From Candidatus Gastranaerophilales bacterium (GTDB lineage Bacteria > Cyanobacteriota > Vampirovibrionia > Gastranaerophilales > Gastranaerophilaceae), in NCBI GenBank assembly GCA_944322785.1, contig CALUPW010000012.1, positions 1 through 62,200 of the forward strand: a DNA stretch of 62,200 bases, written 5' to 3'. The notes beneath the pieces are model-generated. The model had not been told where the DNA came from. It was given only the letters and a program-made list of their open reading frames with translations, and did no database searches. This document shows, piece after piece, positions 1 through 62,200 of this stretch. Positions within the stretch are counted from its first letter, which is position 1, and each line of letters begins with the position of its first letter. The position numbers were made by a program, and so were the translations under genes.

Positions 1-52
1 CAACAAAAGTATAATTCTGATGAAAAATGAGAATATGGAATTAGGGAGTAAT

Positions 53-1888
53 ATGGATAAAGAAATTAATATATGCCTATCTTGTGATAATAACTATGCA
101 AAATACGCGGGAGTTGTTATTGCATCTGTTTTAAAAAACGCAGATATAGATGATGATTTAAACATATATATTCTTGATGGAGGAATAAGTTACGAGAACA
201 GAAATAAGATATTATCTTTAGCTTCAATAAAAGATTGTAATATTAGTTTTGTTAAAATTGATGAAAATAAGTTTTTAGATTTTAAAGGAATTACGACTCA
301 TGCATATATTTCTTTACCAGCATATTACAGATTAAAAATGCCAAGTTTACTGCCAAACATTGACAGAATTATTTATTTTGACTGTGATGTTATTGTAGAA
401 AAAAGTTTAAACGATTTATTCAACATTGAAATGGGCAATCATGCCATAGCAGGTGTTTCTGATATTAAGAAAAAAATGCAAAAAATAAATCCTACATATA
501 CAAATTCTGGGATATTAGTTATGGATTTAAAAAATATGCGTGAACAAAACTTAGAATCTAAGTTTTATGAATATGCAAAAGAACATTACAATGAAATTGT
601 TTGTGGTGATCAAGAAATAATTAATCAAGTATGTAAGGGAGAAATTTTACTTATAGATAGCAAGTGGAATGTTCAAATAAGTAATTTCTCAAATCGTTCT
701 GATTATACAAAACATCCGCATATTATTCATTTTATAGGTAAAAATAAACCGTGGCAATATGCTTCATTTAGCTACAGAAAGGATTTATACTATAAATATT
801 TGCAAATGTCCCCTTGGGCATTAGAAAAAAAAGAACTGTTTAAATATCGCATTATAGGTGAGCTTATAGGGCTATTTAAGTATATAATTCATAGACCGCT
901 ATTTTTATTTAGACTAAAATTTTGGTGTGCATTTTATTACACATATATAGAAAATTTTATTAAATTTATATTTTCAATAGATAAAAATAATACCCCGAAG
1001 CACTCAAAAATAACTTTATTGGGCATTAAATTTAAAATTTTGCGTAAGGAATATGTAGATGAAAGAAATAAGTTAAGAAAGAAGTATAGCAGTATTACAA
1101 ATATTCATGATATTCCTCTTGCAACAGGTGCTTTGAGATTAGTACAAAAGGCGAATTTAAATTTACTAAAATGTTTTGATGCTATCTGTAAAGAATATAA
1201 TATCCAATATTGGTTAGATTTTGGAACTTTGTTAGGCGCTATTCGTCATAAAGGTTTTATTCCTTGGGATGATGATATTGATATTGGAATGATGAGAAGT
1301 GATTACGAAAGATTTATAGAGTTATTTTCAAATAGATTTGACAAATATCCCGAACTTGAGATTGCTTATAAAAATAATCAACGAGAAATGTGCTTCGTAA
1401 AGTTAAGATGTAAACAATCAGAAAATGTTTATATAGATATTTTTCCATACGATAAATATCATTCTGAATTAAATGAAAAAGGCAAAAAAGAATTATCCAA
1501 GCGTATTGCCAAAATTACAAAAATAAAATGGTATCAAAAATTCAAAAAATTTAAGACAGTAAATGATATTCGCTCACATTTTAAAACTATTACAAAAGAA
1601 AAAATATTAAAAAATCAGCAGATTACTACTGGTACACCGGCAATTTTTATGGGGATAGATTTTCCGCATAAGTGGAATAACAAAGTTTATGATTGGCATA
1701 CTATATTTCCTTTGAAAACAGCAACATTTGAAGGATCAGAATTTTCGGTTCCACAACATCCGGAAAAGGTTTTAAAAAGTATTTATGGCGATTATATGTC
1801 TATTCCAAAAAATTCCTATCCTGTGCATTCAGCATATATGTCATTGGATGATGAAGAAAGAAAAATTTTAGAGGAATTAGCAAAATGA
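53..1888 (+). CDS. Bifunctional GT8 glycosyltransferase-LicD phosphotransferase
   Basis: The N-terminal half is a retaining family 8 glycosyltransferase: it opens with INICLSCDNNYAKYAGV and carries the metal-binding DCD at about residues 110-112. The C-terminal half (from about residue 360) is a LicD/nucleotidyltransferase-fold phosphotransferase with the signature WLDFGTLLGAIRHKGFIPW followed by DDDIDIG. LicD enzymes attach phosphocholine or polyol phosphates to surface glycans. I chose the ATG at 53, which follows AGGGAG; an in-frame ATG at 20 would add 11 residues. It overlaps the TagD-like gene by 4 bp, so the two are probably translationally coupled, and TagD could make the CDP-activated donor for the LicD half. 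The order of domains and the motifs are seen; the substrate is inferred. Confidence 0.88.
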   Translation: MDKEINICLSCDNNYAKYAGVVIASVLKNADIDDDLNIYILDGGISYENRNKILSLASIKDCNISFVKIDENKFLDFKGITTHAYISLPAYYRLKMPSLLPNIDRIIYFDCDVIVEKSLNDLFNIEMGNHAIAGVSDIKKKMQKINPTYTNSGILVMDLKNMREQNLESKFYEYAKEHYNEIVCGDQEIINQVCKGEILLIDSKWNVQISNFSNRSDYTKHPHIIHFIGKNKPWQYASFSYRKDLYYKYLQMSPWALEKKELFKYRIIGELIGLFKYIIHRPLFLFRLKFWCAFYYTYIENFIKFIFSIDKNNTPKHSKITLLGIKFKILRKEYVDERNKLRKKYSSITNIHDIPLATGALRLVQKANLNLLKCFDAICKEYNIQYWLDFGTLLGAIRHKGFIPWDDDIDIGMMRSDYERFIELFSNRFDKYPELEIAYKNNQREMCFVKLRCKQSENVYIDIFPYDKYHSELNEKGKKELSKRIAKITKIKWYQKFKKFKTVNDIRSHFKTITKEKILKNQQITTGTPAIFMGIDFPHKWNNKVYDWHTIFPLKTATFEGSEFSVPQHPEKVLKSIYGDYMSIPKNSYPVHSAYMSLDDEERKILEELAK

Positions 1889-2301
1889 AGCGAGTAATTA
1901 CATACGGAACGTATGATGTCTTACATTACGGGCATGTAAATCTGTTAAAAAGAGCAAAAAATCTTGGAGATTATTTGATAGTTGGATTATCAAGTGACGA
2001 ATTTAATGCGATAAAAAACAAAAAATCTTACTACTCTTATGAACAGCGGGAAATGATACTCGAAGCGTGCAGATATGTAGATTTAGTTATTCCGGAAAAT
2101 AATTGGGAACAAAAAATTGGTGATATACAAAAATATCAAGCAGATATTTTTGTAATGGGTGATGATTGGGAAGGCAAATTTGATTATTTGAGGGAATATT
2201 GTGATGTTATTTATCTTCCGAGGACTCCGGAAGTTTCAAGCACAAAAACGAAAAACTATTTGAAATATGTTGGAGATGAGTATGCTCAAAAAGCTATTTA
2301 A
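1885..2301 (+). CDS. tagD: Glycerol-3-phosphate cytidylyltransferase-like (TagD family)
   Basis: A 138-residue cytidylyltransferase, close to the usual family length. It shows the nucleotide-binding HYGH at residues 14-17 after ITYGTYDVL, and the C-terminal RTPEVSSTKTK that corresponds to the RTxGxSTT loop. The family makes CDP-glycerol from CTP and sn-glycerol-3-phosphate in the cytoplasm. The start overlaps the stop of the GT8-LicD gene by 4 bp (ATGA arrangement). Next to a LicD domain this suggests decoration of a surface polysaccharide with glycerol phosphate or a similar polyol phosphate rather than true teichoic acid. A closely related transferase using another small phosphorylated substrate cannot be excluded. 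Confidence 0.85.
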   Translation: MKRVITYGTYDVLHYGHVNLLKRAKNLGDYLIVGLSSDEFNAIKNKKSYYSYEQREMILEACRYVDLVIPENNWEQKIGDIQKYQADIFVMGDDWEGKFDYLREYCDVIYLPRTPEVSSTKTKNYLKYVGDEYAQKAI

Positions 2302-3130
2302 AGTAGAGAATAATTTATTTTATAAGACATATAGGATTTTTGGTATTAAATTTTCAAAAAGAAAAGGTAAAGAGCCCTTAACTGTAGAGGATTTGCGTTG
2401 CTATACAATGGCTTCGCAAGTAAATTCAAAACTTGAAAAATATAGGGGATGTTTTACTGATAAAAATGTAGTAATAATCGGTGGCGGCCCTTCATTAAAA
2501 TATTTAGATACTTTACCGAAAAATGCCATCAAAATAGGTATAAACAGGGCTTATCAAATGAAAGATATTAAGTTCGATTATCTTTTTGCTCAGGACAAAT
2601 TTAAAAAGCAGGAAGATATTGACGGATTCGTTGATTATAATCCGAATTCTTGTATCAAATTTATTGGTTTACATACAAAACAAAATCTAATAAGAATAAG
2701 ACCGGCAGCAATTTCAAAAATTAAAAAGAAAGAAATGTATGTATTAAATAACAGGCGACCACAGGAGACTTTAACACCTATTGATATATCGTTAGAGCCT
2801 TTTGCTTGGTATAGCGGAACTGTTTTTGCCGCTCTACAATTTTGTTTGTTTGCCAATGCGAAAAAAATTTATTTGGCAGGATTTGATTGTTCAAATGACG
2901 GACACGCGTTCTCTGATAATAAAGTGGAATATAAACAAGCCCATCAATATGAATATTGGGAATATTTTAAAAACTTTAAAGATACATATTTTGAAGAAAC
3001 TGAATTTGTTTCAATCAACCCGATAAATTTAAAAAATCTGTTTCGGAATGTTTATACTCGTCAATATTTAGAAAATAATCCTAATATTAAAAACGAAGAT
3101 GTAGAAATTTTGGAAGGGGATAACATTTAA
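2282..3130 (+). CDS. DUF115/MptE-like Rossmann protein of polysaccharide cluster
   Basis: About 282 residues. The N-terminus carries YRIFGIKFSKRK, a short basic motif also seen in neighbouring genes. A Rossmann-like core follows, with VVIIGGGPSLKYLDTLP and, later, KKIYLAGFDCSNDGHAF. These match DUF115-type proteins, found in glycan and flagellin glycosylation loci and related to the pterin pyrophosphokinase MptE. I place the start at ATG 2282, six bases after GGAG; ATGs at 2267 and 2276 are less well placed. It overlaps the end of tagD by 20 bp and shares a base with the next gene. The exact reaction is unknown. Confidence 0.7.
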   Translation: MLKKLFKVENNLFYKTYRIFGIKFSKRKGKEPLTVEDLRCYTMASQVNSKLEKYRGCFTDKNVVIIGGGPSLKYLDTLPKNAIKIGINRAYQMKDIKFDYLFAQDKFKKQEDIDGFVDYNPNSCIKFIGLHTKQNLIRIRPAAISKIKKKEMYVLNNRRPQETLTPIDISLEPFAWYSGTVFAALQFCLFANAKKIYLAGFDCSNDGHAFSDNKVEYKQAHQYEYWEYFKNFKDTYFEETEFVSINPINLKNLFRNVYTRQYLENNPNIKNEDVEILEGDNI

Positions 3131-4158
3131 TGACAAAGTTTCTATCAATAAGTTCTAACTTTGAAAATACTCATACAGTTATCAATATTTTAGGACTGAA
3201 ACTTAAAATCAAAAAGAAAAATACCTTTGAATTAAGAACAGAAAAGTTATTGGTAAAACTTTGGAGTATGCAATACGACAATTCGTTTAATGCCTTTTTA
3301 CAACAATATATATTGATAAATAAAGATTTTATGTCGCCACAAATCTCACTTATTGCGATTTCGACATTAATTGAGAACAAATCGTATGCACAGGCAGAGT
3401 TTTTGATAAATAAGCATATCAAAAAATACGGAATAACTGATATTCCAAAGTTTTTATTAGTTTCATCATTTTGTCAAAGTATAAATATTACCAGTAATGA
3501 AATAGTTAAATCTGCAAAAATATACGAACATATTAAAAACAACCAAGAAAAATTACTGTTAGAAAAAATATTATTGAATAAAACCGTTGCTATTGTTGGA
3601 AATAGCCCCTGCGAAATAGGGCAAAATAAAGGCTCTGAAATTGATAAAAATGATTTAGTTATTAAGTTTAACAACTTTTCTAATTCTGAAAAGTATCAAA
3701 ATGATTACGGAACAAAGAATGATATATGGATGATTGCAGGAAATATTACAAAAAAGAATTATGATAATCATTTTGAAAATTTAAAAATGGTTATTGTTGC
3801 AGATGATATTGAACATTGTGTTTTTACAGATGAATTTCGGAGCTTTTTGTATGAAATAATTGCTAATACACAAATCCCGATTACGAGTTTGAAATTTGAA
3901 TATAGAAAGAATTTAAGAAATAAATATAATTTAATTCACCCCTCAACAGGGTTTCAAATTATAAATTATATTCACGATAACAGAAACACTATTAAAGATA
4001 TCAGTATTTACGGGTTCAGTTTCAATGATAGCAAAGAGGGAGTTAAGAAAAATATGTTTAATAAATATTTTCAAGAAAGAACACCTTTTTACATTATTCA
4101 TAATTATTACAAAGAAAGCGAAATTTTATCTGAATTATTGCAAAAAAAAAGGAGTTAG
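3130..4158 (+). CDS. Sialyltransferase-like glycosyltransferase (GT29-type)
   Basis: 342 residues. The N-terminal third is helical with the cluster's basic motif (ILGLKLKIKKK). The C-terminal part resembles the GT29 sialyltransferase fold: an L-motif-like stretch TVAIVGNSPCEIGQNKGS followed by DLVIKFNNF and DYGTKNDIW, and an S-motif-like HPSTGFQIINY with ISIYGFSF, then a late His-Asn-Tyr. GT29 enzymes transfer CMP-activated sugars, but no CMP-sialate synthesis genes lie in this window, so the donor may differ. It starts on the last base of the preceding stop codon. The family assignment is from remembered motifs only. Confidence 0.62.
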   Translation: MTKFLSISSNFENTHTVINILGLKLKIKKKNTFELRTEKLLVKLWSMQYDNSFNAFLQQYILINKDFMSPQISLIAISTLIENKSYAQAEFLINKHIKKYGITDIPKFLLVSSFCQSINITSNEIVKSAKIYEHIKNNQEKLLLEKILLNKTVAIVGNSPCEIGQNKGSEIDKNDLVIKFNNFSNSEKYQNDYGTKNDIWMIAGNITKKNYDNHFENLKMVIVADDIEHCVFTDEFRSFLYEIIANTQIPITSLKFEYRKNLRNKYNLIHPSTGFQIINYIHDNRNTIKDISIYGFSFNDSKEGVKKNMFNKYFQERTPFYIIHNYYKESEILSELLQKKRS

Positions 4159-4163
4159 AGTAA

Positions 4164-5042
4164 ATGATACCAAAGCGAATATTTTATGTATGGGGAGCGA
4201 ATGAACCAAAAGGCAAAGCTGAGTTAATGTGTCTATTCTCTTGGTTTCAAAATTTAAAAGATTTTGAAATAATTGAAATCAATGATAATTCTACAGAATA
4301 TTTTAATTTCCAAGAAGAACTAAAAAATAATAAATGGTTTAAAACTGTATATGACAGAAAAATGTGGGCTTATGTTGCAGATTATATTCGTATAAAAACA
4401 CTATACGACAACGGCGGAGTTTACTTTGATACAGATGTTATGGCAATAAAAGATTTAACTCCGTTGCTAGATAATCCCGCTTTTGTGGGTATTCAAAGTT
4501 ATGATAGAACAGAACCTGCAATACTAGGTGCAGAAAAGGGTAATCCTTTTTTAAAACAGATGTTGGATTTTTACAATGACGAAATTTGGCATAGTAGCCT
4601 TTATAAATGTCCGGATCTTTTTAAACATTTTTTAGAATTAAATTATGGCAAGCAAGAATACGATTTCGACAATATAGATGATGAAGTTAGGCAATACAAA
4701 GATATTACACTTTATCCTCGTAAGTATTTAATACCATTTTCGCCTGCTCAAATTCGCAAAGAGGATATCCGTAAAATTTCTGAAGATACATATACTATTC
4801 ATTGGTACAAAGGCAGTTGGTCAAAACCTGAAATATTTTACTTTTTAGAAAATAAAAATAAATATAACCTTAGTTATCTTGATGAAAAATGCAAACAAAT
4901 AAAAACAAAATCCGAAAAAGGTTTTCAGTACAACAATATATTTGAAAGAATTTTTTCTATTAAAGACAGTTATAAAAAATCTAAAAAATATAGGATATTT
5001 ACAATCTTTGGAATACAAATAAAACATTCCGTAAAATTATAG
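4164..5042 (+). CDS. GT32-like glycosyltransferase (DXD sugar-binding type)
   Basis: 292 residues beginning IPKRIFYVWGANEPKG, the usual opening of Gly_transf_sug (OCH1/GT32-type) enzymes. The core AYVADYIRIKTLYDNGGVY is followed by FDTDV, giving the catalytic DXD (DTD), and a later IHWYKGSW marks the C-terminal active-site region. The last 15 residues (IFTIFGIQIKHSVKL) repeat the FGIK-type basic motif of the cluster. It lies 5 bp after the previous gene, so it is in the same operon. Acceptor and donor are unknown. Confidence 0.82.
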   Translation: MIPKRIFYVWGANEPKGKAELMCLFSWFQNLKDFEIIEINDNSTEYFNFQEELKNNKWFKTVYDRKMWAYVADYIRIKTLYDNGGVYFDTDVMAIKDLTPLLDNPAFVGIQSYDRTEPAILGAEKGNPFLKQMLDFYNDEIWHSSLYKCPDLFKHFLELNYGKQEYDFDNIDDEVRQYKDITLYPRKYLIPFSPAQIRKEDIRKISEDTYTIHWYKGSWSKPEIFYFLENKNKYNLSYLDEKCKQIKTKSEKGFQYNNIFERIFSIKDSYKKSKKYRIFTIFGIQIKHSVKL

Positions 5043-5051
5043 GAGTATGAG

Positions 5052-6077
5052 GTGAAAGCAGTAATATTGGCCGGCGGAAATGGCAGTCGCTTATGGCCGT
5101 TATCAAATGAAGAATATCCGAAACAATTATTATCATTTTTTGATGATAATGAAAGTTTGTTGCAAAAAACATATTTAAGGTTATTAAATATTGTTGATTC
5201 TGACGATATTTTGACTATTACAAATTCAAAGCATTTTGCCAATGTAAAAAAGCAACTTGACTATATTCGCACTTCAAACATTATTGCTGAGCCCCTATCA
5301 AAAAATACCGCACCGGCAATCTTTTGTGCATTAAAATATTTTTTAGATAAGGGTATATCTGAAGTTGAAATAGTCTTAGTTTTACCATCCGATCATTTAA
5401 TAAAAAATTGTAATTTATTTTCAAAATCAGTTGATAATGGGAAGGAACTTGCAAAGAATGGTTTTATTGTTACATTCGGAGTTAAACCAACTTATCCTGA
5501 AACCGGATATGGTTATGTAAAAGTTAATTCTACTTTTGAAACAGGTTATAAAGTTGAAAAATTCGTTGAAAAGCCGAATTTAGAACTTGCAAATAAGTAT
5601 ATACAAGACAATAAATATTTTTGGAATAGTGGAATGTTTATGGGTAAAATCTCCACATTTATGAGTGAATTTAGTCTAAATGCTCCTGATATTTATAAAA
5701 ATTTTGAAAACCTAAATTTTATTGATAAAAATGAAATATCCGTAGAAATTTATGAAAAAATGCCATCAATATCCATTGATTATGCAATTATGGAAAAATC
5801 ACAAAATATTGCATTGGTAGAATTGGAATCAGATTGGAGTGATTTAGGCTCTTGGCAGTCATTATACAATGTTCAAGAAAAAGATGATAACGGTAATGTT
5901 GTTTTCGGAAATGTTATTGCTGATAATATAAAAAATTCATTTATTTATTCAACAAAAAATTTAGTGGCTACAACATTTATAGAAAATCTTGCTATAATAA
6001 ATACAGATAATGCGACAATAATTTTACCATTGGATAAATCTCAAATGGTGAAGAATTTATATGAGTTAAATAAATAA
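5052..6077 (+). CDS. manC: Mannose-1-phosphate guanylyltransferase
   Basis: 341 residues, the length of the single-domain form without the C-terminal isomerase. It has the pyrophosphorylase loop LAGGNGSRLWPLS, the substrate motif KFVEKP and the hinge FWNSGMFM. It makes GDP-mannose from GTP and mannose-1-phosphate. The start is GTG at 5052, six bases after AGGAG at 5041-5045. It is the last gene of the surface-polysaccharide operon and supplies a nucleotide sugar for the transferases upstream or for genes outside the window. Confidence 0.92.
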   Translation: MKAVILAGGNGSRLWPLSNEEYPKQLLSFFDDNESLLQKTYLRLLNIVDSDDILTITNSKHFANVKKQLDYIRTSNIIAEPLSKNTAPAIFCALKYFLDKGISEVEIVLVLPSDHLIKNCNLFSKSVDNGKELAKNGFIVTFGVKPTYPETGYGYVKVNSTFETGYKVEKFVEKPNLELANKYIQDNKYFWNSGMFMGKISTFMSEFSLNAPDIYKNFENLNFIDKNEISVEIYEKMPSISIDYAIMEKSQNIALVELESDWSDLGSWQSLYNVQEKDDNGNVVFGNVIADNIKNSFIYSTKNLVATTFIENLAIINTDNATIILPLDKSQMVKNLYELNK

Positions 6078-6097
6078 TAAAAAATACGGAAATATCA

Positions 6098-7216
6098 ATG
6101 AATAATAAAGAAAATAAAATTATAAAACAACATTTAGAATATATGTTAATAAGTGCTTTTGATTTTTTAGAATTTTCTGCTGAAAATTTTGAAAATAAGC
6201 CAAAATATTCTATTATACATTATGCTTCTGCTATAGAATTATTTTTGAAGTCTCGACTATACGAAGAACATTGGTCATTAATTATGGATAAACCTAATAT
6301 CCAGCATTTAAAGCAGAATAATTTTCATACTATTGGTTTTAGTAATTTAATTGAACAATACAAGAATGTATTTAATGTAAATGATAAGGAAGTAAAAAAC
6401 GCATTGCAATGTTTTCACAGTATTGCACAAGATAGAAACCAAGCAGTTCATTTTTACCACAAAAATATAGAATTAAATTCTGATGATGAAAAAATTACAA
6501 TTGCTACAAAACAACTAAGAGCGTGGAATTACTTAAAACTATTTTTACAGAATTGGGAACCTGTTTTAGGGAAATACATAAAAGATTATACTGACAAAAT
6601 TGTTCTATGTGATAATTTACTACAATCACATTCAAAGTATCTTGAAATTAAGTATAATTCTATAAAAGATACTATAAATGATAAAATTAAAAATGGTGCA
6701 AATTATGTAAAATGTGAAAATTGTGGTTATAAAGCCGTAAATTTAAAGCAAAAAGAAAGTATAAATTTATATAGTGGTGTATGTGAGGTTTGTAATTTTG
6801 ACAAAAATTATGCTTTAAAAATAAAATGCCCATATGATAATACAGAATTTACAATTTTTAAGAATGACTTAATAAATGAAAATATAATTTGCCCAAACTG
6901 CCATAATAAATTAGGATACGAAGATTTATTCAATATAAGTGATAATTTGTCAGATGAAAAAATTAACTGTAATTCCTGTTTAAGCGATGATTGCGTAATA
7001 AAACAGAAAAATTTAAACACTTATAAAAAATATTATGATAGCGTATATATATGTTTAAAATGTCTTGAAGTTACTAATTCAGAAAATTATTGTCAATATT
7101 GTAATCAATCACAAATAGGAAATAAATCTTTAGATAATAGTTATTTTATGGGTTGTGATTGGTGTGAAGGTTTATTACTTAGAGATTTACAGACTGGTGA
7201 ATATGGTATAATGTAA
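6098..7216 (+). CDS. HEPN-like domain protein with C-terminal zinc ribbons
   Basis: 372 residues. The first ~170 are helical with SIIHYASAIELFLKSRLYEE, a typical HEPN helix, and an R-x4-H motif (RNQAVH, residues 113-118), the catalytic signature of HEPN RNases. After residue 205 come CxxC pairs at about 206/209, 229/232, 265/268, 291/294, 319/322, 332/335 and 353/356, which look like three or four zinc ribbons. HEPN proteins are common RNA-cleaving effectors in defence and toxin-antitoxin systems. It lies 20 bp after manC, but its base composition and content fit the accessory island that follows. The HEPN call rests on motif and helix pattern only. Confidence 0.6.
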   Translation: MNNKENKIIKQHLEYMLISAFDFLEFSAENFENKPKYSIIHYASAIELFLKSRLYEEHWSLIMDKPNIQHLKQNNFHTIGFSNLIEQYKNVFNVNDKEVKNALQCFHSIAQDRNQAVHFYHKNIELNSDDEKITIATKQLRAWNYLKLFLQNWEPVLGKYIKDYTDKIVLCDNLLQSHSKYLEIKYNSIKDTINDKIKNGANYVKCENCGYKAVNLKQKESINLYSGVCEVCNFDKNYALKIKCPYDNTEFTIFKNDLINENIICPNCHNKLGYEDLFNISDNLSDEKINCNSCLSDDCVIKQKNLNTYKKYYDSVYICLKCLEVTNSENYCQYCNQSQIGNKSLDNSYFMGCDWCEGLLLRDLQTGEYGIM

Positions 7217-7263
7217 CATCTAAACTAATTTGGCTATATAATAGAAGACAATTAATTAACGAC

Positions 7264-7292
7264 TTGACGAAACAACATCTACGATAGATAAT
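7264..7292 (+). promoter_or_regulatory. Candidate sigma70-type promoter
   Basis: TTGACG (7264-7269), a 17-bp spacer, then GATAAT (7287-7292). It lies about 100 bp upstream of the small membrane protein gene at 7391 and after the HEPN gene. Judged by eye only. Confidence 0.5.
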
Positions 7293-7390
7293 GGTCGAAA
7301 AATATCTTGCGAATATCTAATTTAATAATGCCAATTAAAGGTAATTAGTATAAAAATTTTCAGAAAATGTAATAAAAAAGGAAGAATAAA

Positions 7391-7717
7391 ATGCAAGAAC
7401 AATTTATTATTATGGTATGGAATTTTTTTAAAAATCCTGCTATTATTGCAGCTTTAATTTCTACCGTTGTTACTGGTTTTATAAATTTAAAAAATGGGGA
7501 ATCTGCAAAACTTTCTGCTCTATATAATCATAAATACAAATTTTGGTTGGATTTTAGTAAAAAATTTTTTAGAATAAAGCCTTTTCTTGACCGTATGATA
7601 AATCCATTTAATTGTTCCGCTGGTATAATAACTTATCAAGGGAAAGTTGAAACCTTAAAAAATTTTTCGAAATGGATAGTAGAATGGAATGAATTTAATG
7701 AGTTAGTTGGGTTTTAA
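7391..7717 (+). CDS. Small hypothetical membrane-anchored protein
   Basis: 108 residues. One hydrophobic segment near the N-terminus (about residues 15-35, PAIIAALISTVVTGFI) is followed by a basic, aromatic-rich cytoplasmic part. It has a plausible ribosome site (AAGGAAG) before the ATG and its own candidate promoter at 7264. I do not recognise the family. The hydrophobic N-terminus followed by a soluble tail is common in small defence-island membrane proteins, and it could also be the truncated N-terminus of a longer one. Confidence 0.55.
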   Translation: MQEQFIIMVWNFFKNPAIIAALISTVVTGFINLKNGESAKLSALYNHKYKFWLDFSKKFFRIKPFLDRMINPFNCSAGIITYQGKVETLKNFSKWIVEWNEFNELVGF

Positions 7718-8160
7718 TGGGACATTTGAAAAAAGATTTTTCTGCCGTCTTTCGGCTTTGTGTTTGACTTTAACCCCCTTCCAAGTGGTTGACTGAAACT
7801 ACTCAGAAAGTCACTTTATTGTCCACAATTTTACCGTAAAATTCCTATATAAATCTGCCCAAATCGCGATAACCTAAATATATCGCCACATTTTCCGATG
7901 ACACTTTCCGGACAAAAAGTCCGTTTTGAAATTCCACACCTTCAAACTCGGAAGCTAGTCGGAAGTTTAAATTATGTTTACATTTGAGCTTTTTGATAAA
8001 AATTATTTTATATATTTTTGTTGAAAGAAGTTATAAAAGCAAGAGTATACAGTCAAGTCTTGATGCAAATATGTTCGTACAAAAAGCTGAATTTTGTGTA
8101 TAATATACATTATTAGGTGTAATATGCTTTGCATTTTTAATTGATATTTAATATTATTGT
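7718..8160 (+). other. Gene-free stretch upstream of the sce7726-like gene
   Basis: 443 bp with no credible gene. It holds a short hairpin at 7909-7923 (CGGAC, five A, GTCCG, then TTTT), which could be a weak terminator, and a -10-like TATAAT inside TGTGTATAATATAC about 60 bp before the next gene. Composition is more GC-balanced at 7730-7950 than on either side. Confidence 0.4.
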
Positions 8161-8778
8161 ATGTGTGGAATCATGAAAAGAGTTTTGTTTAAAGATCAAG
8201 ATATAAGAAGTGTCTTGAATCAAAAATTAGAAAAAAAATACAGAGATGCTGATACAATTATTATAAACGAGCTAGGCTTATTGCAAGGTCTATGCAGAGT
8301 TGATGTGGCAGTTATTAATGGTATTATCCATGGCTATGAAATAAAAAGCGAAGCTGATACTTTGGAACGATTACCTCTACAAGCAGAATATTATAGCAAA
8401 GTTATGGATAAACTTACTTTGGTCTGTTCAGAATCTCATTTTGATGATGCGATAAAAATAATTCCTGATTGGTGGGGTATAAAAGTTGCAAAAAGAACTA
8501 AACAAAACAATATTAAACTATATACTTACAGAACTGAACATAAAAATAAAAATGTTGATCCTGCGGCTCTGATTGAACTTCTGTGGAAAAATGAAGTTTC
8601 AGACTTATTAATTGAAAAAGGACTTCCAAATAACATAATTCACAAGAATAAGTCATTTTTGTATGAATTATGCGTAAATGAGTACTCATTAAAGGATTTA
8701 AAAGATAACGTACGTCTTAAATTGAAAACCCGTACAAATTGGCGAGATCATAAACCACTTTTGTTAAATGTTGGTTAA
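8161..8778 (+). CDS. sce7726-family predicted nuclease
   Basis: 205 residues. It matches the sce7726 family pattern RVDVAVINGIIHGYEIKSE followed by DTLERLPLQAEYY. The D-(x)n-E-x-K arrangement (RVDVAV...YEIK) is a PD-(D/E)XK nuclease-type active site. The family is uncharacterised and often sits next to sce7725 or beta-family genes in accessory DNA, as here, where a beta-family gene converges on it with a 62-bp overlap of coding ends. An in-frame ATG at 8173 is an alternative start. A -10-like TATAAT lies about 60 bp upstream. Confidence 0.75.
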   Translation: MCGIMKRVLFKDQDIRSVLNQKLEKKYRDADTIIINELGLLQGLCRVDVAVINGIIHGYEIKSEADTLERLPLQAEYYSKVMDKLTLVCSESHFDDAIKIIPDWWGIKVAKRTKQNNIKLYTYRTEHKNKNVDPAALIELLWKNEVSDLLIEKGLPNNIIHKNKSFLYELCVNEYSLKDLKDNVRLKLKTRTNWRDHKPLLLNVG

Positions 8779-9793
8779 CAGAAACTTTTACCCACGTTGA
8801 TAAATTTCCTGTATTTTCAGTACCGTTTGCGCAATCGTATATATATTTGTCACCATTTGAAAATTCTTTGCCTCTGTAATATGAAGTTTCAATTAATTTT
8901 TGACACATACCTCTAAATTGACCAAACCCCCTTGAATCTCGACCTCTTACGGCTGTTCCTCTGTCAATATACCAATTTTCATTTAAAGTATATCTTAATT
9001 TGGCATAAGGTTTTACCAAACGCATGTCTAATTCAACGAACTCTTTTGAATTTATATTGTAATCACCAAATGCTGGTAACCTATAGCTGTCAACGAAAGA
9101 ATTATAACATTTTTTATACAGTAGCCACTCTAAGCGCTTTGCATTATTTTGATCTGCATTTTTTGGGAATGAACCTCCACAAATAGCAAAGGAACGCCAT
9201 AGATTGATTTCTTTTAAAGTTTTTAAATTCGAAATGAGAAAATCAAAAAACTGTTCAAATTGACCACTAAAGGGCAAATCTTCAAAATCTACAAGAAGAT
9301 CAACTTTGGATTTATGTAACTCAATTTTTGAAAGAAATGATGCTATATTCTCGTTAATTCCGTCTGCTATGAAAGAAGATTTTAGACGCAAGCAAATCCC
9401 CCTTTTATCTAAATGAGCTATTTGTTTGATAGCTTCAATTGTCTCTTCTTTTGCATCAAGCGTTATGACAGGTGTAACTTCACAACTTTCCGACCGGTAT
9501 AATTCAAATATTTTTGGTATATATGCAATGTGTTCTGAATCTTGAAGAATAAGAGGTGTAACATCAATCAGACACTGTGCGCTTCCCCATTTTTTCTTAA
9601 GTCTGCTTCCTAAATGTTGAATGTGCTCGTCTATGGTTTTTGACTGTTTACGATTTTCAAAATCAAATCCTATTGGTGGGATTTCAAAAAGAGGTACGAT
9701 ATTCTTTTTAATTTCAGGTGTTAACTCAGATAATGCTTGGTATTCTCCTTGTTTCCATTTAAGGATTGGAATGTATGTGCTATGATTAATCAT
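8717..9793 (-). CDS. Beta-family protein (T4 beta protein-like)
   Basis: 358 residues opening with YIPILKWKQGEYQALSEL and KKNIVPLFEIPP, the typical start of the beta-family (PF14350-type) proteins related to a T4 phage protein. The rest is predicted alpha/beta with a TIM-barrel feel (repeated ITLD, CLRLK, LLVDFEDL strands). The molecular function is unknown. Its last 62 bp overlap the end of the sce7726-like gene on the other strand, and the two families recur together, so they may form one system. AAAGGA precedes the ATG, and a 30-bp perfect palindrome lies 17 bp upstream. Confidence 0.75.
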   Translation of the reverse strand: MINHSTYIPILKWKQGEYQALSELTPEIKKNIVPLFEIPPIGFDFENRKQSKTIDEHIQHLGSRLKKKWGSAQCLIDVTPLILQDSEHIAYIPKIFELYRSESCEVTPVITLDAKEETIEAIKQIAHLDKRGICLRLKSSFIADGINENIASFLSKIELHKSKVDLLVDFEDLPFSGQFEQFFDFLISNLKTLKEINLWRSFAICGGSFPKNADQNNAKRLEWLLYKKCYNSFVDSYRLPAFGDYNINSKEFVELDMRLVKPYAKLRYTLNENWYIDRGTAVRGRDSRGFGQFRGMCQKLIETSYYRGKEFSNGDKYIYDCANGTENTGNLSTWVKVSVNQHLTKVVYDLANLYGFSI

Positions 9794-9809
9794 ATTTTCA
9801 TCCTTTCTG

Positions 9810-9839
9810 TAGTGTTATAACATGCATGTTATAACACTA
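9810..9839. promoter_or_regulatory. Double-palindrome operator upstream of the beta-family gene
   Basis: A perfect 30-bp palindrome. Its core is two copies of TGTTATAACA, each itself a palindrome, separated by TGCA and flanked by TAG and CTA. It is 17 bp upstream of the beta-family start codon, overlapping where a promoter would be. This layout suggests two dimers of a repressor bound side by side, about 1.3 helical turns apart. Confidence 0.6.
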
Positions 9840-9881
9840 TATGAAAAATTTTTCAATTCTTTAGAATATTTTTTAATATAA

Positions 9882-9952
9882 TGTTACAATTTATGCGACT
9901 TGTTAAATAATATTTTATATATAAGTTGCATTTTATACGACTTGTTAAATAA
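9882..9952. repeat. Candidate left end of a Mu/Tn7-like transposon with two transposase sites
   Basis: The DNA reads TGTTACAATTTATGCG and onward. Two 27-bp direct repeats, 9884-9910 and 9926-9952, match at 24 of 27 positions and share CGACTTGTTAAATAA. They are offset by 42 bp and lie just beyond the last gene of the transposition module. Terminal TGT plus repeated internal sites is the end structure of Mu/Tn7-type elements. I could not find the matching right end. Confidence 0.5.
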
Positions 9953-9960
9953 AATCAGTC

Positions 9961-10623
9961 TTACATATCTAAATTTATACTAGATATTAGTTGTAAACAA
10001 ATGCCATTATAAGATTTATCATATTTGAACATATGCTCCGCCACATGCTGTGCGAGGTTTTGTTTCATTTGTGAGTGATTTATTGATCTGCGGAGGCGAG
10101 AGTAAAGAACTTTTATCCGCAAAGATTCTTCTTTTGTGTGCGGAAGTTTATTGTGTCTTGTTTTTAGCGGTTTATCGACTACAAAAAGCTCGCTGTCATA
10201 CAGATAAAAATAAACAGGTATATCGTAAAACCTTCGCATCTTGGCAATTTTCGGCTTTTGTTCAAAGTGTGTTTTAAGGGTGTTCAATTGCCGTTCATAA
10301 ATCATCTGCCGAAAATGTTTATAAAAATTCTGCATCGTCGCATCCCCGATATCCAAAAGAAAACTCGCCTGTTTCGACTTCACCCCGACACAAAAACACT
10401 TCGTTATCATCTCAATTTTTTCCTGCGAATGAAACTTAAAGCAAAACGGCAGAGGTAATTTTTGCTCGGCTTTATATGAGTAGATTCCGCCAACCAAATT
10501 TAATTGCCCGTCCTTAACTAATTCCTGTAAACCATCTTCTATCCCATCTCCCATAATCGATTCAATATCTTCTAATCTGAATGTTTCGAGCCTTTTCGCG
10601 AGTTTCAAAATTTTATTTTTCAT
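9961..10623 (-). CDS. Third protein of the transposition module (winged-helix/HTH)
   Basis: 220 residues. The N-terminus looks like a winged helix (LETFRLEDIESIMGDGIEDG...LNLVGGIYSYK). The middle (KIEMITKCFCVGVKSKQASF and what follows) resembles the HTH of IS1595-type transposases. The C-terminal half is basic. It overlaps the ATPase gene by 11 bp, so it is part of the same operon. By position it corresponds to the accessory target-selection protein of Tn5053/Tn7-like elements, but I see no TniQ zinc fingers and do not assign that function. Confidence 0.55.
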   Translation of the reverse strand: MKNKILKLAKRLETFRLEDIESIMGDGIEDGLQELVKDGQLNLVGGIYSYKAEQKLPLPFCFKFHSQEKIEMITKCFCVGVKSKQASFLLDIGDATMQNFYKHFRQMIYERQLNTLKTHFEQKPKIAKMRRFYDIPVYFYLYDSELFVVDKPLKTRHNKLPHTKEESLRIKVLYSRLRRSINHSQMKQNLAQHVAEHMFKYDKSYNGICLQLISSINLDM

Positions 10624-11302
10624 TCAAAATCCCCTCCATAACCGTCAGAGTAATCGTTTTCAAATTATTCATCTCAGCAATGTTTTCGACTTTATTTAAA
10701 AATTTCACAATCTGCCTGAACTGATTAAATTTCGCACTAACAAGCTCAAGTGCATCAGGCTCAAACTCGACTTCAGAAATCTCTGTCACAATTTTTGCCA
10801 CATCTTCTTTATTAAAAGTTTCGAACTTTAATACTCCCAAAAGCCTGTCATAAATATGCTTATGCCGTTTGAGTTTTGCTTCCGCGAGGCTCATCCCGAC
10901 AAGCACAACAGGAATCCCGATTTTGTCGTGCAAATCGCGGACTATCTCAATCGCAGACGAGTTATTCAAAAGAAAATCCACCTCATCCACCACCAAAACC
11001 TTTGGCCGCTCGCGCAGTTTATCCTCAATCTGCTTGAATAAAAGCGACGTCAGATATGTCGGTACATCATTAAGCTCCTCGACAATTTCGGTCAAAAGCC
11101 AACGCGCAGACATTTTGTGGTTGCACCGAACATAAATCGCATCGTTATTCGTAACCCACCACATAATCGTCTGCGACTTTCCGAGCCCGAAATCACCATA
11201 AACAAGTGCCATCTTGGGCAGATTCGCGGGTGCATTTTTGAGCGTATCCATCAAATCCACAAATCGTTTCACATTCTGCGTTACAACAAATTTACGTTTC
11301 AT
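10613..11302 (-). CDS. AAA ATPase of transposition (MuB/TniB/TnsC-like)
   Basis: 229 residues from the ATG at 11302, which follows GAGGT; a longer frame to 11401 runs inside the transposase gene and is not used. Walker A GDFGLGKS at residues 36-43 and Walker B VLVVDEVDF at about 102-110 are clear, followed by VVLVGMSLAEAKLKRH (sensor 1 region). This is the MuB/TniB class, which binds target DNA and activates the DDE transposase. It overlaps both operon neighbours by 11 bp. Confidence 0.85.
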   Translation of the reverse strand: MKRKFVVTQNVKRFVDLMDTLKNAPANLPKMALVYGDFGLGKSQTIMWWVTNNDAIYVRCNHKMSARWLLTEIVEELNDVPTYLTSLLFKQIEDKLRERPKVLVVDEVDFLLNNSSAIEIVRDLHDKIGIPVVLVGMSLAEAKLKRHKHIYDRLLGVLKFETFNKEDVAKIVTEISEVEFEPDALELVSAKFNQFRQIVKFLNKVENIAEMNNLKTITLTVMEGILNEK

Positions 11303-13277
11303 AAAGACCTCGATATTCCTCACTTTGCTTGTATTCCGTAAGCCATGCTCGATCGTCAGCATTCGTACAACCGTTTTGCATAAGCCATTCGAATTTTTCA
11401 TACTTATTCAAAAACACAGGCGCGTTCATTTGAACTTCTCTTGGCGTTTGTTTTTTCGTTTTAACCGGTTTAGCTTCAATCACATCTTGAATATTTTCTT
11501 CAATATCGTATTCAATAAATTTCAAATCCACATTCGGCAAGAATTTCTGTAACTCTTTAATCGTCTTATTTTTAAGCCGTTTTTGTTTTTGAATTTTCTG
11601 TTTCAAATCCTCGACATCTTTGATATCGCCAAGATGATAAGCCATCGGATGAGCTTTCGTGACACGTTTTGCGGTACACAAAAACTGATTTTTGACTGTG
11701 TAAACTTTAATCTCGGATAAATCAAAAAGCGAGTAGCGAATCATAATCTGAGTTTTGAGCCCATACAATTTATCAGAGTAATAAAATGTGCCGAGGAACC
11801 GAATTCCATTTTGATAAATCGTTTTGATGTCTGCCGTCATCATTAAATCGTCAAGCTGAGCCGTATCAATTTTGATTTTTACCCTGTTTTCAAAAACTTC
11901 CGCAATCGTATGATTTTTATCATTCGGACAAAGTTGCGAATTCTTAAACTCAAGCCACTTATCGACAAGCATTTTAACCTCATTAATCGTCGGGTAATAA
12001 TTCGGCTTAAAATATTGCTTGTGGAATTTTTCATTCCGCTTAAAATGTGCGGGTTTATTTTCAATATTTGAACCAGAATAAGTCGGCAAAAGCTTTTCAA
12101 AACTCTCCTGAAATTCTTTGAAAAACCGCTCAATGACTTTGGCTCTCGCGTTATATGGGCGAGCAAAAACCGTCTTAATCCCGAGCCGAGCATAAATCCC
12201 CTCAAATCCTGTTTCCTTAAAATCCGTGTTCACAAAGTATTTTGCCTTGAATGCCCTGCCGTTATCCTGATACACGATTTTCGGGATATTTTGTAAGTTG
12301 ATTATCGCGTTACGCAGAGCTGACGCGATGCTTTGAGTGTTTTCTTCAAGCATAATCTCGTATCCGACAAGCGCGGTCGATTTCCAATCCAAAAAGCCGA
12401 TTAAAGTCGCCCGTGTGGGTTTGCCGGTAAACGGATTTTGTACCAAGAACGATAGTTTATGTCCGTCTGCCACAAGCACATCCCCGACTTCAAGTTTTGA
12501 AATATCTCGCATAATAAATGGTTCAACGTTGTCCTTTAAGGCTTTTTCTCCATCACGAGCCAACGTCCAAATGTCATAATGATTATCCCGAAACCAATTC
12601 GCATAACGGCGAAATGTCACATCCTGAACATTTATCGGCCCCTCTTTTGACAAAATATGCTTGGTTATCGAAATGGCTTTGCCGACACAAAATTTGTTCG
12701 GGTGCAGCAAAATTTTCAAAAACACCTGTTTTTCATAATCGGTCAATGATGTGCGAAACTCTGTCGCATACTCATATTTTGGCAGCAATAAATGATAATC
12801 TGTCGTGTTTCCGAGCTTGCGTTTCCACCGCTCAACCGAGCCGATTGAGGTCTTGCCGAGCACCTTAAAAATATGCGGGTACAGCATGCCTGTATTGTAG
12901 CATTCAATAAACTCAACCCCGGCACGGGTTTTACCCTCAGGGTGATGCTTTCTGTATTTTTGCCATTCGCGAAGCAAATCCAAACGCGCAAGCGCAATTT
13001 TATTAACCTTAGTGGGAAGATTTTTGACAGGCAAAATTGGTATCAAAGCAGTCGATTCAGAGGTTATCTGCGTCTTTTCTTCAAAATATTTTTTCTGTAA
13101 ATTCAGCTCAATGCTTGATAAGAGGATTTCAAAACTTTTTCCGCCTCTGACAATAATTTCGCGGGTGACATATTTATCTCGCGACATCCGAATCGCCCGA
13201 GTGCTCACGCCTTTGAGGTCTGCTAATTCCTGAATTGTAATGTATTTATCTTTATTCATCGTACTCACATTCATCAC
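11292..13277 (-). CDS. DDE transposase (MuA/TniA-like)
   Basis: 661 residues. An N-terminal HTH (ITIQELADLKGVSTRAIRMS) is followed by a linker and an RNase-H-fold integrase core. The catalytic triad is visible: D271 in VADGH, D338 in YQDNGRAFK and E383 in KVIERFF. A C-terminal beta-barrel region (GIRFLGTFYYSDKLYGLK) matches the Mu transposase C domain. A GGAAGAG motif precedes the ATG; an internal ATG at codon 7 is an alternative. With the ATPase and third gene it forms a complete-looking three-gene transposition operon. Confidence 0.9.
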   Translation of the reverse strand: MMNVSTMNKDKYITIQELADLKGVSTRAIRMSRDKYVTREIIVRGGKSFEILLSSIELNLQKKYFEEKTQITSESTALIPILPVKNLPTKVNKIALARLDLLREWQKYRKHHPEGKTRAGVEFIECYNTGMLYPHIFKVLGKTSIGSVERWKRKLGNTTDYHLLLPKYEYATEFRTSLTDYEKQVFLKILLHPNKFCVGKAISITKHILSKEGPINVQDVTFRRYANWFRDNHYDIWTLARDGEKALKDNVEPFIMRDISKLEVGDVLVADGHKLSFLVQNPFTGKPTRATLIGFLDWKSTALVGYEIMLEENTQSIASALRNAIINLQNIPKIVYQDNGRAFKAKYFVNTDFKETGFEGIYARLGIKTVFARPYNARAKVIERFFKEFQESFEKLLPTYSGSNIENKPAHFKRNEKFHKQYFKPNYYPTINEVKMLVDKWLEFKNSQLCPNDKNHTIAEVFENRVKIKIDTAQLDDLMMTADIKTIYQNGIRFLGTFYYSDKLYGLKTQIMIRYSLFDLSEIKVYTVKNQFLCTAKRVTKAHPMAYHLGDIKDVEDLKQKIQKQKRLKNKTIKELQKFLPNVDLKFIEYDIEENIQDVIEAKPVKTKKQTPREVQMNAPVFLNKYEKFEWLMQNGCTNADDRAWLTEYKQSEEYRGLYET

Positions 13278-13298
13278 TCTTCCGACCTTAAATTGGAA

Positions 13299-13365
13299 CT
13301 GTTTCCGAGTAACTTTGTATCATTCAGACACAAAAATTTAAGGACTTGACGTTTCTCGGAAACAG
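13299..13365. promoter_or_regulatory. 11-bp inverted operator pair between transposase and XRE genes
   Basis: CTGTTTCCGAG at 13299-13309 and its exact reverse complement CTCGGAAACAG at 13355-13365, with a 45-bp spacer. They lie in the divergent region between the transposase start and the XRE-type regulator, the natural place for the regulator to bind and control both directions. Confidence 0.55.
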
Positions 13366-13380
13366 AGTTATTGTGAGAAA

Positions 13381-13446
13381 GCCGTAAACGAGAAAAACTT
13401 GTTTTTACTCACTTACGGCGCCGAACAAAAGCCTGCTGGCAGGCTT
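13381..13446 (+). promoter_or_regulatory. Two hairpins in the leader of the XRE gene
   Basis: The first hairpin is 13381-13419, with outer stem GCCGTAA/TTACGGC and inner arms GAG-AAAAAC/GTTTTT-CTC. The second is 13429-13446 (AAGCCTG, loop CTGG, CAGGCTT). Together they fill the leader just before the ribosome site of the XRE gene. They could be an attenuator or a protein-binding structure; neither ends in a T-run. Confidence 0.45.
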
Positions 13447-13480
13447 AGATGTGTTTCCCCAGAATATTTCGGAGGTTTTT

Positions 13481-13747
13481 ATGAAGAAAAAAGAGCTACA
13501 AAGCATTGATTATATTAAGCAACGTGCTGATGAAAATTTGGCAAAGACAAAGAGCGTATTTTTATATAGGCGGGAACTTGCGATACGGTTCGCTTTGCGG
13601 CAAAAAGAATTTACGCAAAAGAAACTTGCAAAAAGACTCAAAATGACCGAAAGCTACGTTTCAAAACTCATTACAGGCGAAAGATATAGCAAGGTTTTTG
13701 AGTTTTTTGTGAAATACAACTTAGGGGTAGACTATTTTGTGATATAG
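13481..13747 (+). CDS. XRE-family HTH regulator
   Basis: 88 residues from the ATG at 13481, which follows GGAGG at a good distance; a frame from 13451 lacks this site. The HTH is KEFTQKKLAKRLKMTESYVS followed by KLITGERYSK. It is divergent from the transposition operon and 8 bp upstream of the tyrosine recombinase remnant, so it probably regulates the element. The operator pair at 13299/13365 is its likely site. Confidence 0.75.
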   Translation: MKKKELQSIDYIKQRADENLAKTKSVFLYRRELAIRFALRQKEFTQKKLAKRLKMTESYVSKLITGERYSKVFEFFVKYNLGVDYFVI

Positions 13748-13755
13748 GAGGGAGT

Positions 13756-14294
13756 ATGAATATTGTCAAACCGATAAGGAATAGAGAGGATATTGAGAAA
13801 ATGAAGACGGTTTTGAAACGCAAAAAGCGAGATCTTGTGCTTTTTATTTTCGGGATAAATTGCGGACTCAGGATTTCTGATATTTTGAAACTAGATGTCG
13901 GGGATGTTAAGGGTGAGATTTTGTCGAAATCAAAGAGAAAAAGATGAAGAAAAACAAGCGTTTTCCGTTAAATCCGGAACTAAAAGTTGTGCTTGAAGAT
14001 TTTGTAAAAGGCCGTCCGGAAGATGAAGCGTTATTTATTACGCAACAAGGAAACAGGCTTGATCGAAACCAAGCATACAGAATTTTAAATAAGGCTGCAA
14101 AAACATTGAATCTACAAGACAAAATCGGCACACATTCGCTACGCAAAACCTTTGGATACCACCATTACAAACAATTTGATAATATTGAACTTCTGCAGAA
14201 GATTTTTAACCATTCCTATTCTGCCATCACCCTCCGCTACATCGGCATCGAACAGGATATTATTGATGAAAGCTATATGAATTTTTATTTGTAA
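13756..14294 (+). pseudogene. Short tyrosine recombinase split by a frameshift
   Basis: Two frames together make a ~180-residue recombinase lacking the N-terminal DNA-binding domain. Frame one (13756-13947) has the first catalytic Arg box GLRISDILKL. Frame two (13944-14294) has HSLRKTFGYHHY, FNHSYSAIT and the nucleophile Tyr in LRYIGI. Reading upstream of the second ATG, the residues FVEIKEKK still look like recombinase, so the break is a frameshift near 13914-13922, not a real new start. The frames overlap as ATGA, so coupled translation of two pieces remains possible. GGAGGGAG precedes the first ATG. Confidence 0.75.
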
Positions 14295-14319
14295 AATATG
14301 CTTGTAATAAAATATAAAT

Positions 14320-14973
14320 ATGAATACAAATGAAGAAATAATATTTAAATCAAATGGTTGGCAAGCTATTAATAGAATGGGAATTATCAATGAAAATTAC
14401 CATACATTAATATTGAATTATAGAGAATTGATGAATGAAATTGTAAGAATTCAACTGGCGCCAGAACCTTTTTTATTATTGTTTCATAATGAGAATTTAA
14501 ATAGGTATATCTTTAATTTTTTGGCATCTACTTCAGCGCTCATTGATTCTTGTAGAAGCGTAATGAATTTCTACAAAAATACTGAGATACATGAGCATTA
14601 CACAAAAAACATAAAGGAGCAATTCGAAAATAATAGTATTGCCGTTTTCATAAAAGACTTAAGAAATTATCAAATGCATTATAAAACAACTTTCCCTTAT
14701 GTTACACCTGATAAACAAGTGTGTTTTGAAACACATGAATTTAAACAATATGACAGATGGACAAAATTATCTAAAGATTTTATAAAAAAGCAAGGCGAAT
14801 TCATTATTATAAAACCATTATTTGAAACGTATTTTAAAATGTTAGAGCCTTTTTATATGAATATTTATGCAGAACTAACTAAGTATCATAAGCAAGATTT
14901 TAAAGAAACAATTGAGCTAGCCGCCAAAATAAATATGGCAATTCCTAATATTTATTACAAACTGCTAGATTAA
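14320..14973 (+). CDS. HEPN-like hypothetical protein
   Basis: 217 residues, helical, no membrane segment. It contains IKDLRNYQMHY, an R-x4-H motif (R115-H120) with Asn after Arg, as in HEPN RNases, preceded by a long helix pair. I do not recognise a named family. It stands between the recombinase remnant and the restriction-modification genes, so a stand-alone defence or toxin role is plausible. It has no strong ribosome site. Confidence 0.5.
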   Translation: MNTNEEIIFKSNGWQAINRMGIINENYHTLILNYRELMNEIVRIQLAPEPFLLLFHNENLNRYIFNFLASTSALIDSCRSVMNFYKNTEIHEHYTKNIKEQFENNSIAVFIKDLRNYQMHYKTTFPYVTPDKQVCFETHEFKQYDRWTKLSKDFIKKQGEFIIIKPLFETYFKMLEPFYMNIYAELTKYHKQDFKETIELAAKINMAIPNIYYKLLD

Positions 14974-15038
14974 ATGTAATAATTTGTAAAAGTATTAGTT
15001 CGATAAATTATAAGTTTAAGGTATATTTTTAGATTTAT

Positions 15039-16850
15039 TTATGCAGAATATTTAGAGTATAAAAATTCATTTATCTTATTTTTATTACTAGTATTTAATA
15101 AAAATTTTTCATCTGCTTCATTAAATTCTGGAATCCCAAAATCTTTTATATAATTCTTTGCCAAAGCCTTATATCCTTTAGAATATGATTTGCTTGTATT
15201 TTGTATATAATTCCAAAATACATCAGATGTTAATATTTTTTTTAGTATTAATAGTTCTTTATCGGTATTGGCAAAAACTGCATAACCACAGTAAAATAAC
15301 ATGTTTTCATCTTTTGATAGAATAGCAGTTGGTTTATCTGCGATATATGGTAGTAATATTTTCTTCCCTTGATTATTCAAGCCTTGTGTTCTTCCATATG
15401 CATACCACGCAGCATAATTACCTTTTCCTTTATCTCTGCGGAGTAATATGTCTTTTACAGCAACTAGAAATTTATATGCTTCGGGGTAATTATTTTGAAT
15501 AACTTTTTCATCTATAATATGATATTGATGATTCTTATAAAAATATGGAAAAATTGCTTTTTCGATTTTTTGTTCTAAATCAATTTCATTTTTTATTATG
15601 TTTGGCTTTGCAACATTAATACAGAGTTCTTTTTCTATTTTATAATGTTTATTATTGTATATTCTGTAATAATATTTTTTGTCTTCAGAACACGGAGTAA
15701 AAAAATAAATGTCATTTTTTAAGGTTGCCAAACCATTTTTAATTTTATAATTACCCAATTTATTTTCCATTTTATTGATTATTTTTATCATTGAAAGATA
15801 ATCATTGTTACACATTTTCCATGGTTGATTAAACTTAAAATTATTATTGTTATATATTACACTTGCTGAATCATCTATTTTTTCAATATCATTTATAGAC
15901 AAATAGGATATTTCAAATTGAGACGACTTTTTACTTATTATAGTTACCGCAGTATAGTTAGTTGCTTTTTTAAATATTTTATTATCTTTATAGTCAAGAA
16001 CTTTTATATGATAATTTGAAGCAAGCAGGTAATTTCGTAAGGAGCGCCCATTTATGCTTTGTAGATATGTATTCGGTGTAATATAACCTAAAATCCCATT
16101 ATCTTTTAATAAATTTAAACCAAGTTCAAAAAATGGAATATAAAGATCTACATTTCCGGAACTAGATGATTTCCAATTTTTTAAATTATTTTTCATATAT
16201 TCATCAATATTTTTTGAACGTACATATGGTGGGTTTCCTACAATGTAATCAAATTTTATATTTTTCAAAAATTTATTATTTTTATCTAAAGAATCGCAGA
16301 CTTTTAAATTGCATTTAAGCTGGTTATCATTCTCATGATTAAGTAGCATAATAAATCTATATAAAATTTGCGCTTTTATTATGCTTTTTTCTGAAATATC
16401 CATGCCGTATATATACTTCTCAAAAATTTCTGTGTATGAAAGTTTAAAAGTTTTATTTAAATATATTGCGCAAGATATTAAAAACGAACCACAACCACAA
16501 GAAGGATCGCAAATTTTACCAATAGGATTGCTGCCTAAAACATAATGAATAATACATTGTTTTATACTATCTGGGGTATAAACAATCCCGTTAATTTTTT
16601 TATCATCATCAGGAATTAGTAGTTCAAATATCTCTATTAAATTTGATATTGAAGGCTTAATTTTCATAGATTCAAAAACTGATTTTATCTTATCATATTT
16701 AGCATTATCAATATTTAAAAAATATGAAACAAAAAATCTGGAATTATTATAATTTATATTATTTACATCTAAAAATAACTTGATAATGCATTGTTCGCAT
16801 ATATCTACATCACTTACTATTTTTTTAATTTTATTAATGAACTGCTTCAT
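15039..16850 (-). CDS. N6-adenine DNA methyltransferase
   Basis: 603 residues. SAM-binding motif I is ICDPSCGCGSFLI (about residue 110) and catalytic motif IV is VGNPPYVRS (about residue 205), followed by a target-recognition-like C-terminal half with LLPYIADKPTA. The layout is a gamma-type N6-adenine methylase such as type I HsdM or Eco57I-type enzymes, without a nuclease domain. It overlaps the larger Eco57I-like gene upstream by 4 bp (ATGA), so the two are co-translated and probably act together. Confidence 0.82.
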   Translation of the reverse strand: MKQFINKIKKIVSDVDICEQCIIKLFLDVNNINYNNSRFFVSYFLNIDNAKYDKIKSVFESMKIKPSISNLIEIFELLIPDDDKKINGIVYTPDSIKQCIIHYVLGSNPIGKICDPSCGCGSFLISCAIYLNKTFKLSYTEIFEKYIYGMDISEKSIIKAQILYRFIMLLNHENDNQLKCNLKVCDSLDKNNKFLKNIKFDYIVGNPPYVRSKNIDEYMKNNLKNWKSSSSGNVDLYIPFFELGLNLLKDNGILGYITPNTYLQSINGRSLRNYLLASNYHIKVLDYKDNKIFKKATNYTAVTIISKKSSQFEISYLSINDIEKIDDSASVIYNNNNFKFNQPWKMCNNDYLSMIKIINKMENKLGNYKIKNGLATLKNDIYFFTPCSEDKKYYYRIYNNKHYKIEKELCINVAKPNIIKNEIDLEQKIEKAIFPYFYKNHQYHIIDEKVIQNNYPEAYKFLVAVKDILLRRDKGKGNYAAWYAYGRTQGLNNQGKKILLPYIADKPTAILSKDENMLFYCGYAVFANTDKELLILKKILTSDVFWNYIQNTSKSYSKGYKALAKNYIKDFGIPEFNEADEKFLLNTSNKNKINEFLYSKYSA

Positions 16851-19800
16851 GCACCCTCCTGTATATCCAGTAGATCTACACGATCAATTGTTCGTCCTTC
16901 ATTTACGATTAATTCTATTTCTTTCTTAGATAAGCCATATAATTTATAGCATAGATTATCTAAAATTTGCCATTTTTTATTTAGTATTTGTCTATATATA
17001 TTTTTCTTAGCACTAATACTTTTTAGATATGTCATTTGTAAATCTGTAATTTCATCCACAATATTAGATAGCACATTGATTAATTCGGGAGATTGTTCTA
17101 AAACTTTAATTGGTAATGGTACTGGATTTAAAAATTGTTTATTAAATTTATAATAACCTCCAGACTGTGGATTTGCTTCCAATTTTGCAAAAACAGAAAA
17201 AATGGTAGAATTTAATATTGCAGTGATAGATTTTGCTACTTCTATATTTGGATTATCTAATGTAATAAAATTTACATTAGAATTGTCCATATACCCAGAA
17301 TTTGCATTTACAAAAGTAGCAATTGTATCCAAGTGGGTCATTGGAACAATTATTTTATTTTTTGAATATGAATCTTGGTTATTTTCTCTTGTAAATGTAT
17401 GCCAATAAATTCCCTCTCTATGTTCTACTTTTTCTTTTATTAAAGTCTCACATTTATTTAAATAATTCTTTGCCAACTTTGGCATTTCATCAAAGGGTAT
17501 TCTATCAACTCCATTTTTATATGGGAATAAACAATATGTTGTCGTGTTTATTTCTTTAAAACAGTATAATTTATCATTTTTTATTAAAGGTTTAACGATA
17601 TCTTTTTCTAATGTAACAGTTTCTCCCAGTCCATTAATGCCTGTTATTGTATTTGCATTAACCTTACAATTTTGAAATTGGTATAATTTTTTCCATAAAA
17701 GCTGTATTCCTACCGATATATTTATACCTTTTGCGGTTTCTATGGTACCACATCTGACTCTTGCATTATTTAAAATTTCTATTAATTCCTTTTTAGCAAA
17801 CGACCAAGTTTTATCCTTAAATTCAGAATTATTGATTGAATCATATTGCATATTTTTATTGTAATAATTTTCTAAATAGGATTTGGCTTGATTTTTATCA
17901 CCTTTGATTAAATTATAGTTTAATTTATTTGATACATTTGATCCAAGTACAATAATTGCAACATATGTTATGCGATTTTCAAATAAATCGGTGGCTTCAA
18001 AATCTATAATTTTAGTAACCTTATCGTAAATTTCATTACGAATATTTGTTCCATAATCTGTTTTAAACCAACGTTTTTGAACAATAAAACTAAGACACCC
18101 ACTCTCTGAAAGTAAAGATTTACATCTTTCAATAAATATGACTGCCAAATCTGCTTTGCCAGAATAACTATTATAATGATCTTTTATATATTTATGCATA
18201 TCCGAGTAATTATTTTTATAGTGCTTCGTCTCAACATACGGAGGATTACCTATAATGTATGTAAAACCATTGTTATGTTCAAAAACTTCTTTAAATCCGT
18301 GTTTTATGTCAAATGGACGAATTTCATCAATTACTTCTACTGGAAGTTCAATATCTATATCAACAAGAGTATTTCCTAACAATATGTTTTTGTGGATATC
18401 TTTTAATATTTGTTTTCCAAATGCACCTACTTCAGTTAATGAGTTAGTATTGTCAATATCGATTAATTTTAATGCTAATGACATTTTTGTTACTTCTACA
18501 GCCATGGCATCATAGTCAACACCGTGAATGCATCGTATAAAAAGCATTTGTTTAGCTTTTATTGTCAAATGATATGAATTATCGATTTTTATATATAATT
18601 CTTTATTTACGATACAGGAATCGTTATGGATAATTTCTACCATTTTTTTTGACAAAATATCAAAGCAATTAATTAAAAATATGCCTGAACCACAGCATGG
18701 GTCTAATATTTTTATATTTAATAATTCATCGATTGTTTTAATATGATCTAAATTAATTGTCTCTCTGCAAAGAGGTTGTACTAAAAAACTTGGAGTTGGG
18801 ATAACTCCATTTGTTTTTACATAATCTGGTTTTAAATTTTCTTGAATTTTTCCCTCAGTGAAGCCTAATTCTTTTGACAAAAAGCCTTCATATATTTTAG
18901 CTATAATATCTGGATGTATTACGTCGAATCTATACGGACTAGGATAATATAATTTATTTATAAATTCTTCGAATATACTATTTTCTAGTACAATATCATC
19001 TAATAAGTGATCTAATGAAAACATTGCACCATCATAGTGTTCATAAAAATCAAAATAGCAACTATGTTTAAATTTTTTCCAAAAACCAGATTTATCTGAG
19101 AGATAGTTTTTCAAAATAAAGATCTGTTCTAATCCACGAGATTCACAAACTCGGATAAAAATTATTCTATCAATAATTATTTGAATAATATAATTTAAAA
19201 AGTTCTTATTCTCAGTAAAAATGGCATTACTTTTTACTAATTGTTCCGCTAAAAGAAATCTAAATTTTGACATGAATTCGGTAAAATTGCTATCTAGGCT
19301 TTGTACCCCTTCCGCTTTTTCAGGTGTATATTCAATTTCAAGATAATTTTTGTATACATTTTCTTTACTGAAGTGAGCGTATATAATGTCAAAATTATCC
19401 AAATATTCTTTATAAGTAAATTTCCGAGTGCCCAATGAAGCATCTTGTTTGATATCCGGAGTAAATGTACAGTCGTAAATAACCAATTGAGAAAAATTCG
19501 ATACGAAAGCACAAGGTACCATTGCAGACCATCCATATGATCTTATTTGAAATGCTACATCTCGATCATTAAATATATCAACTTTTAATGATTTTGCATC
19601 AAGAAACGTTTTTATCTGTTTCCCATTTACGAAAGTATAATCTGGTTTGTTATGCTCTGATTCAATCTTTTCTAATCGTTGTGCCCATTCTCCTACTAAT
19701 TTTTTCTCTTGCAAAATTTCATTGGTTTGCCTTACATCCCATCCAAAAATACCCAAAAACTTATTTAACCATACCCTAATGGTTTCTTCGCTGATTTCTT

Positions 19801-19879
19801 CTAATCTAGAAGTATTGATAAATTCTTCATACTCACAGACTAAAACTTTTAATTTTTCTTTTGCAATATTTTTATCCAT
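16847..19879 (-). CDS. Eco57I-like restriction enzyme/methyltransferase (type IIG-like)
   Basis: 1010 residues. The N-terminal ~170 residues hold a PD-(D/E)XK-type nuclease signature (KPDYTF then FLDAKSLK). Motif I is ILDPCCGSGIFLINC and motif IV is IIGNPPYVETKHYKN, followed by a target-recognition region. This fused nuclease-methylase-specificity plan is typical of type IIG enzymes. It is the first gene of a two-gene operon whose second gene is another methylase. Promoter candidates lie around 19890-19960. Confidence 0.82.
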   Translation of the reverse strand: MDKNIAKEKLKVLVCEYEEFINTSRLEEISEETIRVWLNKFLGIFGWDVRQTNEILQEKKLVGEWAQRLEKIESEHNKPDYTFVNGKQIKTFLDAKSLKVDIFNDRDVAFQIRSYGWSAMVPCAFVSNFSQLVIYDCTFTPDIKQDASLGTRKFTYKEYLDNFDIIYAHFSKENVYKNYLEIEYTPEKAEGVQSLDSNFTEFMSKFRFLLAEQLVKSNAIFTENKNFLNYIIQIIIDRIIFIRVCESRGLEQIFILKNYLSDKSGFWKKFKHSCYFDFYEHYDGAMFSLDHLLDDIVLENSIFEEFINKLYYPSPYRFDVIHPDIIAKIYEGFLSKELGFTEGKIQENLKPDYVKTNGVIPTPSFLVQPLCRETINLDHIKTIDELLNIKILDPCCGSGIFLINCFDILSKKMVEIIHNDSCIVNKELYIKIDNSYHLTIKAKQMLFIRCIHGVDYDAMAVEVTKMSLALKLIDIDNTNSLTEVGAFGKQILKDIHKNILLGNTLVDIDIELPVEVIDEIRPFDIKHGFKEVFEHNNGFTYIIGNPPYVETKHYKNNYSDMHKYIKDHYNSYSGKADLAVIFIERCKSLLSESGCLSFIVQKRWFKTDYGTNIRNEIYDKVTKIIDFEATDLFENRITYVAIIVLGSNVSNKLNYNLIKGDKNQAKSYLENYYNKNMQYDSINNSEFKDKTWSFAKKELIEILNNARVRCGTIETAKGINISVGIQLLWKKLYQFQNCKVNANTITGINGLGETVTLEKDIVKPLIKNDKLYCFKEINTTTYCLFPYKNGVDRIPFDEMPKLAKNYLNKCETLIKEKVEHREGIYWHTFTRENNQDSYSKNKIIVPMTHLDTIATFVNANSGYMDNSNVNFITLDNPNIEVAKSITAILNSTIFSVFAKLEANPQSGGYYKFNKQFLNPVPLPIKVLEQSPELINVLSNIVDEITDLQMTYLKSISAKKNIYRQILNKKWQILDNLCYKLYGLSKKEIELIVNEGRTIDRVDLLDIQEGA

Positions 19880-19995
19880 AGCTTACTGTTATAGTATCAT
19901 GAACATGAGTTATTATCTTATTGTAAAAATATTAACCTAAAACTTGAATATATTTCAATTATGAGAAATGAATACGACACAACAAAGGAGGTCGT

Positions 19996-20229
19996 ATGGA
20001 AAAAGTCGGAATGAATATTACGCCAAAGGAGTTTAAGCAATTAAGTAAGTGGTCGGATAATATTTATAACACTGCCGTCGTTATAGATTATTTTGTAGCA
20101 AATCAGCCGGAAATCGAAGAATGCTACAATCTTGCACCAGTTGTAAAGCAGCTGCGAAATGATGCGGATGTGTTGAATGCATTCTTTATAGACCACGAAA
20201 AAGAAGTTGAAGATTTAAATACCGTTTAA
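19996..20229 (+). CDS. Small acidic hypothetical protein
   Basis: 77 residues, acidic and helical (NITPKEFKQLSKWSDNIYNT, ending EKEVEDLNTV). AAAGGAGGT immediately upstream is an excellent ribosome site. It is divergent from the restriction-modification operon. I do not recognise it. The size, charge and position are compatible with a phage-type or anti-restriction-type small protein, but nothing shows that directly. Confidence 0.6.
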   Translation: MEKVGMNITPKEFKQLSKWSDNIYNTAVVIDYFVANQPEIEECYNLAPVVKQLRNDADVLNAFFIDHEKEVEDLNTV

Positions 20230-20267
20230 AAGGTGTTTAAAAGCCGTTTAAATCATGTTCAAAAAAT
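20224..20267. repeat. Four 11-bp phased direct repeats (GTTTAA-N5)
   Basis: GTTTAA starts at 20224, 20235 and 20246, and a variant GTTCAA at 20257, exactly 11 bp apart. The array begins on the stop codon of the small gene and lies about 90 bp before the next gene. Repeats spaced by one helical turn are typical of protein-binding iterons. Confidence 0.5.
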
Positions 20268-20358
20268 TATTATGTCCAAATGATACGATTTTAGACACAT
20301 ATACTTGATGTTTCCCGCTAAAAGACTGATGAATGGTGTAGCTTGAAAGGAGCACACT

Positions 20359-20571
20359 ATGATTGAAATTGGTAAAAAGTACAGATTGAAGAAGCTCAAA
20401 GGCTGGTTTGAAAAAGATAGCGAAGAATTTAAGGTTTTGTGTTTTGGTGAGCCAAATATTGTCGGATGCGTCGCACCGGATGGTGAAAGATGTGTATTTG
20501 ATAAAGATTTTTTAATTGATCCTGAGAGACCAGACGAGATATACGCAGATATTACAATAACGAAAGGGTAA
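20359..20571 (+). CDS. Small hypothetical protein
   Basis: 70 residues, beta-rich with the look of a small SH3-like barrel (IEIGKKYRLKKLKGWFEK). AAAGGAGCACACT precedes the ATG. It is first in a tight run of three small genes (4-bp gap to the next). Family not recognised. Confidence 0.6.
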   Translation: MIEIGKKYRLKKLKGWFEKDSEEFKVLCFGEPNIVGCVAPDGERCVFDKDFLIDPERPDEIYADITITKG

Positions 20572-20574
20572 ACT

Positions 20575-20775
20575 ATGATTGAAAAAGATTATAAGTTATA
20601 CGGGACAAAGATTTTGAACTTGAAAACACAAGAAATCGGTTTATTGATTTGTTTAAGGGAAAACAAATATGCTGATAAAACAGTCGATTTTGCAACTTGT
20701 GTTGATAAAAACGGAAAACGCTACAACATTGAACTTGATAACATAAGAGGATTTGAAGATGATTTTGAAAAATAA
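20575..20775 (+). CDS. Small hypothetical protein
   Basis: 66 residues with a beta-strand pattern similar to its upstream neighbour (YKLYGTKILNLKTQEIGLLI, then VDKNGKRYNIEL). It follows 3 bp after that gene and overlaps the next by 17 bp, so all three are co-transcribed. Family not recognised. Confidence 0.55.
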   Translation: MIEKDYKLYGTKILNLKTQEIGLLICLRENKYADKTVDFATCVDKNGKRYNIELDNIRGFEDDFEK

Positions 20776-20992
20776 ATTAACGAAAGAAACATTAGATATT
20801 CCGTATTCTGAATTCAGGATAAAGTTTGCAAAAGAAATTCAGGATGCGTTTGAGAGTTATCGCAAAACACAATTAAATAAATACTCTTGGAACTTCAAAG
20901 ATGACAATTCTTTGGAGTTTAATTTTTATTTTGAACTTCATTGGAATTTTAATCACTTTGGGTGTTCTGATTGGTATATAGAAAGACTATAA
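20759..20992 (+). CDS. Small hypothetical protein
   Basis: 77 residues from ATG 20759, eight bases after AAGAGG; a TTG two codons earlier is a weaker start. Rich in aromatic residues at the C-terminus (FNFYFELHWNFNHFGCSDWY). It ends 7 bp before the convergent GHKL gene. Family not recognised. Confidence 0.5.
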   Translation: MILKNKLTKETLDIPYSEFRIKFAKEIQDAFESYRKTQLNKYSWNFKDDNSLEFNFYFELHWNFNHFGCSDWYIERL

Positions 20993-20999
20993 AATCAAA

Positions 21000-23048
21000 T
21001 TAAACAAGATTTAATTTACTAAATAAGATTTTATTTCTATCTTTGGCATCTTGTATCATTTTTTTATATGAGATGATTTCAAAATAGATTCTGTGTGTTT
21101 TGTGAAATCCAAAATATCCAGATTTATCTGGTGCAGGTGTTAGATACCCACTATCTTCTGCTATTTCAATAAGTTTTGGTGTTAGCGTTGATATAATATA
21201 AGCATATATAGGGACGCTATCAGGCAAATTTATAGTTTCTCCATTTTTATCTTTTATTTCAGATTTGCGTAATTCTTTTACATAATCGATTACTTGATCA
21301 ATAGGATTTTCTTCTTTAGTATAATCTTCTCTCTCTGGTCTTTTAAATTCAATTATAGTTGCAGTCGTGATTTTTTCGTTATCAGTAAATAAGAAGGGAT
21401 TATTATATATCAATATATCAGGTCTTTCCTCTGATTCTGAGGTATTGCATTCCATTTTACTTAACTTCTTATCAGAAGCAAGATAATAATGATATGCTAA
21501 TCTCTCATCAATAGTCCATAAATTATGTTTTTCATAATCTACATCATCACTTGTTGTATTCATTGGAAATATAATTTCATGTATAGCTTTTTCTAATGGA
21601 TATTTACCTTCGTTATTTTTCTTTTGAAGTTTCGATAATAACTCCAATATAGCTTTTCTATATGCGACATAATCAGCTAATTTTGATTTTCCTACATCAT
21701 TTATTTGTTCGACATACCCCTTAAAATTTTCTTGAAATTCTTTTAATTCTTGCACATCATCTAATTTTTTAGATAAGCCTGCTAATAATTCACTTGAAGT
21801 TTTTTTAGTATCTCTATTTATTTGATAATATTGGTCATATAATTCCATCTCTAATTTGGTACCACTTGATGTGGGATTTATATTTTCTAGAAAATTTTTA
21901 TATTTATCACTCATTAAAATCCTATATTGAGGACTATTACGATTAATATGATTTTTAATTTTCTTAATTTTCGACTCTTCAATTTTTGTAATTTCAAAAG
22001 ATAAGTCTTTTTTTATTTGCTTTATTGCAAATTCAATAATTGTTTCAGTATTAAGCATAAGAGAAGTATTATCAATATAAAAACTTGATCTATCTCCATT
22101 CAAGGATTGATTTAAGTATTCTCCAGTTAATATAACCTGGTAATAATATCCATTATTATTTTCTTTGAATATACACATAAAATTTGGAATGTAATCTTTC
22201 AAATTTACACTTTTAACTTCCCTATTATCGGCACATAAATGTAATTTATGTATATTTTTTGTACTTGATTTTAATTTTAAATAACACAGTAAAAATTTAT
22301 TATCCTCAATATCAAATCTACTTTCAGTAATTTGCTGGTTTAATAACAGGTCATTAAAATGAGAATTAATATTTATTGAATCAAAATCATCTTCTAATAT
22401 AATTTGAGGGCAAGATTCTTTGTGTAAAAAATAGCACATAAAATGGGTTATTATTTTATTAGCCAGAGATTCTAGTGTAACATTATATAATTTTGCATAC
22501 CTATTTTTTAATTTGCATAAATGTATGATAGTATAACTTTTTTCAAAATTATCAATTTCTTTTTTTGTTAAAAATTTATCATCTACCCCATTATATGTAA
22601 TAGAAAAATCGAAGTTTCTTTGATAAGTTTTATTGTCTTGTATATATTGGCTTTCGATTTTTGCATTATCAAATTCAGCCAGCCAATATAGCCTACCTTC
22701 ACCTTTGCCGCCTCTTAGTTTTTTATATCTGGAATCATAAGTTAAAAAAGATTCAAAATTTTCATCAGTAAAACCAATACCATCATCGTAAATAGTTATT
22801 GTTTTGATATTTTCTTTTTTAAAGTCTTCTGCTTGCATTTCTATTGGCAATTGATTTTCTTCAAAACCTTTTCGGCTTAAGGATATTTTTATTCTTCCAA
22901 TATAATCATTATTATAAACTTTCTTTTTATCATCTATTGCTTGTAAAGAATTGCTTATAGCTTCAAACAATGGCATAAATACATTGAAAGAATCTAAATG
23001 GATTTTTTCAATACGTCTAGCAATATCACTTTTCATTAATGAGGACAT
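21000..23048 (-). CDS. GHKL ATPase fused to a PD-(D/E)XK-type nuclease domain
   Basis: 682 residues. The N-terminal ATPase has the Bergerat-fold motifs: FEAISNSLQAID (N box), IYDDGIGFTDENFESF (G1) and GGKGEGRLYWLAEFD (G2). A middle coiled region follows. The C-terminal ~150 residues hold ERPDILIYNNPF followed by TATIIEFKRPERED, a D-(x)n-E-x-K nuclease motif. This resembles the Hsp90/MORC-like ATPases of bacterial conflict systems. AAGGAG lies six bases before the ATG. It is monocistronic, convergent with the small genes and divergent from the retron. Confidence 0.78.
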   Translation of the reverse strand: MSSLMKSDIARRIEKIHLDSFNVFMPLFEAISNSLQAIDDKKKVYNNDYIGRIKISLSRKGFEENQLPIEMQAEDFKKENIKTITIYDDGIGFTDENFESFLTYDSRYKKLRGGKGEGRLYWLAEFDNAKIESQYIQDNKTYQRNFDFSITYNGVDDKFLTKKEIDNFEKSYTIIHLCKLKNRYAKLYNVTLESLANKIITHFMCYFLHKESCPQIILEDDFDSININSHFNDLLLNQQITESRFDIEDNKFLLCYLKLKSSTKNIHKLHLCADNREVKSVNLKDYIPNFMCIFKENNNGYYYQVILTGEYLNQSLNGDRSSFYIDNTSLMLNTETIIEFAIKQIKKDLSFEITKIEESKIKKIKNHINRNSPQYRILMSDKYKNFLENINPTSSGTKLEMELYDQYYQINRDTKKTSSELLAGLSKKLDDVQELKEFQENFKGYVEQINDVGKSKLADYVAYRKAILELLSKLQKKNNEGKYPLEKAIHEIIFPMNTTSDDVDYEKHNLWTIDERLAYHYYLASDKKLSKMECNTSESEERPDILIYNNPFLFTDNEKITTATIIEFKRPEREDYTKEENPIDQVIDYVKELRKSEIKDKNGETINLPDSVPIYAYIISTLTPKLIEIAEDSGYLTPAPDKSGYFGFHKTHRIYFEIISYKKMIQDAKDRNKILFSKLNLV

Positions 23049-23255
23049 ATAAAACTCCTTTAAGAATTATATGCTAACACAAAAATATTTGAAAAATAAT
23101 AATAGAATATTCGTATATTTACTAAAGCTTTTAATTTATAATAAACGTATATCTAATAAATATTAACTAAAAGTTGAAAATATAAAAACCACTCCTCTAA
23201 ATAATTTTAATACATAAAGGTTTATTTTAACATATTTTCATGATAGCCTTTGATT

Positions 23256-23379
23256 AAGATGCATATGATTAATTAATTTGCGTTGTGTTCCGCAACGAAT
23301 TATGTTAAGGTCTAGGGATTACTTCGTGGTTCCTCGCATTTCGTGGATCCTGCGAATGAGAAATTATCATGTGCATCTT
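23256..23379 (+). ncRNA. Retron msr-msd noncoding RNA
   Basis: A 14-nt repeat a1 (AAGATGCATATGAT, 23256-23269) pairs with a2 (ATCATGTGCATCTT, 23366-23379): 13 Watson-Crick pairs and one G-U. Between them lie an msr-type hairpin (TTGCG at 23278-23282 with CGCAA at 23291-23295) and an msd-type bulged hairpin within about 23329-23362. The RNA ends 13 nt before the ATG of a retron-type reverse transcriptase, the canonical arrangement. The branching guanosine and the exact msd end cannot be fixed by eye. Confidence 0.82.
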
Positions 23380-23392
23380 TTCTAGGGGAAAT

Positions 23393-25093
23393 ATGCTATC
23401 AAAAGAAGATCTGGAACTTAAGGAATTATTTTTTAATATTAAAAATCGTAATGATTTGGCTAATGTACTTGATATAAAGCTTAGTACTTTGACATATTTA
23501 ATTAATGATAAAAGAAAAAACTCTTTATATAAAACTTTTAATATTTCCAAAAGAAATCACTCAAACCGTACTATTGATGCTCCTCAAAAGTCTCTTAAGA
23601 CAATTTTAAAAAAAATAAATTATATTTTGACTTTAGTTTATCCACCCAAACCTTCTGTTCATGGTTTTATTAATTCTAAAATTTTAGATTGTGATAAAAG
23701 GAGCATTATTTCCAATGCTTTACAACATGTAAATAAAAGATTCATTTTAAATATTGATTTAGAGAATTTTTTCCCTTCTATATCCAGAAATAGAATTGCT
23801 GGTTTATTTAGATCAAAGCCATTTAATTTTTCAAAAGATATAGCTAAGGATCTTGCCAATATTTGTACATATAATAATCACTTGCCACAAGGAGCTCCAA
23901 CTTCACCTATTTTATCTAATATGATATGTAGAAAAATGGATAATGAATTGCAAAATTTAGCAAAAGCTTTTAGGTGTACTTATACTCGTTACGCAGATGA
24001 TATAACTTTTTCAACAATGAAAAAGATTTTTCCTCCAGAAATTGCTTTTAATGATATCGAACAAGATAAAATTATTACAAAACTAGGTTGGATTTTAACC
24101 AATATAATATTGCAAAATGGATTTTCAGTTAATGTAAATAAAACGAGATTACAAAATTATACTACAAGACAAGAAGTAACAGGATTAGTTGTTAACAAAA
24201 AAATTAATATACAAAGAAAATATATTAAAAAAATTAGAGCTGTTTTACATGATTGGGAAATGAACGGTATAGATAATGCTGTCAAAAAATATAATATGCA
24301 CGATAAAGATAAGTTAAGTATTTTGAATCCAGAAAGAAAAGCTAGAAAATTCAAACAAGTTATAAGAGGAAAGATAGAGTTCATTGGTAATGTAAGAGGT
24401 AAAAATGATTTTATATATGCTAAATTTTTTAATCAGTACAATAGATTGAGTAAAAAATCAGCAAAGCATATTCCTGAAAATGAAATTGAACAAATAAATG
24501 AATATTTATGGATGTTATATTCTGAGGAAACTTTTATCCAGGGGACTGCATTTTCAATTGAGGACGGAAGAGTAATCACATGTGCTCATTGCATTAGCAA
24601 CGATACTCTTGCATATAAAGTAAATGATCCGGATCAGAAATATAAAATAAAAATATTAAAAAAATTCGATGTTAATACAGGTATTGATATTGCAGTATTA
24701 AACATATTAGATGAAGATAATAGGATAATTAGAGAAAGAGGGTTTAAACTCGGAGATGTTGATAATTTAAAACAATTTGATGAAGTATTATTGGCGGGAT
24801 ATTCTAACTATTCTTTGGATGGCGATACTTCAAAGTTATGCCATCAAGAAATATCTGCATTTAAATACATCCCTTGTAGATATTATTCTAATTCAAGTCA
24901 GAATTTATCTGAAACAATGGTTAAGCGTATCATGGTTCCGTCTTCTATAATGCGTGGTGATAGTGGAGGTCCATTACTTAATAAAAAATATGAAGTTATA
25001 GGTATAATTGCTAAAGGAATAGATGACTCCGGACAGATCAAAGACGATGCGTCTTATGAAATTATTCCAATTACAGCGATTAACATAGAATAA
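23393..25093 (+). CDS. Retron reverse transcriptase fused to a trypsin-like protease
   Basis: 566 residues from ATG 23393, which follows GGGGA; an upstream ATG at 23369 lies inside the a2 repeat and is rejected. The RT carries the retron motifs NALQH (NAxxH, about 108-112) and VTG (about 262-264), plus PQGAPTSP and the catalytic YADD (about 200-203). From about residue 380 comes a chymotrypsin-fold protease: H399 in ITCAHC, D432 in GIDIAVL and S524 in MRGDSGGP, a complete triad. Retrons are phage-defence systems in which the RT-msDNA complex restrains an effector; here the effector is probably the fused protease. Confidence 0.92.
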   Translation: MLSKEDLELKELFFNIKNRNDLANVLDIKLSTLTYLINDKRKNSLYKTFNISKRNHSNRTIDAPQKSLKTILKKINYILTLVYPPKPSVHGFINSKILDCDKRSIISNALQHVNKRFILNIDLENFFPSISRNRIAGLFRSKPFNFSKDIAKDLANICTYNNHLPQGAPTSPILSNMICRKMDNELQNLAKAFRCTYTRYADDITFSTMKKIFPPEIAFNDIEQDKIITKLGWILTNIILQNGFSVNVNKTRLQNYTTRQEVTGLVVNKKINIQRKYIKKIRAVLHDWEMNGIDNAVKKYNMHDKDKLSILNPERKARKFKQVIRGKIEFIGNVRGKNDFIYAKFFNQYNRLSKKSAKHIPENEIEQINEYLWMLYSEETFIQGTAFSIEDGRVITCAHCISNDTLAYKVNDPDQKYKIKILKKFDVNTGIDIAVLNILDEDNRIIRERGFKLGDVDNLKQFDEVLLAGYSNYSLDGDTSKLCHQEISAFKYIPCRYYSNSSQNLSETMVKRIMVPSSIMRGDSGGPLLNKKYEVIGIIAKGIDDSGQIKDDASYEIIPITAINIE

Positions 25094-25094
25094 T

Positions 25095-25436
25095 TTATGT
25101 TATTTGGCGATTTATCCATTCCATAATTACTGGGACAAGGTATTCTTGTTCGGTTTGGGTAAGTTCTCTGTTTTGAGGGAATTTGTGCCATTTTTCTATG
25201 CAGCCACGACAGCAAGTAGCGGTTGCGTGTTGAGCAATAAAAACGGGATGTCCGCACATTGGAGTTTGTTTGCCATCATTCACAGGCACTGCTGGAGCAA
25301 CTCTATCACGAATAAAATCACAGGCATGAGAATGAATCTTATTAAGTCCTTTTTCTTTGATATATTCAAGTTCCTTTGCCCGAAGTTTAAATCTACTCCT
25401 AAATTTTGATTTTGCTAATCTGTCTAAAATATCCAT
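25095..25436 (-). CDS. DUF4186 family protein
   Basis: 113 residues that match DUF4186: FRSRFKLRAKELEYIKEKG, then HSHACDFIRDRVAP, GKQTPMCGHPVFIAQHATAT and CCRGCIEKWH. The conserved His/Cys residues (HxxxC, CGHPVF, CCRGC) suggest metal binding. The function is unknown. It is convergent with the retron gene (1-bp gap) and followed on its own strand by no gene. Confidence 0.88.
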   Translation of the reverse strand: MDILDRLAKSKFRSRFKLRAKELEYIKEKGLNKIHSHACDFIRDRVAPAVPVNDGKQTPMCGHPVFIAQHATATCCRGCIEKWHKFPQNRELTQTEQEYLVPVIMEWINRQIT

Positions 25437-25441
25437 TTATG

Positions 25442-25975
25442 CTATTTCTTACCTTCTCTGCCTAAAATTGGTTTATTTTTTTGCCAAAGACGATCCTCAT
25501 ATAATTGCATATTATTAAAATCCACTACTTCATATATTTCAATTTCTATTTCTTTATTTTTTCACCATTCACTCAAGTGTAATGCATATGTAGATTTTGA
25601 AGTAATGCCGATATGCTGTTTTAGTCTATCTCGGAGCTTTTTAGAACTTCCTACATATAAACATTTACTTTGATTTGAATTGTTATATATTTTTTTACAA
25701 TTTATTCTAAACATTCCAAATCCATCAGCCTTTAATTTCTTTTTTGCAGCTTCAATTTCTTCTATATTTATAGTTTCGTTTGTCCTAATAATATAAATCA
25801 TAGGAATATTATTTTTAACAGTTTTAAGTACCTTGATATTCTCGGATTCATTAGAAGTGTTTATTTTAAGAGTACTGATATATTTTACATTTATATGACT
25901 TTTTATGATTTGTAGCTCATTAATATATTTTTCAACCAATATTTTTAATTCATTATTAATTTCTGTTTGTACCAT
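25442..25975 (-). pseudogene. GIY-YIG-type protein interrupted by an in-frame TGA
   Basis: The open part (25562-25975) encodes 137 residues ending at TGA, with RINCKKIYNN and CLYVGSSKKLRDRLKQHIG, the YIG and catalytic-Arg region. Read through the TGA in the same frame, 39 more residues follow to a TAG at 25442, including EIEIEIYEVVDF, QLYEDRLW and KPILGREGKK, the expected family C-terminus with the catalytic Glu. So a single stop codon splits an otherwise intact gene. Nonsense mutation is the simplest reading; readthrough is possible but unsupported. Confidence 0.8.
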
Positions 25976-25986
25976 AATTTATCCAT

Positions 25987-26826
25987 TTAATTTTTGTTGT
26001 AACCAAATTCTCTACTCTTAAATATTTCTTTCCACCAAGACTCACGGCTAAGGATAATATCATCATCAACTTTTGCATTGTAATTTTCTAAAATTGAATA
26101 TTGGAAATATTTTTTTACATAATCAAAACCTTCTTTTTTAACTAATTCTATTAATCCAATATTACCACCATGTCCATTAGAAACATAGTTTTTCCACCTT
26201 TGTAATAACATTCCGTGTTCAGATGTCGCTGAGCCAACATATAATTTCCCTGTATGGGTATCCGTTATTAAATAAACTGCTTTTTGGTTTTCTAATGCAG
26301 CAATCCAATCTCTTTTGTTTCTATCAATTATTGTTTTTAATTGCGAATATGATAAACGAACCTTGTCATACCCCGGAAAATCTTCCCCATCAAACAGTGT
26401 CGGCAAAATTTGTATAACAATAAGTTTATCCTTTATACTCTTATAATGTCTTAATTGTGTTTGGTGAGATTTGTGGTATTTTACTATAACTCTTCCCAAA
26501 AATTGTTCATACTCTTTTAGTTCTTTACCTTCGTAATTAATGTTATTTAAAACGTTTAGTTCCTTTGTAACTTTTTTGATTGTTGTTAAAAGCCAAGTCT
26601 CATTTGATAATTTCAAAAAACAAACTGCAATATCACCAACATCAAAATATCTCATTTTATTTCGCCAAAATAACCATTGGTTATTTATTTCATCCGGATT
26701 AGCTTTATATAAGTCCATTGGATCAGAAAATCCATTATGCTGATTAAATTTAATTTTTATAGGACTAGTTGTTTCTTTTTCTAGCATATGCAATAAATCT
26801 TCTAACAAAATCTCTTTCATACTCAC
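25987..26826 (-). CDS. GIY-YIG nuclease domain protein
   Basis: 279 residues. The C-terminal third is a GIY-YIG domain: AVYLITDTHTGKLYVGSAT, then LLQRWKNYVSNGHGGN, and ESWWKEIFKSREFGYNKN with the catalytic Glu. The N-terminal ~170 residues (WLFWRNKMRYFDVGDIAVCF) look like a target-recognition or ligand domain with no family I can name. It lies 11 bp upstream of the interrupted GIY-YIG gene on the same strand, so the two form a pair. Probably a restriction-like nuclease. Confidence 0.8.
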   Translation of the reverse strand: MSMKEILLEDLLHMLEKETTSPIKIKFNQHNGFSDPMDLYKANPDEINNQWLFWRNKMRYFDVGDIAVCFLKLSNETWLLTTIKKVTKELNVLNNINYEGKELKEYEQFLGRVIVKYHKSHQTQLRHYKSIKDKLIVIQILPTLFDGEDFPGYDKVRLSYSQLKTIIDRNKRDWIAALENQKAVYLITDTHTGKLYVGSATSEHGMLLQRWKNYVSNGHGGNIGLIELVKKEGFDYVKKYFQYSILENYNAKVDDDIILSRESWWKEIFKSREFGYNKN

Positions 26827-27004
26827 AATTCCTCTTTTTAATTATTATATCAAATTATTTGTTATTACATAAATATGTTAATAATTTTATATGTTAGAAA
26901 CGGACATAATCACTTAATACTTAATTTTTTATTAACAAATAAACATTTAATAATATATTCGTTTATAATAGCAGTATTAAAAATAGAAAGAGGTCGAAAT
27001 TTGC

Positions 27005-27364
27005 ATGAAAAAAGGAATGTTTATATTTTTAGCAATATGGTTTTTCATAATTTTTGCGACATTATTACTTTATTGCATATTTAACTGGCAGGAAGTAATA
27101 ATTTTTAAGCCTTTCAGCGGGAACTCTGCAATGTTATGTATGCTAACTATATGGACGTTTATACCTTTTTTAGCAAAATTTAAATTTGGAGATTTTGAAT
27201 GGGAGATAAATAATCCGCTATATGCAAATATGGAACAAGCAAAACAAAATTTAGATGAAGCCGCAAATAAAGCTCAAAACATAAACATTGATTTTAATAT
27301 CCAAAATAAATATAATGAAGAATTGAATACTATTATGAAGAAGAATGGAGGCAAAAATGTTTAG
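27005..27364 (+). CDS. Small two-TM membrane protein
   Basis: 119 residues with two hydrophobic helices (about 5-27 and 43-60), then a cytoplasmic helix (YANMEQAKQNLDEAANKAQN). First of a three-gene cluster; it overlaps the next gene by 8 bp. GAGG lies upstream but far from the ATG. Family not recognised. Small membrane proteins of this form occur as effectors in abortive-infection systems, which is only an analogy. Confidence 0.6.
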   Translation: MKKGMFIFLAIWFFIIFATLLLYCIFNWQEVIIFKPFSGNSAMLCMLTIWTFIPFLAKFKFGDFEWEINNPLYANMEQAKQNLDEAANKAQNINIDFNIQNKYNEELNTIMKKNGGKNV

Positions 27365-27659
27365 TTATAGCCAACCTCATTCTGCTTATAGTTATATGCA
27401 AAGAAAAAACGAAAGTTCTAACTTGTTAGCTGATGCTGCACAAAAGGGAATAGCATTGCTTAATAAACAAATAGATTATCAACTTTTAAATGCTTTTCAA
27501 AATTATATTATTTCTGTTTTAAATATCGTTTCACAAAAAATGGGAATTGATTATATTTCTTTTTATAATCAATTTAATTTGTCAATCAGTAATTTATTAC
27601 CCTACGACCAAGTAAAAAGAACAATTGAATTCATTTTAAATATTGCAAAAAGCATATAG
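27357..27659 (+). CDS. Small hypothetical protein
   Basis: 100 residues from ATG 27357, five bases after GGAGG; an ATG at 27345 overlaps that site. Helical and soluble, with SYSQPHSAYSYMQRKNESSN near the start. It overlaps the small membrane protein gene upstream, so they are co-translated. Family not recognised. Confidence 0.6.
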   Translation: MFSYSQPHSAYSYMQRKNESSNLLADAAQKGIALLNKQIDYQLLNAFQNYIISVLNIVSQKMGIDYISFYNQFNLSISNLLPYDQVKRTIEFILNIAKSI

Positions 27660-27712
27660 TGTTATAGATGATTTTGTCAAAAGTTGATAAAAATATATCA
27701 TAATAAAAATGA

Positions 27713-28411
27713 GTGCAATTAGTAAATGAAAATGAAGTGATTTATATGCGACCACAAGAAATTGATACTTTGTTATTAAATTGCTTTTTTACTTCATTGA
27801 AAGAACACCTCCCAAGATTAGATCTTAAAGAAAACTTAGGTAATATTGAAACATATACAATTCCAAGCGAGTTTATTAATAAAGTTTTTATAGATGCTAA
27901 AAAATATTTTGATGACAATGTAAGAGAAGATTCAAAATTATTTTATCAATACTTAAAAATCTTAGATAAAAAATCAAAAAATAAAAAGTCAAAATATAAT
28001 GAAATTGCGAAATTTTTAAATGATACTGATATTGATAATATTATGAATAAGTTATCAAATGAAATATTTTTAGAGCTAATCAAATTAAATCTTGATGATA
28101 TAAGTAAAAAACTTGAAGAAATTGTATCAATAGAACCAGTGCCTAAAAAAATATTTTTTAAAATCAAAAAATGGTGGAGGAAGCATAAACCAAACAATTT
28201 TAAAAAATGGCTTAGTTATCCATATAATAAGAAACAACTTCAAATAAATAAAACTTTTAGAATAATACTCATAATATTGTTACTGTTGCTTGTTACTGGT
28301 GGTCTTTGGTTTTTGTCCGATAATTTATATAGCTTTTGTGGACATATCTCTGTTATAGTCATACTAATTTTGTTACATTATCTATTTAATCTTTTGTTTG
28401 CCAATAAATAA
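27713..28411 (+). CDS. Hypothetical protein with C-terminal membrane hairpin
   Basis: 232 residues if it starts at GTG 27713; ATG at 27746 is an alternative and neither has a strong ribosome site. The N-terminal ~150 residues are charged and helical, then KIFFKIKKWWRKHKP is strongly basic, and two hydrophobic helices (about 182-202 and 210-228) end the protein. It follows 53 bp after the preceding small gene. Family not recognised. Confidence 0.6.
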   Translation: MQLVNENEVIYMRPQEIDTLLLNCFFTSLKEHLPRLDLKENLGNIETYTIPSEFINKVFIDAKKYFDDNVREDSKLFYQYLKILDKKSKNKKSKYNEIAKFLNDTDIDNIMNKLSNEIFLELIKLNLDDISKKLEEIVSIEPVPKKIFFKIKKWWRKHKPNNFKKWLSYPYNKKQLQINKTFRIILIILLLLLVTGGLWFLSDNLYSFCGHISVIVILILLHYLFNLLFANK

Positions 28412-28534
28412 CTTTTGCAAAATAAGATCATAAATTATTTCTCATTAAATATAAGTTGCTCCAACCATTCCTGAATATATAATAAATTATGTTGTTATTT
28501 TTCTGAGAATTTGTGTTACTTTTTCTGCTTTCTC

Positions 28535-28882
28535 ATGTTAATTAACACAAGACTAAATGAAAAAGTCAGAGAAAATTATTTAAACCCAAACTCAAAATAT
28601 GTAGGATCTACACTGGAAGTATTAGTTGGAAACTTAGAAAATTATAAGGGTAAAAATGTAATTACTGGCAGGATAAGAAATAATAAAATAGTTTATATTC
28701 CTTGTGATACTGACATAACCGGTAAATTGTTGGATGTAAAAAAAACACAGGTACCAAAACTTGGTATTTGCAATGCGAATTATTATAGTAGAACAATAGA
28801 GCAAAAATATTTTTCAGGGGTTTTACTAATCAATGGGGGATCTATGTGTCGCAACACAAATTATTCCTTATATAGAATATAA
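28535..28882 (+). pseudogene. miaB: 3' fragment of miaB (TRAM domain only)
   Basis: The frame encodes RLNEKVRENYLNPNSKYVGS, then TLEVLVGNLENYKGKNVITG, RIRNNKIVYIP and TGKLLDVK, which corresponds to the C-terminal TRAM RNA-binding domain of the tRNA methylthiotransferase MiaB. The radical-SAM and UPF0004 domains are absent upstream. After about residue 75 the sequence no longer looks like MiaB. It is a stranded gene end, probably a duplication or the scar of an insertion. Confidence 0.7.
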
Positions 28883-28950
28883 AATTCCTACAAACAAATT
28901 TATTGAAACTTTAAAATGTTTTAACAAAACTAAAAATTAAGGAGACTCTC

Positions 28951-29586
28951 ATGTTAATAAGAAAACAAAACCAATATTGTACTTTAAATAGAATTAACAG
29001 TACCCCAACAAGCAATAAATATAAAAATTATACACCTATCTCACAAGATAGATTATCATTTACAGGAACCATTATTAAAAGAATTAACAGTAAAGATGAA
29101 ATTAAAAAAATTTTAGATTTATTTTATGATTCATTAGTATACAATCTTGAGCCAAATAAAACACAATCTAAATTTTTAAGAAAAATAGACCGTTATATAT
29201 CAATGCTGCCATTTTCAATAGCGTCAAAACAACCCAACAGTATCACTGAGGTGATAGAAAAAGAAAATCAACTTATCGGCGGGTACTCAATGAATATAAA
29301 CCCGCTAAAATCTAGTGCTCATTTAGGATTTATTACTTTGGCACCAGAATACATCAGAACAAAGGCAGGTATTGAAGCTTTAAAAAAATTAGGAATAAGA
29401 ATTTATGAAAATGCAAATGCAAATAATGTAAAAGAATTAACTTGGACAACTAACTCAAAAAATAAAAATATAAACAATTTATTAAAACGTCTAGGTGCTG
29501 AAAAAGTGAAAGAAATTGCATTGGGTGAAGCTGAATATAAAATTTCAATTAATGACTTAGGGAAAAAATTATATAATTTAGTATAA
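28951..29586 (+). CDS. GNAT-like acetyltransferase with N-terminal LSFTG motif
   Basis: 211 residues. The C-terminal half looks like a GNAT fold (QLIGGYSMNINP, LGFITLAPEYIRTKAGIEAL, then NNLLKRLGAEK). The first ~40 residues are low complexity and contain RLSFTGT, a motif seen in other orphan proteins of this window. AAGGAG precedes the ATG. Substrate unknown. Confidence 0.7.
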   Translation: MLIRKQNQYCTLNRINSTPTSNKYKNYTPISQDRLSFTGTIIKRINSKDEIKKILDLFYDSLVYNLEPNKTQSKFLRKIDRYISMLPFSIASKQPNSITEVIEKENQLIGGYSMNINPLKSSAHLGFITLAPEYIRTKAGIEALKKLGIRIYENANANNVKELTWTTNSKNKNINNLLKRLGAEKVKEIALGEAEYKISINDLGKKLYNLV

Positions 29587-29620
29587 ACTCACCCTGTAAA
29601 AATACTACAAGAGTGAGTTT
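29585..29620 (+). terminator. Hairpin after the GNAT gene
   Basis: AAACTCAC (29585-29592) pairs with GTGAGTTT (29613-29620) right after the stop codon. The T-run is short, so it may act in both directions toward the mtnA remnant as well. Confidence 0.5.
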
Positions 29621-29638
29621 AATAAAAATAATATTCTG

Positions 29639-29870
29639 TTATTTTTTAAATGCTTCTACAATGGATTTTTTATAATTAGGTTTAAAATACCAACTTTTGT
29701 AATTATTCCTGTAATCAATTCATTCGGAATGATATCAAACCTAGGATTTATTACATCTAAATCCGGCGCACAAATAATTTTGCCGTTGATATGAATCATC
29801 TCTTCGTGTGATCTTTCTTCAATTACAATTTCATCTCCAGTTGCAATAGATGTATGGATTTGATTTTTAT
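29639..29870 (-). pseudogene. mtnA: C-terminal remnant of mtnA (methylthioribose-1-phosphate isomerase)
   Basis: Reverse-strand reading gives TGDEIVIEERSHEEMIHING, then DLDVINPRFDIIPNELITGI, matching the MtnA C-terminal catalytic region (GDEIPIEER and NPAFDVTPAELI patterns). A one-base deletion in the A-run after VGIL shifts the frame; in the shifted frame the proper end KPNYKKSIVEAFKK follows to TAA at 29639. The N-terminal two thirds are missing. Confidence 0.75.
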
Positions 29871-30017
29871 GATGATGATAAATTATATTCTCTAAATCAT
29901 AAAAATTTTTGTATTTCTTAATACTCGTTTTTACTATTACAAATAATCATTTAAGGTGTTTCTTTACATTGGTTTTGGGTTGTATTTTAATGTCCGATTT
30001 GTATATAAGCTATCTAC

Positions 30018-30460
30018 TGTTGGTTGGGCATACCTGCCCAACAATACTAAATTTCAGCACTCGGAAGTTCCTTGGTATAGTATTCTTAAATGACCCCAAT
30101 CGGACTTTATTAGGACTTTAATATACAAAGAGTAGCCTTAAAGTGGCTGTACTTTTTTGTCCGGTTTGATTTGTACTGATAGATAGATTATTTTGGTAAA
30201 GTTGGCTTTGTGTGGGAGTTTCCGGGTCGGAAAAATTAAGTTTACTAAAAAAATCAAACTGAAAAACTGGACTTTTTCCGGACTGTACGGATGGATTGAG
30301 ATTTGCAGAACTTCAGTGAGATACGTACTGTTTTTGAGTTGTACGGATAATTTGATTATTTCGGAAAAGTCCAGCTCCGCAAATTTTCAGAAAAATTTAA
30401 AACGAGGTCGAAACTTTGGTCAGGATAAGAGCCAGCGTTAGGCAAGTATGCCCAACCTAC
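30018..30460. mobile_element. MITE-like element with 25-bp terminal inverted repeats
   Basis: The left end (30018-30042) and the reverse complement of the right end (30436-30460) match at 22 of 25 positions; both contain GGTTGGGCATAC. The left repeat is itself a hairpin (GTTGGGCA, loop TACC, TGCCCAAC). An internal inverted repeat (CTGGACTTTTTCCG at 30267-30280 with CGGAAAAGTCCAG at 30361-30373) lets much of the interior fold on itself. There is no coding gene inside. No target duplication was established. Confidence 0.5.
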
Positions 30461-30663
30461 AAATTTTAGGGTTCGGGTCATCATTTTTTATACCCATTGT
30501 AATTTTAACTTCTCATAAATACTCCCCATAATGTTTGCGGACTGTATTGAATATCAGCCTAGAAAATTATACAAATTTTTTGTTTTATACAAATTAGCAA
30601 TTTTAGTATGCAGAATTTTTTTATATTTATAAGGTTGTAAGCGTAAGGCAAAGTGAAGAACGG

Positions 30664-33003
30664 ATGACAATCTCAAAAATTATAAATACTGCAGTTAAAA
30701 CAGTCAGTGAAAGCAAAACAGTGCTAAAAAATACCAACAATGCCGCAGAAAAAGTTTCAGCGGAACTTAACGGTGTTGTACCTGATTTGCGCAAAAATTT
30801 AGCCAAAAGCGCAAAATATCACCAATATTCATCGCAGGTTCAAGAAAAAATCGCCTACATTCGAAACGCAATCTGGAAACTTGCTAAAGAAAAAAACAAC
30901 CCTCAACTATTTCAAAATCATGATTCCTTTATTCTGGGTTTAGTTTCTTATTGTGATGATGAAAAACTGCTTGAAATAATTTTTAAAAATATAAAAAATT
31001 ATAATACTTTTGTAATGTCAGCCGAAAAAATAAATTCTGTTTTTAAAAATGTATTATGCAGAAATTTATACGAAAAATATAAAATCACTGTAAATTTGAC
31101 ACTGATGTGCTTGTTCTACCCAAAAAGTTTCAAGGCGCTTGCTAAATCTGCAGGTTTAAATGAAATTTTGTCCAAAAGATTAAATCTTTCTTATTTAAAA
31201 GATATTAACCCCTCGGATAACATCGACGACAATTTTTTCTACAAACTTTTTGAAAATATAGAAAAAACAACAAATGAAAGACTGGCTAAAGCTGGCATTG
31301 ATGTTAACGCTGCAAATAAATTTATAAAACTTGCCGATGATGAAATTTGCAAAAATCCAAAAGTTTTAGAAGACTATATTACTAAACTGGAAAAAGCGAA
31401 AAATCCTGAACTGATTAATGAATTTTTAAATAAATTCGAATTGACAGAAGACAATTTTACTTTTATAAAAGACGAATTTTTAAATCTTATTGACCAGTGT
31501 GAAAAATCACCCGGGATAGTAAAAAAAGCTCTCTCTTTGCCGTATGCCTCACCATATACAATAAAGGCGGCAATCAATTTGGCAGGTCGAGAAGGGTCTA
31601 AAATTACTGACGAAATATTTGAATATTATTTGAATCTGGCAAAAACTCATCCGCAATGTTGTACACCGTCAACATTAATGGATATTTACACTTTTTTATC
31701 CAAAAAAGGAACTGATGAAGATTTACTAAAAGAAATTTTTGAAAAATCAATTAAAACAAAGAACTATTATGCTTTCACCCGTATAGCTTTTTTCACCAAT
31801 GAAAAGAACATTGATTTTTTGAAAAAATGTTTGAAAAACGAAACATTGGACGTTGAATCTTTATTCAAATTAAAAATAATGGGGATAAATCCCGCTTATG
31901 AACACCAGCTCGATAATGTTTGCGAGGAGTTGTTTCGTCCCTTATTAAGGGTGTTGAAAAAAAATTCTCGGCACTCAAGAGAATCTGATTTTATTGCCGG
32001 GGATATAATTAAAATAAAATTTGAAAATCCTGAAGCTTTTAAAAAGCTGGTGGATTCTAAGATTTTAGATTTAGTACTGCAAGAAAAAGTTAACCCGAAA
32101 ATTTTGCTGCGTTTTAATGAAAACACTGAATTTACGCCGGAAATTCTTTCCGATGTAAAAAAACTGTTAAACAATGAAAGTTTAATTAAAAAATTTGATA
32201 CAACAAAAGACATTCTAAAAAATACTGCCCCGGGGGATGTAGCATCCGTTAACGGTAAACTGTATATCAATAACAACGGAAAACTTAAGCGCTGGAATAT
32301 GACAGAAGAAAAATTCAATAAATTATTCCCGCTTGTTGACAGGTTCACAACATTGCAGGGAAGAAACGACTGTTATTTTATATCTGTTTTAAACAGTCTT
32401 TATTATAATCCGCAAACCAGAGGGTACTACTACAAAATGTTTGAGCAAAAAGGAAATGATATTTTTGTGACAATACCTGCGTATAAAAATTACGGAGGGG
32501 CAATTAAATTTCCGGACGGCGAAATTCAAACACATTTTTATAGTGCGGATGCGGCTAAAAATGTTCAAATGCTCGAAAGGGCATTTGCAAAAACTTCTTT
32601 TAGGGATGCCTGGCATATGAAAATCCCTAATATTGAGGATCCAATTTCATCAGACAATCTTGATTACCTGCACGGCAGGATAGCCGGCGGAAATCCTGCG
32701 CAGGTGCTTGAAGAATTGCTGGCTGATTTAAAAGTTGACAGAAGGTGTGTAATTCAAACCCTATGGGACAAAACAAAAATCCAAAACTTTTTTGACAACT
32801 TTGCGCAAAACCCGAGATATCTCATTAATGAAACTTTTTTGACCAGCAAAAACTCAGGTCACGCAATTTCAATAAAAGGATATGACCCAAAAAGCAAGAT
32901 GGTTACAGTTGTTGACCCTTATTGTTCCGGTATAGAGGAAAAACTTACATTAAATACACTATTAAAAGAGATTTATTCTCTTATTGTTACTCGTTTTATA
33001 TAA
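30664..33003 (+). CDS. Large helical protein with C-terminal papain/calpain-like protease domain
   Basis: 779 residues. The first ~540 are mostly helical repeat-like sequence. The C-terminal ~230 form a cysteine protease-like domain: the nucleophile is C570 in GRNDCYFISVLNSL, with H733 in NSGHAISIKGYD and an Asp in VVDPYCS about 20 residues later. This C-x(n)-H-x(n)-N/D order fits calpain/papain-type peptidases. No classical signal peptide. Large orphan proteins of this plan seem typical of the lineage, but the role is unknown. It may act on host or competitor proteins if exported. Confidence 0.72.
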   Translation: MTISKIINTAVKTVSESKTVLKNTNNAAEKVSAELNGVVPDLRKNLAKSAKYHQYSSQVQEKIAYIRNAIWKLAKEKNNPQLFQNHDSFILGLVSYCDDEKLLEIIFKNIKNYNTFVMSAEKINSVFKNVLCRNLYEKYKITVNLTLMCLFYPKSFKALAKSAGLNEILSKRLNLSYLKDINPSDNIDDNFFYKLFENIEKTTNERLAKAGIDVNAANKFIKLADDEICKNPKVLEDYITKLEKAKNPELINEFLNKFELTEDNFTFIKDEFLNLIDQCEKSPGIVKKALSLPYASPYTIKAAINLAGREGSKITDEIFEYYLNLAKTHPQCCTPSTLMDIYTFLSKKGTDEDLLKEIFEKSIKTKNYYAFTRIAFFTNEKNIDFLKKCLKNETLDVESLFKLKIMGINPAYEHQLDNVCEELFRPLLRVLKKNSRHSRESDFIAGDIIKIKFENPEAFKKLVDSKILDLVLQEKVNPKILLRFNENTEFTPEILSDVKKLLNNESLIKKFDTTKDILKNTAPGDVASVNGKLYINNNGKLKRWNMTEEKFNKLFPLVDRFTTLQGRNDCYFISVLNSLYYNPQTRGYYYKMFEQKGNDIFVTIPAYKNYGGAIKFPDGEIQTHFYSADAAKNVQMLERAFAKTSFRDAWHMKIPNIEDPISSDNLDYLHGRIAGGNPAQVLEELLADLKVDRRCVIQTLWDKTKIQNFFDNFAQNPRYLINETFLTSKNSGHAISIKGYDPKSKMVTVVDPYCSGIEEKLTLNTLLKEIYSLIVTRFI

Positions 33004-33009
33004 TGTGTA

Positions 33010-33300
33010 GCGCAAAGTATAACACCACGGCATTTTAGCGGGAAAAACTCTTTCTTTGCAACTCTTACATAAATTTTCGCTTTTTCTAAATTGGCTTCCA
33101 CAGCTTTTACATCAGCACGTGGTTGGTATTTCATAGAAAATTTGTTCCGAATATTCAAAATTTTCTAACTCGTCAACCGCCATATCCGAAATATTTCAAG
33201 ATGAATTACCTGACAAAACCGCTAACTGCATCATCAAAATTTCACGCTGTTTTTGCAGAGTTTTAAATATCATCTTTTTAATATTTATATCCAAATGACT
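33010..33300 (-). pseudogene. Remnant of an outer-membrane efflux protein (TolC/NodT family)
   Basis: Reverse-strand reading gives KTLQKQREILMMQLAVLSGN, a TGA, NISDMAVDELENFEYSEQI and, in another frame, QPRADVKAVEANLEKAKIYV then RVAKKEFFP. These follow the order of the OEP domain of RND efflux outer-membrane factors (the RPD-AEANL-AKA-ffP signature). At least one stop and one frameshift are present, and both ends are missing. Confidence 0.72.
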
Positions 33301-33355
33301 GACTTTTTCTTAATTCCGGTGTCAATTTATAGTGTGTATTTTTTTTTAACATCTC

Positions 33356-34717
33356 CTAAGCCGCCGGGCTGCTGTAAAGTCCGGAAACATCCAGATTGAT
33401 TTTATGATGTGATTGCGTCTTGATTGTGTTTTTAAAATCAACAATATATTTGGGATTGATATTCAATCTGCCAAAAACACCGCTATGATATAATTCTATT
33501 AGTTTGTCCACATATTTTTGACAGTATAGCGGAGTAAGCGGCCGCCGTTTCATTTGCTGTACAAACGGAATGCTTTTTCTTAATGAATTTTCTCTTGTGG
33601 TCGCCCCGCCGAAATTCGCCATCATATCAAGTCCGCCTTCCGATCTCGGTAAAATATGCTCAACTGATGCCAGTGACGGCCATACAAGTCTGTAACCTAT
33701 TTTATCAACTGGTTCCGATGCAACTTTGACAATATAGGCAGAGGTGCTTTCTTGAGATGTCGGAAGCTTTTGTGCTATGGTTAATAACTCTTCCTGCAAA
33801 TTTTTATCGGGTAAATCTTCTAACAATCTTGCCAGATCGTATATAAAAGATTTTCTGTTAAAAGGAACAATTATTTTGTCCTGTGCAAGTCGGGATTTTG
33901 AAATTTCAATCAAGTGTTTCAACTGTTCATTATTCTTCAAAACAGATTTTTTCAATATAATCTCCATAAAATTTATTACTTTTTTCTGATTTTCGATAGT
34001 ACGGGAATTCGTTGTATTATTCAGTCTTTTTGATTCTTTCAAAAGTTTATTCATAACTTTTCTTGATTTTATGTCCTGCCCGTTATGGATATCTTCTTTT
34101 ATCTTTGCCAGTTTATATTTGAATTCATAAGATGAAAACGGAATAGCAACAGGCTGATTGTTCAATTTTTTGTCTGTTTCAGCCATAAACATTTTAAACC
34201 TGTATTGATATTTATCAGGCAGAAGTTTTGCAGTTTGCGTTAATTCCTGGAATACTGCAGATTGCTTTTTTCGCAGACGTCGCATAAAAACAGGTTCTAT
34301 TTCATTAAGAATTTCTTTTATATTTTTGTCAGGATGAATAGCTGCTCTTTCTATAATTATATCCAAAACTTTTGCTTCATTTCCCGTAAAACTGTCCTTA
34401 TACGGTTCCAAAATTTCTAAAACTTGAATGGCAGGTCTGCTGAAAACTCTGTTTTTTATCCATCTGGTAAGCATTTTGGGATCTATCATCGTAACACCGC
34501 TGTACATACAGGGAAGTTTATATGCAAATAGCATTCTTAGTTTTGAAGAGTTTTGAATTCCGCCAAAAGTTACCGGATAATAGCATGGCATGCAGTTTAA
34601 ATCAATGTTTTCCGGTGACGGAAGATTCTTCAGCATAGGATTTACCTCCGGATTTTGTAAATTGAGGTTTGGATTGTGTCTATTAAAATTATTTGAAGTT
34701 ATTGGAGAAACTCTCAA
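33356..34717 (-). CDS. Orphan protein with HNH-like motif and N-terminal VTFGG motif
   Basis: 453 residues. The N-terminus is low complexity (RVSPITSNNFNRHNPNLNLQ) with YYPVTFGG at about residue 48. The middle is helical. Near residue 345 comes LASVEHILPRSEGGLDMMAN, then TTRENSLRKSIPF, an HNH-like pattern (H, P-x-S-x-G-G, N, N-x-x-R) without the zinc Cys pairs. Possibly a nuclease; possibly a degenerate fold with another role. Monocistronic, facing the efflux remnant. Confidence 0.65.
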   Translation of the reverse strand: MRVSPITSNNFNRHNPNLNLQNPEVNPMLKNLPSPENIDLNCMPCYYPVTFGGIQNSSKLRMLFAYKLPCMYSGVTMIDPKMLTRWIKNRVFSRPAIQVLEILEPYKDSFTGNEAKVLDIIIERAAIHPDKNIKEILNEIEPVFMRRLRKKQSAVFQELTQTAKLLPDKYQYRFKMFMAETDKKLNNQPVAIPFSSYEFKYKLAKIKEDIHNGQDIKSRKVMNKLLKESKRLNNTTNSRTIENQKKVINFMEIILKKSVLKNNEQLKHLIEISKSRLAQDKIIVPFNRKSFIYDLARLLEDLPDKNLQEELLTIAQKLPTSQESTSAYIVKVASEPVDKIGYRLVWPSLASVEHILPRSEGGLDMMANFGGATTRENSLRKSIPFVQQMKRRPLTPLYCQKYVDKLIELYHSGVFGRLNINPKYIVDFKNTIKTQSHHKINLDVSGLYSSPAA

Positions 34718-34802
34718 AATTTTGAACTCCCTATTATTATTTTAACTTATTTGAGTCTATTATTAAAGGGGTGTTTTTTGAGAGAATTTGTAAATCCCGT
34801 AA

Positions 34803-35120
34803 TTAATGAGTTATCAATTTTAATCCGGTTATACCGCTCACAATGAGTGCTATACAAACCAGCCGCATTACAGTAACAGGTTCTTTAAAAAGTATAATTC
34901 CGAAGATTACGGTTCCGACAGTTCCTATTCCTGTCCAAACAGCATAAGCTGTTCCTAAAGGCAGGTTTTTAAGTGCGAGTGCAAGAAAATAAAAACTTGC
35001 AATCATACATATTACAGTAAGTGTTGAAGGAATAATCCGTGAAAATCCGTGGGTAAACTTAAGTCCGACAGCCCAGCTGATTTCAAAAAGTCCTGCGACA
35101 AGTAAATATATCCAGTGCAT
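34803..35120 (-). CDS. gdx: SMR-family guanidinium exporter (Gdx/SugE)
   Basis: 105 residues with four TM helices, the usual SMR length. It has the SugE/Gdx pattern: WIYLLVAGLFEISWAVGLKF with the essential Glu in helix 1, then LPLGTAYAVWTGIGTVGTVI. It pumps guanidinium out in exchange for protons. A guanidine-I (ykkC) riboswitch lies directly upstream, which independently supports guanidinium as substrate. AAGGAG is close before the ATG. Confidence 0.95.
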   Translation of the reverse strand: MHWIYLLVAGLFEISWAVGLKFTHGFSRIIPSTLTVICMIASFYFLALALKNLPLGTAYAVWTGIGTVGTVIFGIILFKEPVTVMRLVCIALIVSGITGLKLITH

Positions 35121-35144
35121 AATTTTCTCCTTATAAATACAAAA

Positions 35145-35262
35145 CAGCCCTGAGAGGAATTATCTCCCGGGCTTTTATCCTTCCGTGTACAAAGACTGTT
35201 TTTGTCTTTGCGTTTTCTCTCGGACCTGACCAAAATATATTGCGGAACCCTAGAAAACTTTT
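35145..35262 (-). promoter_or_regulatory. Guanidine-I (ykkC) riboswitch
   Basis: On the minus strand: CTAGGGTTCCG, then GTCAGGTCCGAGAGAAAACG, ACACGG and GGATAAAAGCCCGGGAGA, the conserved ykkC core in the right order. A stem GCCC-GGGAGA/TCTC-AGGGC followed by TGTTTTG forms the expression platform, just before the gdx ribosome site. Guanidinium binding should prevent termination and turn gdx on. Confidence 0.95.
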
Positions 35263-35379
35263 GTTATTAAATTATAATAATAAAAAATTGTTTTTTCAAT
35301 ACCGGTCACAAAAACGAGTATGAGATAACTGTTTACACAGAAAAAGATTATTCAAAATCTTAATATACTCATCAATGCC

Positions 35380-35520
35380 TTATTCGCTGCCAAAATCGTT
35401 TTCACATAACCCCTGTTTTACAAATTTATGAAAAGAAGAATACGGTTAGTCTTTTACATTGTTAACAAGTCCGTGTTTAACAGGATTGTAGTGGATATAG
35501 TCCAATCCGACCCAAATTAC
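35380..35520 (-). pseudogene. Remnant of a REP-associated tyrosine transposase (Y1/RAYT)
   Basis: Reverse-strand reading gives GLDYIHYNPVKHGLVNNVKD, a TAA where the family has Trp, then PYSSFHKFVKQGLCEND and FGSE before a stop at 35380. The YIHYNPVKHGLV...YSSF pattern is the C-terminal signature of RAYT transposases. The N-terminal catalytic part is gone. Confidence 0.72.
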
Positions 35521-35626
35521 TACATTACCGGATTATTACGAAAAGTAACAACTAATAAGAACGAGTAGCAAAATTTTTTTGTCTGATTTTTAAGATATTA
35601 TAAAATTTACTACAAAGAGAAAATAT

Positions 35627-35689
35627 ATGAATATCAAAAAAGTATCAGCAGTACCGGCAACAAATAAAACTTCGTTTAGCATTTGTTAA
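35627..35689 (+). other. 20-codon ORF resembling an orphan-protein N-terminus
   Basis: A short ORF whose peptide ends NKTSFS before two more residues and a stop, like the N-terminal leader of the lineage-specific proteins nearby. It is 40 bp upstream of one such gene. Either a decapitated gene end or a coincidence. Confidence 0.3.
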
Positions 35690-35729
35690 ATTACGATAAA
35701 TAAACATAAAATTTATAAAAGGAAGTTTA

Positions 35730-36344
35730 ATGAAAATAGATAATATAAGCAGTAACAATTATACAAACAGTAAAAGAGTAAATTTTAAAGCTCAAATATT
35801 TCATCAAAAAGAAATTTTTAAAACGATTACGGACGTTGACAGTCGCATGTGGGATTTAGGGCAAAAATTTGAACACGTAAAAAGCATTCGTAATGGAATA
35901 AATAAAATAAAAGGAATGGGTGATTCCGATACCGGTATAAGTTTGTTGCGAAACCCGCTAACTATTGACCACCACAATAACCGGTATAATACAAGAATAA
36001 TTAACAAAAAATTCCCTGATATTGCTTTTTACTATGCATACGACAATAATAAAGGTTTTTGGAAGCTAAGTTACCTTGACTTTTTTAAACAAAAAACAGA
36101 TGCGCTTAAAGACTGCATAGAAACATTTGAAAGAAAATTTTTAGAACATATATGCAATCTTGCACAGCAAGAACCCCCGAAAGTTTTGGAAATGTTTGAT
36201 ATAAAAGATAAACACTGGGCTGAAATTGCAGATAAAATAAAAGGAAAAACAGGATATTATTACGTAGGCATAGAAAAAGACCGTGAAGTTTTTAATCAAA
36301 AGTATTTAAAATTTCTTTTAAAACAATCACTAAAACAAGAATAA
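35730..36344 (+). CDS. Orphan protein with N-terminal VNFKA motif
   Basis: 204 residues. It begins KIDNISSNNYTNSKRVNFKA, the low-complexity Asn/Ser-rich leader plus F-motif shared with other genes here. The rest is mixed alpha/beta and basic, with no recognised domain. AAGGAAG precedes the ATG. A strong bidirectional terminator follows. Confidence 0.65.
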   Translation: MKIDNISSNNYTNSKRVNFKAQIFHQKEIFKTITDVDSRMWDLGQKFEHVKSIRNGINKIKGMGDSDTGISLLRNPLTIDHHNNRYNTRIINKKFPDIAFYYAYDNNKGFWKLSYLDFFKQKTDALKDCIETFERKFLEHICNLAQQEPPKVLEMFDIKDKHWAEIADKIKGKTGYYYVGIEKDREVFNQKYLKFLLKQSLKQE

Positions 36345-36364
36345 CCTCAAATCCATACGTTATA

Positions 36365-36401
36365 AAAAAGTTCGTTTGATAATATATCAAACGAACTTTT
36401 T
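36365..36401. terminator. Bidirectional intrinsic terminator
   Basis: A perfect hairpin: AAAAAGTTCGTTTGAT (36365-36380), loop AATAT, and its reverse complement (36386-36401) with A- and T-runs on both sides. It separates the orphan gene from the tRNA-Gln gene on the other strand. Confidence 0.85.
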
Positions 36402-36412
36402 ATCTCTATAAT

Positions 36413-36484
36413 CTGGGGCGAAAGGATTCGAACCTCTGAATGGCGGGACCAAAACCCGCTGCCTTACCGCTTGGCGACGCCCCA
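36413..36484 (-). tRNA. tRNA-Gln (anticodon TTG)
   Basis: 72 nt on the minus strand starting TGGGGCGTCGCCAAGCGG, with anticodon stem GCGGG/CCCGC around TTTTGGT (anticodon TTG), the T arm GAGGTTCGAATCCTTTC, and acceptor stem TGGGGCG/CGCCCCA with discriminator G. CCA is not encoded. The U1-A72 first pair is typical of bacterial tRNA-Gln. Confidence 0.95.
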
Positions 36485-36555
36485 ATATCGGGTACATCTA
36501 TTATTTTAGCCGCTGAAATTTCTTTGTCAATATTTTTATTATTAATTTTTCGGTC

Positions 36556-37245
36556 TTATTTTAATGTTTGAAAGGGTGTTTTTTCTTTTGCAAAAACTAT
36601 TTCCGCCTTGTTTTTTAAAAGTCTTTCCAAAACTTTAAGAACAATAATTTCGCTTTCAAAATGTCCGATGTCAAAAACAACTATTTGGCTTTCAAGTGCC
36701 GTATGAAATTTTAAATCCCCTGTAACAAAGGCATCTGCACCATCTGTTTTTGCGGTTTCAATAAATTCGGAGCCGCTGCCTGCGCAAAATCCGATTTTTT
36801 GAATTCTCTCGGCATTCCGGTTATTTACAAATCGTAAATCAGGAGAAATTTCGGAAAGTTTGCGGGCAAAATCTATAACTCTAACAGGTTCGGACAGATT
36901 GACGTATCTTACAAATCCGTTTTCACTGTATTTCGTAAATCCCAGTCTTTTTATCAAGGCATCTGTTGTTCCGCCTTCTGATAAATCAAGATTTGTGTGT
37001 GCAGAAAAGATATTTATTTTTTTGTAATCAAACGGTACAAAAAACAGCGGATGATGGGATATTATCATGTCGCAGTTTTGGTTGCCAGCCTGATTTACAA
37101 CGTCATCAGTTACAGTAAGAGCAAGCAAAATTTTTTTAATTTCTGTTTTTTCCGTTTCAACAACAGCACCGGCGCAGTCCCAGCTTTCCGCAAGCTCAGG
37201 CGGTGCAAAATTATCCAATAAGCTGTAAATTTCCGCTCTGTTCAT
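36556..37245 (-). CDS. Nif3-like dinuclear metal-centre protein
   Basis: 229 residues of the Nif3/YbgI family: ELAESWDCAGAVV near the N-terminus, IISHHPLFF with the metal-binding His pair, IFSAHTNLDLSEGGTTDAL, and FVTGDLKFHTALE with IGHFESE toward the end. The family forms hexameric rings with two metal ions; its cellular role is not settled. The start overlaps coaBC by 35 bp, with GGAG six bases before the ATG. Last gene of the gmk-coaBC-nif3 operon. Confidence 0.92.
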   Translation of the reverse strand: MNRAEIYSLLDNFAPPELAESWDCAGAVVETEKTEIKKILLALTVTDDVVNQAGNQNCDMIISHHPLFFVPFDYKKINIFSAHTNLDLSEGGTTDALIKRLGFTKYSENGFVRYVNLSEPVRVIDFARKLSEISPDLRFVNNRNAERIQKIGFCAGSGSEFIETAKTDGADAFVTGDLKFHTALESQIVVFDIGHFESEIIVLKVLERLLKNKAEIVFAKEKTPFQTLK

Positions 37246-38428
37246 AAATTTCTCCGATTATTTTTTTTGCAATTACGGATTTTTGTTCTTTTTCAAGTTT
37301 TTTAATATTCAAGTGTTTATCTATAATAAACACTTCATTTTCATCTGAGGAAAATCCGATATCTTTCCGGCTTACATCATTTGCAACAATAAAGTCACAT
37401 CCTTTTTCAATGATTTTCTTTTTTGCATAATCAATTAAGTTTTCGGTTTCTGCACAAAATCCGACAATTACGGAGCCGGAACTTTCGGATTTTTTCCGCC
37501 CGCAAATTTCTTTTAATATATCAGGATTTTTAACAAGTTCAAGCGTCATTTCGTTTGTATCAGTTTTTTTTATTTTTTGATTATTAAAATTTTTCACTCT
37601 AAAATCTGCAATCGCTGCCGCCATAAAAATGTAATCAGCATTTTTAAATTCGTGATTGATTGCTTTTTGCATATCTTGTGCAGACTTAACTTTTATTACA
37701 TCATACGGTTTTTCAACATCTTTTGATGTAATCAGAACTGTTCGGGCGCCTTGCCGGTATGACTCATCTGCAATCGCAATTCCCATTTTGCCTGATGAAT
37801 AATTCGAAATAAATCTGACAGGGTCAATATCCTCAATTGTTCCGCCGGCTGTTACAATAACTTTTTTCCCTTTTAAAATTTGATTTCTGCTGATTAAAAC
37901 CTCTGCTGTTTTGTCAAAAATTTTATCAATTGCCGCAAGCCTTCCTTCGCCGTTTGCGCCGCATGCAAGATAGCCGTTTTCGGGTGCGACATTTATAAAT
38001 CCGTTATTGATAAGTTTTTGCAAATTTTCCTGTACAAAAGGATTGTTCCACATGTTTGTGTTCATTGCTGGTGCAATGATAATCGGTTTTTTAAAGGCTG
38101 CTGCAATTGAGGTTAAAAGATTGTCGCAAATGCCATTTGCAATTTTTGAGATCGTGTTTGCCGTTGCAGGTGCAATTACAAAAATGTCCGCTTCATCTGC
38201 ATAGGAAATATGTTCGGGTTTAAAATCCGTTATTTCAAACTGTTCAAGTGCAACATTATTTTGGCTCAAAGTTTGAAGGGTAAGTTTTGTAACAAAATTC
38301 AATGCATTAGGAGTAACAACAACTTTTACATTTGCATTTGCACGTTTGTACATTCTGATAAGCTCACAAATTTTGTAAGCCGCAATTCCGCCGGTTATCC
38401 CTACAAGAATGTTTTTTCCTTTAAGCAT
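37211..38428 (-). CDS. coaBC: Bifunctional phosphopantothenoylcysteine decarboxylase/synthetase
   Basis: 405 residues, normal for CoaBC. The flavin-binding CoaC half begins NILVGITGGIAAYKICELI and carries PAMNTNMWNNP and YLACGANGEGRL. The CoaB half starts near 190 with VIVTAGGTIEDIDPVRFISN and has IVGFCAETEN and IVANDVS. It catalyses two steps of coenzyme A synthesis. It overlaps gmk by 8 bp and nif3 by 35 bp, so the three are one tight operon. Confidence 0.96.
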   Translation of the reverse strand: MLKGKNILVGITGGIAAYKICELIRMYKRANANVKVVVTPNALNFVTKLTLQTLSQNNVALEQFEITDFKPEHISYADEADIFVIAPATANTISKIANGICDNLLTSIAAAFKKPIIIAPAMNTNMWNNPFVQENLQKLINNGFINVAPENGYLACGANGEGRLAAIDKIFDKTAEVLISRNQILKGKKVIVTAGGTIEDIDPVRFISNYSSGKMGIAIADESYRQGARTVLITSKDVEKPYDVIKVKSAQDMQKAINHEFKNADYIFMAAAIADFRVKNFNNQKIKKTDTNEMTLELVKNPDILKEICGRKKSESSGSVIVGFCAETENLIDYAKKKIIEKGCDFIVANDVSRKDIGFSSDENEVFIIDKHLNIKKLEKEQKSVIAKKIIGEIYEQSGNLQLIG

Positions 38429-38984
38429 TTCTCATTTCTCCGTCAATTACACGGGACAATTCGTTAATTGCATCATCCAGATTGTCGTTAACAATTCTGT
38501 AGTCAAATTTTTCGGCCCGTTCAAGTTCTGTTTTTACCTGTTCCAGCCGTTTTTGAATTGTTGCTTCATCTTCCGTATGGCGGCCTCGTAGTCTTTTTTC
38601 AAGCGCTTCGTATGACGGCGGACAGATAAAAATAAGAACGGCTTCCGGCATTTGTTTTTTTACCTGAAGAGCACCCTGGGTATCTATTTCAAGAATTATA
38701 TCTTTTCCTTCATCTAAACACTGTTTTATATATTTTTTCTTTGTCCCGTAAAAGTTTCCGGCAAATTCCGCCCATTCAAGAAATTTGTTTTCTTTTATAC
38801 AGTTTTCAAATTCATCTTTTGATATGAAAAAATAATTAACGCCGTCAATTTCACCGGGGCGGGGATTTCTTGTTGTGCAGGAAATTGAGAGCATAAAATT
38901 CGGATTTTTTTCTAAAAAACCTTTTAAAACTGTTCCTTTACCGACTCCGGAGGAACCGGACAATACAAATAATTTTTTGTTCAT
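38421..38984 (-). CDS. gmk: Guanylate kinase
   Basis: 187 residues from ATG 38984. P-loop LSGSSGVGKGTV, the GMP-binding SCTTRNPRPGEIDGVNYFF, FLEWAEFAGNFYGT and IDTQGALQVK are all present. It converts GMP to GDP. The longer frame to 38999 is rejected: a TATAAT at 38996-38991 ends six bases before the ATG, so the mRNA would start at the start codon and be leaderless. First gene of the gmk-coaBC-nif3 operon. In many bacteria gmk is followed by rpoZ, which is absent here. Confidence 0.96.
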   Translation of the reverse strand: MNKKLFVLSGSSGVGKGTVLKGFLEKNPNFMLSISCTTRNPRPGEIDGVNYFFISKDEFENCIKENKFLEWAEFAGNFYGTKKKYIKQCLDEGKDIILEIDTQGALQVKKQMPEAVLIFICPPSYEALEKRLRGRHTEDEATIQKRLEQVKTELERAEKFDYRIVNDNLDDAINELSRVIDGEMRNA

Positions 38985-38986
38985 AT

Positions 38987-38996
38987 TACAATTATA
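38987..38996. promoter_or_regulatory. Overlapping divergent -10 elements (leaderless on both sides)
   Basis: Minus strand: TATAAT at 38996-38991, six bases from the gmk ATG (38984). Plus strand: TACAAT at 38987-38992, six bases from the kinase ATG (38999). The two hexamers overlap, so they should compete for polymerase, and neither gene has room for a leader or ribosome site. Confidence 0.5.
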
Positions 38997-38998
38997 CA

Positions 38999-40189
38999 AT
39001 GAATATTTCCAATGAAAAAAATATTTGTATATTTTTGAAGAAACTTAATACGATTACCACAGCAAGAGAACTTGCAAAAACAGTTTTAGGTGGATTTTTA
39101 AACTTGTCGCATGCTTCGGCTGTTTGTTTTTGCCTTTTGAGCAGTGCTGGAAACCATGTAGAAATTAAACAATATGCATTCGCTGACGGCAAAAAAAATA
39201 ACAAACGTCTTGTTCATATAATAGAAAAAATTTCCAAAGTCGGCGTTGATATGTTGACGAACAATTTTGATAATGAAGATATTATAGAATACTTCAATTC
39301 AATTTCAAAAGACCAGATAATACTGGAGCCGATTTATTACAAAAATACGGTTTTAGGGTTTATAGCACTGGCAAACAGAAACAAAAATTTTAACAGGCGA
39401 AACCATACGTTAGTTGAAATGCTTATGGAATCAGTCAATTCAAAGATGGAAATAATCTCTTTGAATGATGAATTAAAACGGACAAATCAGGAAAAAGTTC
39501 AATTTTTAGCAAGTATTTCTCATGAATATAAAACACCGTTAAATTCGATTATCGGTTTTTCGGATATGTTGAAATCGGAACTTGCAGGCAGCAGCAATTT
39601 TAAATATATAGACAATATTTCAAAAAGCTCAAGATTTTTATTGAGTTTGATACAGGATATTCTGGATATGGCCCGTTCCGAGTATAAGCCGCTTGAATTA
39701 AAATATGAAACTTTTCGCCCGAAAGATGTGATAAAGGATATTATTTACAGCTTTGACGAGATTGTAAAAGAAAAAAATATCAAATTCAGTTATACTTTAA
39801 TGGATGTTGAAATTACTGCAGATTTAAAGCGTTTTAAACAGTTAATATTCAATCTTATTTCAAATGCTTTAAAATTTAACAAACTTGGCGGAAAAATAAC
39901 GATTGTAACTTATGTTGACGAAAACAGAAACTATATTTTTGAAATTAAAGACTCCGGTGACGGAATAAGGAAAAAAGATTACGATAAAATTTTTAATTTC
40001 TTTTCACAAGTTAATCGTAATAAACTGAAACGCCAGCAGGGGTCAGGTGTCGGGCTTGCTCTTTGTAAAGTAATCGCAACAGCCCACCACGGTGATATAG
40101 GTTTTAAATCACGGCTGAATAACGGAAGCACTTTCTGGTTCAGTCTGCCGAGTCAGGGATGTTCTGATACAACATATATAGAGTTTTAA
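38999..40189 (+). CDS. Sensor histidine kinase with N-terminal GAF-like domain
   Basis: 396 residues without TM segments, so cytoplasmic. A GAF-like domain covers about 10-150, followed by the H box FLASISHEYKTPLNSIIGFS (phosphorylated His), N box NLISNALKFN, G1 DSGDGIRKKDYDKIF and G2 GSGVGLALCK. The plan matches PAS/GAF-HisKA-HATPase kinases. No response regulator is adjacent. Its ATG is 14 bp from the divergent gmk start and has no ribosome site. Confidence 0.9.
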   Translation: MNISNEKNICIFLKKLNTITTARELAKTVLGGFLNLSHASAVCFCLLSSAGNHVEIKQYAFADGKKNNKRLVHIIEKISKVGVDMLTNNFDNEDIIEYFNSISKDQIILEPIYYKNTVLGFIALANRNKNFNRRNHTLVEMLMESVNSKMEIISLNDELKRTNQEKVQFLASISHEYKTPLNSIIGFSDMLKSELAGSSNFKYIDNISKSSRFLLSLIQDILDMARSEYKPLELKYETFRPKDVIKDIIYSFDEIVKEKNIKFSYTLMDVEITADLKRFKQLIFNLISNALKFNKLGGKITIVTYVDENRNYIFEIKDSGDGIRKKDYDKIFNFFSQVNRNKLKRQQGSGVGLALCKVIATAHHGDIGFKSRLNNGSTFWFSLPSQGCSDTTYIEF

Positions 40190-40248
40190 AAGAGGCTGCG
40201 TGTCAGACTCTGCGAAACGTACAGGAATTAGAATAAGAGGAATAAATT

Positions 40249-40728
40249 ATGACAATTGAAAAAGTGAAAGAATATTTTAGACAGTATGGAAAAGAAAATG
40301 AAATATTGGAATTCTCTGTGTCCAGTGCAACGGTTGATCTTGCGGCTCAGGCTTTGCATACGGACGGGGCGAGAATTTGTAAAACCCTTTCGTTTAGAAC
40401 GGATGACGGCTGTATTCTTATTTGTGCTGCCGGTGATGCCAGAATTGACAACAAAAAATTTAAAACAGTCTTTGGATTGAAAGCCAAAATGCTTTCACCT
40501 GATGAAGTTGTTGAATTTACGGGACATCAAATCGGCGGGGTCTGCCCGTTCGGAATTGAAAATAATCATGTAAAAGTTTTCTGTGACAATTCATTAAAAC
40601 GTTTCCGGACAATCTTTCCGGCATGCGGAAGCAGCAATTCTGCAATTGAACTTACACCGGAGGAATTGTTTCAATATTCAAATAGTGCGGGCTGGGTTGA
40701 TGTTGCAAAACTGCCGGAAGAAGGGTGA
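40249..40728 (+). CDS. YbaK/EbsC-type aminoacyl-tRNA deacylase
   Basis: 159 residues of the YbaK/ProX fold: SSATVDLAAQALHTDGARIC, KTLSFRTDDGCILICAAGDA, then TGHQIGGVCPFG and the C-terminal GSSNSAIELTPEEL. Members hydrolyse mis-charged tRNAs such as Cys-tRNA(Pro). AGAGGA precedes the ATG. A bidirectional terminator follows at 40770. Confidence 0.9.
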   Translation: MTIEKVKEYFRQYGKENEILEFSVSSATVDLAAQALHTDGARICKTLSFRTDDGCILICAAGDARIDNKKFKTVFGLKAKMLSPDEVVEFTGHQIGGVCPFGIENNHVKVFCDNSLKRFRTIFPACGSSNSAIELTPEELFQYSNSAGWVDVAKLPEEG

Positions 40729-40769
40729 TAATACTCTGCAAAGTGATATGGAGATAAGAAGCTGCACTA

Positions 40770-40799
40770 TTTTTTGGGCGGTATAACTGCCCAAAAAAA
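40770..40799. terminator. Bidirectional terminator
   Basis: TTTTTTGGGC (40770-40779) pairs with GCCCAAAAAA (40789-40798), loop of nine bases. It lies between the convergent deacylase and transporter genes and serves both. Confidence 0.75.
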
Positions 40800-40807
40800 T
40801 TGGACGT

Positions 40808-42199
40808 TTATTTTGCTTCTGTTTTTCCCTTTTTCTCATCAATCATCAAAAACGTACAGATTCCGATACAGATTACGGTAGAAACAACCCAGAAAGCAAT
40901 TGCGCCGTTCCAGCCGAATTTGTCAACCATAAATCCTGTTCCGGTTGATGATAAAACTGCGCCGATATACCCGAATGTCCCTGTAAATCCTGTTGCGGCA
41001 GAGGCTACTTTTTTGGAGCTTGATTCAACAGCACAGAGTCCGCCAATCATCATCTGCGGTCCGTAGGTGAATGCACCTAAAAGTCCTATGAATACAAAGT
41101 CAAGAATTCCGATTGTATTAAATTTTAAAAGGATAAGACATAATACAACACCGACAAGATAAATCAAATTTACAGGCGCTCTTCGACCTTTAAAGATTTT
41201 GTCGGAAATCAGTCCTGCGCAAATTGTTCCGGCTATTCCGACAAGTGGAAATGAACTTAATTTCATAGCCGCAACATCAAGAGAATTGCCTTTTGCTTCA
41301 TTAAGATATTTTATCATCCAGTCTTCGGCGCCAAATCTTATTATGTAAACAAAAATATACGCAATTGCAAGAAGCCAGATTGTTTTGTTGAATAAAATAT
41401 TTTGTTTGAAAATTTCAACATAAGTTCTGTTGTCCTCCTCACAATTTGATTTTTTTGCGGCAGGTTCATTGTTGTAAGTTTCGATATCCGGAAGCCCCAG
41501 TGACTGAGGACGGTCACGGAGTCTGTCAAAAAGCCATATAGCCGCAATAATTGCGATTGTGCCGGGTGCAAAGAATGCCATCTTCCAGCCGAAATGTTCT
41601 ACCAGACATCCTGAAATTATCACGCTTAAAAAAGTTCCGACCTGGTGAGAACAAGACCATAATGACCATTTTGTACCACGTTCTGAATTTGAGTACCAGT
41701 AAGTCAAGCTTTTTGCAACTGCCGGAAATCCTGCGGATTGAAACCAGCCGCTTGCACCCCAGAAAAACACAAAAAGCCAGAGTAATATTGTATTTGTCTG
41801 GAGTCCAAAAAATGAAACTTCACCGGGTGTAATAAAAACCGCAGACAATCCGAAACAAAGGTTTGCTATTGCAGTCATAATCAATGCTGTCGGAAGAAAT
41901 TTTCTGACATCAGATCGATCTGCAATAACACCGTTTACGAATTTGCCGATTCCGTATGTCAAATACAAGGAACTTCCTAAAAGCCCGAGTTCGGTATTTG
42001 AATATCCGTATTCGGCGCTCAAACCCGGAAGTGCTACAGCAATGTTTTTCTTGCAAAGGTAAAATACCGTATAACCTATAAAACATGCGTAAAAAATTCT
42101 GAGTCTCCAGTGAGAATACATTGTTTTTACTTTTTCGGTATCCTGAATAACCTCTTTTGCGGGAGGTTCTTTAAAAAATCCAGCCAATTTTTTTAACAT
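40808..42199 (-). CDS. MFS transporter of the organophosphate:phosphate antiporter type
   Basis: 463 residues with about 12 TM helices. LRIFYACFIGYTVFYLCKKN at the start of helix 1 and LGLLGSSLYLTYGIGKFVNG are characteristic of the GlpT/UhpT/UhpC (OPA) family. WGASGWFQSAGFPAVAKSLT is another OPA signature. It probably exchanges a sugar or glycerol phosphate for phosphate; a sensor role as in UhpC is possible. 4 bp after the exonuclease gene, so co-transcribed. Confidence 0.85.
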   Translation of the reverse strand: MLKKLAGFFKEPPAKEVIQDTEKVKTMYSHWRLRIFYACFIGYTVFYLCKKNIAVALPGLSAEYGYSNTELGLLGSSLYLTYGIGKFVNGVIADRSDVRKFLPTALIMTAIANLCFGLSAVFITPGEVSFFGLQTNTILLWLFVFFWGASGWFQSAGFPAVAKSLTYWYSNSERGTKWSLWSCSHQVGTFLSVIISGCLVEHFGWKMAFFAPGTIAIIAAIWLFDRLRDRPQSLGLPDIETYNNEPAAKKSNCEEDNRTYVEIFKQNILFNKTIWLLAIAYIFVYIIRFGAEDWMIKYLNEAKGNSLDVAAMKLSSFPLVGIAGTICAGLISDKIFKGRRAPVNLIYLVGVVLCLILLKFNTIGILDFVFIGLLGAFTYGPQMMIGGLCAVESSSKKVASAATGFTGTFGYIGAVLSSTGTGFMVDKFGWNGAIAFWVVSTVICIGICTFLMIDEKKGKTEAK

Positions 42200-42203
42200 A
42201 ATT

Positions 42204-43127
42204 TTATTTTCCTGCTTTAATAATTTGAATATTTCGTGTCTCTGTTAATTCCTGACGGGCATCTTTTATCAACTCTCTTTTTTCTTCATCCAGGCTGCAG
42301 CCGCCGACAAGTCTGTCTACAAAACCGGTATTAAGTTTAACGGCCTTTTCAAATGCCCCCACTTCTTCCAGAACTTCTTTAATTCTGTGGATATCATATC
42401 CGAAAGACTGTTTTGAGTTGTAAACAAGAGTTTCTCCGGTTTGTGAATGAATAGGTGTCCCGCCCTGTTCAAAATAAAGTTTAAATACTGATTTTAAATC
42501 CTGCAGTTCTGATTGAAGGGTGTTAATTGTGTTTTGAATTCTCAAAAATCTTTCAAAAAGATATTCGACATTTTCAAGCTGTTTAACTTCCCAGTCGTAT
42601 TTTTGAAGATAAAGTTTTTTTAGTTTCGGATATGCAAGCGCCAGTCCCATTGTGTCAGCCATTGCTCTATGGTGGTTTGTCAAATCAACATTAAATCTTT
42701 TTGTTAAAGCTTCAAGTCCGTGGGATTCAAGATCCGGATAAACTTCTTTAAACATCTGCTGGCTGTCAATGCGTGTATTTGAAATTTCTTTTCCTGTTGT
42801 TCTCAAACTGGCCTCGTTAATAAACATCCAGTCAAATACTGCGTTGTGTGCAACAATCGGGTAATCTCCGATAAATTCAAGAATTTTTGGCATAATTTCG
42901 GCTTCTGTCGGTGCATCCGCCACCATATCCTGTGTGATTCCGTGTATTGCAATGCTTGATTTTCTAATATGCTGCTGCGGGTTTATGAGGGTTTGAAATT
43001 CATCTTTGATTTTGCCGTTTTCAAGCCTCACAGCCGCAAATTCCACCATTTTTTCTTTTGTGTAATCCAGTCCCGTGGTTTCGGTATCCAAAACGATTTC
43101 AATTACTTTTTTTCTGGTCATTTTCAT
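42204..43127 (-). CDS. DnaQ-like DEDDh 3'-5' exonuclease
   Basis: 307 residues. The exonuclease domain (about 8-180) has Exo I IVLDTETTGLDY, Exo II IVAHNAVFDWMF and Exo III HHRAMADTMGLAL. The C-terminal ~120 residues (a helical region, then KQSFGYDIHRIKEVLEEVGA) are an extension not found in plain DnaQ. It may be a proofreading subunit or a stand-alone nuclease. First gene of a two-gene unit with the OPA transporter. Confidence 0.88.
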   Translation of the reverse strand: MKMTRKKVIEIVLDTETTGLDYTKEKMVEFAAVRLENGKIKDEFQTLINPQQHIRKSSIAIHGITQDMVADAPTEAEIMPKILEFIGDYPIVAHNAVFDWMFINEASLRTTGKEISNTRIDSQQMFKEVYPDLESHGLEALTKRFNVDLTNHHRAMADTMGLALAYPKLKKLYLQKYDWEVKQLENVEYLFERFLRIQNTINTLQSELQDLKSVFKLYFEQGGTPIHSQTGETLVYNSKQSFGYDIHRIKEVLEEVGAFEKAVKLNTGFVDRLVGGCSLDEEKRELIKDARQELTETRNIQIIKAGK

Positions 43128-43213
43128 ATCCTATTGAATTCTATTAAGATAATAGCACAAAAAAAATTTCTGTGCTAAAATTACTTTTGTGAGTACAAAA
43201 AAGGAGAGATTAA

Positions 43214-43537
43214 ATGTCTAATGCAGCAGATATCAGCGATACAACTTTTGAGGCGGAAGTTTTAAATTCTGAAACTCCGGTTGTAGTAGATTTTTGGGCG
43301 CCGTGGTGCGGCCCGTGCCGGAAACTTAGTCCTATTCTTGATGAAATAGCAGGTGAATTTGGTGACAAAGTTAAATTTGTAAAAATGAATACTGATGATA
43401 ATATTGAAACGGCAAAAAATTATTCAATCAGCGGCTTGCCGAGTCTTCTCGTTTTTAAGGAAGGGAAAGCTGTAGAAAGATTGGTAGGATTGATGCCGAA
43501 ATCTTCAATAATTTCAAATATCGAAAAACATTTATAA
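43214..43537 (+). CDS. trxA: Thioredoxin
   Basis: 107 residues with the active site FWAPWCGPCRKL and the cis-Pro loop ISGLPSLLVFKEG. Standard single-domain thioredoxin, cytoplasmic. AAGGAGAG lies just before the ATG. It has its own terminator and is divergent from the exonuclease gene. Confidence 0.96.
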   Translation: MSNAADISDTTFEAEVLNSETPVVVDFWAPWCGPCRKLSPILDEIAGEFGDKVKFVKMNTDDNIETAKNYSISGLPSLLVFKEGKAVERLVGLMPKSSIISNIEKHL

Positions 43538-43597
43538 ATTTCAAAAACAGCCGGTAAAAGTCAACTTTAGCCGGCAATTTGCAATTGTAAAATTTTA

Positions 43598-43643
43598 TAA
43601 AGCCGGATTTGAAAAGGTGAAACCTTTATCAGTCCGGCTTTTT
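43598..43643 (+). terminator. Intrinsic terminator after trxA
   Basis: AAAGCCGGA pairs with TCCGGCTTT, with an inner AAAGGT/ACCTTT arm, followed by a T-run (43639-43643). Confidence 0.85.
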
Positions 43644-43740
43644 AGTGAGTTTTTAATAAAAGAATAAAAATCAGGTTTAAAGTTTTTACTCGGGCATGCC
43701 GTCAATAATACAAAGTATCATTAATGAAAGGTGCACTTTT

Positions 43741-45075
43741 ATGTCAAGTATAGAATCAATCAAAAACAAGGTTCAATTTGCAAAACTTCAATCTTATCTG
43801 GACAATGATATTTTTGAAGAAACTCTTGAAGAGTTAAGGAATGATCCTCAATTTGCAGGCTGGTCGGAGGAGCAGTTGAATGAATATGCTTCAAGTCTTA
43901 TTCAAAAGCACAATTCGGCTGCAAACAGTCTAAATTTGGATGCTGCATTCAGCATTCTCGGCAAACCGCTTGATCCGGAGTGGTCGCAGTATTCCTATGA
44001 AGAAATATTGCAGATGGAAGATAACGGAGTTTTGATTCCGGAGGAATTTCTCGAATGGGCGCATTCAATGCAGTCATCAAATACTGTTGAATATCAGCTT
44101 GATACCGGCGATGTAAACGATATTAACGATGCGGAAGGCTTGAAGGCTGATATCGGAGATGCCGGCAATATGGGTAAAAAGAATGTTGCAATGGTTTTTA
44201 ACAAACAGGTTGCAGCGCAGGAAGAAATTCTTCAACAGGCAGAACAGGAGTTTCAACAGTATTCGTCAAATCTGGAATCAGTGACGGATGAGGCTCAGAC
44301 TGTTCAAAACAATGCACTTAAAAAAGTTCAGGAATTAATGAATGAATGGGTTGTTCTAGATGAAAAAGTTAAGCGGGGTGAGCAGCTCACCGAAGATGAA
44401 AAATCACGTTTCGGTGAACTTGGAATTTTGATGAATAATGAAGTTCAAAGTTCATCTGTACAAATCGAAAATTTCACCTCCGATTTTGATGAAATATCAA
44501 AAATGATGCGCTCGGTGTCAAAAGAGGCAAAAGTCGCTCAAGATTATGCAAACGATACAACTTTTGTCGGAGGATTGATAACAGAGTACGAAGCCGCTCA
44601 CAAATCAAGAGTAGTAACGGGTAACAACCATATATTTGATGGTGCAACCGGTGTTGTTTCTCTTTTAAAATCAAACACAATCGGTAAAAATCTTGCAGTC
44701 ACATCAATTAAAGAAAGCGGAGATCTTCAGGATGTAACCTTCGGTTCTGATAAAGCCATCAAGAGAGTTTCCGAACAAATAAGAGGTATTACAGAGGATG
44801 TAAATTCCGGCAATATGCAAATCGGTGATACGGTAGCTGAAGGGCTGACAGAAGCCGCAGGAGTTCAACAAAATAACAGTCAAAATCAGGTTGAGCCGCC
44901 ACCTGCAGAAGATAATCCGGATGTTTTGGCTCAGGTAAACCAAAATAATGATACGGATGATGAAAACGATAATGTCTTTGCAGAAAATGAAGATTTAAAC
45001 AATATTAATACGATATTAAAACGTCAGCAAAGGCAAGCACCGAAAATTCAACCGCAGGATGTAATAATTAATTAG
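43741..45075 (+). CDS. Orphan coiled-coil protein
   Basis: 444 residues from ATG 43741, which follows GAAAGGTG; a longer frame to 43696 has no such site. No TM segment or signal. Acidic and helical, with a long coiled-coil region (QEEILQQAEQEFQQYSSNLE onward), and a Gln/Asn/Asp-rich tail (QNNSQNQVEPPPAEDNPD). I know no family. The Q/N-rich tail and coiled coil suggest a structural or scaffold protein. It stands alone between two terminators. Confidence 0.7.
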   Translation: MSSIESIKNKVQFAKLQSYLDNDIFEETLEELRNDPQFAGWSEEQLNEYASSLIQKHNSAANSLNLDAAFSILGKPLDPEWSQYSYEEILQMEDNGVLIPEEFLEWAHSMQSSNTVEYQLDTGDVNDINDAEGLKADIGDAGNMGKKNVAMVFNKQVAAQEEILQQAEQEFQQYSSNLESVTDEAQTVQNNALKKVQELMNEWVVLDEKVKRGEQLTEDEKSRFGELGILMNNEVQSSSVQIENFTSDFDEISKMMRSVSKEAKVAQDYANDTTFVGGLITEYEAAHKSRVVTGNNHIFDGATGVVSLLKSNTIGKNLAVTSIKESGDLQDVTFGSDKAIKRVSEQIRGITEDVNSGNMQIGDTVAEGLTEAAGVQQNNSQNQVEPPPAEDNPDVLAQVNQNNDTDDENDNVFAENEDLNNINTILKRQQRQAPKIQPQDVIIN

Positions 45076-45153
45076 CGGTTTAATTTGTACGTGATTTTGA
45101 GCTTAAGTATATTATACGGCTTTCCGGTACAGAGATAATAAATTTAAAAACCA

Positions 45154-45180
45154 AATAAGGCGCCCGCAGGGCGCCTTATT
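45154..45180. terminator. Bidirectional terminator between the orphan gene and mutL
   Basis: AATAAGGCGCCC, loop GCA, GGGCGCCTTATT: a perfect 12-bp stem between the two convergent genes. Confidence 0.85.
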
Positions 45181-45184
45181 GATA

Positions 45185-46966
45185 TTAAGATTGTCTTTGA
45201 AAAAATGAGGCTATTTGTTTGTGCGGAACAATTTTTGAAATCGGGCGTCCGTGCGGGCATGTATAAGGCATTTGAGTTTTCCGCCACTTTTTAATAATTT
45301 CCTGCATCTGCCATGTCGAAAGTTTTTGACCTGCTTTAACAGAGGCTTTGCAGGCTGTTGTAATAAGGATTTTTTCTTCCAAACCGTCAATATCGCCTTC
45401 AATGTTTTCCAGAATATCAGAGAGAATTTCCTGAGGATTTACTTTTGCAATCAATTGCGGAACTTTTCGGAAAATAAGTTCGTTTTCTTTTGTAAACTCT
45501 ATTCCGTAACCGAACTTTTCAAATTTCTGGATATTTTCTTTAATAAGTTCAGCATCATCATTTGAAACAGTCAAAACATCCGATACAAAAAGCAGTTGAG
45601 AAACTACATTTTTTTCGGATTTAAGTTTTTCATAAATATATCTTTCCTCGGCAATATGCTGGTCAACGATTTCCAACCCGTCCTCCTGCTCAATCAAAAT
45701 ATATGTGTTTTTGTATTGCCCGATAATATTTTCCTCTGGTTCAGGTTCTTTTTCAACATGATTGATAAGTTTGGGCTGGACAATTTCTTCTTTCCGCTGA
45801 AACGGAAGATTGCTGCTTAATTTTTCCATCATATTGTCCGTTATATACATGGAATCTTCCCGTCTATCAACGAAAAATTCACTTTTCGGGGGCTGATTAA
45901 TACTTACGACTTTTTCTTTTGTTTCAAAATCAGGTTCTGCCGTAATCGTCATTGATGGCGCTGAAATCACCCTTTCAACATAGTTCGCCAGTCCGCCTTG
46001 AATTGATGTATATATAAAATTGAAAACCATATTTGTATTTTTATAGCGGACTTCTTTCTTTGTCGGATGTACGTTTACATCAACATCAGACGGCGGAATT
46101 TCAAAATTTAAAACAACAAACGGATATTTGCCGCTTGCGATTAAATTTTTGTAGGCAGTATCTATTGCCTTTTGAAAGACAGGACATTTTACCGTCCGGC
46201 GGTTGATATACATATAATAGTTTTTTTTGCTGGAACGGGTAAAATCCGGTGTGCTTACATATCCGGAAATCTTCAGTCCTGCCAGATTGTCGGTTTTTAA
46301 TACTTCTTTTAGACTTTCAACCACATCTGCGCCGAAAATTTCTTTAATTGTTCTTTTTAAATCGCCGAGTCCGTTTGTTTTTAAAACACTTTTTCCGTCA
46401 CGTTTAAGTTCAAATCCGATTTCCGGATAGGCAAGCGCAATATTTTGTACAAGTTCTTGAATATATGAAAATTCAGTTGAGGCGCTTTTTAAGAATTTTA
46501 ATCTTGCGGGAACATTATAAAAAAGCTCTTTAATATCCATAATCGTTCCGACTGCACAGCCTGTTTCAACCTGTTTGACCTCGGAGTTTTCACATTGAAC
46601 TTTTGTGCCTGTTTCAAATTCTGAAGTTCTTGTGGTGCAGGTAAGTTTTGAAACAGAAATTATGCTTGCCAGAGCTTCCCCCCTAAATCCCATTGTTGTT
46701 ACGGCAAACAAATCCTCATCATTTTGAATTTTGCTTGTGGCATGTTTTGTAAATGCAAGAAGAATGTCATCGGGATGAATTCCGCAGCCGTTGTCGGCAA
46801 TCCGGATATTTCTGCATTCATTGGTAATTTCAATGCTTATTTTTTTAGCACCTGCATCAACCGAGTTTTCAACAAGTTCTTTAACAACAGACGCCGGACG
46901 TTCAATTACTTCTCCCGCTGCAATCTGGTTTATTAAATTTTTAGAAAGCTGTTTAATTCTTGCCAA
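45185..46966 (-). CDS. mutL: DNA mismatch repair protein MutL
   Basis: 593 residues. ATPase motifs: IAAGEVIERPASVVKELVEN, ADNGCGIHPDDI and TMGFRGEALASI. The C-terminal dimerisation domain has IVDQHIAEERYIYEKL, ACKASVKAGQKL and CPHGRPI. The Cys/His motifs suggest a MutL with endonuclease-type zinc-site residues, but the DQHAxxER motif is changed to DQHIAEER. Second gene after the PiT-like permease (15 bp). Confidence 0.95.
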   Translation of the reverse strand: MARIKQLSKNLINQIAAGEVIERPASVVKELVENSVDAGAKKISIEITNECRNIRIADNGCGIHPDDILLAFTKHATSKIQNDEDLFAVTTMGFRGEALASIISVSKLTCTTRTSEFETGTKVQCENSEVKQVETGCAVGTIMDIKELFYNVPARLKFLKSASTEFSYIQELVQNIALAYPEIGFELKRDGKSVLKTNGLGDLKRTIKEIFGADVVESLKEVLKTDNLAGLKISGYVSTPDFTRSSKKNYYMYINRRTVKCPVFQKAIDTAYKNLIASGKYPFVVLNFEIPPSDVDVNVHPTKKEVRYKNTNMVFNFIYTSIQGGLANYVERVISAPSMTITAEPDFETKEKVVSINQPPKSEFFVDRREDSMYITDNMMEKLSSNLPFQRKEEIVQPKLINHVEKEPEPEENIIGQYKNTYILIEQEDGLEIVDQHIAEERYIYEKLKSEKNVVSQLLFVSDVLTVSNDDAELIKENIQKFEKFGYGIEFTKENELIFRKVPQLIAKVNPQEILSDILENIEGDIDGLEEKILITTACKASVKAGQKLSTWQMQEIIKKWRKTQMPYTCPHGRPISKIVPHKQIASFFQRQS

Positions 46967-46981
46967 TTTGAGGCTCCTTTT

Positions 46982-47986
46982 TTACATAAAATGCGACATG
47001 AAGAAATGTTTTACAAGGTCAAATTTTATCAATATAATTACAACCGCAATTGAAACTACAAGACCGAAAGTCGCTTTTGTAAGGTCTTTAAGAATATGTT
47101 TGTACATTTTTTTAGGGCTTTCAAATCTAAGTCTGTGGTAAAGGGCAATTTCCCGTCCGGCAAGAAGTCCGATAAATACCCATGTTGTAGACATCGGAAC
47201 GTTGTTTAACTGAATAAAATAAAGCAGTAAAAACGCATAAATCAAATCAATAATCGTTGCGGAACGAGGATCCTGAACGTTTGTTTTCATTTTGACTATT
47301 TTTTGAACTTCACCGCCTCTTTTATAGGCGACAACCCACATAAAGGCGGTAAATGCAACTAAAACCAGAACTAAATCAAGGAAACTTGTTTTCCTTGGTA
47401 GATACACAAAAAGATTTGCCGCATCCTGCATAAGCCACTGTGACCAGAGAAAAGCTGTTGAAAGCCATTTTGCGGCCATCCACCATTTTGAGATTTTTTT
47501 ATCAGCCGTGTAGTAAAAATATCTTTCCAGCGGTCTTGCAATAATATTGTAAATTATGATTGAAACAATCAGCGCAAGAACATAACCGATTAAAGATTTT
47601 GTCAAAATCATACCGATAACGCTGATATCCTGAGCAGAAAAGATACTTAAAATCAAAAAAGTTGTGGAAACGGGTATTCCGTAACGGGTTAAAAACAAAA
47701 GAATTATCGGCGGAAGAACATGAACGAGCGTAAAAGTTTCAGGATACGGAATTCTTTCAAGACGGCCGAACGACATATCTCCGTGGTTTACAATCCATCC
47801 TGTTGAAATTGTTATAATCAAAACAGCGCTCGTAAATGCCCAGATTAGCCATGTGGGAAGTTTTTTGCTTGCTGTTAAATAAGTTCCGAGAGTTTGAATT
47901 ACGTCATTTGAAACGCATGAATACATGGAAATCAAAAAGCCCGTAACCATGTAAATATTGCTTAAATTAAAAACTTCCGGGAACAT
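46982..47986 (-). CDS. PiT-like phosphate permease family membrane protein
   Basis: 334 residues from ATG 47986, four bases after GGAGG; a TTG at 48007 is rejected. About ten TM helices. Two inverted-repeat signatures, SNDVIQTLGTYLTASKKLP with GIPVSTTFLIL and NNVPMSTTWVFIGLLAGREI, resemble the duplicated ND and PVSTT motifs of PiT (PHO-4) permeases. Substrate may be phosphate or sulfate. In an operon with mutL. Confidence 0.72.
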   Translation of the reverse strand: MFPEVFNLSNIYMVTGFLISMYSCVSNDVIQTLGTYLTASKKLPTWLIWAFTSAVLIITISTGWIVNHGDMSFGRLERIPYPETFTLVHVLPPIILLFLTRYGIPVSTTFLILSIFSAQDISVIGMILTKSLIGYVLALIVSIIIYNIIARPLERYFYYTADKKISKWWMAAKWLSTAFLWSQWLMQDAANLFVYLPRKTSFLDLVLVLVAFTAFMWVVAYKRGGEVQKIVKMKTNVQDPRSATIIDLIYAFLLLYFIQLNNVPMSTTWVFIGLLAGREIALYHRLRFESPKKMYKHILKDLTKATFGLVVSIAVVIILIKFDLVKHFFMSHFM

Positions 47987-48174
47987 AATTCCTCCATACA
48001 CAAACAACTTACAACAAAAACAAATTCATCTAAACAATTGATTACAAATTTGAAACAATTCTATAAGATAAAAAAGACTAAACAGACATCAGTATTTGAA
48101 AAGTCTAAAAATGACCTTACTGTCATTCTGAACTTAATTCAGAATATGAATGTAATAATCAGGGGAGAAGAAAT

Positions 48175-49047
48175 TTGGCAAAAGTTAAAACAAATACAAA
48201 ACTTAAACCGTTAAAAAAGGCGGATTTGCAGGTCGTAAAACCTGTAAAAACTACAAAATACAGTGATATTGATTTAAATAACTGGAAAGCGTACAATCAT
48301 ATCAAAACCGATACTCTCTGGGAATTTCCTTCACGCTTAAAAGAAGGCGGGCATTCAAACGAATATCACGGGAATTATATTCCTCAGATTGCGCAGCAGT
48401 TATATGAACGATTTACTAAAAAGAATGATGTGGTTTTGGATTTGTTTTTCGGCTCCGGTACTTCCGGTATTGAAGCGATAAATATGGGGCGCCGTTGTAT
48501 CGGGGTTGAGTTGAAAGAGGAGCTGGCTGAAAAAGTTTCCGAAAAATTCACACCCAAACAACTTGTAACGGATGTAAGAATTATCTGCGGTGATTCGGCG
48601 TCTGATAAAGTAAAAGACAAAATTCAGGCAGGACTTGATATTTTGCGTGAAGAAAGGGCACAGTTTTTAATTCTTCATCCGCCCTATGATGACATTATCA
48701 AGTTTTCAGACAAAAAAGAAGATTTATCAAATTGTGATTCAACTGATGAATTTTATGATTTGTTCGCAAAAGTTGCCAAAAATGGCTACGATTTGCTTGA
48801 AAAAGGCAGATTTGCCGCTCTTATAATAGGCGACAGCTACAAAAATTCCGAAGTTCAGCCGCTCGGCTTTGAATGTATGGCAAGAATGTTGAATTTGGGA
48901 TTTAAACTAAAAGGTATTATCGTAAAAGATATTCAGGGCAATGAACGAGCAAAAGGAAGAACCGCAAATTTGTGGAGATACCGTGCACTTGCCGGCGGAT
49001 TTTATATTTTTAAACATGAATATGTAATGATATTTCAAAAAGTATAA
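48175..49047 (+). CDS. Solitary DNA methyltransferase
   Basis: 290 residues starting at TTG 48175 after AGGGGAG. The SAM motif is VLDLFFGSGTSGIEAINMGR; the catalytic motif is ILHPPYDDIIKFS, so the usual D/N/S before PPY is His. YRALAGGFYIFKHEYVMIFQ ends the protein. This is the N4/N6 amino-methylase fold. No restriction gene is adjacent: a G-tract ORF and repeats follow. It may be regulatory. Confidence 0.8.
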   Translation: MAKVKTNTKLKPLKKADLQVVKPVKTTKYSDIDLNNWKAYNHIKTDTLWEFPSRLKEGGHSNEYHGNYIPQIAQQLYERFTKKNDVVLDLFFGSGTSGIEAINMGRRCIGVELKEELAEKVSEKFTPKQLVTDVRIICGDSASDKVKDKIQAGLDILREERAQFLILHPPYDDIIKFSDKKEDLSNCDSTDEFYDLFAKVAKNGYDLLEKGRFAALIIGDSYKNSEVQPLGFECMARMLNLGFKLKGIIVKDIQGNERAKGRTANLWRYRALAGGFYIFKHEYVMIFQKV

Positions 49048-49060
49048 AGGAGCTAAAAAG

Positions 49061-49111
49061 ATGAAAAAGCAGACTATGATTGAAATTCAGGGGGGGGGGG
49101 GCAACCCGTAA
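49061..49111 (+). other. Short ORF with ribosome site running into a 12-G tract
   Basis: AAAGGAG precedes ATG 49061, 13 bp after the methylase gene. In the current frame the peptide ends 16 codons later at TAA. Loss of one G would put this start in frame with the pilin ORF at 49545-50246. See the poly-G tract. Confidence 0.45.
49090..49101 (+). repeat. Poly-G tract of 12
   Basis: Twelve consecutive G in an AT-rich genome, 29 bp after a start codon with a good ribosome site. Homopolymer G-tracts of this length slip during replication and are classic phase-variation switches. Length from raw assembly may be off by one. Confidence 0.85.
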
Positions 49112-49220
49112 AACAGGCTCCTGTTGCGATTTAACAATTAGTCATTCTTCAGCCAAGGACAATTTAAGTCCAAAGCCTCTTAAAAAGACATGTCTTGAAT
49201 CATTTTACGAAAACCGTTAC

Positions 49221-49549
49221 GTCATTCTGAACTTGATTGGCTACTTTTGCCGAAATCAAGAAATGATTTCGTGCAAAATGCCTGGTTTTCCACAGAATCT
49301 ATCAATTTTGATAAAAACAATCAGAAAAGATTCCGGCTCGGAGGCCGGAATGACAGAGCCGTCACATGTGCATTCGTCATGTCATTCTGAGCTTGACTCA
49401 GAATCTATCAATGCTGATAAAGACAGACTCCGGCTCGGGGGCCGGAGTGACGAATGCGGTCAAATCACAAATTCTTCTTTCCGTCATTCTGAATTTCTTT
49501 CAGAATCTCTAAATAAAGCAACAGATTCCGGCTCGGAGGCAGGAATGAC
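49221..49549 (+). repeat. Cluster of three palindromic GTCATTCTGA...GGAATGAC repeats
   Basis: Copies lie at 49221-49354 (expanded in the middle), 49381-49451 and 49483-49549. Each begins GTCATTCTGA, has CAGAATCT, then a hairpin such as ATTCCGGCTCGGAGGCCGGAA, and ends GAATGAC or GAGTGAC, so the two ends pair. A half copy is at 48122-48146 and a relative at 58420-58448. The last copy reaches into the pilin gene. Confidence 0.75.
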
Positions 49550-50246
49550 GAAAATTTCGTCTAACAACCTCTGTCCCGCAGTTCGGAATGACAAATCAGG
49601 GTGCAAAGCCGCCTTCACCATGGCAGAAGTCCTGATAACCCTCGGCATAATCGGTATTGTTGCCGCAATGACTTTGCCGTCATTGATTAACAAGGCAGAA
49701 CGTATGATTTTAACCCAGCAGTTTAAAAAATCTTATGCAAATCTGCAAAATGCGGTAAACTCAGTACAATGGGAACATGGGATGCCTTATGTTTGTTACG
49801 TTATGGGTGCATCAAAATATTATGACACAGAATGCAGTATTTTCTGGCCTGAGTTGCTCTCAAAATTGCGTGTAATACGAATATGTAATTATTATGATGA
49901 AGGCTGCAGTCCAAGGTATAAAACTAAAGAAGAAATCCTTTCCGCAGGTGGTAATGTTGATAATTTATCGTGTTCACTGACAGCGACTTTAGATAACTAT
50001 AAAGTTTATACTTTGTATGACGGCTCATATCTGTTAATTAATCCCGGAAGTTCTGGAAATTCGGCATATTCACAGTGGGTTGTGATTGATGTCAACGGAG
50101 AAAAAGGCCCGAATAAATGGGGATACGATGTATTCTGGACAAATCTCTACAGAGAAAATGAAAAGAAAAACGTTGTAATGTTTGATGAAATCTGTAAAAT
50201 GAAAGAAAAGGGCGGAGTTTATTTTAGAGATATGATTTTAAAATAA
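49545..50246 (+). CDS. Type IV pilin-like (prepilin) protein
   Basis: 233 residues. The prepilin signature is KAAFTMAEVLITLGIIGIVA followed by AMTLPSL, about 24 residues from the start, with Glu at +5 of the mature chain, so it should be cut by prepilin peptidase and assembled by a type IV pilus/pseudopilus machine. The globular part has Cys pairs (CNYYDEGCSP and CSLTATL). The chosen ATG follows GGAGG by five bases; both belong to the terminal copy of the palindromic repeat. The frame stays open upstream through the repeats to about 49080, but without a proper start. Confidence 0.82.
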   Translation: MTKISSNNLCPAVRNDKSGCKAAFTMAEVLITLGIIGIVAAMTLPSLINKAERMILTQQFKKSYANLQNAVNSVQWEHGMPYVCYVMGASKYYDTECSIFWPELLSKLRVIRICNYYDEGCSPRYKTKEEILSAGGNVDNLSCSLTATLDNYKVYTLYDGSYLLINPGSSGNSAYSQWVVIDVNGEKGPNKWGYDVFWTNLYRENEKKNVVMFDEICKMKEKGGVYFRDMILK

Positions 50247-50585
50247 CTGCAAAATACATCATTTAACGGATAAAAAAGCGTAAAAAATAGTTTATCCTAA
50301 AGTTGGAAATACTGTACAATGACAAACTGTCTTAAAAATATAACCGGCATGCCGAAAGCATGGGATTTTTTCTTATTATTACAAATTGTTACCAAGATTT
50401 AAGAAATATTAAAACGGCTGAAATCATGTCGCTGTCATGGTTTTGGATAGTTTGAAAAAATACGTGTATTCCAAAATACAAAATAGTTGTCCCCTATAAA
50501 GGTATAGAGTACAATTAATTGTATATTCAAGTGATTGTTTCTGTCCAAAACGGACGACAATCATAAATTCTTGTAAAAGGGTAAG
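50247..50585 (+). other. Intergenic region before yggS
   Basis: 339 bp without a gene. It holds a hairpin CATGC-CGAAA-GCATG followed by T-rich sequence (about 50347-50373), probably the pilin terminator, and a longer hairpin GATTGTTTCTGTCC/GGACGACAATC (about 50532-50562) in the leader of yggS. Confidence 0.5.
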
Positions 50586-51254
50586 ATGATTATGCAATTC
50601 AGGGTAAAAGAGAATCTTTCACAGATACAAGAAGAAATTGCACCTTATAGACCAAATATTATTGCAGTGACAAAGTATTTTGATGAAGAAGCGATTGAAG
50701 CAGCTTATAATGCGGGCATTCGAAACTTCGGCGAGTCAAGAACAATAGAGGCAATCGAAAAGATAAATAAATTGCCGGATGAAGTTAAAAATAATTCGAC
50801 ATTCCATTTTATCGGGCATTTGCAGTCAAATAAAGTGAAAAAAACAGTTGAACATTTTGACTGTATCCATTCGGTTGATTCACTGAAGCTTGCAGAACAA
50901 ATTTCCGATGCGGCAAAAATGTCCGGCAAAAAACAAAAAATCCTGCTTCAGCTTAATAACGCAAACGAAATTCAAAAATTCGGATTTTCAAAAGAAGATT
51001 TGTTTAAAAACTTTCCGGAGATTATGGAGCTTGAGGGGGTTGAAGTTTGCGGATTGATGAATATGGCGCCTCTCGGTGCTGATGACAAAACTTTGTACGA
51101 ACTGTTTTCTGATGTAAAAGAAACAAAAGAAAATCTGGAAATTCAGTTCAATTGCAATTTAAAAGAATTGTCCATGGGGATGAGTCAGGATTACAAAATT
51201 GCGGCTCAATGCGGAGCCACAATGCTCAGAATAGGCAGAAAATTATTCAGTTAA
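50586..51254 (+). CDS. yggS: PLP homeostasis protein (YggS/PLPBP)
   Basis: 222 residues: PNIIAVTKYFDEEAIEAAYN with the PLP-binding Lys, FGESRTIEAIEK, FHFIGHLQSNKVK and LSMGMSQDYKIAAQCGATML with RIGRKLF at the end. Binds PLP without catalysis and buffers it. sepF follows 32 bp later, the cyanobacterial order, which supports the taxonomic call. AGGGTAAG precedes ATG 50586; the ATG at 50592 is an alternative. Confidence 0.95.
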   Translation: MIMQFRVKENLSQIQEEIAPYRPNIIAVTKYFDEEAIEAAYNAGIRNFGESRTIEAIEKINKLPDEVKNNSTFHFIGHLQSNKVKKTVEHFDCIHSVDSLKLAEQISDAAKMSGKKQKILLQLNNANEIQKFGFSKEDLFKNFPEIMELEGVEVCGLMNMAPLGADDKTLYELFSDVKETKENLEIQFNCNLKELSMGMSQDYKIAAQCGATMLRIGRKLFS

Positions 51255-51286
51255 GTAAGATAAATTAAATAAACGGAGGAAAAACG

Positions 51287-51790
51287 GTGGCGATTGTAAC
51301 AGACAAAATTAAATCAGTAGTTGACTTTTTGGTAAAAGGTTTTGAACCCAGAGAAACTATTTTTGATGACATGGCAGAAGATGATATGGATGGCAATTAT
51401 GAAGTTCAGGATAACTTAGCGATTGATCCTGCATATTCATATCAGCCGAAAGTTGAAAAAACTCAAGACTTAAAAGTGGTTAATCATCCTAATTACAGAG
51501 GTTATGAAGTAAGAATTATGGAACCCCGTTCTTTTGATGATGCAGCCCAAATTGTTCAACACTTGAAAGACAGACAAACAATCGTCCTTAATCTTCACCT
51601 TCTTGATAAAGAACAATCTCAAAGAACAATCGACTTTGTCTGCGGTGCTGCTCATGCACTTAACGGCAAACCGCAAAAAGTAGGTGATTTAGTATTTGTA
51701 TTTACCCCGAGCAATGTCACTTTGTCTGTAGACATTAACGCAACCCAGAATAAATTCAACGACTCATTGTGGAGAGCTCCTCTACAGTAA
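51287..51790 (+). CDS. sepF: Cell division protein SepF
   Basis: 167 residues starting at GTG after GGAGGA. Begins with a membrane-targeting amphipathic helix (DKIKSVVDFLVKGFEP), then an acidic linker, then the FtsZ-binding domain VRIMEPRSFDDAAQIVQHLK, RQTIVLNLHLLDKEQSQRTI with DFVCGAAHALNGK and VFVFTPSNVTLS. It anchors FtsZ to the membrane. Terminator at 51829. Confidence 0.95.
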   Translation: MAIVTDKIKSVVDFLVKGFEPRETIFDDMAEDDMDGNYEVQDNLAIDPAYSYQPKVEKTQDLKVVNHPNYRGYEVRIMEPRSFDDAAQIVQHLKDRQTIVLNLHLLDKEQSQRTIDFVCGAAHALNGKPQKVGDLVFVFTPSNVTLSVDINATQNKFNDSLWRAPLQ

Positions 51791-51828
51791 GGTCTGTTCG
51801 TTTTTATATAATGAGAAGAGGATAGTTG

Positions 51829-51855
51829 AAAAAAGACGGCATTTGCCGTCTTTTT
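51829..51855 (+). terminator. Intrinsic terminator after sepF
   Basis: AAAAAGACGGCA, loop TT, TGCCGTC then five T. Confidence 0.85.
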
Positions 51856-52169
51856 AATTTGCTAAAGTGTTTTGAATTCCTTAAGAACCAATAAAAATAC
51901 TGTTTGCTGAATACAGGCTGCCCGTAAAAATAACAGGTGTACTTTCCCTGTTTTGTTAATGAAAATTTTTTTTCGATGAACTCTTAATATCTTACTCTAT
52001 TCTTAAATCTTTCCCTTTTTCATTGTTTTTCTAACCTTTTTTGACTTTTTGTCAAATATCATTATTTACATGGAAAAACCCGTACAAATAGAGGATTTTT
52101 TTTTATGAAAGTGCGTCAAACTGTAAATATAGCCGTATAATCATAAAAAAGCAAACAGAGGTAAAAGTT
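51856..52169 (+). other. Intergenic region before the flagellar genes
   Basis: 314 bp without a gene. It holds TTGACTTTTTGTCAA, a palindrome near 52041, and a -10-like TATAAT at 52136-52141 with TCAAAC 17 bp or so upstream. The flagellar operon promoter is probably here. Confidence 0.4.
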
Positions 52170-52868
52170 ATGAAAATTAATGGCGGAGTTCGTTATTATG
52201 AAAGAGGAATAGATTTATCAATCCGTGCCATGCAGGTTCAAACGGAGCTGATGTCTATAGCAAATGAAAATATTAACGGCTTTGATAAAGTGGGTTATCA
52301 AAGGCAGGAGCCTGTTGTGTCAAGTTTTTCCGAATTTGTCGGTGTTCATGCTATTTCCAAAACAACAGATACAAAAGTTGGCAGAATTACGATGTCCTCA
52401 AATCCGCTTGACTTTGCCATTGCAAAAGAAGGCTATTTCCAAACAGAAGGCGATGACGGCGTAAGGCTTACACGTGACGGTCGTTTTAAGATTGATAAAG
52501 AAGGTAACCTTCTGACGCTTGACGACAGACGTGTTCTTTCAAATGCAGGTATCCCGATTAAACTTCCGATTGTGCCCGAAAAGCTTGAAGATATTAAAGT
52601 CGATGACCACGGGCTTGTAAAAGTTTTAAACAAAAATACCTGTAAAATGGAAGTTGCCGCAAATATTGGTGTTGTTGACGCAAACGGTGTCGTAATAATG
52701 GATCCGGAAATCAAGCAAGGATACAACGAATTTTCCAACGTTTCGCTTCAAAACGAGTTTATCGCAATGATGCCGGTTATAAGAAATTTTGATGCAAACC
52801 GTCAGCTCTTTATGATTCAAAATCAAAATCTTCAAAAAGTCATCTCTCAATTAGGAAGTACATCATAA
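52170..52868 (+). CDS. flgF: Flagellar basal-body rod protein (FlgF/FlgG type)
   Basis: 232 residues. Rod-family N-terminus IDLSIRAMQVQTELMSIANE then NINGFDKVGYQRQE, the middle domain with FQTEGDDGVRLTRDGRFKID, and the C-terminal coiled coil NEFIAMMPVIRNFDANRQLF. The family-typical N-terminal NxANxxTxGFK is altered to NENINGFDKVGYQ. Two such genes are adjacent; this one is called flgF by order, which is a guess. GAGG lies upstream of the ATG. Secreted by the flagellar type III route. Confidence 0.85.
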   Translation: MKINGGVRYYERGIDLSIRAMQVQTELMSIANENINGFDKVGYQRQEPVVSSFSEFVGVHAISKTTDTKVGRITMSSNPLDFAIAKEGYFQTEGDDGVRLTRDGRFKIDKEGNLLTLDDRRVLSNAGIPIKLPIVPEKLEDIKVDDHGLVKVLNKNTCKMEVAANIGVVDANGVVIMDPEIKQGYNEFSNVSLQNEFIAMMPVIRNFDANRQLFMIQNQNLQKVISQLGSTS

Positions 52869-52887
52869 ATTAAGTAAGGATTAAAAA

Positions 52888-53601
52888 ATGCACAATCTGC
52901 AGGGAATTATCAGAAAAAGTACTAATAACGTTTTAAACCAGTGGGACAGGCTTGGTTATGTAGCAAATGACCTTGCAAACTTTAATACCCACGGTTACAA
53001 ATCCGTTCGCTTTGAACAAATGCTTGATGAAGACGGATATTTGACAGGTGCAATAAGAACGGATCACCGCAACGGTTCAATACAGATTACCAGCAATCCT
53101 TATGATGTCGCAATTACCGGACCGGGCTTTATTCCGGTCATTTCACCCAGAGGGGAAGTTCAATATACCCGTGACGGCTCGTTTAAACAGGGAAAAGACG
53201 GTTATCTGGTTACAAATGACGACTGGATTGTCGGTGAGGGAATAAAACTTCCTACAAACTGCTACAAATTTTACATCAAGCCAAACGGTGATGTAATCGC
53301 ATATGATGCGGTAGATTCCCCGGGGAAAAAACTCGGAAATATTCCGCTTGTACAGTTCGATAATCCTGAAGGGCTTGAACAGGGCGGCCTGAATAAGCTC
53401 GTTCCGACCGAGGAATCTGGTGAAGCAAGACTGGTAAAAGATCATGAATATTTCGCCCAGAATAATCTTGAAAATTCAAACGTAAATATTTATGACAACG
53501 TAAGCACGATGCTGCGGTTGAATGCATCAATGCTTGCAAGTACAAGACTGATGAAGGTGGTTGATGATATGTATAACAAATCAATCAACATAAGAGAATA
53601 G
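52888..53601 (+). CDS. flgG: Flagellar distal-rod protein FlgG-like
   Basis: 237 residues. LGYVANDLANFNTHGYKSVR is the FlgG-type N-terminal motif; ITGPGFIPVISPRGEVQYTR, DGSF is the middle domain; the C-terminal helix NVSTMLRLNASMLASTRLMK is the polymerisation helix. It follows 19 bp after the first rod gene. After it are 180 bp (53602-53781) containing the end of a possible decayed frame (GASGFTKAKAAIQAGN) before flgB. Confidence 0.86.
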   Translation: MHNLQGIIRKSTNNVLNQWDRLGYVANDLANFNTHGYKSVRFEQMLDEDGYLTGAIRTDHRNGSIQITSNPYDVAITGPGFIPVISPRGEVQYTRDGSFKQGKDGYLVTNDDWIVGEGIKLPTNCYKFYIKPNGDVIAYDAVDSPGKKLGNIPLVQFDNPEGLEQGGLNKLVPTEESGEARLVKDHEYFAQNNLENSNVNIYDNVSTMLRLNASMLASTRLMKVVDDMYNKSINIRE

Positions 53602-53781
53602 CGGATGTAAGCTGAGGCCGCAGAGCTTTGCTGAGGCAAAGACATAAGCGCCGTTAAAAGCGAGCATTCAAAAAGCGGATACGGTTGGAGCTTCCGGCTT
53701 TACTAAAGCAAAAGCTGCAATTCAGGCGGGAAACAAAATCAGACGGTAAAAAATCTGATAACAAGGAAAGAAAGGACAAAA

Positions 53782-54129
53782 ATGTTTACATCTTTAGATC
53801 ACATGGGAAAAGTCGGATTAATGATGGATTTGATTACACAAAGACAGGTTGCCCTTGGTTCCAATCTAGCGAATATGGATACTCCCGGATATGTAAGACG
53901 TGACATTGATTTTGCGGAATATCTGGGGTCTATGAACAGTCCGCTTGAAACAAAACTTTCAGAAAGGCTGGGTGCATCTGCCGTAATTTCTCAGAGAACT
54001 TATGAAGAAATTCGTCCGGACAAAGAATTAATGGAGCTGCAGCACAACGCACTTCTTTATACAATGGCGACCCGCCGTATGTCAAATATAATTACGGAAA
54101 TGAAAACTGTAATAAATGTAGGTAAATAA
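53782..54129 (+). CDS. flgB: Flagellar basal-body rod protein FlgB
   Basis: 115 residues, the short form typical of FlgB: RQVALGSNLANMDTPGYVRR and DFAEYL at the N-terminus, EIRPDKELMELQHNALLYTM and ATRRMSNIITEMKTVIN at the C-terminus. AAAGGA before the ATG. Forms the proximal rod together with FlgC, whose gene follows. Confidence 0.93.
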   Translation: MFTSLDHMGKVGLMMDLITQRQVALGSNLANMDTPGYVRRDIDFAEYLGSMNSPLETKLSERLGASAVISQRTYEEIRPDKELMELQHNALLYTMATRRMSNIITEMKTVINVGK

Positions 54130-54184
54130 TTTTTCGTTTAGTCTGTAAAGGGCGCAAATGACGAAAAGAACAGGAGCGTAGATT

Positions 54185-54628
54185 ATGAGTCTTTTAGGTT
54201 CAATGGATATAGGTCAAAGAGCACTCCGAACACACGGATTGCGGCTTGACGTGCATTCAAGAAACATGGCAAATATTGATACGCCTAATTATGTACGACG
54301 TATTCCTGTTTTGAATGCAACCGAGGAAATATCATTTCACGGGCTTTTAAATGAGATGAAAGAAGACGTTTTTGGAATCGGTACATTACCGCTATTGCAG
54401 GGGGGAGTAGTATTTAACGGGTGTATAGAAGACCCGACTATGGGGGAAAAGATTTATAAACCGGGGCATCCTGATGCGGACGAAAACGGTTACATAATGG
54501 CCTCAAACGTCAATCCGATGGTGGAAATGGCGGATGCGATAATGGCTCAGAGGGCTTATGAGGCAAACCTTGCGCTGGTAAACATAACCAAATCAATGGC
54601 GCAAAGAGCGACAGAGATTGGAAGATAG
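54185..54628 (+). CDS. flgC: Flagellar basal-body rod protein FlgC
   Basis: 147 residues, standard length. N-terminus LRTHGLRLDVHSRNMANIDT with PNYVRR; C-terminus NPMVEMADAIMAQRAYEANL then ALVNITKSMAQRATEIG. AGGAG precedes the ATG. fliE, which often follows, is not here: a terminator ends the unit. Confidence 0.93.
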   Translation: MSLLGSMDIGQRALRTHGLRLDVHSRNMANIDTPNYVRRIPVLNATEEISFHGLLNEMKEDVFGIGTLPLLQGGVVFNGCIEDPTMGEKIYKPGHPDADENGYIMASNVNPMVEMADAIMAQRAYEANLALVNITKSMAQRATEIGR

Positions 54629-54640
54629 GGGTTATAAAAT

Positions 54641-54661
54641 GGCCGGCTTTTCAAGCCGGCC
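54641..54661. terminator. Terminator after flgC
   Basis: GGCCGGCTT, loop TTC, AAGCCGGCC, then TAAAAATTATT. A perfect 9-bp stem that also faces the AbrB-like gene. Confidence 0.75.
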
Positions 54662-54670
54662 TAAAAATTA

Positions 54671-54991
54671 TTAATCAGCTTTTTTGATAATAAGAATAGT
54701 GTCTTCGACTTGATAATCAATCATATCTGTTTCAGGATTAACTTCAAGCTGTTCAAGAATTGGAACTGTTATATTCAAACCAAAACTTGAGTTCCTTTTT
54801 ATCAGCTTTTTACTCAATAAATCTTTATATTTTTCAATATCGTCCTCACAAATTTTCTTAACATATAGAGTTTTATTTTTAACTGTAAGATTAACCAAGT
54901 ATGAAGTTTTAGTAATTCCCATAAGTTGTGTCAGCGGTTTGGGTATATATAACTGCCAAGTATTACCATGAGATGATAAAAATTTTTTCAA
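54671..54991 (-). CDS. Double AbrB/SpoVT-like small DNA-binding protein
   Basis: 106 residues built of two similar halves: GNTWQLYIPKPLTQLMGITK with LTVKNKTLYVKK, and SSFGLNITVPILEQLEVNPE with YQVEDTILIIKK. Each resembles an AbrB swapped-hairpin half (GNSxxxxIPkxxxxxLgi, then a strand pair ending in VxKK). Probably a transcription regulator or an antitoxin without a visible toxin partner. Confidence 0.6.
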   Translation of the reverse strand: MKKFLSSHGNTWQLYIPKPLTQLMGITKTSYLVNLTVKNKTLYVKKICEDDIEKYKDLLSKKLIKRNSSFGLNITVPILEQLEVNPETDMIDYQVEDTILIIKKAD

Positions 54992-55262
54992 TTTTATTCC
55001 TGTTACAAATTACTACTTGTATTTATAATATGTTAATGTTATATATATAAATACGTCATGATGTATGCACAAAATGCGCATTCAAAAAAGGTGAAATTTA
55101 TTAAAAAACTATAAAACTATTCTTAATTTGACAAGAATTCTTTATAATTCCGGTAGCATTTTTATAAATGCTGCCTTTTTTTATAAAAAGCTATTTGAAA
55201 ATAAAATTGTTTGTGATATATTAAACATGTTGCAGTTATTTGCTGTGATTTTGAAAATTTAA

Positions 55263-55358
55263 GTCGATGTGGCACCTGCCGAGAAAAACGATTGAGTATC
55301 GTTTTTTGAGAGGTACGAGCAAAGCGAGTACATTCCGGCACGAAGGTGCAGCATCAAC
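55263..55358 (+). ncRNA. Candidate structured RNA (three-way junction)
   Basis: Nested pairing: GATG (55266-55269) with CATC (55352-55355); GCACCT (55272-55277) with AGGTGC (55344-55349); GCCG (55278-55281) with CGGC (55336-55339). Inside are two hairpins, AAAAACGAT/ATCGTTTTT (55284-55306) and GTAC-GA-GC-AAA-GC-GA-GTAC (55313-55331) with tandem G-A mismatches. It starts GTCGATGTGGC, the same eleven bases as the tRNA-Leu that follows 27 bp later. Confidence 0.45.
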
Positions 55359-55384
55359 AGTGAAAATTAAATAACAATTGATAT

Positions 55385-55466
55385 GTCGATGTGGCGGAAT
55401 CGGTATACGCGCACGTTTGAGGGGCGTGTGGAGAAATCCTTGGGGGTTCAAGTCCCCCCATCGACA
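55385..55466 (+). tRNA. tRNA-Leu (anticodon GAG)
   Basis: 82 nt class II tRNA: acceptor GTCGATG/CATCGAC with discriminator A, anticodon stem CACGT/GCGTG around TTGAGGG (anticodon GAG), variable arm, T arm GGGGGTTCAAGTCCCCC. CCA is not encoded. Its last 18 bases are repeated at 57217. Confidence 0.95.
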
Positions 55467-55620
55467 TTTTTTTCATTTTTAGGCAATTCTAGCATTAAGC
55501 GAAAGACGGAATGTAGCTCAAAATGCGGCTTTTCACCGTCGTATAAAAAGTTCGAGTGGAGTAATTTTAATAACTCTCTCTGATAATTCTTTCATACAAC
55601 AGCATAAAAAAAGCTACTAA

Positions 55621-56790
55621 TTAAAGTAAACCCTCCATCATCTCATTCAGAGCTAACTTTGCAGCTCGAATAGGAGTTGCACAAGATGTACCGAAAATAT
55701 TACCAAATGATTCCCCAGGGAAAAGAGTTTTCGTTATAGGGATATCAGTACCATGCAACCCCGTAATACTAATTCCTTCTTCTGTCATTTTTATAGGAAA
55801 TTCATAATTTTCATAATGCTGAGTGAACAAACTGTTTCTAGAACTTGAATTGCAATGCACTTTACGTATAGAATTTAGTCCACCGACCCCCTCAAGGCCA
55901 GTAGACAATAAATATATATTTATACTACAATTACCGTTATTCCCTGCACCTATAAGAAATCTTACTTTATTGGCTATTTTCCCAAATAACTTATTTGTTT
56001 GAACTAAATTGTCAATCGATTTTATATTATTTTCTAATTTATTCTGAATTTCTTTTCCTTTTCCCTTGAACGGTATATTTGAAGTACAAGATTGTCCAAA
56101 AGAAGCGGAAATGCAACTTGTATCTTTATCAATGGATTCATATAGTTTTCTAAAAAATTCTTTATCAACAATATCAGGTTCGGAGTTAAATAAAACAGTT
56201 TTATATTTTGCAAAAGGATTGTATCGCCTTGCGAATATATTTATCAAATCTGTATGAGTAATATCAATATTGCTAAATTCATTTTGAATCTGTAAAGAGA
56301 TGACATCTTTTTTTAGGTCAGTTAAAATTACTGTTCTGGGTTTAACTACTGCGTTTTTTACAAATACACCATTTTCATCAAGTATTCGTAATTTTTGCAA
56401 ACCGTTCTTTGTTCTACCCTCATCAAGCAAATGATACCCTTTATAATCTTTAGGATTTATCCAAAATGCATGTTTATATGTATCTTCCAATGTCGTTGAT
56501 TTTAATCTTTTTAAGTCTTCCGGTAGTATTTTGGAGCTTGAAAGAACTTTTTTAGAACGAATGATGTATTCATCTTTTATTGCAATTTTATTCATTATTC
56601 TTGCCATATTCATTTCAACTGATGAAAAGCGGGGTAAATCAAAACTTTTACCAGTCTGAGAATAAATAACAGATGGGTTTACCCCATGAATTTTTTGAGG
56701 TTTTGTTTGCAAAATAGAAGTTTTACCGCAGGCATTTAACCAGGCAGAAGTTTTTTGAGCCAAATTTAAACTAAGTTTTTCTAGCACCAT
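55621..56790 (-). CDS. Divergent subtilisin-like (S8) protease
   Basis: 389 residues, no signal peptide. The catalytic Ser is in FGTSCATPIRAAKLAL (about residue 369) and the oxyanion Asn in LIGAGNNG. A conserved ISASFGQSC strand, a candidate Asp in VILTDLKKD and a candidate His in DITHTDL complete the fold, but the last two are outside their usual contexts (DTG, HGT). The N-terminal ~150 residues are unique. It lies between tRNA-Leu and a repeat of the tRNA 3' end, so it may be cargo of a small integrated element. Confidence 0.65.
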   Translation of the reverse strand: MVLEKLSLNLAQKTSAWLNACGKTSILQTKPQKIHGVNPSVIYSQTGKSFDLPRFSSVEMNMARIMNKIAIKDEYIIRSKKVLSSSKILPEDLKRLKSTTLEDTYKHAFWINPKDYKGYHLLDEGRTKNGLQKLRILDENGVFVKNAVVKPRTVILTDLKKDVISLQIQNEFSNIDITHTDLINIFARRYNPFAKYKTVLFNSEPDIVDKEFFRKLYESIDKDTSCISASFGQSCTSNIPFKGKGKEIQNKLENNIKSIDNLVQTNKLFGKIANKVRFLIGAGNNGNCSINIYLLSTGLEGVGGLNSIRKVHCNSSSRNSLFTQHYENYEFPIKMTEEGISITGLHGTDIPITKTLFPGESFGNIFGTSCATPIRAAKLALNEMMEGLL

Positions 56791-57028
56791 GATAAATAAA
56801 CCTACATATACCTAACCTATATTTATATAAAGTATTTTTCTATATACAAATTGCCTGATTTTTAATATTCAGTGAAAATAGTCTTAACATTTCAACCCTA
56901 AGATGCTTCTCATGTTGTAATACTCTTGAGTCGACTGTTTCATTACAAGAATAAGACTTGAATATAAGCTAATTTCTGGCACAATGACTTTATCGAAAGG
57001 TTCCATATTCGGGAGCTTATCGACAATT

Positions 57029-57060
57029 AAAAAGAGAGTAACTTTTGTTACTCTCTTTTT
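57029..57060. terminator. Hairpin terminator in the tRNA-Leu island
   Basis: AAAAAGAGAGTAAC, loop TTTT, GTTACTCTCTTTTT. Preceded by ATCGACAATTAAAA, which is repeated at 57228 after the tRNA 3' copy. Confidence 0.8.
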
Positions 57061-57108
57061 AATATGCTGGAACGGTGAGGGCTTTAATCCGTCTATAGCA
57101 GGTTCAGC

Positions 57109-57212
57109 GGATTTGCGTACGGACGGAGTGAAACGAGTCCGGATAGCGAGGAAATTGAGCGGAGTTGAACCGTAGGTTCAAAAGCGAAACTTTCCGAGCG
57201 TGGAGCAAATCC
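57109..57212. repeat. Structured repeat with outer stem GGATTTGC/GCAAATCC
   Basis: Outer stem 57109-57116 with 57205-57212; inside, hairpins CGGAC-GGAGTGAAACGA-GTCCG and TTGAACC-GTA-GGTTCAA within a GGAAA/TTTCC arm. It resembles in style the structured element at 55263 (stem, GA-rich loop, GAGT). It ends 5 bp before the 18-bp tRNA repeat. Likely a mobile intergenic repeat or a structured RNA. Confidence 0.45.
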
Positions 57213-57216
57213 AAGA

Positions 57217-57234
57217 CAAGTCCCCCCATCGACA
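57217..57234 (+). repeat. 18-bp copy of the tRNA-Leu 3' end (att-like)
   Basis: CAAGTCCCCCCATCGACA matches 55449-55466, the last 18 bases of tRNA-Leu(GAG). Tyrosine-recombinase elements that integrate into tRNA genes leave exactly such a direct repeat. The enclosed 1.75 kb has a protease gene but no integrase. Confidence 0.65.
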
Positions 57235-57240
57235 ATTAAA

Positions 57241-57262
57241 AAGAGAGGTTAAAGCCTCTCTT
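57241..57262. terminator. Terminator between the island and surE
   Basis: AAGAGAGG, loop TTAAAG, CCTCTCTT, after the tRNA 3' copy and before the end of surE. Confidence 0.7.
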
Positions 57263-57298
57263 ATAATTTATTATAAATGAGTGTGTTTTAGCAAATCT

Positions 57299-58090
57299 CT
57301 ACATCCAGTCACATGCATCATGATTGCAAAGCGTCTTTTCCAAATCGGACATAACTTCTTCTTTTGTCATTTCATAAGTTACGGGCGTAATTGAAATTTT
57401 GTTGTTTCTGACTGCCGCAATATCCGAATTTGAATCGTTAGGCTCGTTTGTAAGTTCGCCTGCCATCCAGTAATAAACCTTTCCTCTGGGGTCAACCCGT
57501 TTTTCGTAGGTGTTTGTAAACATTTTTGCACCGAGTTCTGTTATTGCAATCCCTGCTATATCATCAGAATCCAGAAGCGGTACATTCACGTTTAAAAGCG
57601 TCTTTTGCGGAAAATTAAAATCTTTTAGTCTTTTTAACATCCCACCTACAAATTTTGCAGTAAATTCAAAATCTTCATAATCGGAATGCATACTTGCTAA
57701 AGAAACCGCAATACTTGGAATTCCCATCATTGCACCCTCCATGGCACAGCTTACCGTGCCGGAATACAATATATCAGAACCGAGATTTGGACCGTGGTTT
57801 ATTCCTGATATTACAACGTCAGGCTGCTCGTCTTTTGACAAAATCGCATTAATCCCGATTTTTACACAATCTCCGGGGGTTCCTGTCGTAACCCATGTTC
57901 TTTTGGCACCGTTAATCGCCTCAAGTTCCTCTACTCTTAAAGGTGTGTGAAGCGTTAATGAATGTCCCGCCGCACTTCGTTCCCTGTCCGGCGCAATTAC
58001 ATATACGTCATGTTCTTTGGAAAGCTCTCTTGTAAGCATTCTGATACCGTTTGCCGCAATCCCGTCATCATTTGAAATCAATATCTTCAT
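57299..58090 (-). CDS. surE: 5'/3'-nucleotidase SurE
   Basis: 263 residues from ATG 58090, which follows GGGAGAG. MKILISNDDGIAANGIRMLT has the metal-binding DD pair, APDRERSAAGHSLTLHTPLR and SGINHGPNLGSDILYSGTVS with AMEGAM follow. Hydrolyses nucleoside monophosphates in stationary phase. Stands alone. Confidence 0.95.
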   Translation of the reverse strand: MKILISNDDGIAANGIRMLTRELSKEHDVYVIAPDRERSAAGHSLTLHTPLRVEELEAINGAKRTWVTTGTPGDCVKIGINAILSKDEQPDVVISGINHGPNLGSDILYSGTVSCAMEGAMMGIPSIAVSLASMHSDYEDFEFTAKFVGGMLKRLKDFNFPQKTLLNVNVPLLDSDDIAGIAITELGAKMFTNTYEKRVDPRGKVYYWMAGELTNEPNDSNSDIAAVRNNKISITPVTYEMTKEEVMSDLEKTLCNHDACDWM

Positions 58091-58105
58091 ATTCTTCTCT
58101 CCCAA

Positions 58106-58590
58106 GACTAAAATATCTCTTATATATCTTATATTCCCACAAAAAACAGTTTTTTCAAAATTTCAAATATTAACTTTTGTAACGAAATATAAAAATAACA
58201 ACTTTAATATAGCAATTTTATATATCAAAAATTTTTTATATATATGAACACGAGGAAAGCTTAAAATTGAGAAATCAGACAGATTTTAAGCACACACTAC
58301 ACTTCACACTATTTGAGGAATGAATCAACGTTTATTCCAAGAGCCCCCTAAAAAGGGCTCTTTTTTTTTGCTAAGGTGAGGACGTAACAATTAGACTTGT
58401 GCAGACCGATAGCATCAAATGTCATCCTGAATTTATTTCTGGATGACATAAAGATACTGAAACCGGTTCAGCAGGACAAAATGGTGCGGTATTTTATCCT
58501 CTTTTAATTAACAAAACGTAACAAAAAATCAATTTCCTTACGTTAAAAAACTTTATTAATTTATACGGGGAAATTTAAGGAAGAAAATTT
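58106..58590 (+). other. Intergenic region with terminator and REP-like hairpin
   Basis: 485 bp without a gene. A strong hairpin GAGCCC/GGGCTC (58341-58360) followed by nine T is a terminator reading right. TGTCATCC/GGATGACA at 58420-58448 is a relative of the GTCATTC repeats near 49.3 kb. The last 60 bp hold the likely promoter of the metalloprotease gene. Confidence 0.6.
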
Positions 58591-60267
58591 ATGGCTGCGA
58601 TTACAAAAATCGGAACTATTGTAAAACAATTGGTAAAATTAGAAAAAGCATCTCCTCATGAGCAGAATAAAATGTTGTACGGTCTTTTTAAGACAATAAC
58701 GGACGGTTCCGGAAAACCTTCATCGCTTGTATTTGAAGGAAAATATTTGGAAGAATTGCCGGAAAGTATTAAACCGTTTCTTGCAGGACTTAAGAAGCCA
58801 AGAGTAATTATCGGTGCAAAATCTTCCGAAAAAGGTCAGGGAATATTAGGTTTTGTGATAAAAGACGGAAATAAAACAAAGGGTCGTGCAGCACTCGGAG
58901 TTGATAAAACAAGAGGTGAACTGCCTGTTGTACAGCTTCGGGGAAGTCTTAAAAACTCGGAAGATACTGTCTTAAGTTTTAATTCAATGCACAATCCGAA
59001 TGTGCCGCTTGATTCTGAAAATGCAGGCATTTTTACCGGCAAAATGTCAGGCGGTAAAAGATTATCCACACGTATTGCAAACGAACATAGACCACCTGCG
59101 TTTATTGCTGATACCTATATCAACCCAGAACTTGCAAAGGCCGAAGGTATTCCGTCAGCAGCCATCAAAGAACTTACAGCCCATCAAAAATTAAAGCCTG
59201 AAGATATAAATAAAATGCGGCTTAATTTAACCAGCTTTATCAAAAATAAAGGACATAAAATTTATTCAATAAACGAATGTCTTGATGAAGCGGTTAAGAT
59301 TGCTCAATGGGAAGGCAAACCTACTATAGAAAGCGTAACAAAAGCAAAAAACATTCTTCTTAAAAAAATGGGTTATAATCCGGATAAAGTTAAAATAAGT
59401 GTAAATACTAAATCAAATTTTGCAATGTCTTATACCAACCCTACAGGCGAATTGAATATACATCCGGTATTTTTAGAACAAGCAACGCATCAGGACATTG
59501 TGGTTCTTTTATCACATGAACTTACACATATGGAAGATTTTTTAAAATTGTATAAAAAAATCGGTTCGGAGGAATTTGAAAGACTGACAATACCTAAGGC
59601 TCTTGTTCCGGCTGACACACCTCAGGTTAATCACAAATGGTATAAAGAAATGTCAAAACTTGTTGATGAAAACGACTGGAAATTTCATAGCGGGCTGGTA
59701 AAAACCGAAATAAAAAATTCTGACGGAACAACAAAAGTTATAAATCATTTAAAATTTGACTATAAATCCATGATAAAAGAATTTCAGGATAAAATTAATT
59801 TTGCATACAAAAAATATAAAGGCGTTTATAGAGAAATAAAAGCTGCTGAAATGTACCAGTTTTCAGCAATTGAAAGCCGTGCAAAACTGGTAGAAAAGAA
59901 CCTTGTGTCAAAGCTTGAAGAAGCCGGCATTTTGCAAAAGACAAAATTTTCAGACATGTACGGCACAGGTGCATATACGAGCCTTGGAACTTACACAAAC
60001 CGTTTTGCACCCCTTGACAAAGAGTTAGGAAAGCTTTACGGGAATAAAAAATCCCAAAAATTTGATGAATTGTTCTATGAAGAATTTTCACTCTCAAACA
60101 AACGTATTGCAGAGCTTCATAAAAAAATAACTTCACCAGATGGAGCGACCGAAGAAGAAGCAAAAGAATTAGACCGTCTTATAGAAAATTCAGGCGGTAT
60201 TCAAAATGTTTATTCAAAGATTATTTATAAGATGGCTGAAAAATTGGGCGTAAATATACCTGACTAA
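58591..60267 (+). CDS. Orphan protein with HExxH zinc-metalloprotease motif
   Basis: 558 residues, no signal peptide. A central IVVLLSHELTHMEDFLKLYK holds HELTH (residues 309-313), the zinc-binding and catalytic site of zincins. The third ligand is not obvious. The N-terminal ~200 residues (GILGFVIKDGNKTKGRAALG) and the helical C-terminal half match nothing I know. Probably a lineage-specific protease; substrate unknown. Confidence 0.65.
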   Translation: MAAITKIGTIVKQLVKLEKASPHEQNKMLYGLFKTITDGSGKPSSLVFEGKYLEELPESIKPFLAGLKKPRVIIGAKSSEKGQGILGFVIKDGNKTKGRAALGVDKTRGELPVVQLRGSLKNSEDTVLSFNSMHNPNVPLDSENAGIFTGKMSGGKRLSTRIANEHRPPAFIADTYINPELAKAEGIPSAAIKELTAHQKLKPEDINKMRLNLTSFIKNKGHKIYSINECLDEAVKIAQWEGKPTIESVTKAKNILLKKMGYNPDKVKISVNTKSNFAMSYTNPTGELNIHPVFLEQATHQDIVVLLSHELTHMEDFLKLYKKIGSEEFERLTIPKALVPADTPQVNHKWYKEMSKLVDENDWKFHSGLVKTEIKNSDGTTKVINHLKFDYKSMIKEFQDKINFAYKKYKGVYREIKAAEMYQFSAIESRAKLVEKNLVSKLEEAGILQKTKFSDMYGTGAYTSLGTYTNRFAPLDKELGKLYGNKKSQKFDELFYEEFSLSNKRIAELHKKITSPDGATEEEAKELDRLIENSGGIQNVYSKIIYKMAEKLGVNIPD

Positions 60268-60417
60268 TCTGGCAGGATATTTTGTTACCAAAATATCAAC
60301 CCAGGCAAGCTTGCCTCGTTTGTTTATTTTCAAAGGAATTTCTTTCTTGGTTTTTTCCGGGGCAAAATCAGACTTTTGATAATTGATTAAAAATCTCATA
60401 AATTCAGGGCTAAACAT
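60214..60417 (-). CDS. Small hypothetical protein
   Basis: 67 residues from ATG 60417, five bases after AGGAG, a good ribosome site. Basic, with LKINKRGKLAWVDILVTKYP. Its last 54 bp overlap the end of the metalloprotease gene on the other strand. Family not recognised. Confidence 0.45.
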   Translation of the reverse strand: MFSPEFMRFLINYQKSDFAPEKTKKEIPLKINKRGKLAWVDILVTKYPARLVRYIYAQFFSHLINNL

Positions 60418-60583
60418 TAACACTCCTTATCACACTTAAATTTTTTATAAATTGAATAACACATACTACCACTTTGTATTTATATAAAAACATAAAAAAT
60501 TGAATTATTGTCAAATCTTTATCAATTCTTTACATATATTAATAACATTTTGTTTCATATATAATCTTATCGGAGAATAAAAT

Positions 60584-61243
60584 ATGAAACAAACGTCGAT
60601 AATAGATATAATTTCACCGGTGATGGTCGGCCCTTCCAGCTCGCATACGGCAGGCGCAATTCGTCTGGGGCTTCTTGCACGCAATATTTATAATGAACAG
60701 CCGGATAAAGTAACTTTCAAACTATACAATTCCTTTGCCCGTACAGGCAAAGGGCACGGAACCGACAAGGGGCTTCTTTCCGGAGTTCTTGGCTTAAACG
60801 TTGATGACACAAGGATTAAAGATATATTTCATTCGGAACTTTCAAAGAGTTTTGATTATGAATTTCAATATCTTGAAGACTTTAACCGTCACCCAAACGC
60901 CGTGGATTTTATTTTTGAAGGCAGACGAAATATGAAGATTTCAGGAAATTCAGTCGGCGCAGGTGAAATCGAAATTACAAATATTGATGCGTTTTCCGTA
61001 AATTTGACAGGCAAATACAACACACTTCTTTTAATATATAAAGATGTACCGAATATGATTTCCCGTGTAACCAATTCAATCCATGTGAATATCGCATCAT
61101 TTCACTGCGACCGTTACGCAAAAGGTGAAGAAGCTTCAATGTGCATCTGTCTGGACGGTGAAATAAATCAAAAAGTTATTGATTTTTTGTATTTAATTGA
61201 AGACGTTTATATGATTAGATATATCAAAAAATTGGAAAGTTAA
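60584..61243 (+). CDS. sdaAB: L-serine ammonia-lyase, beta subunit
   Basis: 219 residues: IIDIISPVMVGPSSSHTAGA at the N-terminus, GHGTDKGLLSGVLGL, and a C-terminal ACT-like domain (TLLLIYKDVPNMISRVTNSI). With the alpha subunit it forms the iron-sulfur serine dehydratase that makes pyruvate and ammonia. Ends 1 bp before sdaAA. CGGAG precedes the ATG. Confidence 0.95.
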   Translation: MKQTSIIDIISPVMVGPSSSHTAGAIRLGLLARNIYNEQPDKVTFKLYNSFARTGKGHGTDKGLLSGVLGLNVDDTRIKDIFHSELSKSFDYEFQYLEDFNRHPNAVDFIFEGRRNMKISGNSVGAGEIEITNIDAFSVNLTGKYNTLLLIYKDVPNMISRVTNSIHVNIASFHCDRYAKGEEASMCICLDGEINQKVIDFLYLIEDVYMIRYIKKLES

Positions 61244-61244
61244 T

Positions 61245-62123
61245 ATGGAAAAAGCTGTAAATACATTTGAAGAATTGGAAGAAATCTGTAATAAAACAGG
61301 CAAAACTATTTTTGAAATTACGCAAAAATATGAAGCCGCTCTTGCGGAAACTTCAGTTGATGAAGTAAGGGCGGTTGTCAAAAAAAGTCTTGATGCAATG
61401 AAGCATTCAATATCCTCGGGCTTAAAAAGCAAAGAAATGTCAATAAGCGGAATGTGCGGGGATGATTGCGACAGATTGCAAAAAAGATTTGAAAATAATC
61501 AGGCGCTTTTCGGCAAAACCTTTGAAAAAATAACAACTTACGCTCTTGCGGTTATAGAAGAAAACTTAAGAATGGGAAAAATCGCCGCCTGTCCGACAGC
61601 AGGTTCCTGTGCAATTGTACCGTCAGTCCTTGTCGGTGTTGCCGAGGATTTGAATATACCGGAAGAAGAACAGATAAACGCTCTGATAACAGCAGGTACT
61701 ATCGGAAAGATTATCTCAAATAAAGTCGCTCTTGCCGGAGCCGTCGCAGGCTGTCAGGCTGAATGCGGGGTCGCCGCCGCCATGAGTGCAGGCGCTCTTA
61801 CCCAGATGAGGGGCGGCTCAATAAATCAAATTATTCATGCAGTTGCTTTAGCTATGAAAAATCTTCTGGGACTTACCTGTGATCCCGTTTGCGGACTTGT
61901 TGAAATTCCCTGTGTAAAACGCAATCCCTTTCTCGCAATTCACGCAGTAACAGCATCGGAGCTTGCTCTTGCGGATGTAAAATCAAAAATTCCGCCGGAT
62001 GAAGTTATAGATGCTCTTGAACAAACAGGAAAACTTATGTCGCCAATGTTAAAAGAAAGTTCACAGGCAGGTCTTGCAACAACCAGAACCGCACAAAATT
62101 TAAAAGAAAAATTATTTTCCTAA
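61245..62123 (+). CDS. sdaAA: L-serine ammonia-lyase, alpha subunit
   Basis: 292 residues. The 4Fe-4S-binding Cys residues lie in AACPTAGSCAIVPSVLVGVA, GLTCDPVCGLVEIPCVKRNP and the GCQAEC motif. ALAGAVAGCQAECGVAAAMS is the family signature. Directly downstream of sdaAB (1-bp gap), the Gram-positive-style split arrangement. Confidence 0.95.
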   Translation: MEKAVNTFEELEEICNKTGKTIFEITQKYEAALAETSVDEVRAVVKKSLDAMKHSISSGLKSKEMSISGMCGDDCDRLQKRFENNQALFGKTFEKITTYALAVIEENLRMGKIAACPTAGSCAIVPSVLVGVAEDLNIPEEEQINALITAGTIGKIISNKVALAGAVAGCQAECGVAAAMSAGALTQMRGGSINQIIHAVALAMKNLLGLTCDPVCGLVEIPCVKRNPFLAIHAVTASELALADVKSKIPPDEVIDALEQTGKLMSPMLKESSQAGLATTRTAQNLKEKLFS

Positions 62124-62152
62124 CCCCCCTTGCGGCGAGATGAGAAATAGGT

Positions 62153-62200
62153 TATAATAGAAACAAGAGCAAAATGAGATAAGATTAAGGAGCAAGAGGT
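62153..62200 (+). promoter_or_regulatory. Promoter and ribosome site of a gene beyond the window
   Basis: TATAAT at 62153-62158, then AAGGAGCAAGAGGT at the very end, a strong ribosome site for a gene starting just past 62200. Confidence 0.5.

Follow-up and report, generated by a model that had tools for sequence, protein, structure and literature searches.

A type IV prepilin gene of Candidatus Gastranaerophilales with a poly-G tract in its leader: probable member of a large, default-OFF, slippage-switched gene family

The window, a stretch of 62,200 nucleotides from the genome of a Candidatus Gastranaerophilales bacterium, carries a tract of 12 consecutive G residues (49090–49101) as the proposed slippage switch ahead of a pilin gene; coordinates refer to the plus strand of the window unless stated otherwise. 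From the sequence comparisons described below, we consider the locus to belong, with a probability of about 80%, to a large group of type IV prepilin genes that are phase-variable and would form a default-OFF repertoire switched by slippage. The preliminary description had recognized here the layout of a contingency locus, and this is supported by a genome-wide repertoire of such tracts, by orthologues that differ in tract length and coding state, and by purifying selection on the pilin despite its being OFF in five of five assemblies. It understated the case, as the host genome contains 42 tracts of at least 10 G, and about 37 of these precede pilins.

The gene directly upstream of the tract encodes a DNA adenine/N4 methylase (48175–49047; Pfam N6_N4_Mtase, E value 2e-21) and is the conserved neighbor that marks the slot, with orthologues of 90–96% identity in 13 of the 14 genomes of the genus. 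The Shine-Dalgarno sequence AGGAGCT (49048–49054) of the ATG at 49061 comes directly after the methylase stop codon. The ATG enters the G12 tract and, at the assembled length, its frame stops after 16 codons (MKKQTMIEIQGGGGNP; 49061–49111, TAA at 49109–49111), as the preliminary description had stated; in the ON state, translation of the pilin precursor would begin here and the same stretch would supply its leader. At 11 or 14 G, this frame joins an open frame of 380 codons that runs from the end of the tract through a spacer and the pilin to the stop codon (49104–50246, stop at 50244–50246), which bears out the link to the pilin that had been proposed. The placement of the tract between a DNA methylase and a pilin was also confirmed, the pilin motif FTMAEVLITLG beginning at 49614. 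A tract of 13 G is again OFF, with a stop after 10 further codons, and the non-pilin frames close within 11 codons, so that a change in tract length toggles the coding frame (12 OFF, 11 or 14 ON, 13 OFF) in the manner of a contingency locus.

The prepilin cleavage and N-methylation motif, KAA followed by FTMAEVLITLGIIGIVAAMTLPSLI (49605–49673), scored 22.6 bits with Pfam N_methyl (G000:C12:49605-49673) and 17.9 bits with TIGR02532, over cut-off; the N_methyl match was over cut-off in the genome search and below it in the scan of the full-length protein. Phe-1, Thr-2, and Glu-5 of the mature protein are invariant across 35 homologues, and Phe-1 and Glu-5 are the residues expected of this motif. 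The AlphaFold2 model of the mature pilin (49614–50243, 210 residues, mean pLDDT 85.5) shows a long N-terminal helix (residues 3–55) and a globular, beta-rich C-terminal domain, as expected of a pilin. A Foldseek search of the mature pilin against the PDB returned no match with an E value of 0.001 or lower, and it is therefore the motif and the helix that carry the assignment as a type IV pilin; the C-terminal domain is confidently modeled and has no counterpart among solved structures. N_methyl was the only Pfam match in the protein, with none of the domains of sortase-anchored pilins. The same genome has one match to the prepilin peptidase family Peptidase_A24 and four matches over cut-off to T2SSE, the family of PilB/PilT-like ATPases. 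Comparison of the mature pilin at the window slot across five species gave pS values of 0.61–0.82 versus pN values of 0.17–0.33, a pattern of purifying selection at the sequence level, which, with all five assemblies OFF, argues that the gene is not permanently silent. The possibility that the pilin is a pseudogene was rejected, dN being far below dS.

The host genome (1.95 Mb in 18 contigs, 99.75% complete) contains its 42 tracts of at least 10 G against 0.05–0.2 expected from composition, computed with the 32% G+C of the window. Within the window the G12 tract is the only run of at least 11 G, and 100 dinucleotide shuffles gave no such run; a slippable repeat of 9 or more G in or near the gene is therefore far above chance, and a chance origin of the tract was rejected. 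An SD-bearing start codon lies just 5' of 38 of the 42 tracts, and 37 have a pilin motif inside 1.5 kb; nearly all of these pilins are OFF as assembled. Most of these loci share a common module consisting of an SD, an ATG, the peptide (V)KKQTMIEIQ or METIDMTGFQ, G12, and CAACCCGTAAAACAGGCTCCTG. Pilin motifs of the N_methyl type number 70 in this genome, 63 of them above the Pfam cut-off, and with about 37 next to a tract, about half of its pilins are tract-bearing. All but one of 20 tractless pilins examined have plain leaders of 4–10 residues, such as MKKAFTMAEV. Several other loci of this genome were noted. Two copies of the pilin module have a tract broken by an A, one locked OFF (L085, G000:C2:108472) and one locked ON (L086, G000:C7:24601). 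An acyltransferase-3 gene (L023, G000:C3, minus strand) is split by G12 (8850–8861) together with the downstream half of the pilin module (CAACCCGTAAAACAGCTCCTTG) and is OFF as assembled. A gene of unknown family (L015, G000:C2, minus strand) contains a G13 tract (4026–4038) and is in frame and ON as assembled. An apparent mutL gene (45185–46966, minus strand) is uninterrupted, indicating that mismatch repair is not obviously lost.

Between the tract and the mature pilin, the window locus contains a spacer of 170 codons (49104–49613) composed of in-frame insertions of dispersed palindromic repeats, with copies found by repeat search at 49325–49354, 49422–49451, and 49520–49549 and at 49381–49412 and 49483–49514. 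Its predicted product would include SVHSSCHSELDSES-type peptides. The palindromic repeats of the pilin leaders, which lie in frame at 49215–49592 (TTCCGGCTCGGAGGCCGGAATGAC; GTCATTCTGAGCTTGACTCAGAATC), also provide an SD and an ATG (GGAGGCCGGAATG), and as in-frame palindromic insertions they are reminiscent of the Rickettsia palindromic elements. Their insertion accounts for the long pilin leaders of the window genome, which have a median of 126 residues. In G008, G006, and G001 the start-tract module runs straight into an ordinary prepilin leader, as in the short leader of L073 (MQTMIEV..GGG..APENKLLVGKKIG followed by FTLAEVLITLG), and the predicted median leader in G001 is 23 residues. These simple copies of the module in relatives indicate that translation of the pilin itself starts at the ATG, with the tract inside the leader peptide.

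The spacer of the window locus also contains an in-frame ATG (49545–49547) with GGAGG five bases upstream, 23 codons before the mature pilin, from which tract-independent synthesis of the window pilin would be possible. On this basis the tract could be irrelevant here, with translation beginning at the internal ATG and the tract module being a decaying short upstream frame. Internal starts with an SD are present in 30 of the 136 tract pilins that could be scored, but 79 of the 136 lack any in-frame start beyond the tract, and L166, at 72% identity the closest orthologue, is one of them. The start, SD, and tract are conserved between species, and the former internal ATG of L069 (MKKAF) is now ATA while the tract leader is retained. 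Of the 33 spacers of at least 100 nt in the window genome, 26 keep the pilin frame open all the way from the tract, against 0.36 predicted from shuffles and one opening in total for the remaining two frames, although the 33 spacers are related by descent and 26 of 33 does not count independent events. Taken against the two points in its favor, these observations make translation from the internal start improbable. The preliminary description had proposed that the tract switches an N-terminally extended pilin; the switch is upheld and the optional extension is not, as the short leaders of the relatives and the 79 tract pilins lacking a post-tract start suggest that the tract probably switches the whole pilin. 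Switching of just an optional extension was rejected on the latter count.

When the 136 tract pilins, from nine genomes, were classified by assembled tract length, 14 were ON, 108 had one G too many, and 14 were in the third frame (13, 105, and 14, respectively, after removal of duplicates); the start codons for this census were chosen by an SD rule, a few of which may be in error. A small sample from three other genera had tracts of 11–14 G, and most of its pilins, too, were out of frame by one extra G. In the window genome, the register is preserved even at loci with a changed base ahead of the tract (A + G12, 13 G, AA + G11). We read the one-G excess as a selected default-OFF state that would lie one deletion away from ON. 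The bias toward one register (108 of 136) and its conservation are narrower than free slippage predicts and count against slippage switching.

This uniformity is the strongest argument for decoding at the RNA level, in which the DNA tract would be essentially fixed at one G too long and a low pilin output would arise through RNA polymerase slippage with loss of one G, or through a +1 ribosomal shift. Nearly 80% of the tract pilins are in one register, which also holds in genera with modal tracts of 11 or 13 G, the register persists through the changes of flanking base, and the protein is conserved at the window slot even though all assemblies there are OFF. Copies in the ON and third frames exist, however, and tract lengths differ between orthologues. 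Interrupted tracts are found locked ON (L086) as well as locked OFF (L085, and L155 in G007), and the stop codon lies three codons beyond the G run, a placement unlike that of classical shift sites. In view of these points, we regard RNA-level decoding as unlikely, if slightly less so than the internal start.

The differences between orthologues favor slippage of the DNA tract. The G008 locus L075 has G12 and is ON versus G13 and OFF for L096 of G006, with an identical leader, and orthologous tracts also differ between L022 of G000 (G13) and L097 of G006 (G12) and between L169 of G001 (G11) and L202 of G011 (G12). L199 of G004 is ON and L200 of G011 is OFF, the two being ~99% identical over 2.4 kb with flanks of 98 and 100% identity (BLAST); near the tract the sole differences are a gained A and G and the loss of a G 5 nt further on, so this difference is not purely one of G count. 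Tracts that differ between close relatives, as contingency loci show, were thus found at other loci of the pilin family, as variation between species with one genome per species. At the window slot the tract pilin is present in five species, in each case with G12 and OFF, and no tract variation is seen; ~70 other members of the bacterial family have no pilin at this slot.

The SD at 49048–49054 is also the 5' arm of an inverted repeat, whose 3' arm is a GGCTCCT anti-Shine-Dalgarno sequence (49116–49122) that is conserved 3' of most tracts and pairs with the SD in the predicted RNA fold. Most modules have a downstream GCTCCT that complements the SD AGGAGCT, the two bracketing the start and the tract. 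The repeat is absent from tractless pilins (pairing score of 11.95 versus 16.8, with 11.6 for shuffles). Across copies the downstream arm is translated in three frames (KLL, AP, SC), which indicates that it is kept as nucleic acid and not as protein. The arms of each locus pair better with each other than when swapped between all loci (0 of 200). When eight genomes were taken singly, own pairing was above swapped pairing in every one, with p values of 0.002 to 0.42, significant in two. The folding energy of the whole leader RNA of the window was not below that of shuffles (z = −0.42), and it is conservation and covariation on which the hairpin therefore rests. Our guess is that the inverted repeat may hold back re-initiation on the silent message. 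Another idea is that AGGAGCT and AGCTCCT might be the ends of a small mobile element, and homologous copying of the module fits equally. In an extended form of RNA-level decoding, hundreds of pilin genes across the whole bacterial family would be stored one G off on purpose, with transcript slippage or a +1 ribosomal shift gated by the SD/anti-SD hairpin that encloses start and tract, which we again hold to be unlikely.

Within the bacterial family, 185 of 287 genomes contain runs of at least 11 G, as do 32 of 39 genera, with a maximum of 117 per genome, and 7 of 8 genomes from other families of the order have none. Tracts are also found in DNA methylase and acyltransferase genes. One locus of G004 (L184, G004:C8:21800-26600, minus strand) has three adjacent N6/N4 DNA methylase genes with tracts of G9, G10, and G12 before a DFFSGSGTT motif, of which the G10 copy reads through (ON) and those with G9 and G12 have a frameshift (OFF); by sequence these methylases are candidates for phase variation. 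Nearby on the same strand (L193, G004:C8:29800-32600), a C5 cytosine DNA methylase gene is interrupted in frame at G10 and is OFF as assembled.

Many contigs of G004, G006, G007, G012, and G029 end ~100 nt or less from a G tract. Assemblies tend to break at the tracts, for which shared modules, mixtures of lengths, and G-run dropout are candidate causes. That assemblers struggle here, and that modules are near-identical within a genome, fits a spreading repeat without function or an assembly error with unreliable G counts. The architecture is nevertheless kept where the modules differ between species, the frames and mature proteins are under selection, and the tracts appear in assemblies of several projects, including ones with contig names in the style of metaSPAdes, MEGAHIT, and IDBA. 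This makes such an origin very improbable.

The slippage-switched repertoire that we favor would operate as follows. The poly-G tract lies in the leader peptide, at most ~10 codons after the pilin start codon, and with G12 the ribosome would reach the TAA a few codons on, whereas one G fewer or two more would turn the gene ON. Slipped-strand mispairing during replication would alter the tract length at a high rate, so that, at any one locus, most of a population would be OFF and a minority ON. With independent tracts at ~37 pilins, each cell would show a small and changing subset of them, and the ~30 tractless pilins with leaders of 4–10 amino acids would be constitutive. The single prepilin peptidase would cut off the long leader at A/F 49614. 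The assembled one-G excess suggests that OFF is the selected default.

The closest likeness is found in Bifidobacterium breve UCC2003, in which bbr_0113 and bbr_1889 encode sortase-dependent pili switched by G tracts (PMC9187656). There, a G10–G12 tract lies early within the pilus gene, the annotated genome is OFF, one G fewer fuses two frames of bbr_1889, and mixed tract lengths in the population as well as selection in the gut have been measured (PMC9187656). Both cases concern a gut commensal with an early intragenic tract in a pilus gene and an OFF reference genome. B. breve, a Gram-positive, has one or two such loci per genome and covalent sortase pili, whereas Gastranaerophilales, from an unrelated phylum, have dozens of type IV pilins with the tract in the prepilin leader. 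Phasomes of simple sequence repeats (SSRs) switch the frames of surface genes, methylases, and acyltransferases. Those of Campylobacter, Neisseria, and Helicobacter are reported to have many poly-G tracts per genome (PhasomeIt, PMC6321876; Neisseria phasome, PMC5953494). They resemble the repertoire described here in having many frame-switching poly-G tracts on surface genes, methylases, and acyltransferases. Their targets are diverse surface modifiers, whereas in Gastranaerophilales one paralogous family predominates, that of the prepilins, which have a start module in common and a uniform OFF register. Gonococcal Opa proteins are outer-membrane adhesins switched by CTCTT pentamers, and gonococcal pilin varies by gene conversion. 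The Opa repertoire is reported to comprise about 11 genes (PMC3745409). The Opa family and PilC resemble the repertoire described here as a multigene family of surface proteins whose repeats, close to the start codon, switch independently of one another; Opa differs in its pentamer repeat and adhesin product, and gonococcal pilin in varying by gene conversion where each tract pilin of Gastranaerophilales has a tract of its own.

A search of the open-access literature found no report combining this lineage with phase variation of pili. Relative to known contingency loci, the differences lie in the lineage, the pilus class, the number of paralogous pilins that would be switched independently, the shared start module, and the uniform OFF register. 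Such switch repertoires were previously tied mainly to pathogens, and this one belongs to a gut commensal lineage. A non-photosynthetic sister lineage of the cyanobacteria, uncultured and living in animal guts, has dozens of candidate slippage switches per genome, mostly devoted to one type of surface fiber. If this is true, the pilins displayed by these common and poorly understood bacteria would differ from one gut cell to the next, each cell having its own small set, and this would matter for adhesion, attack by phages, and recognition by the immune system.
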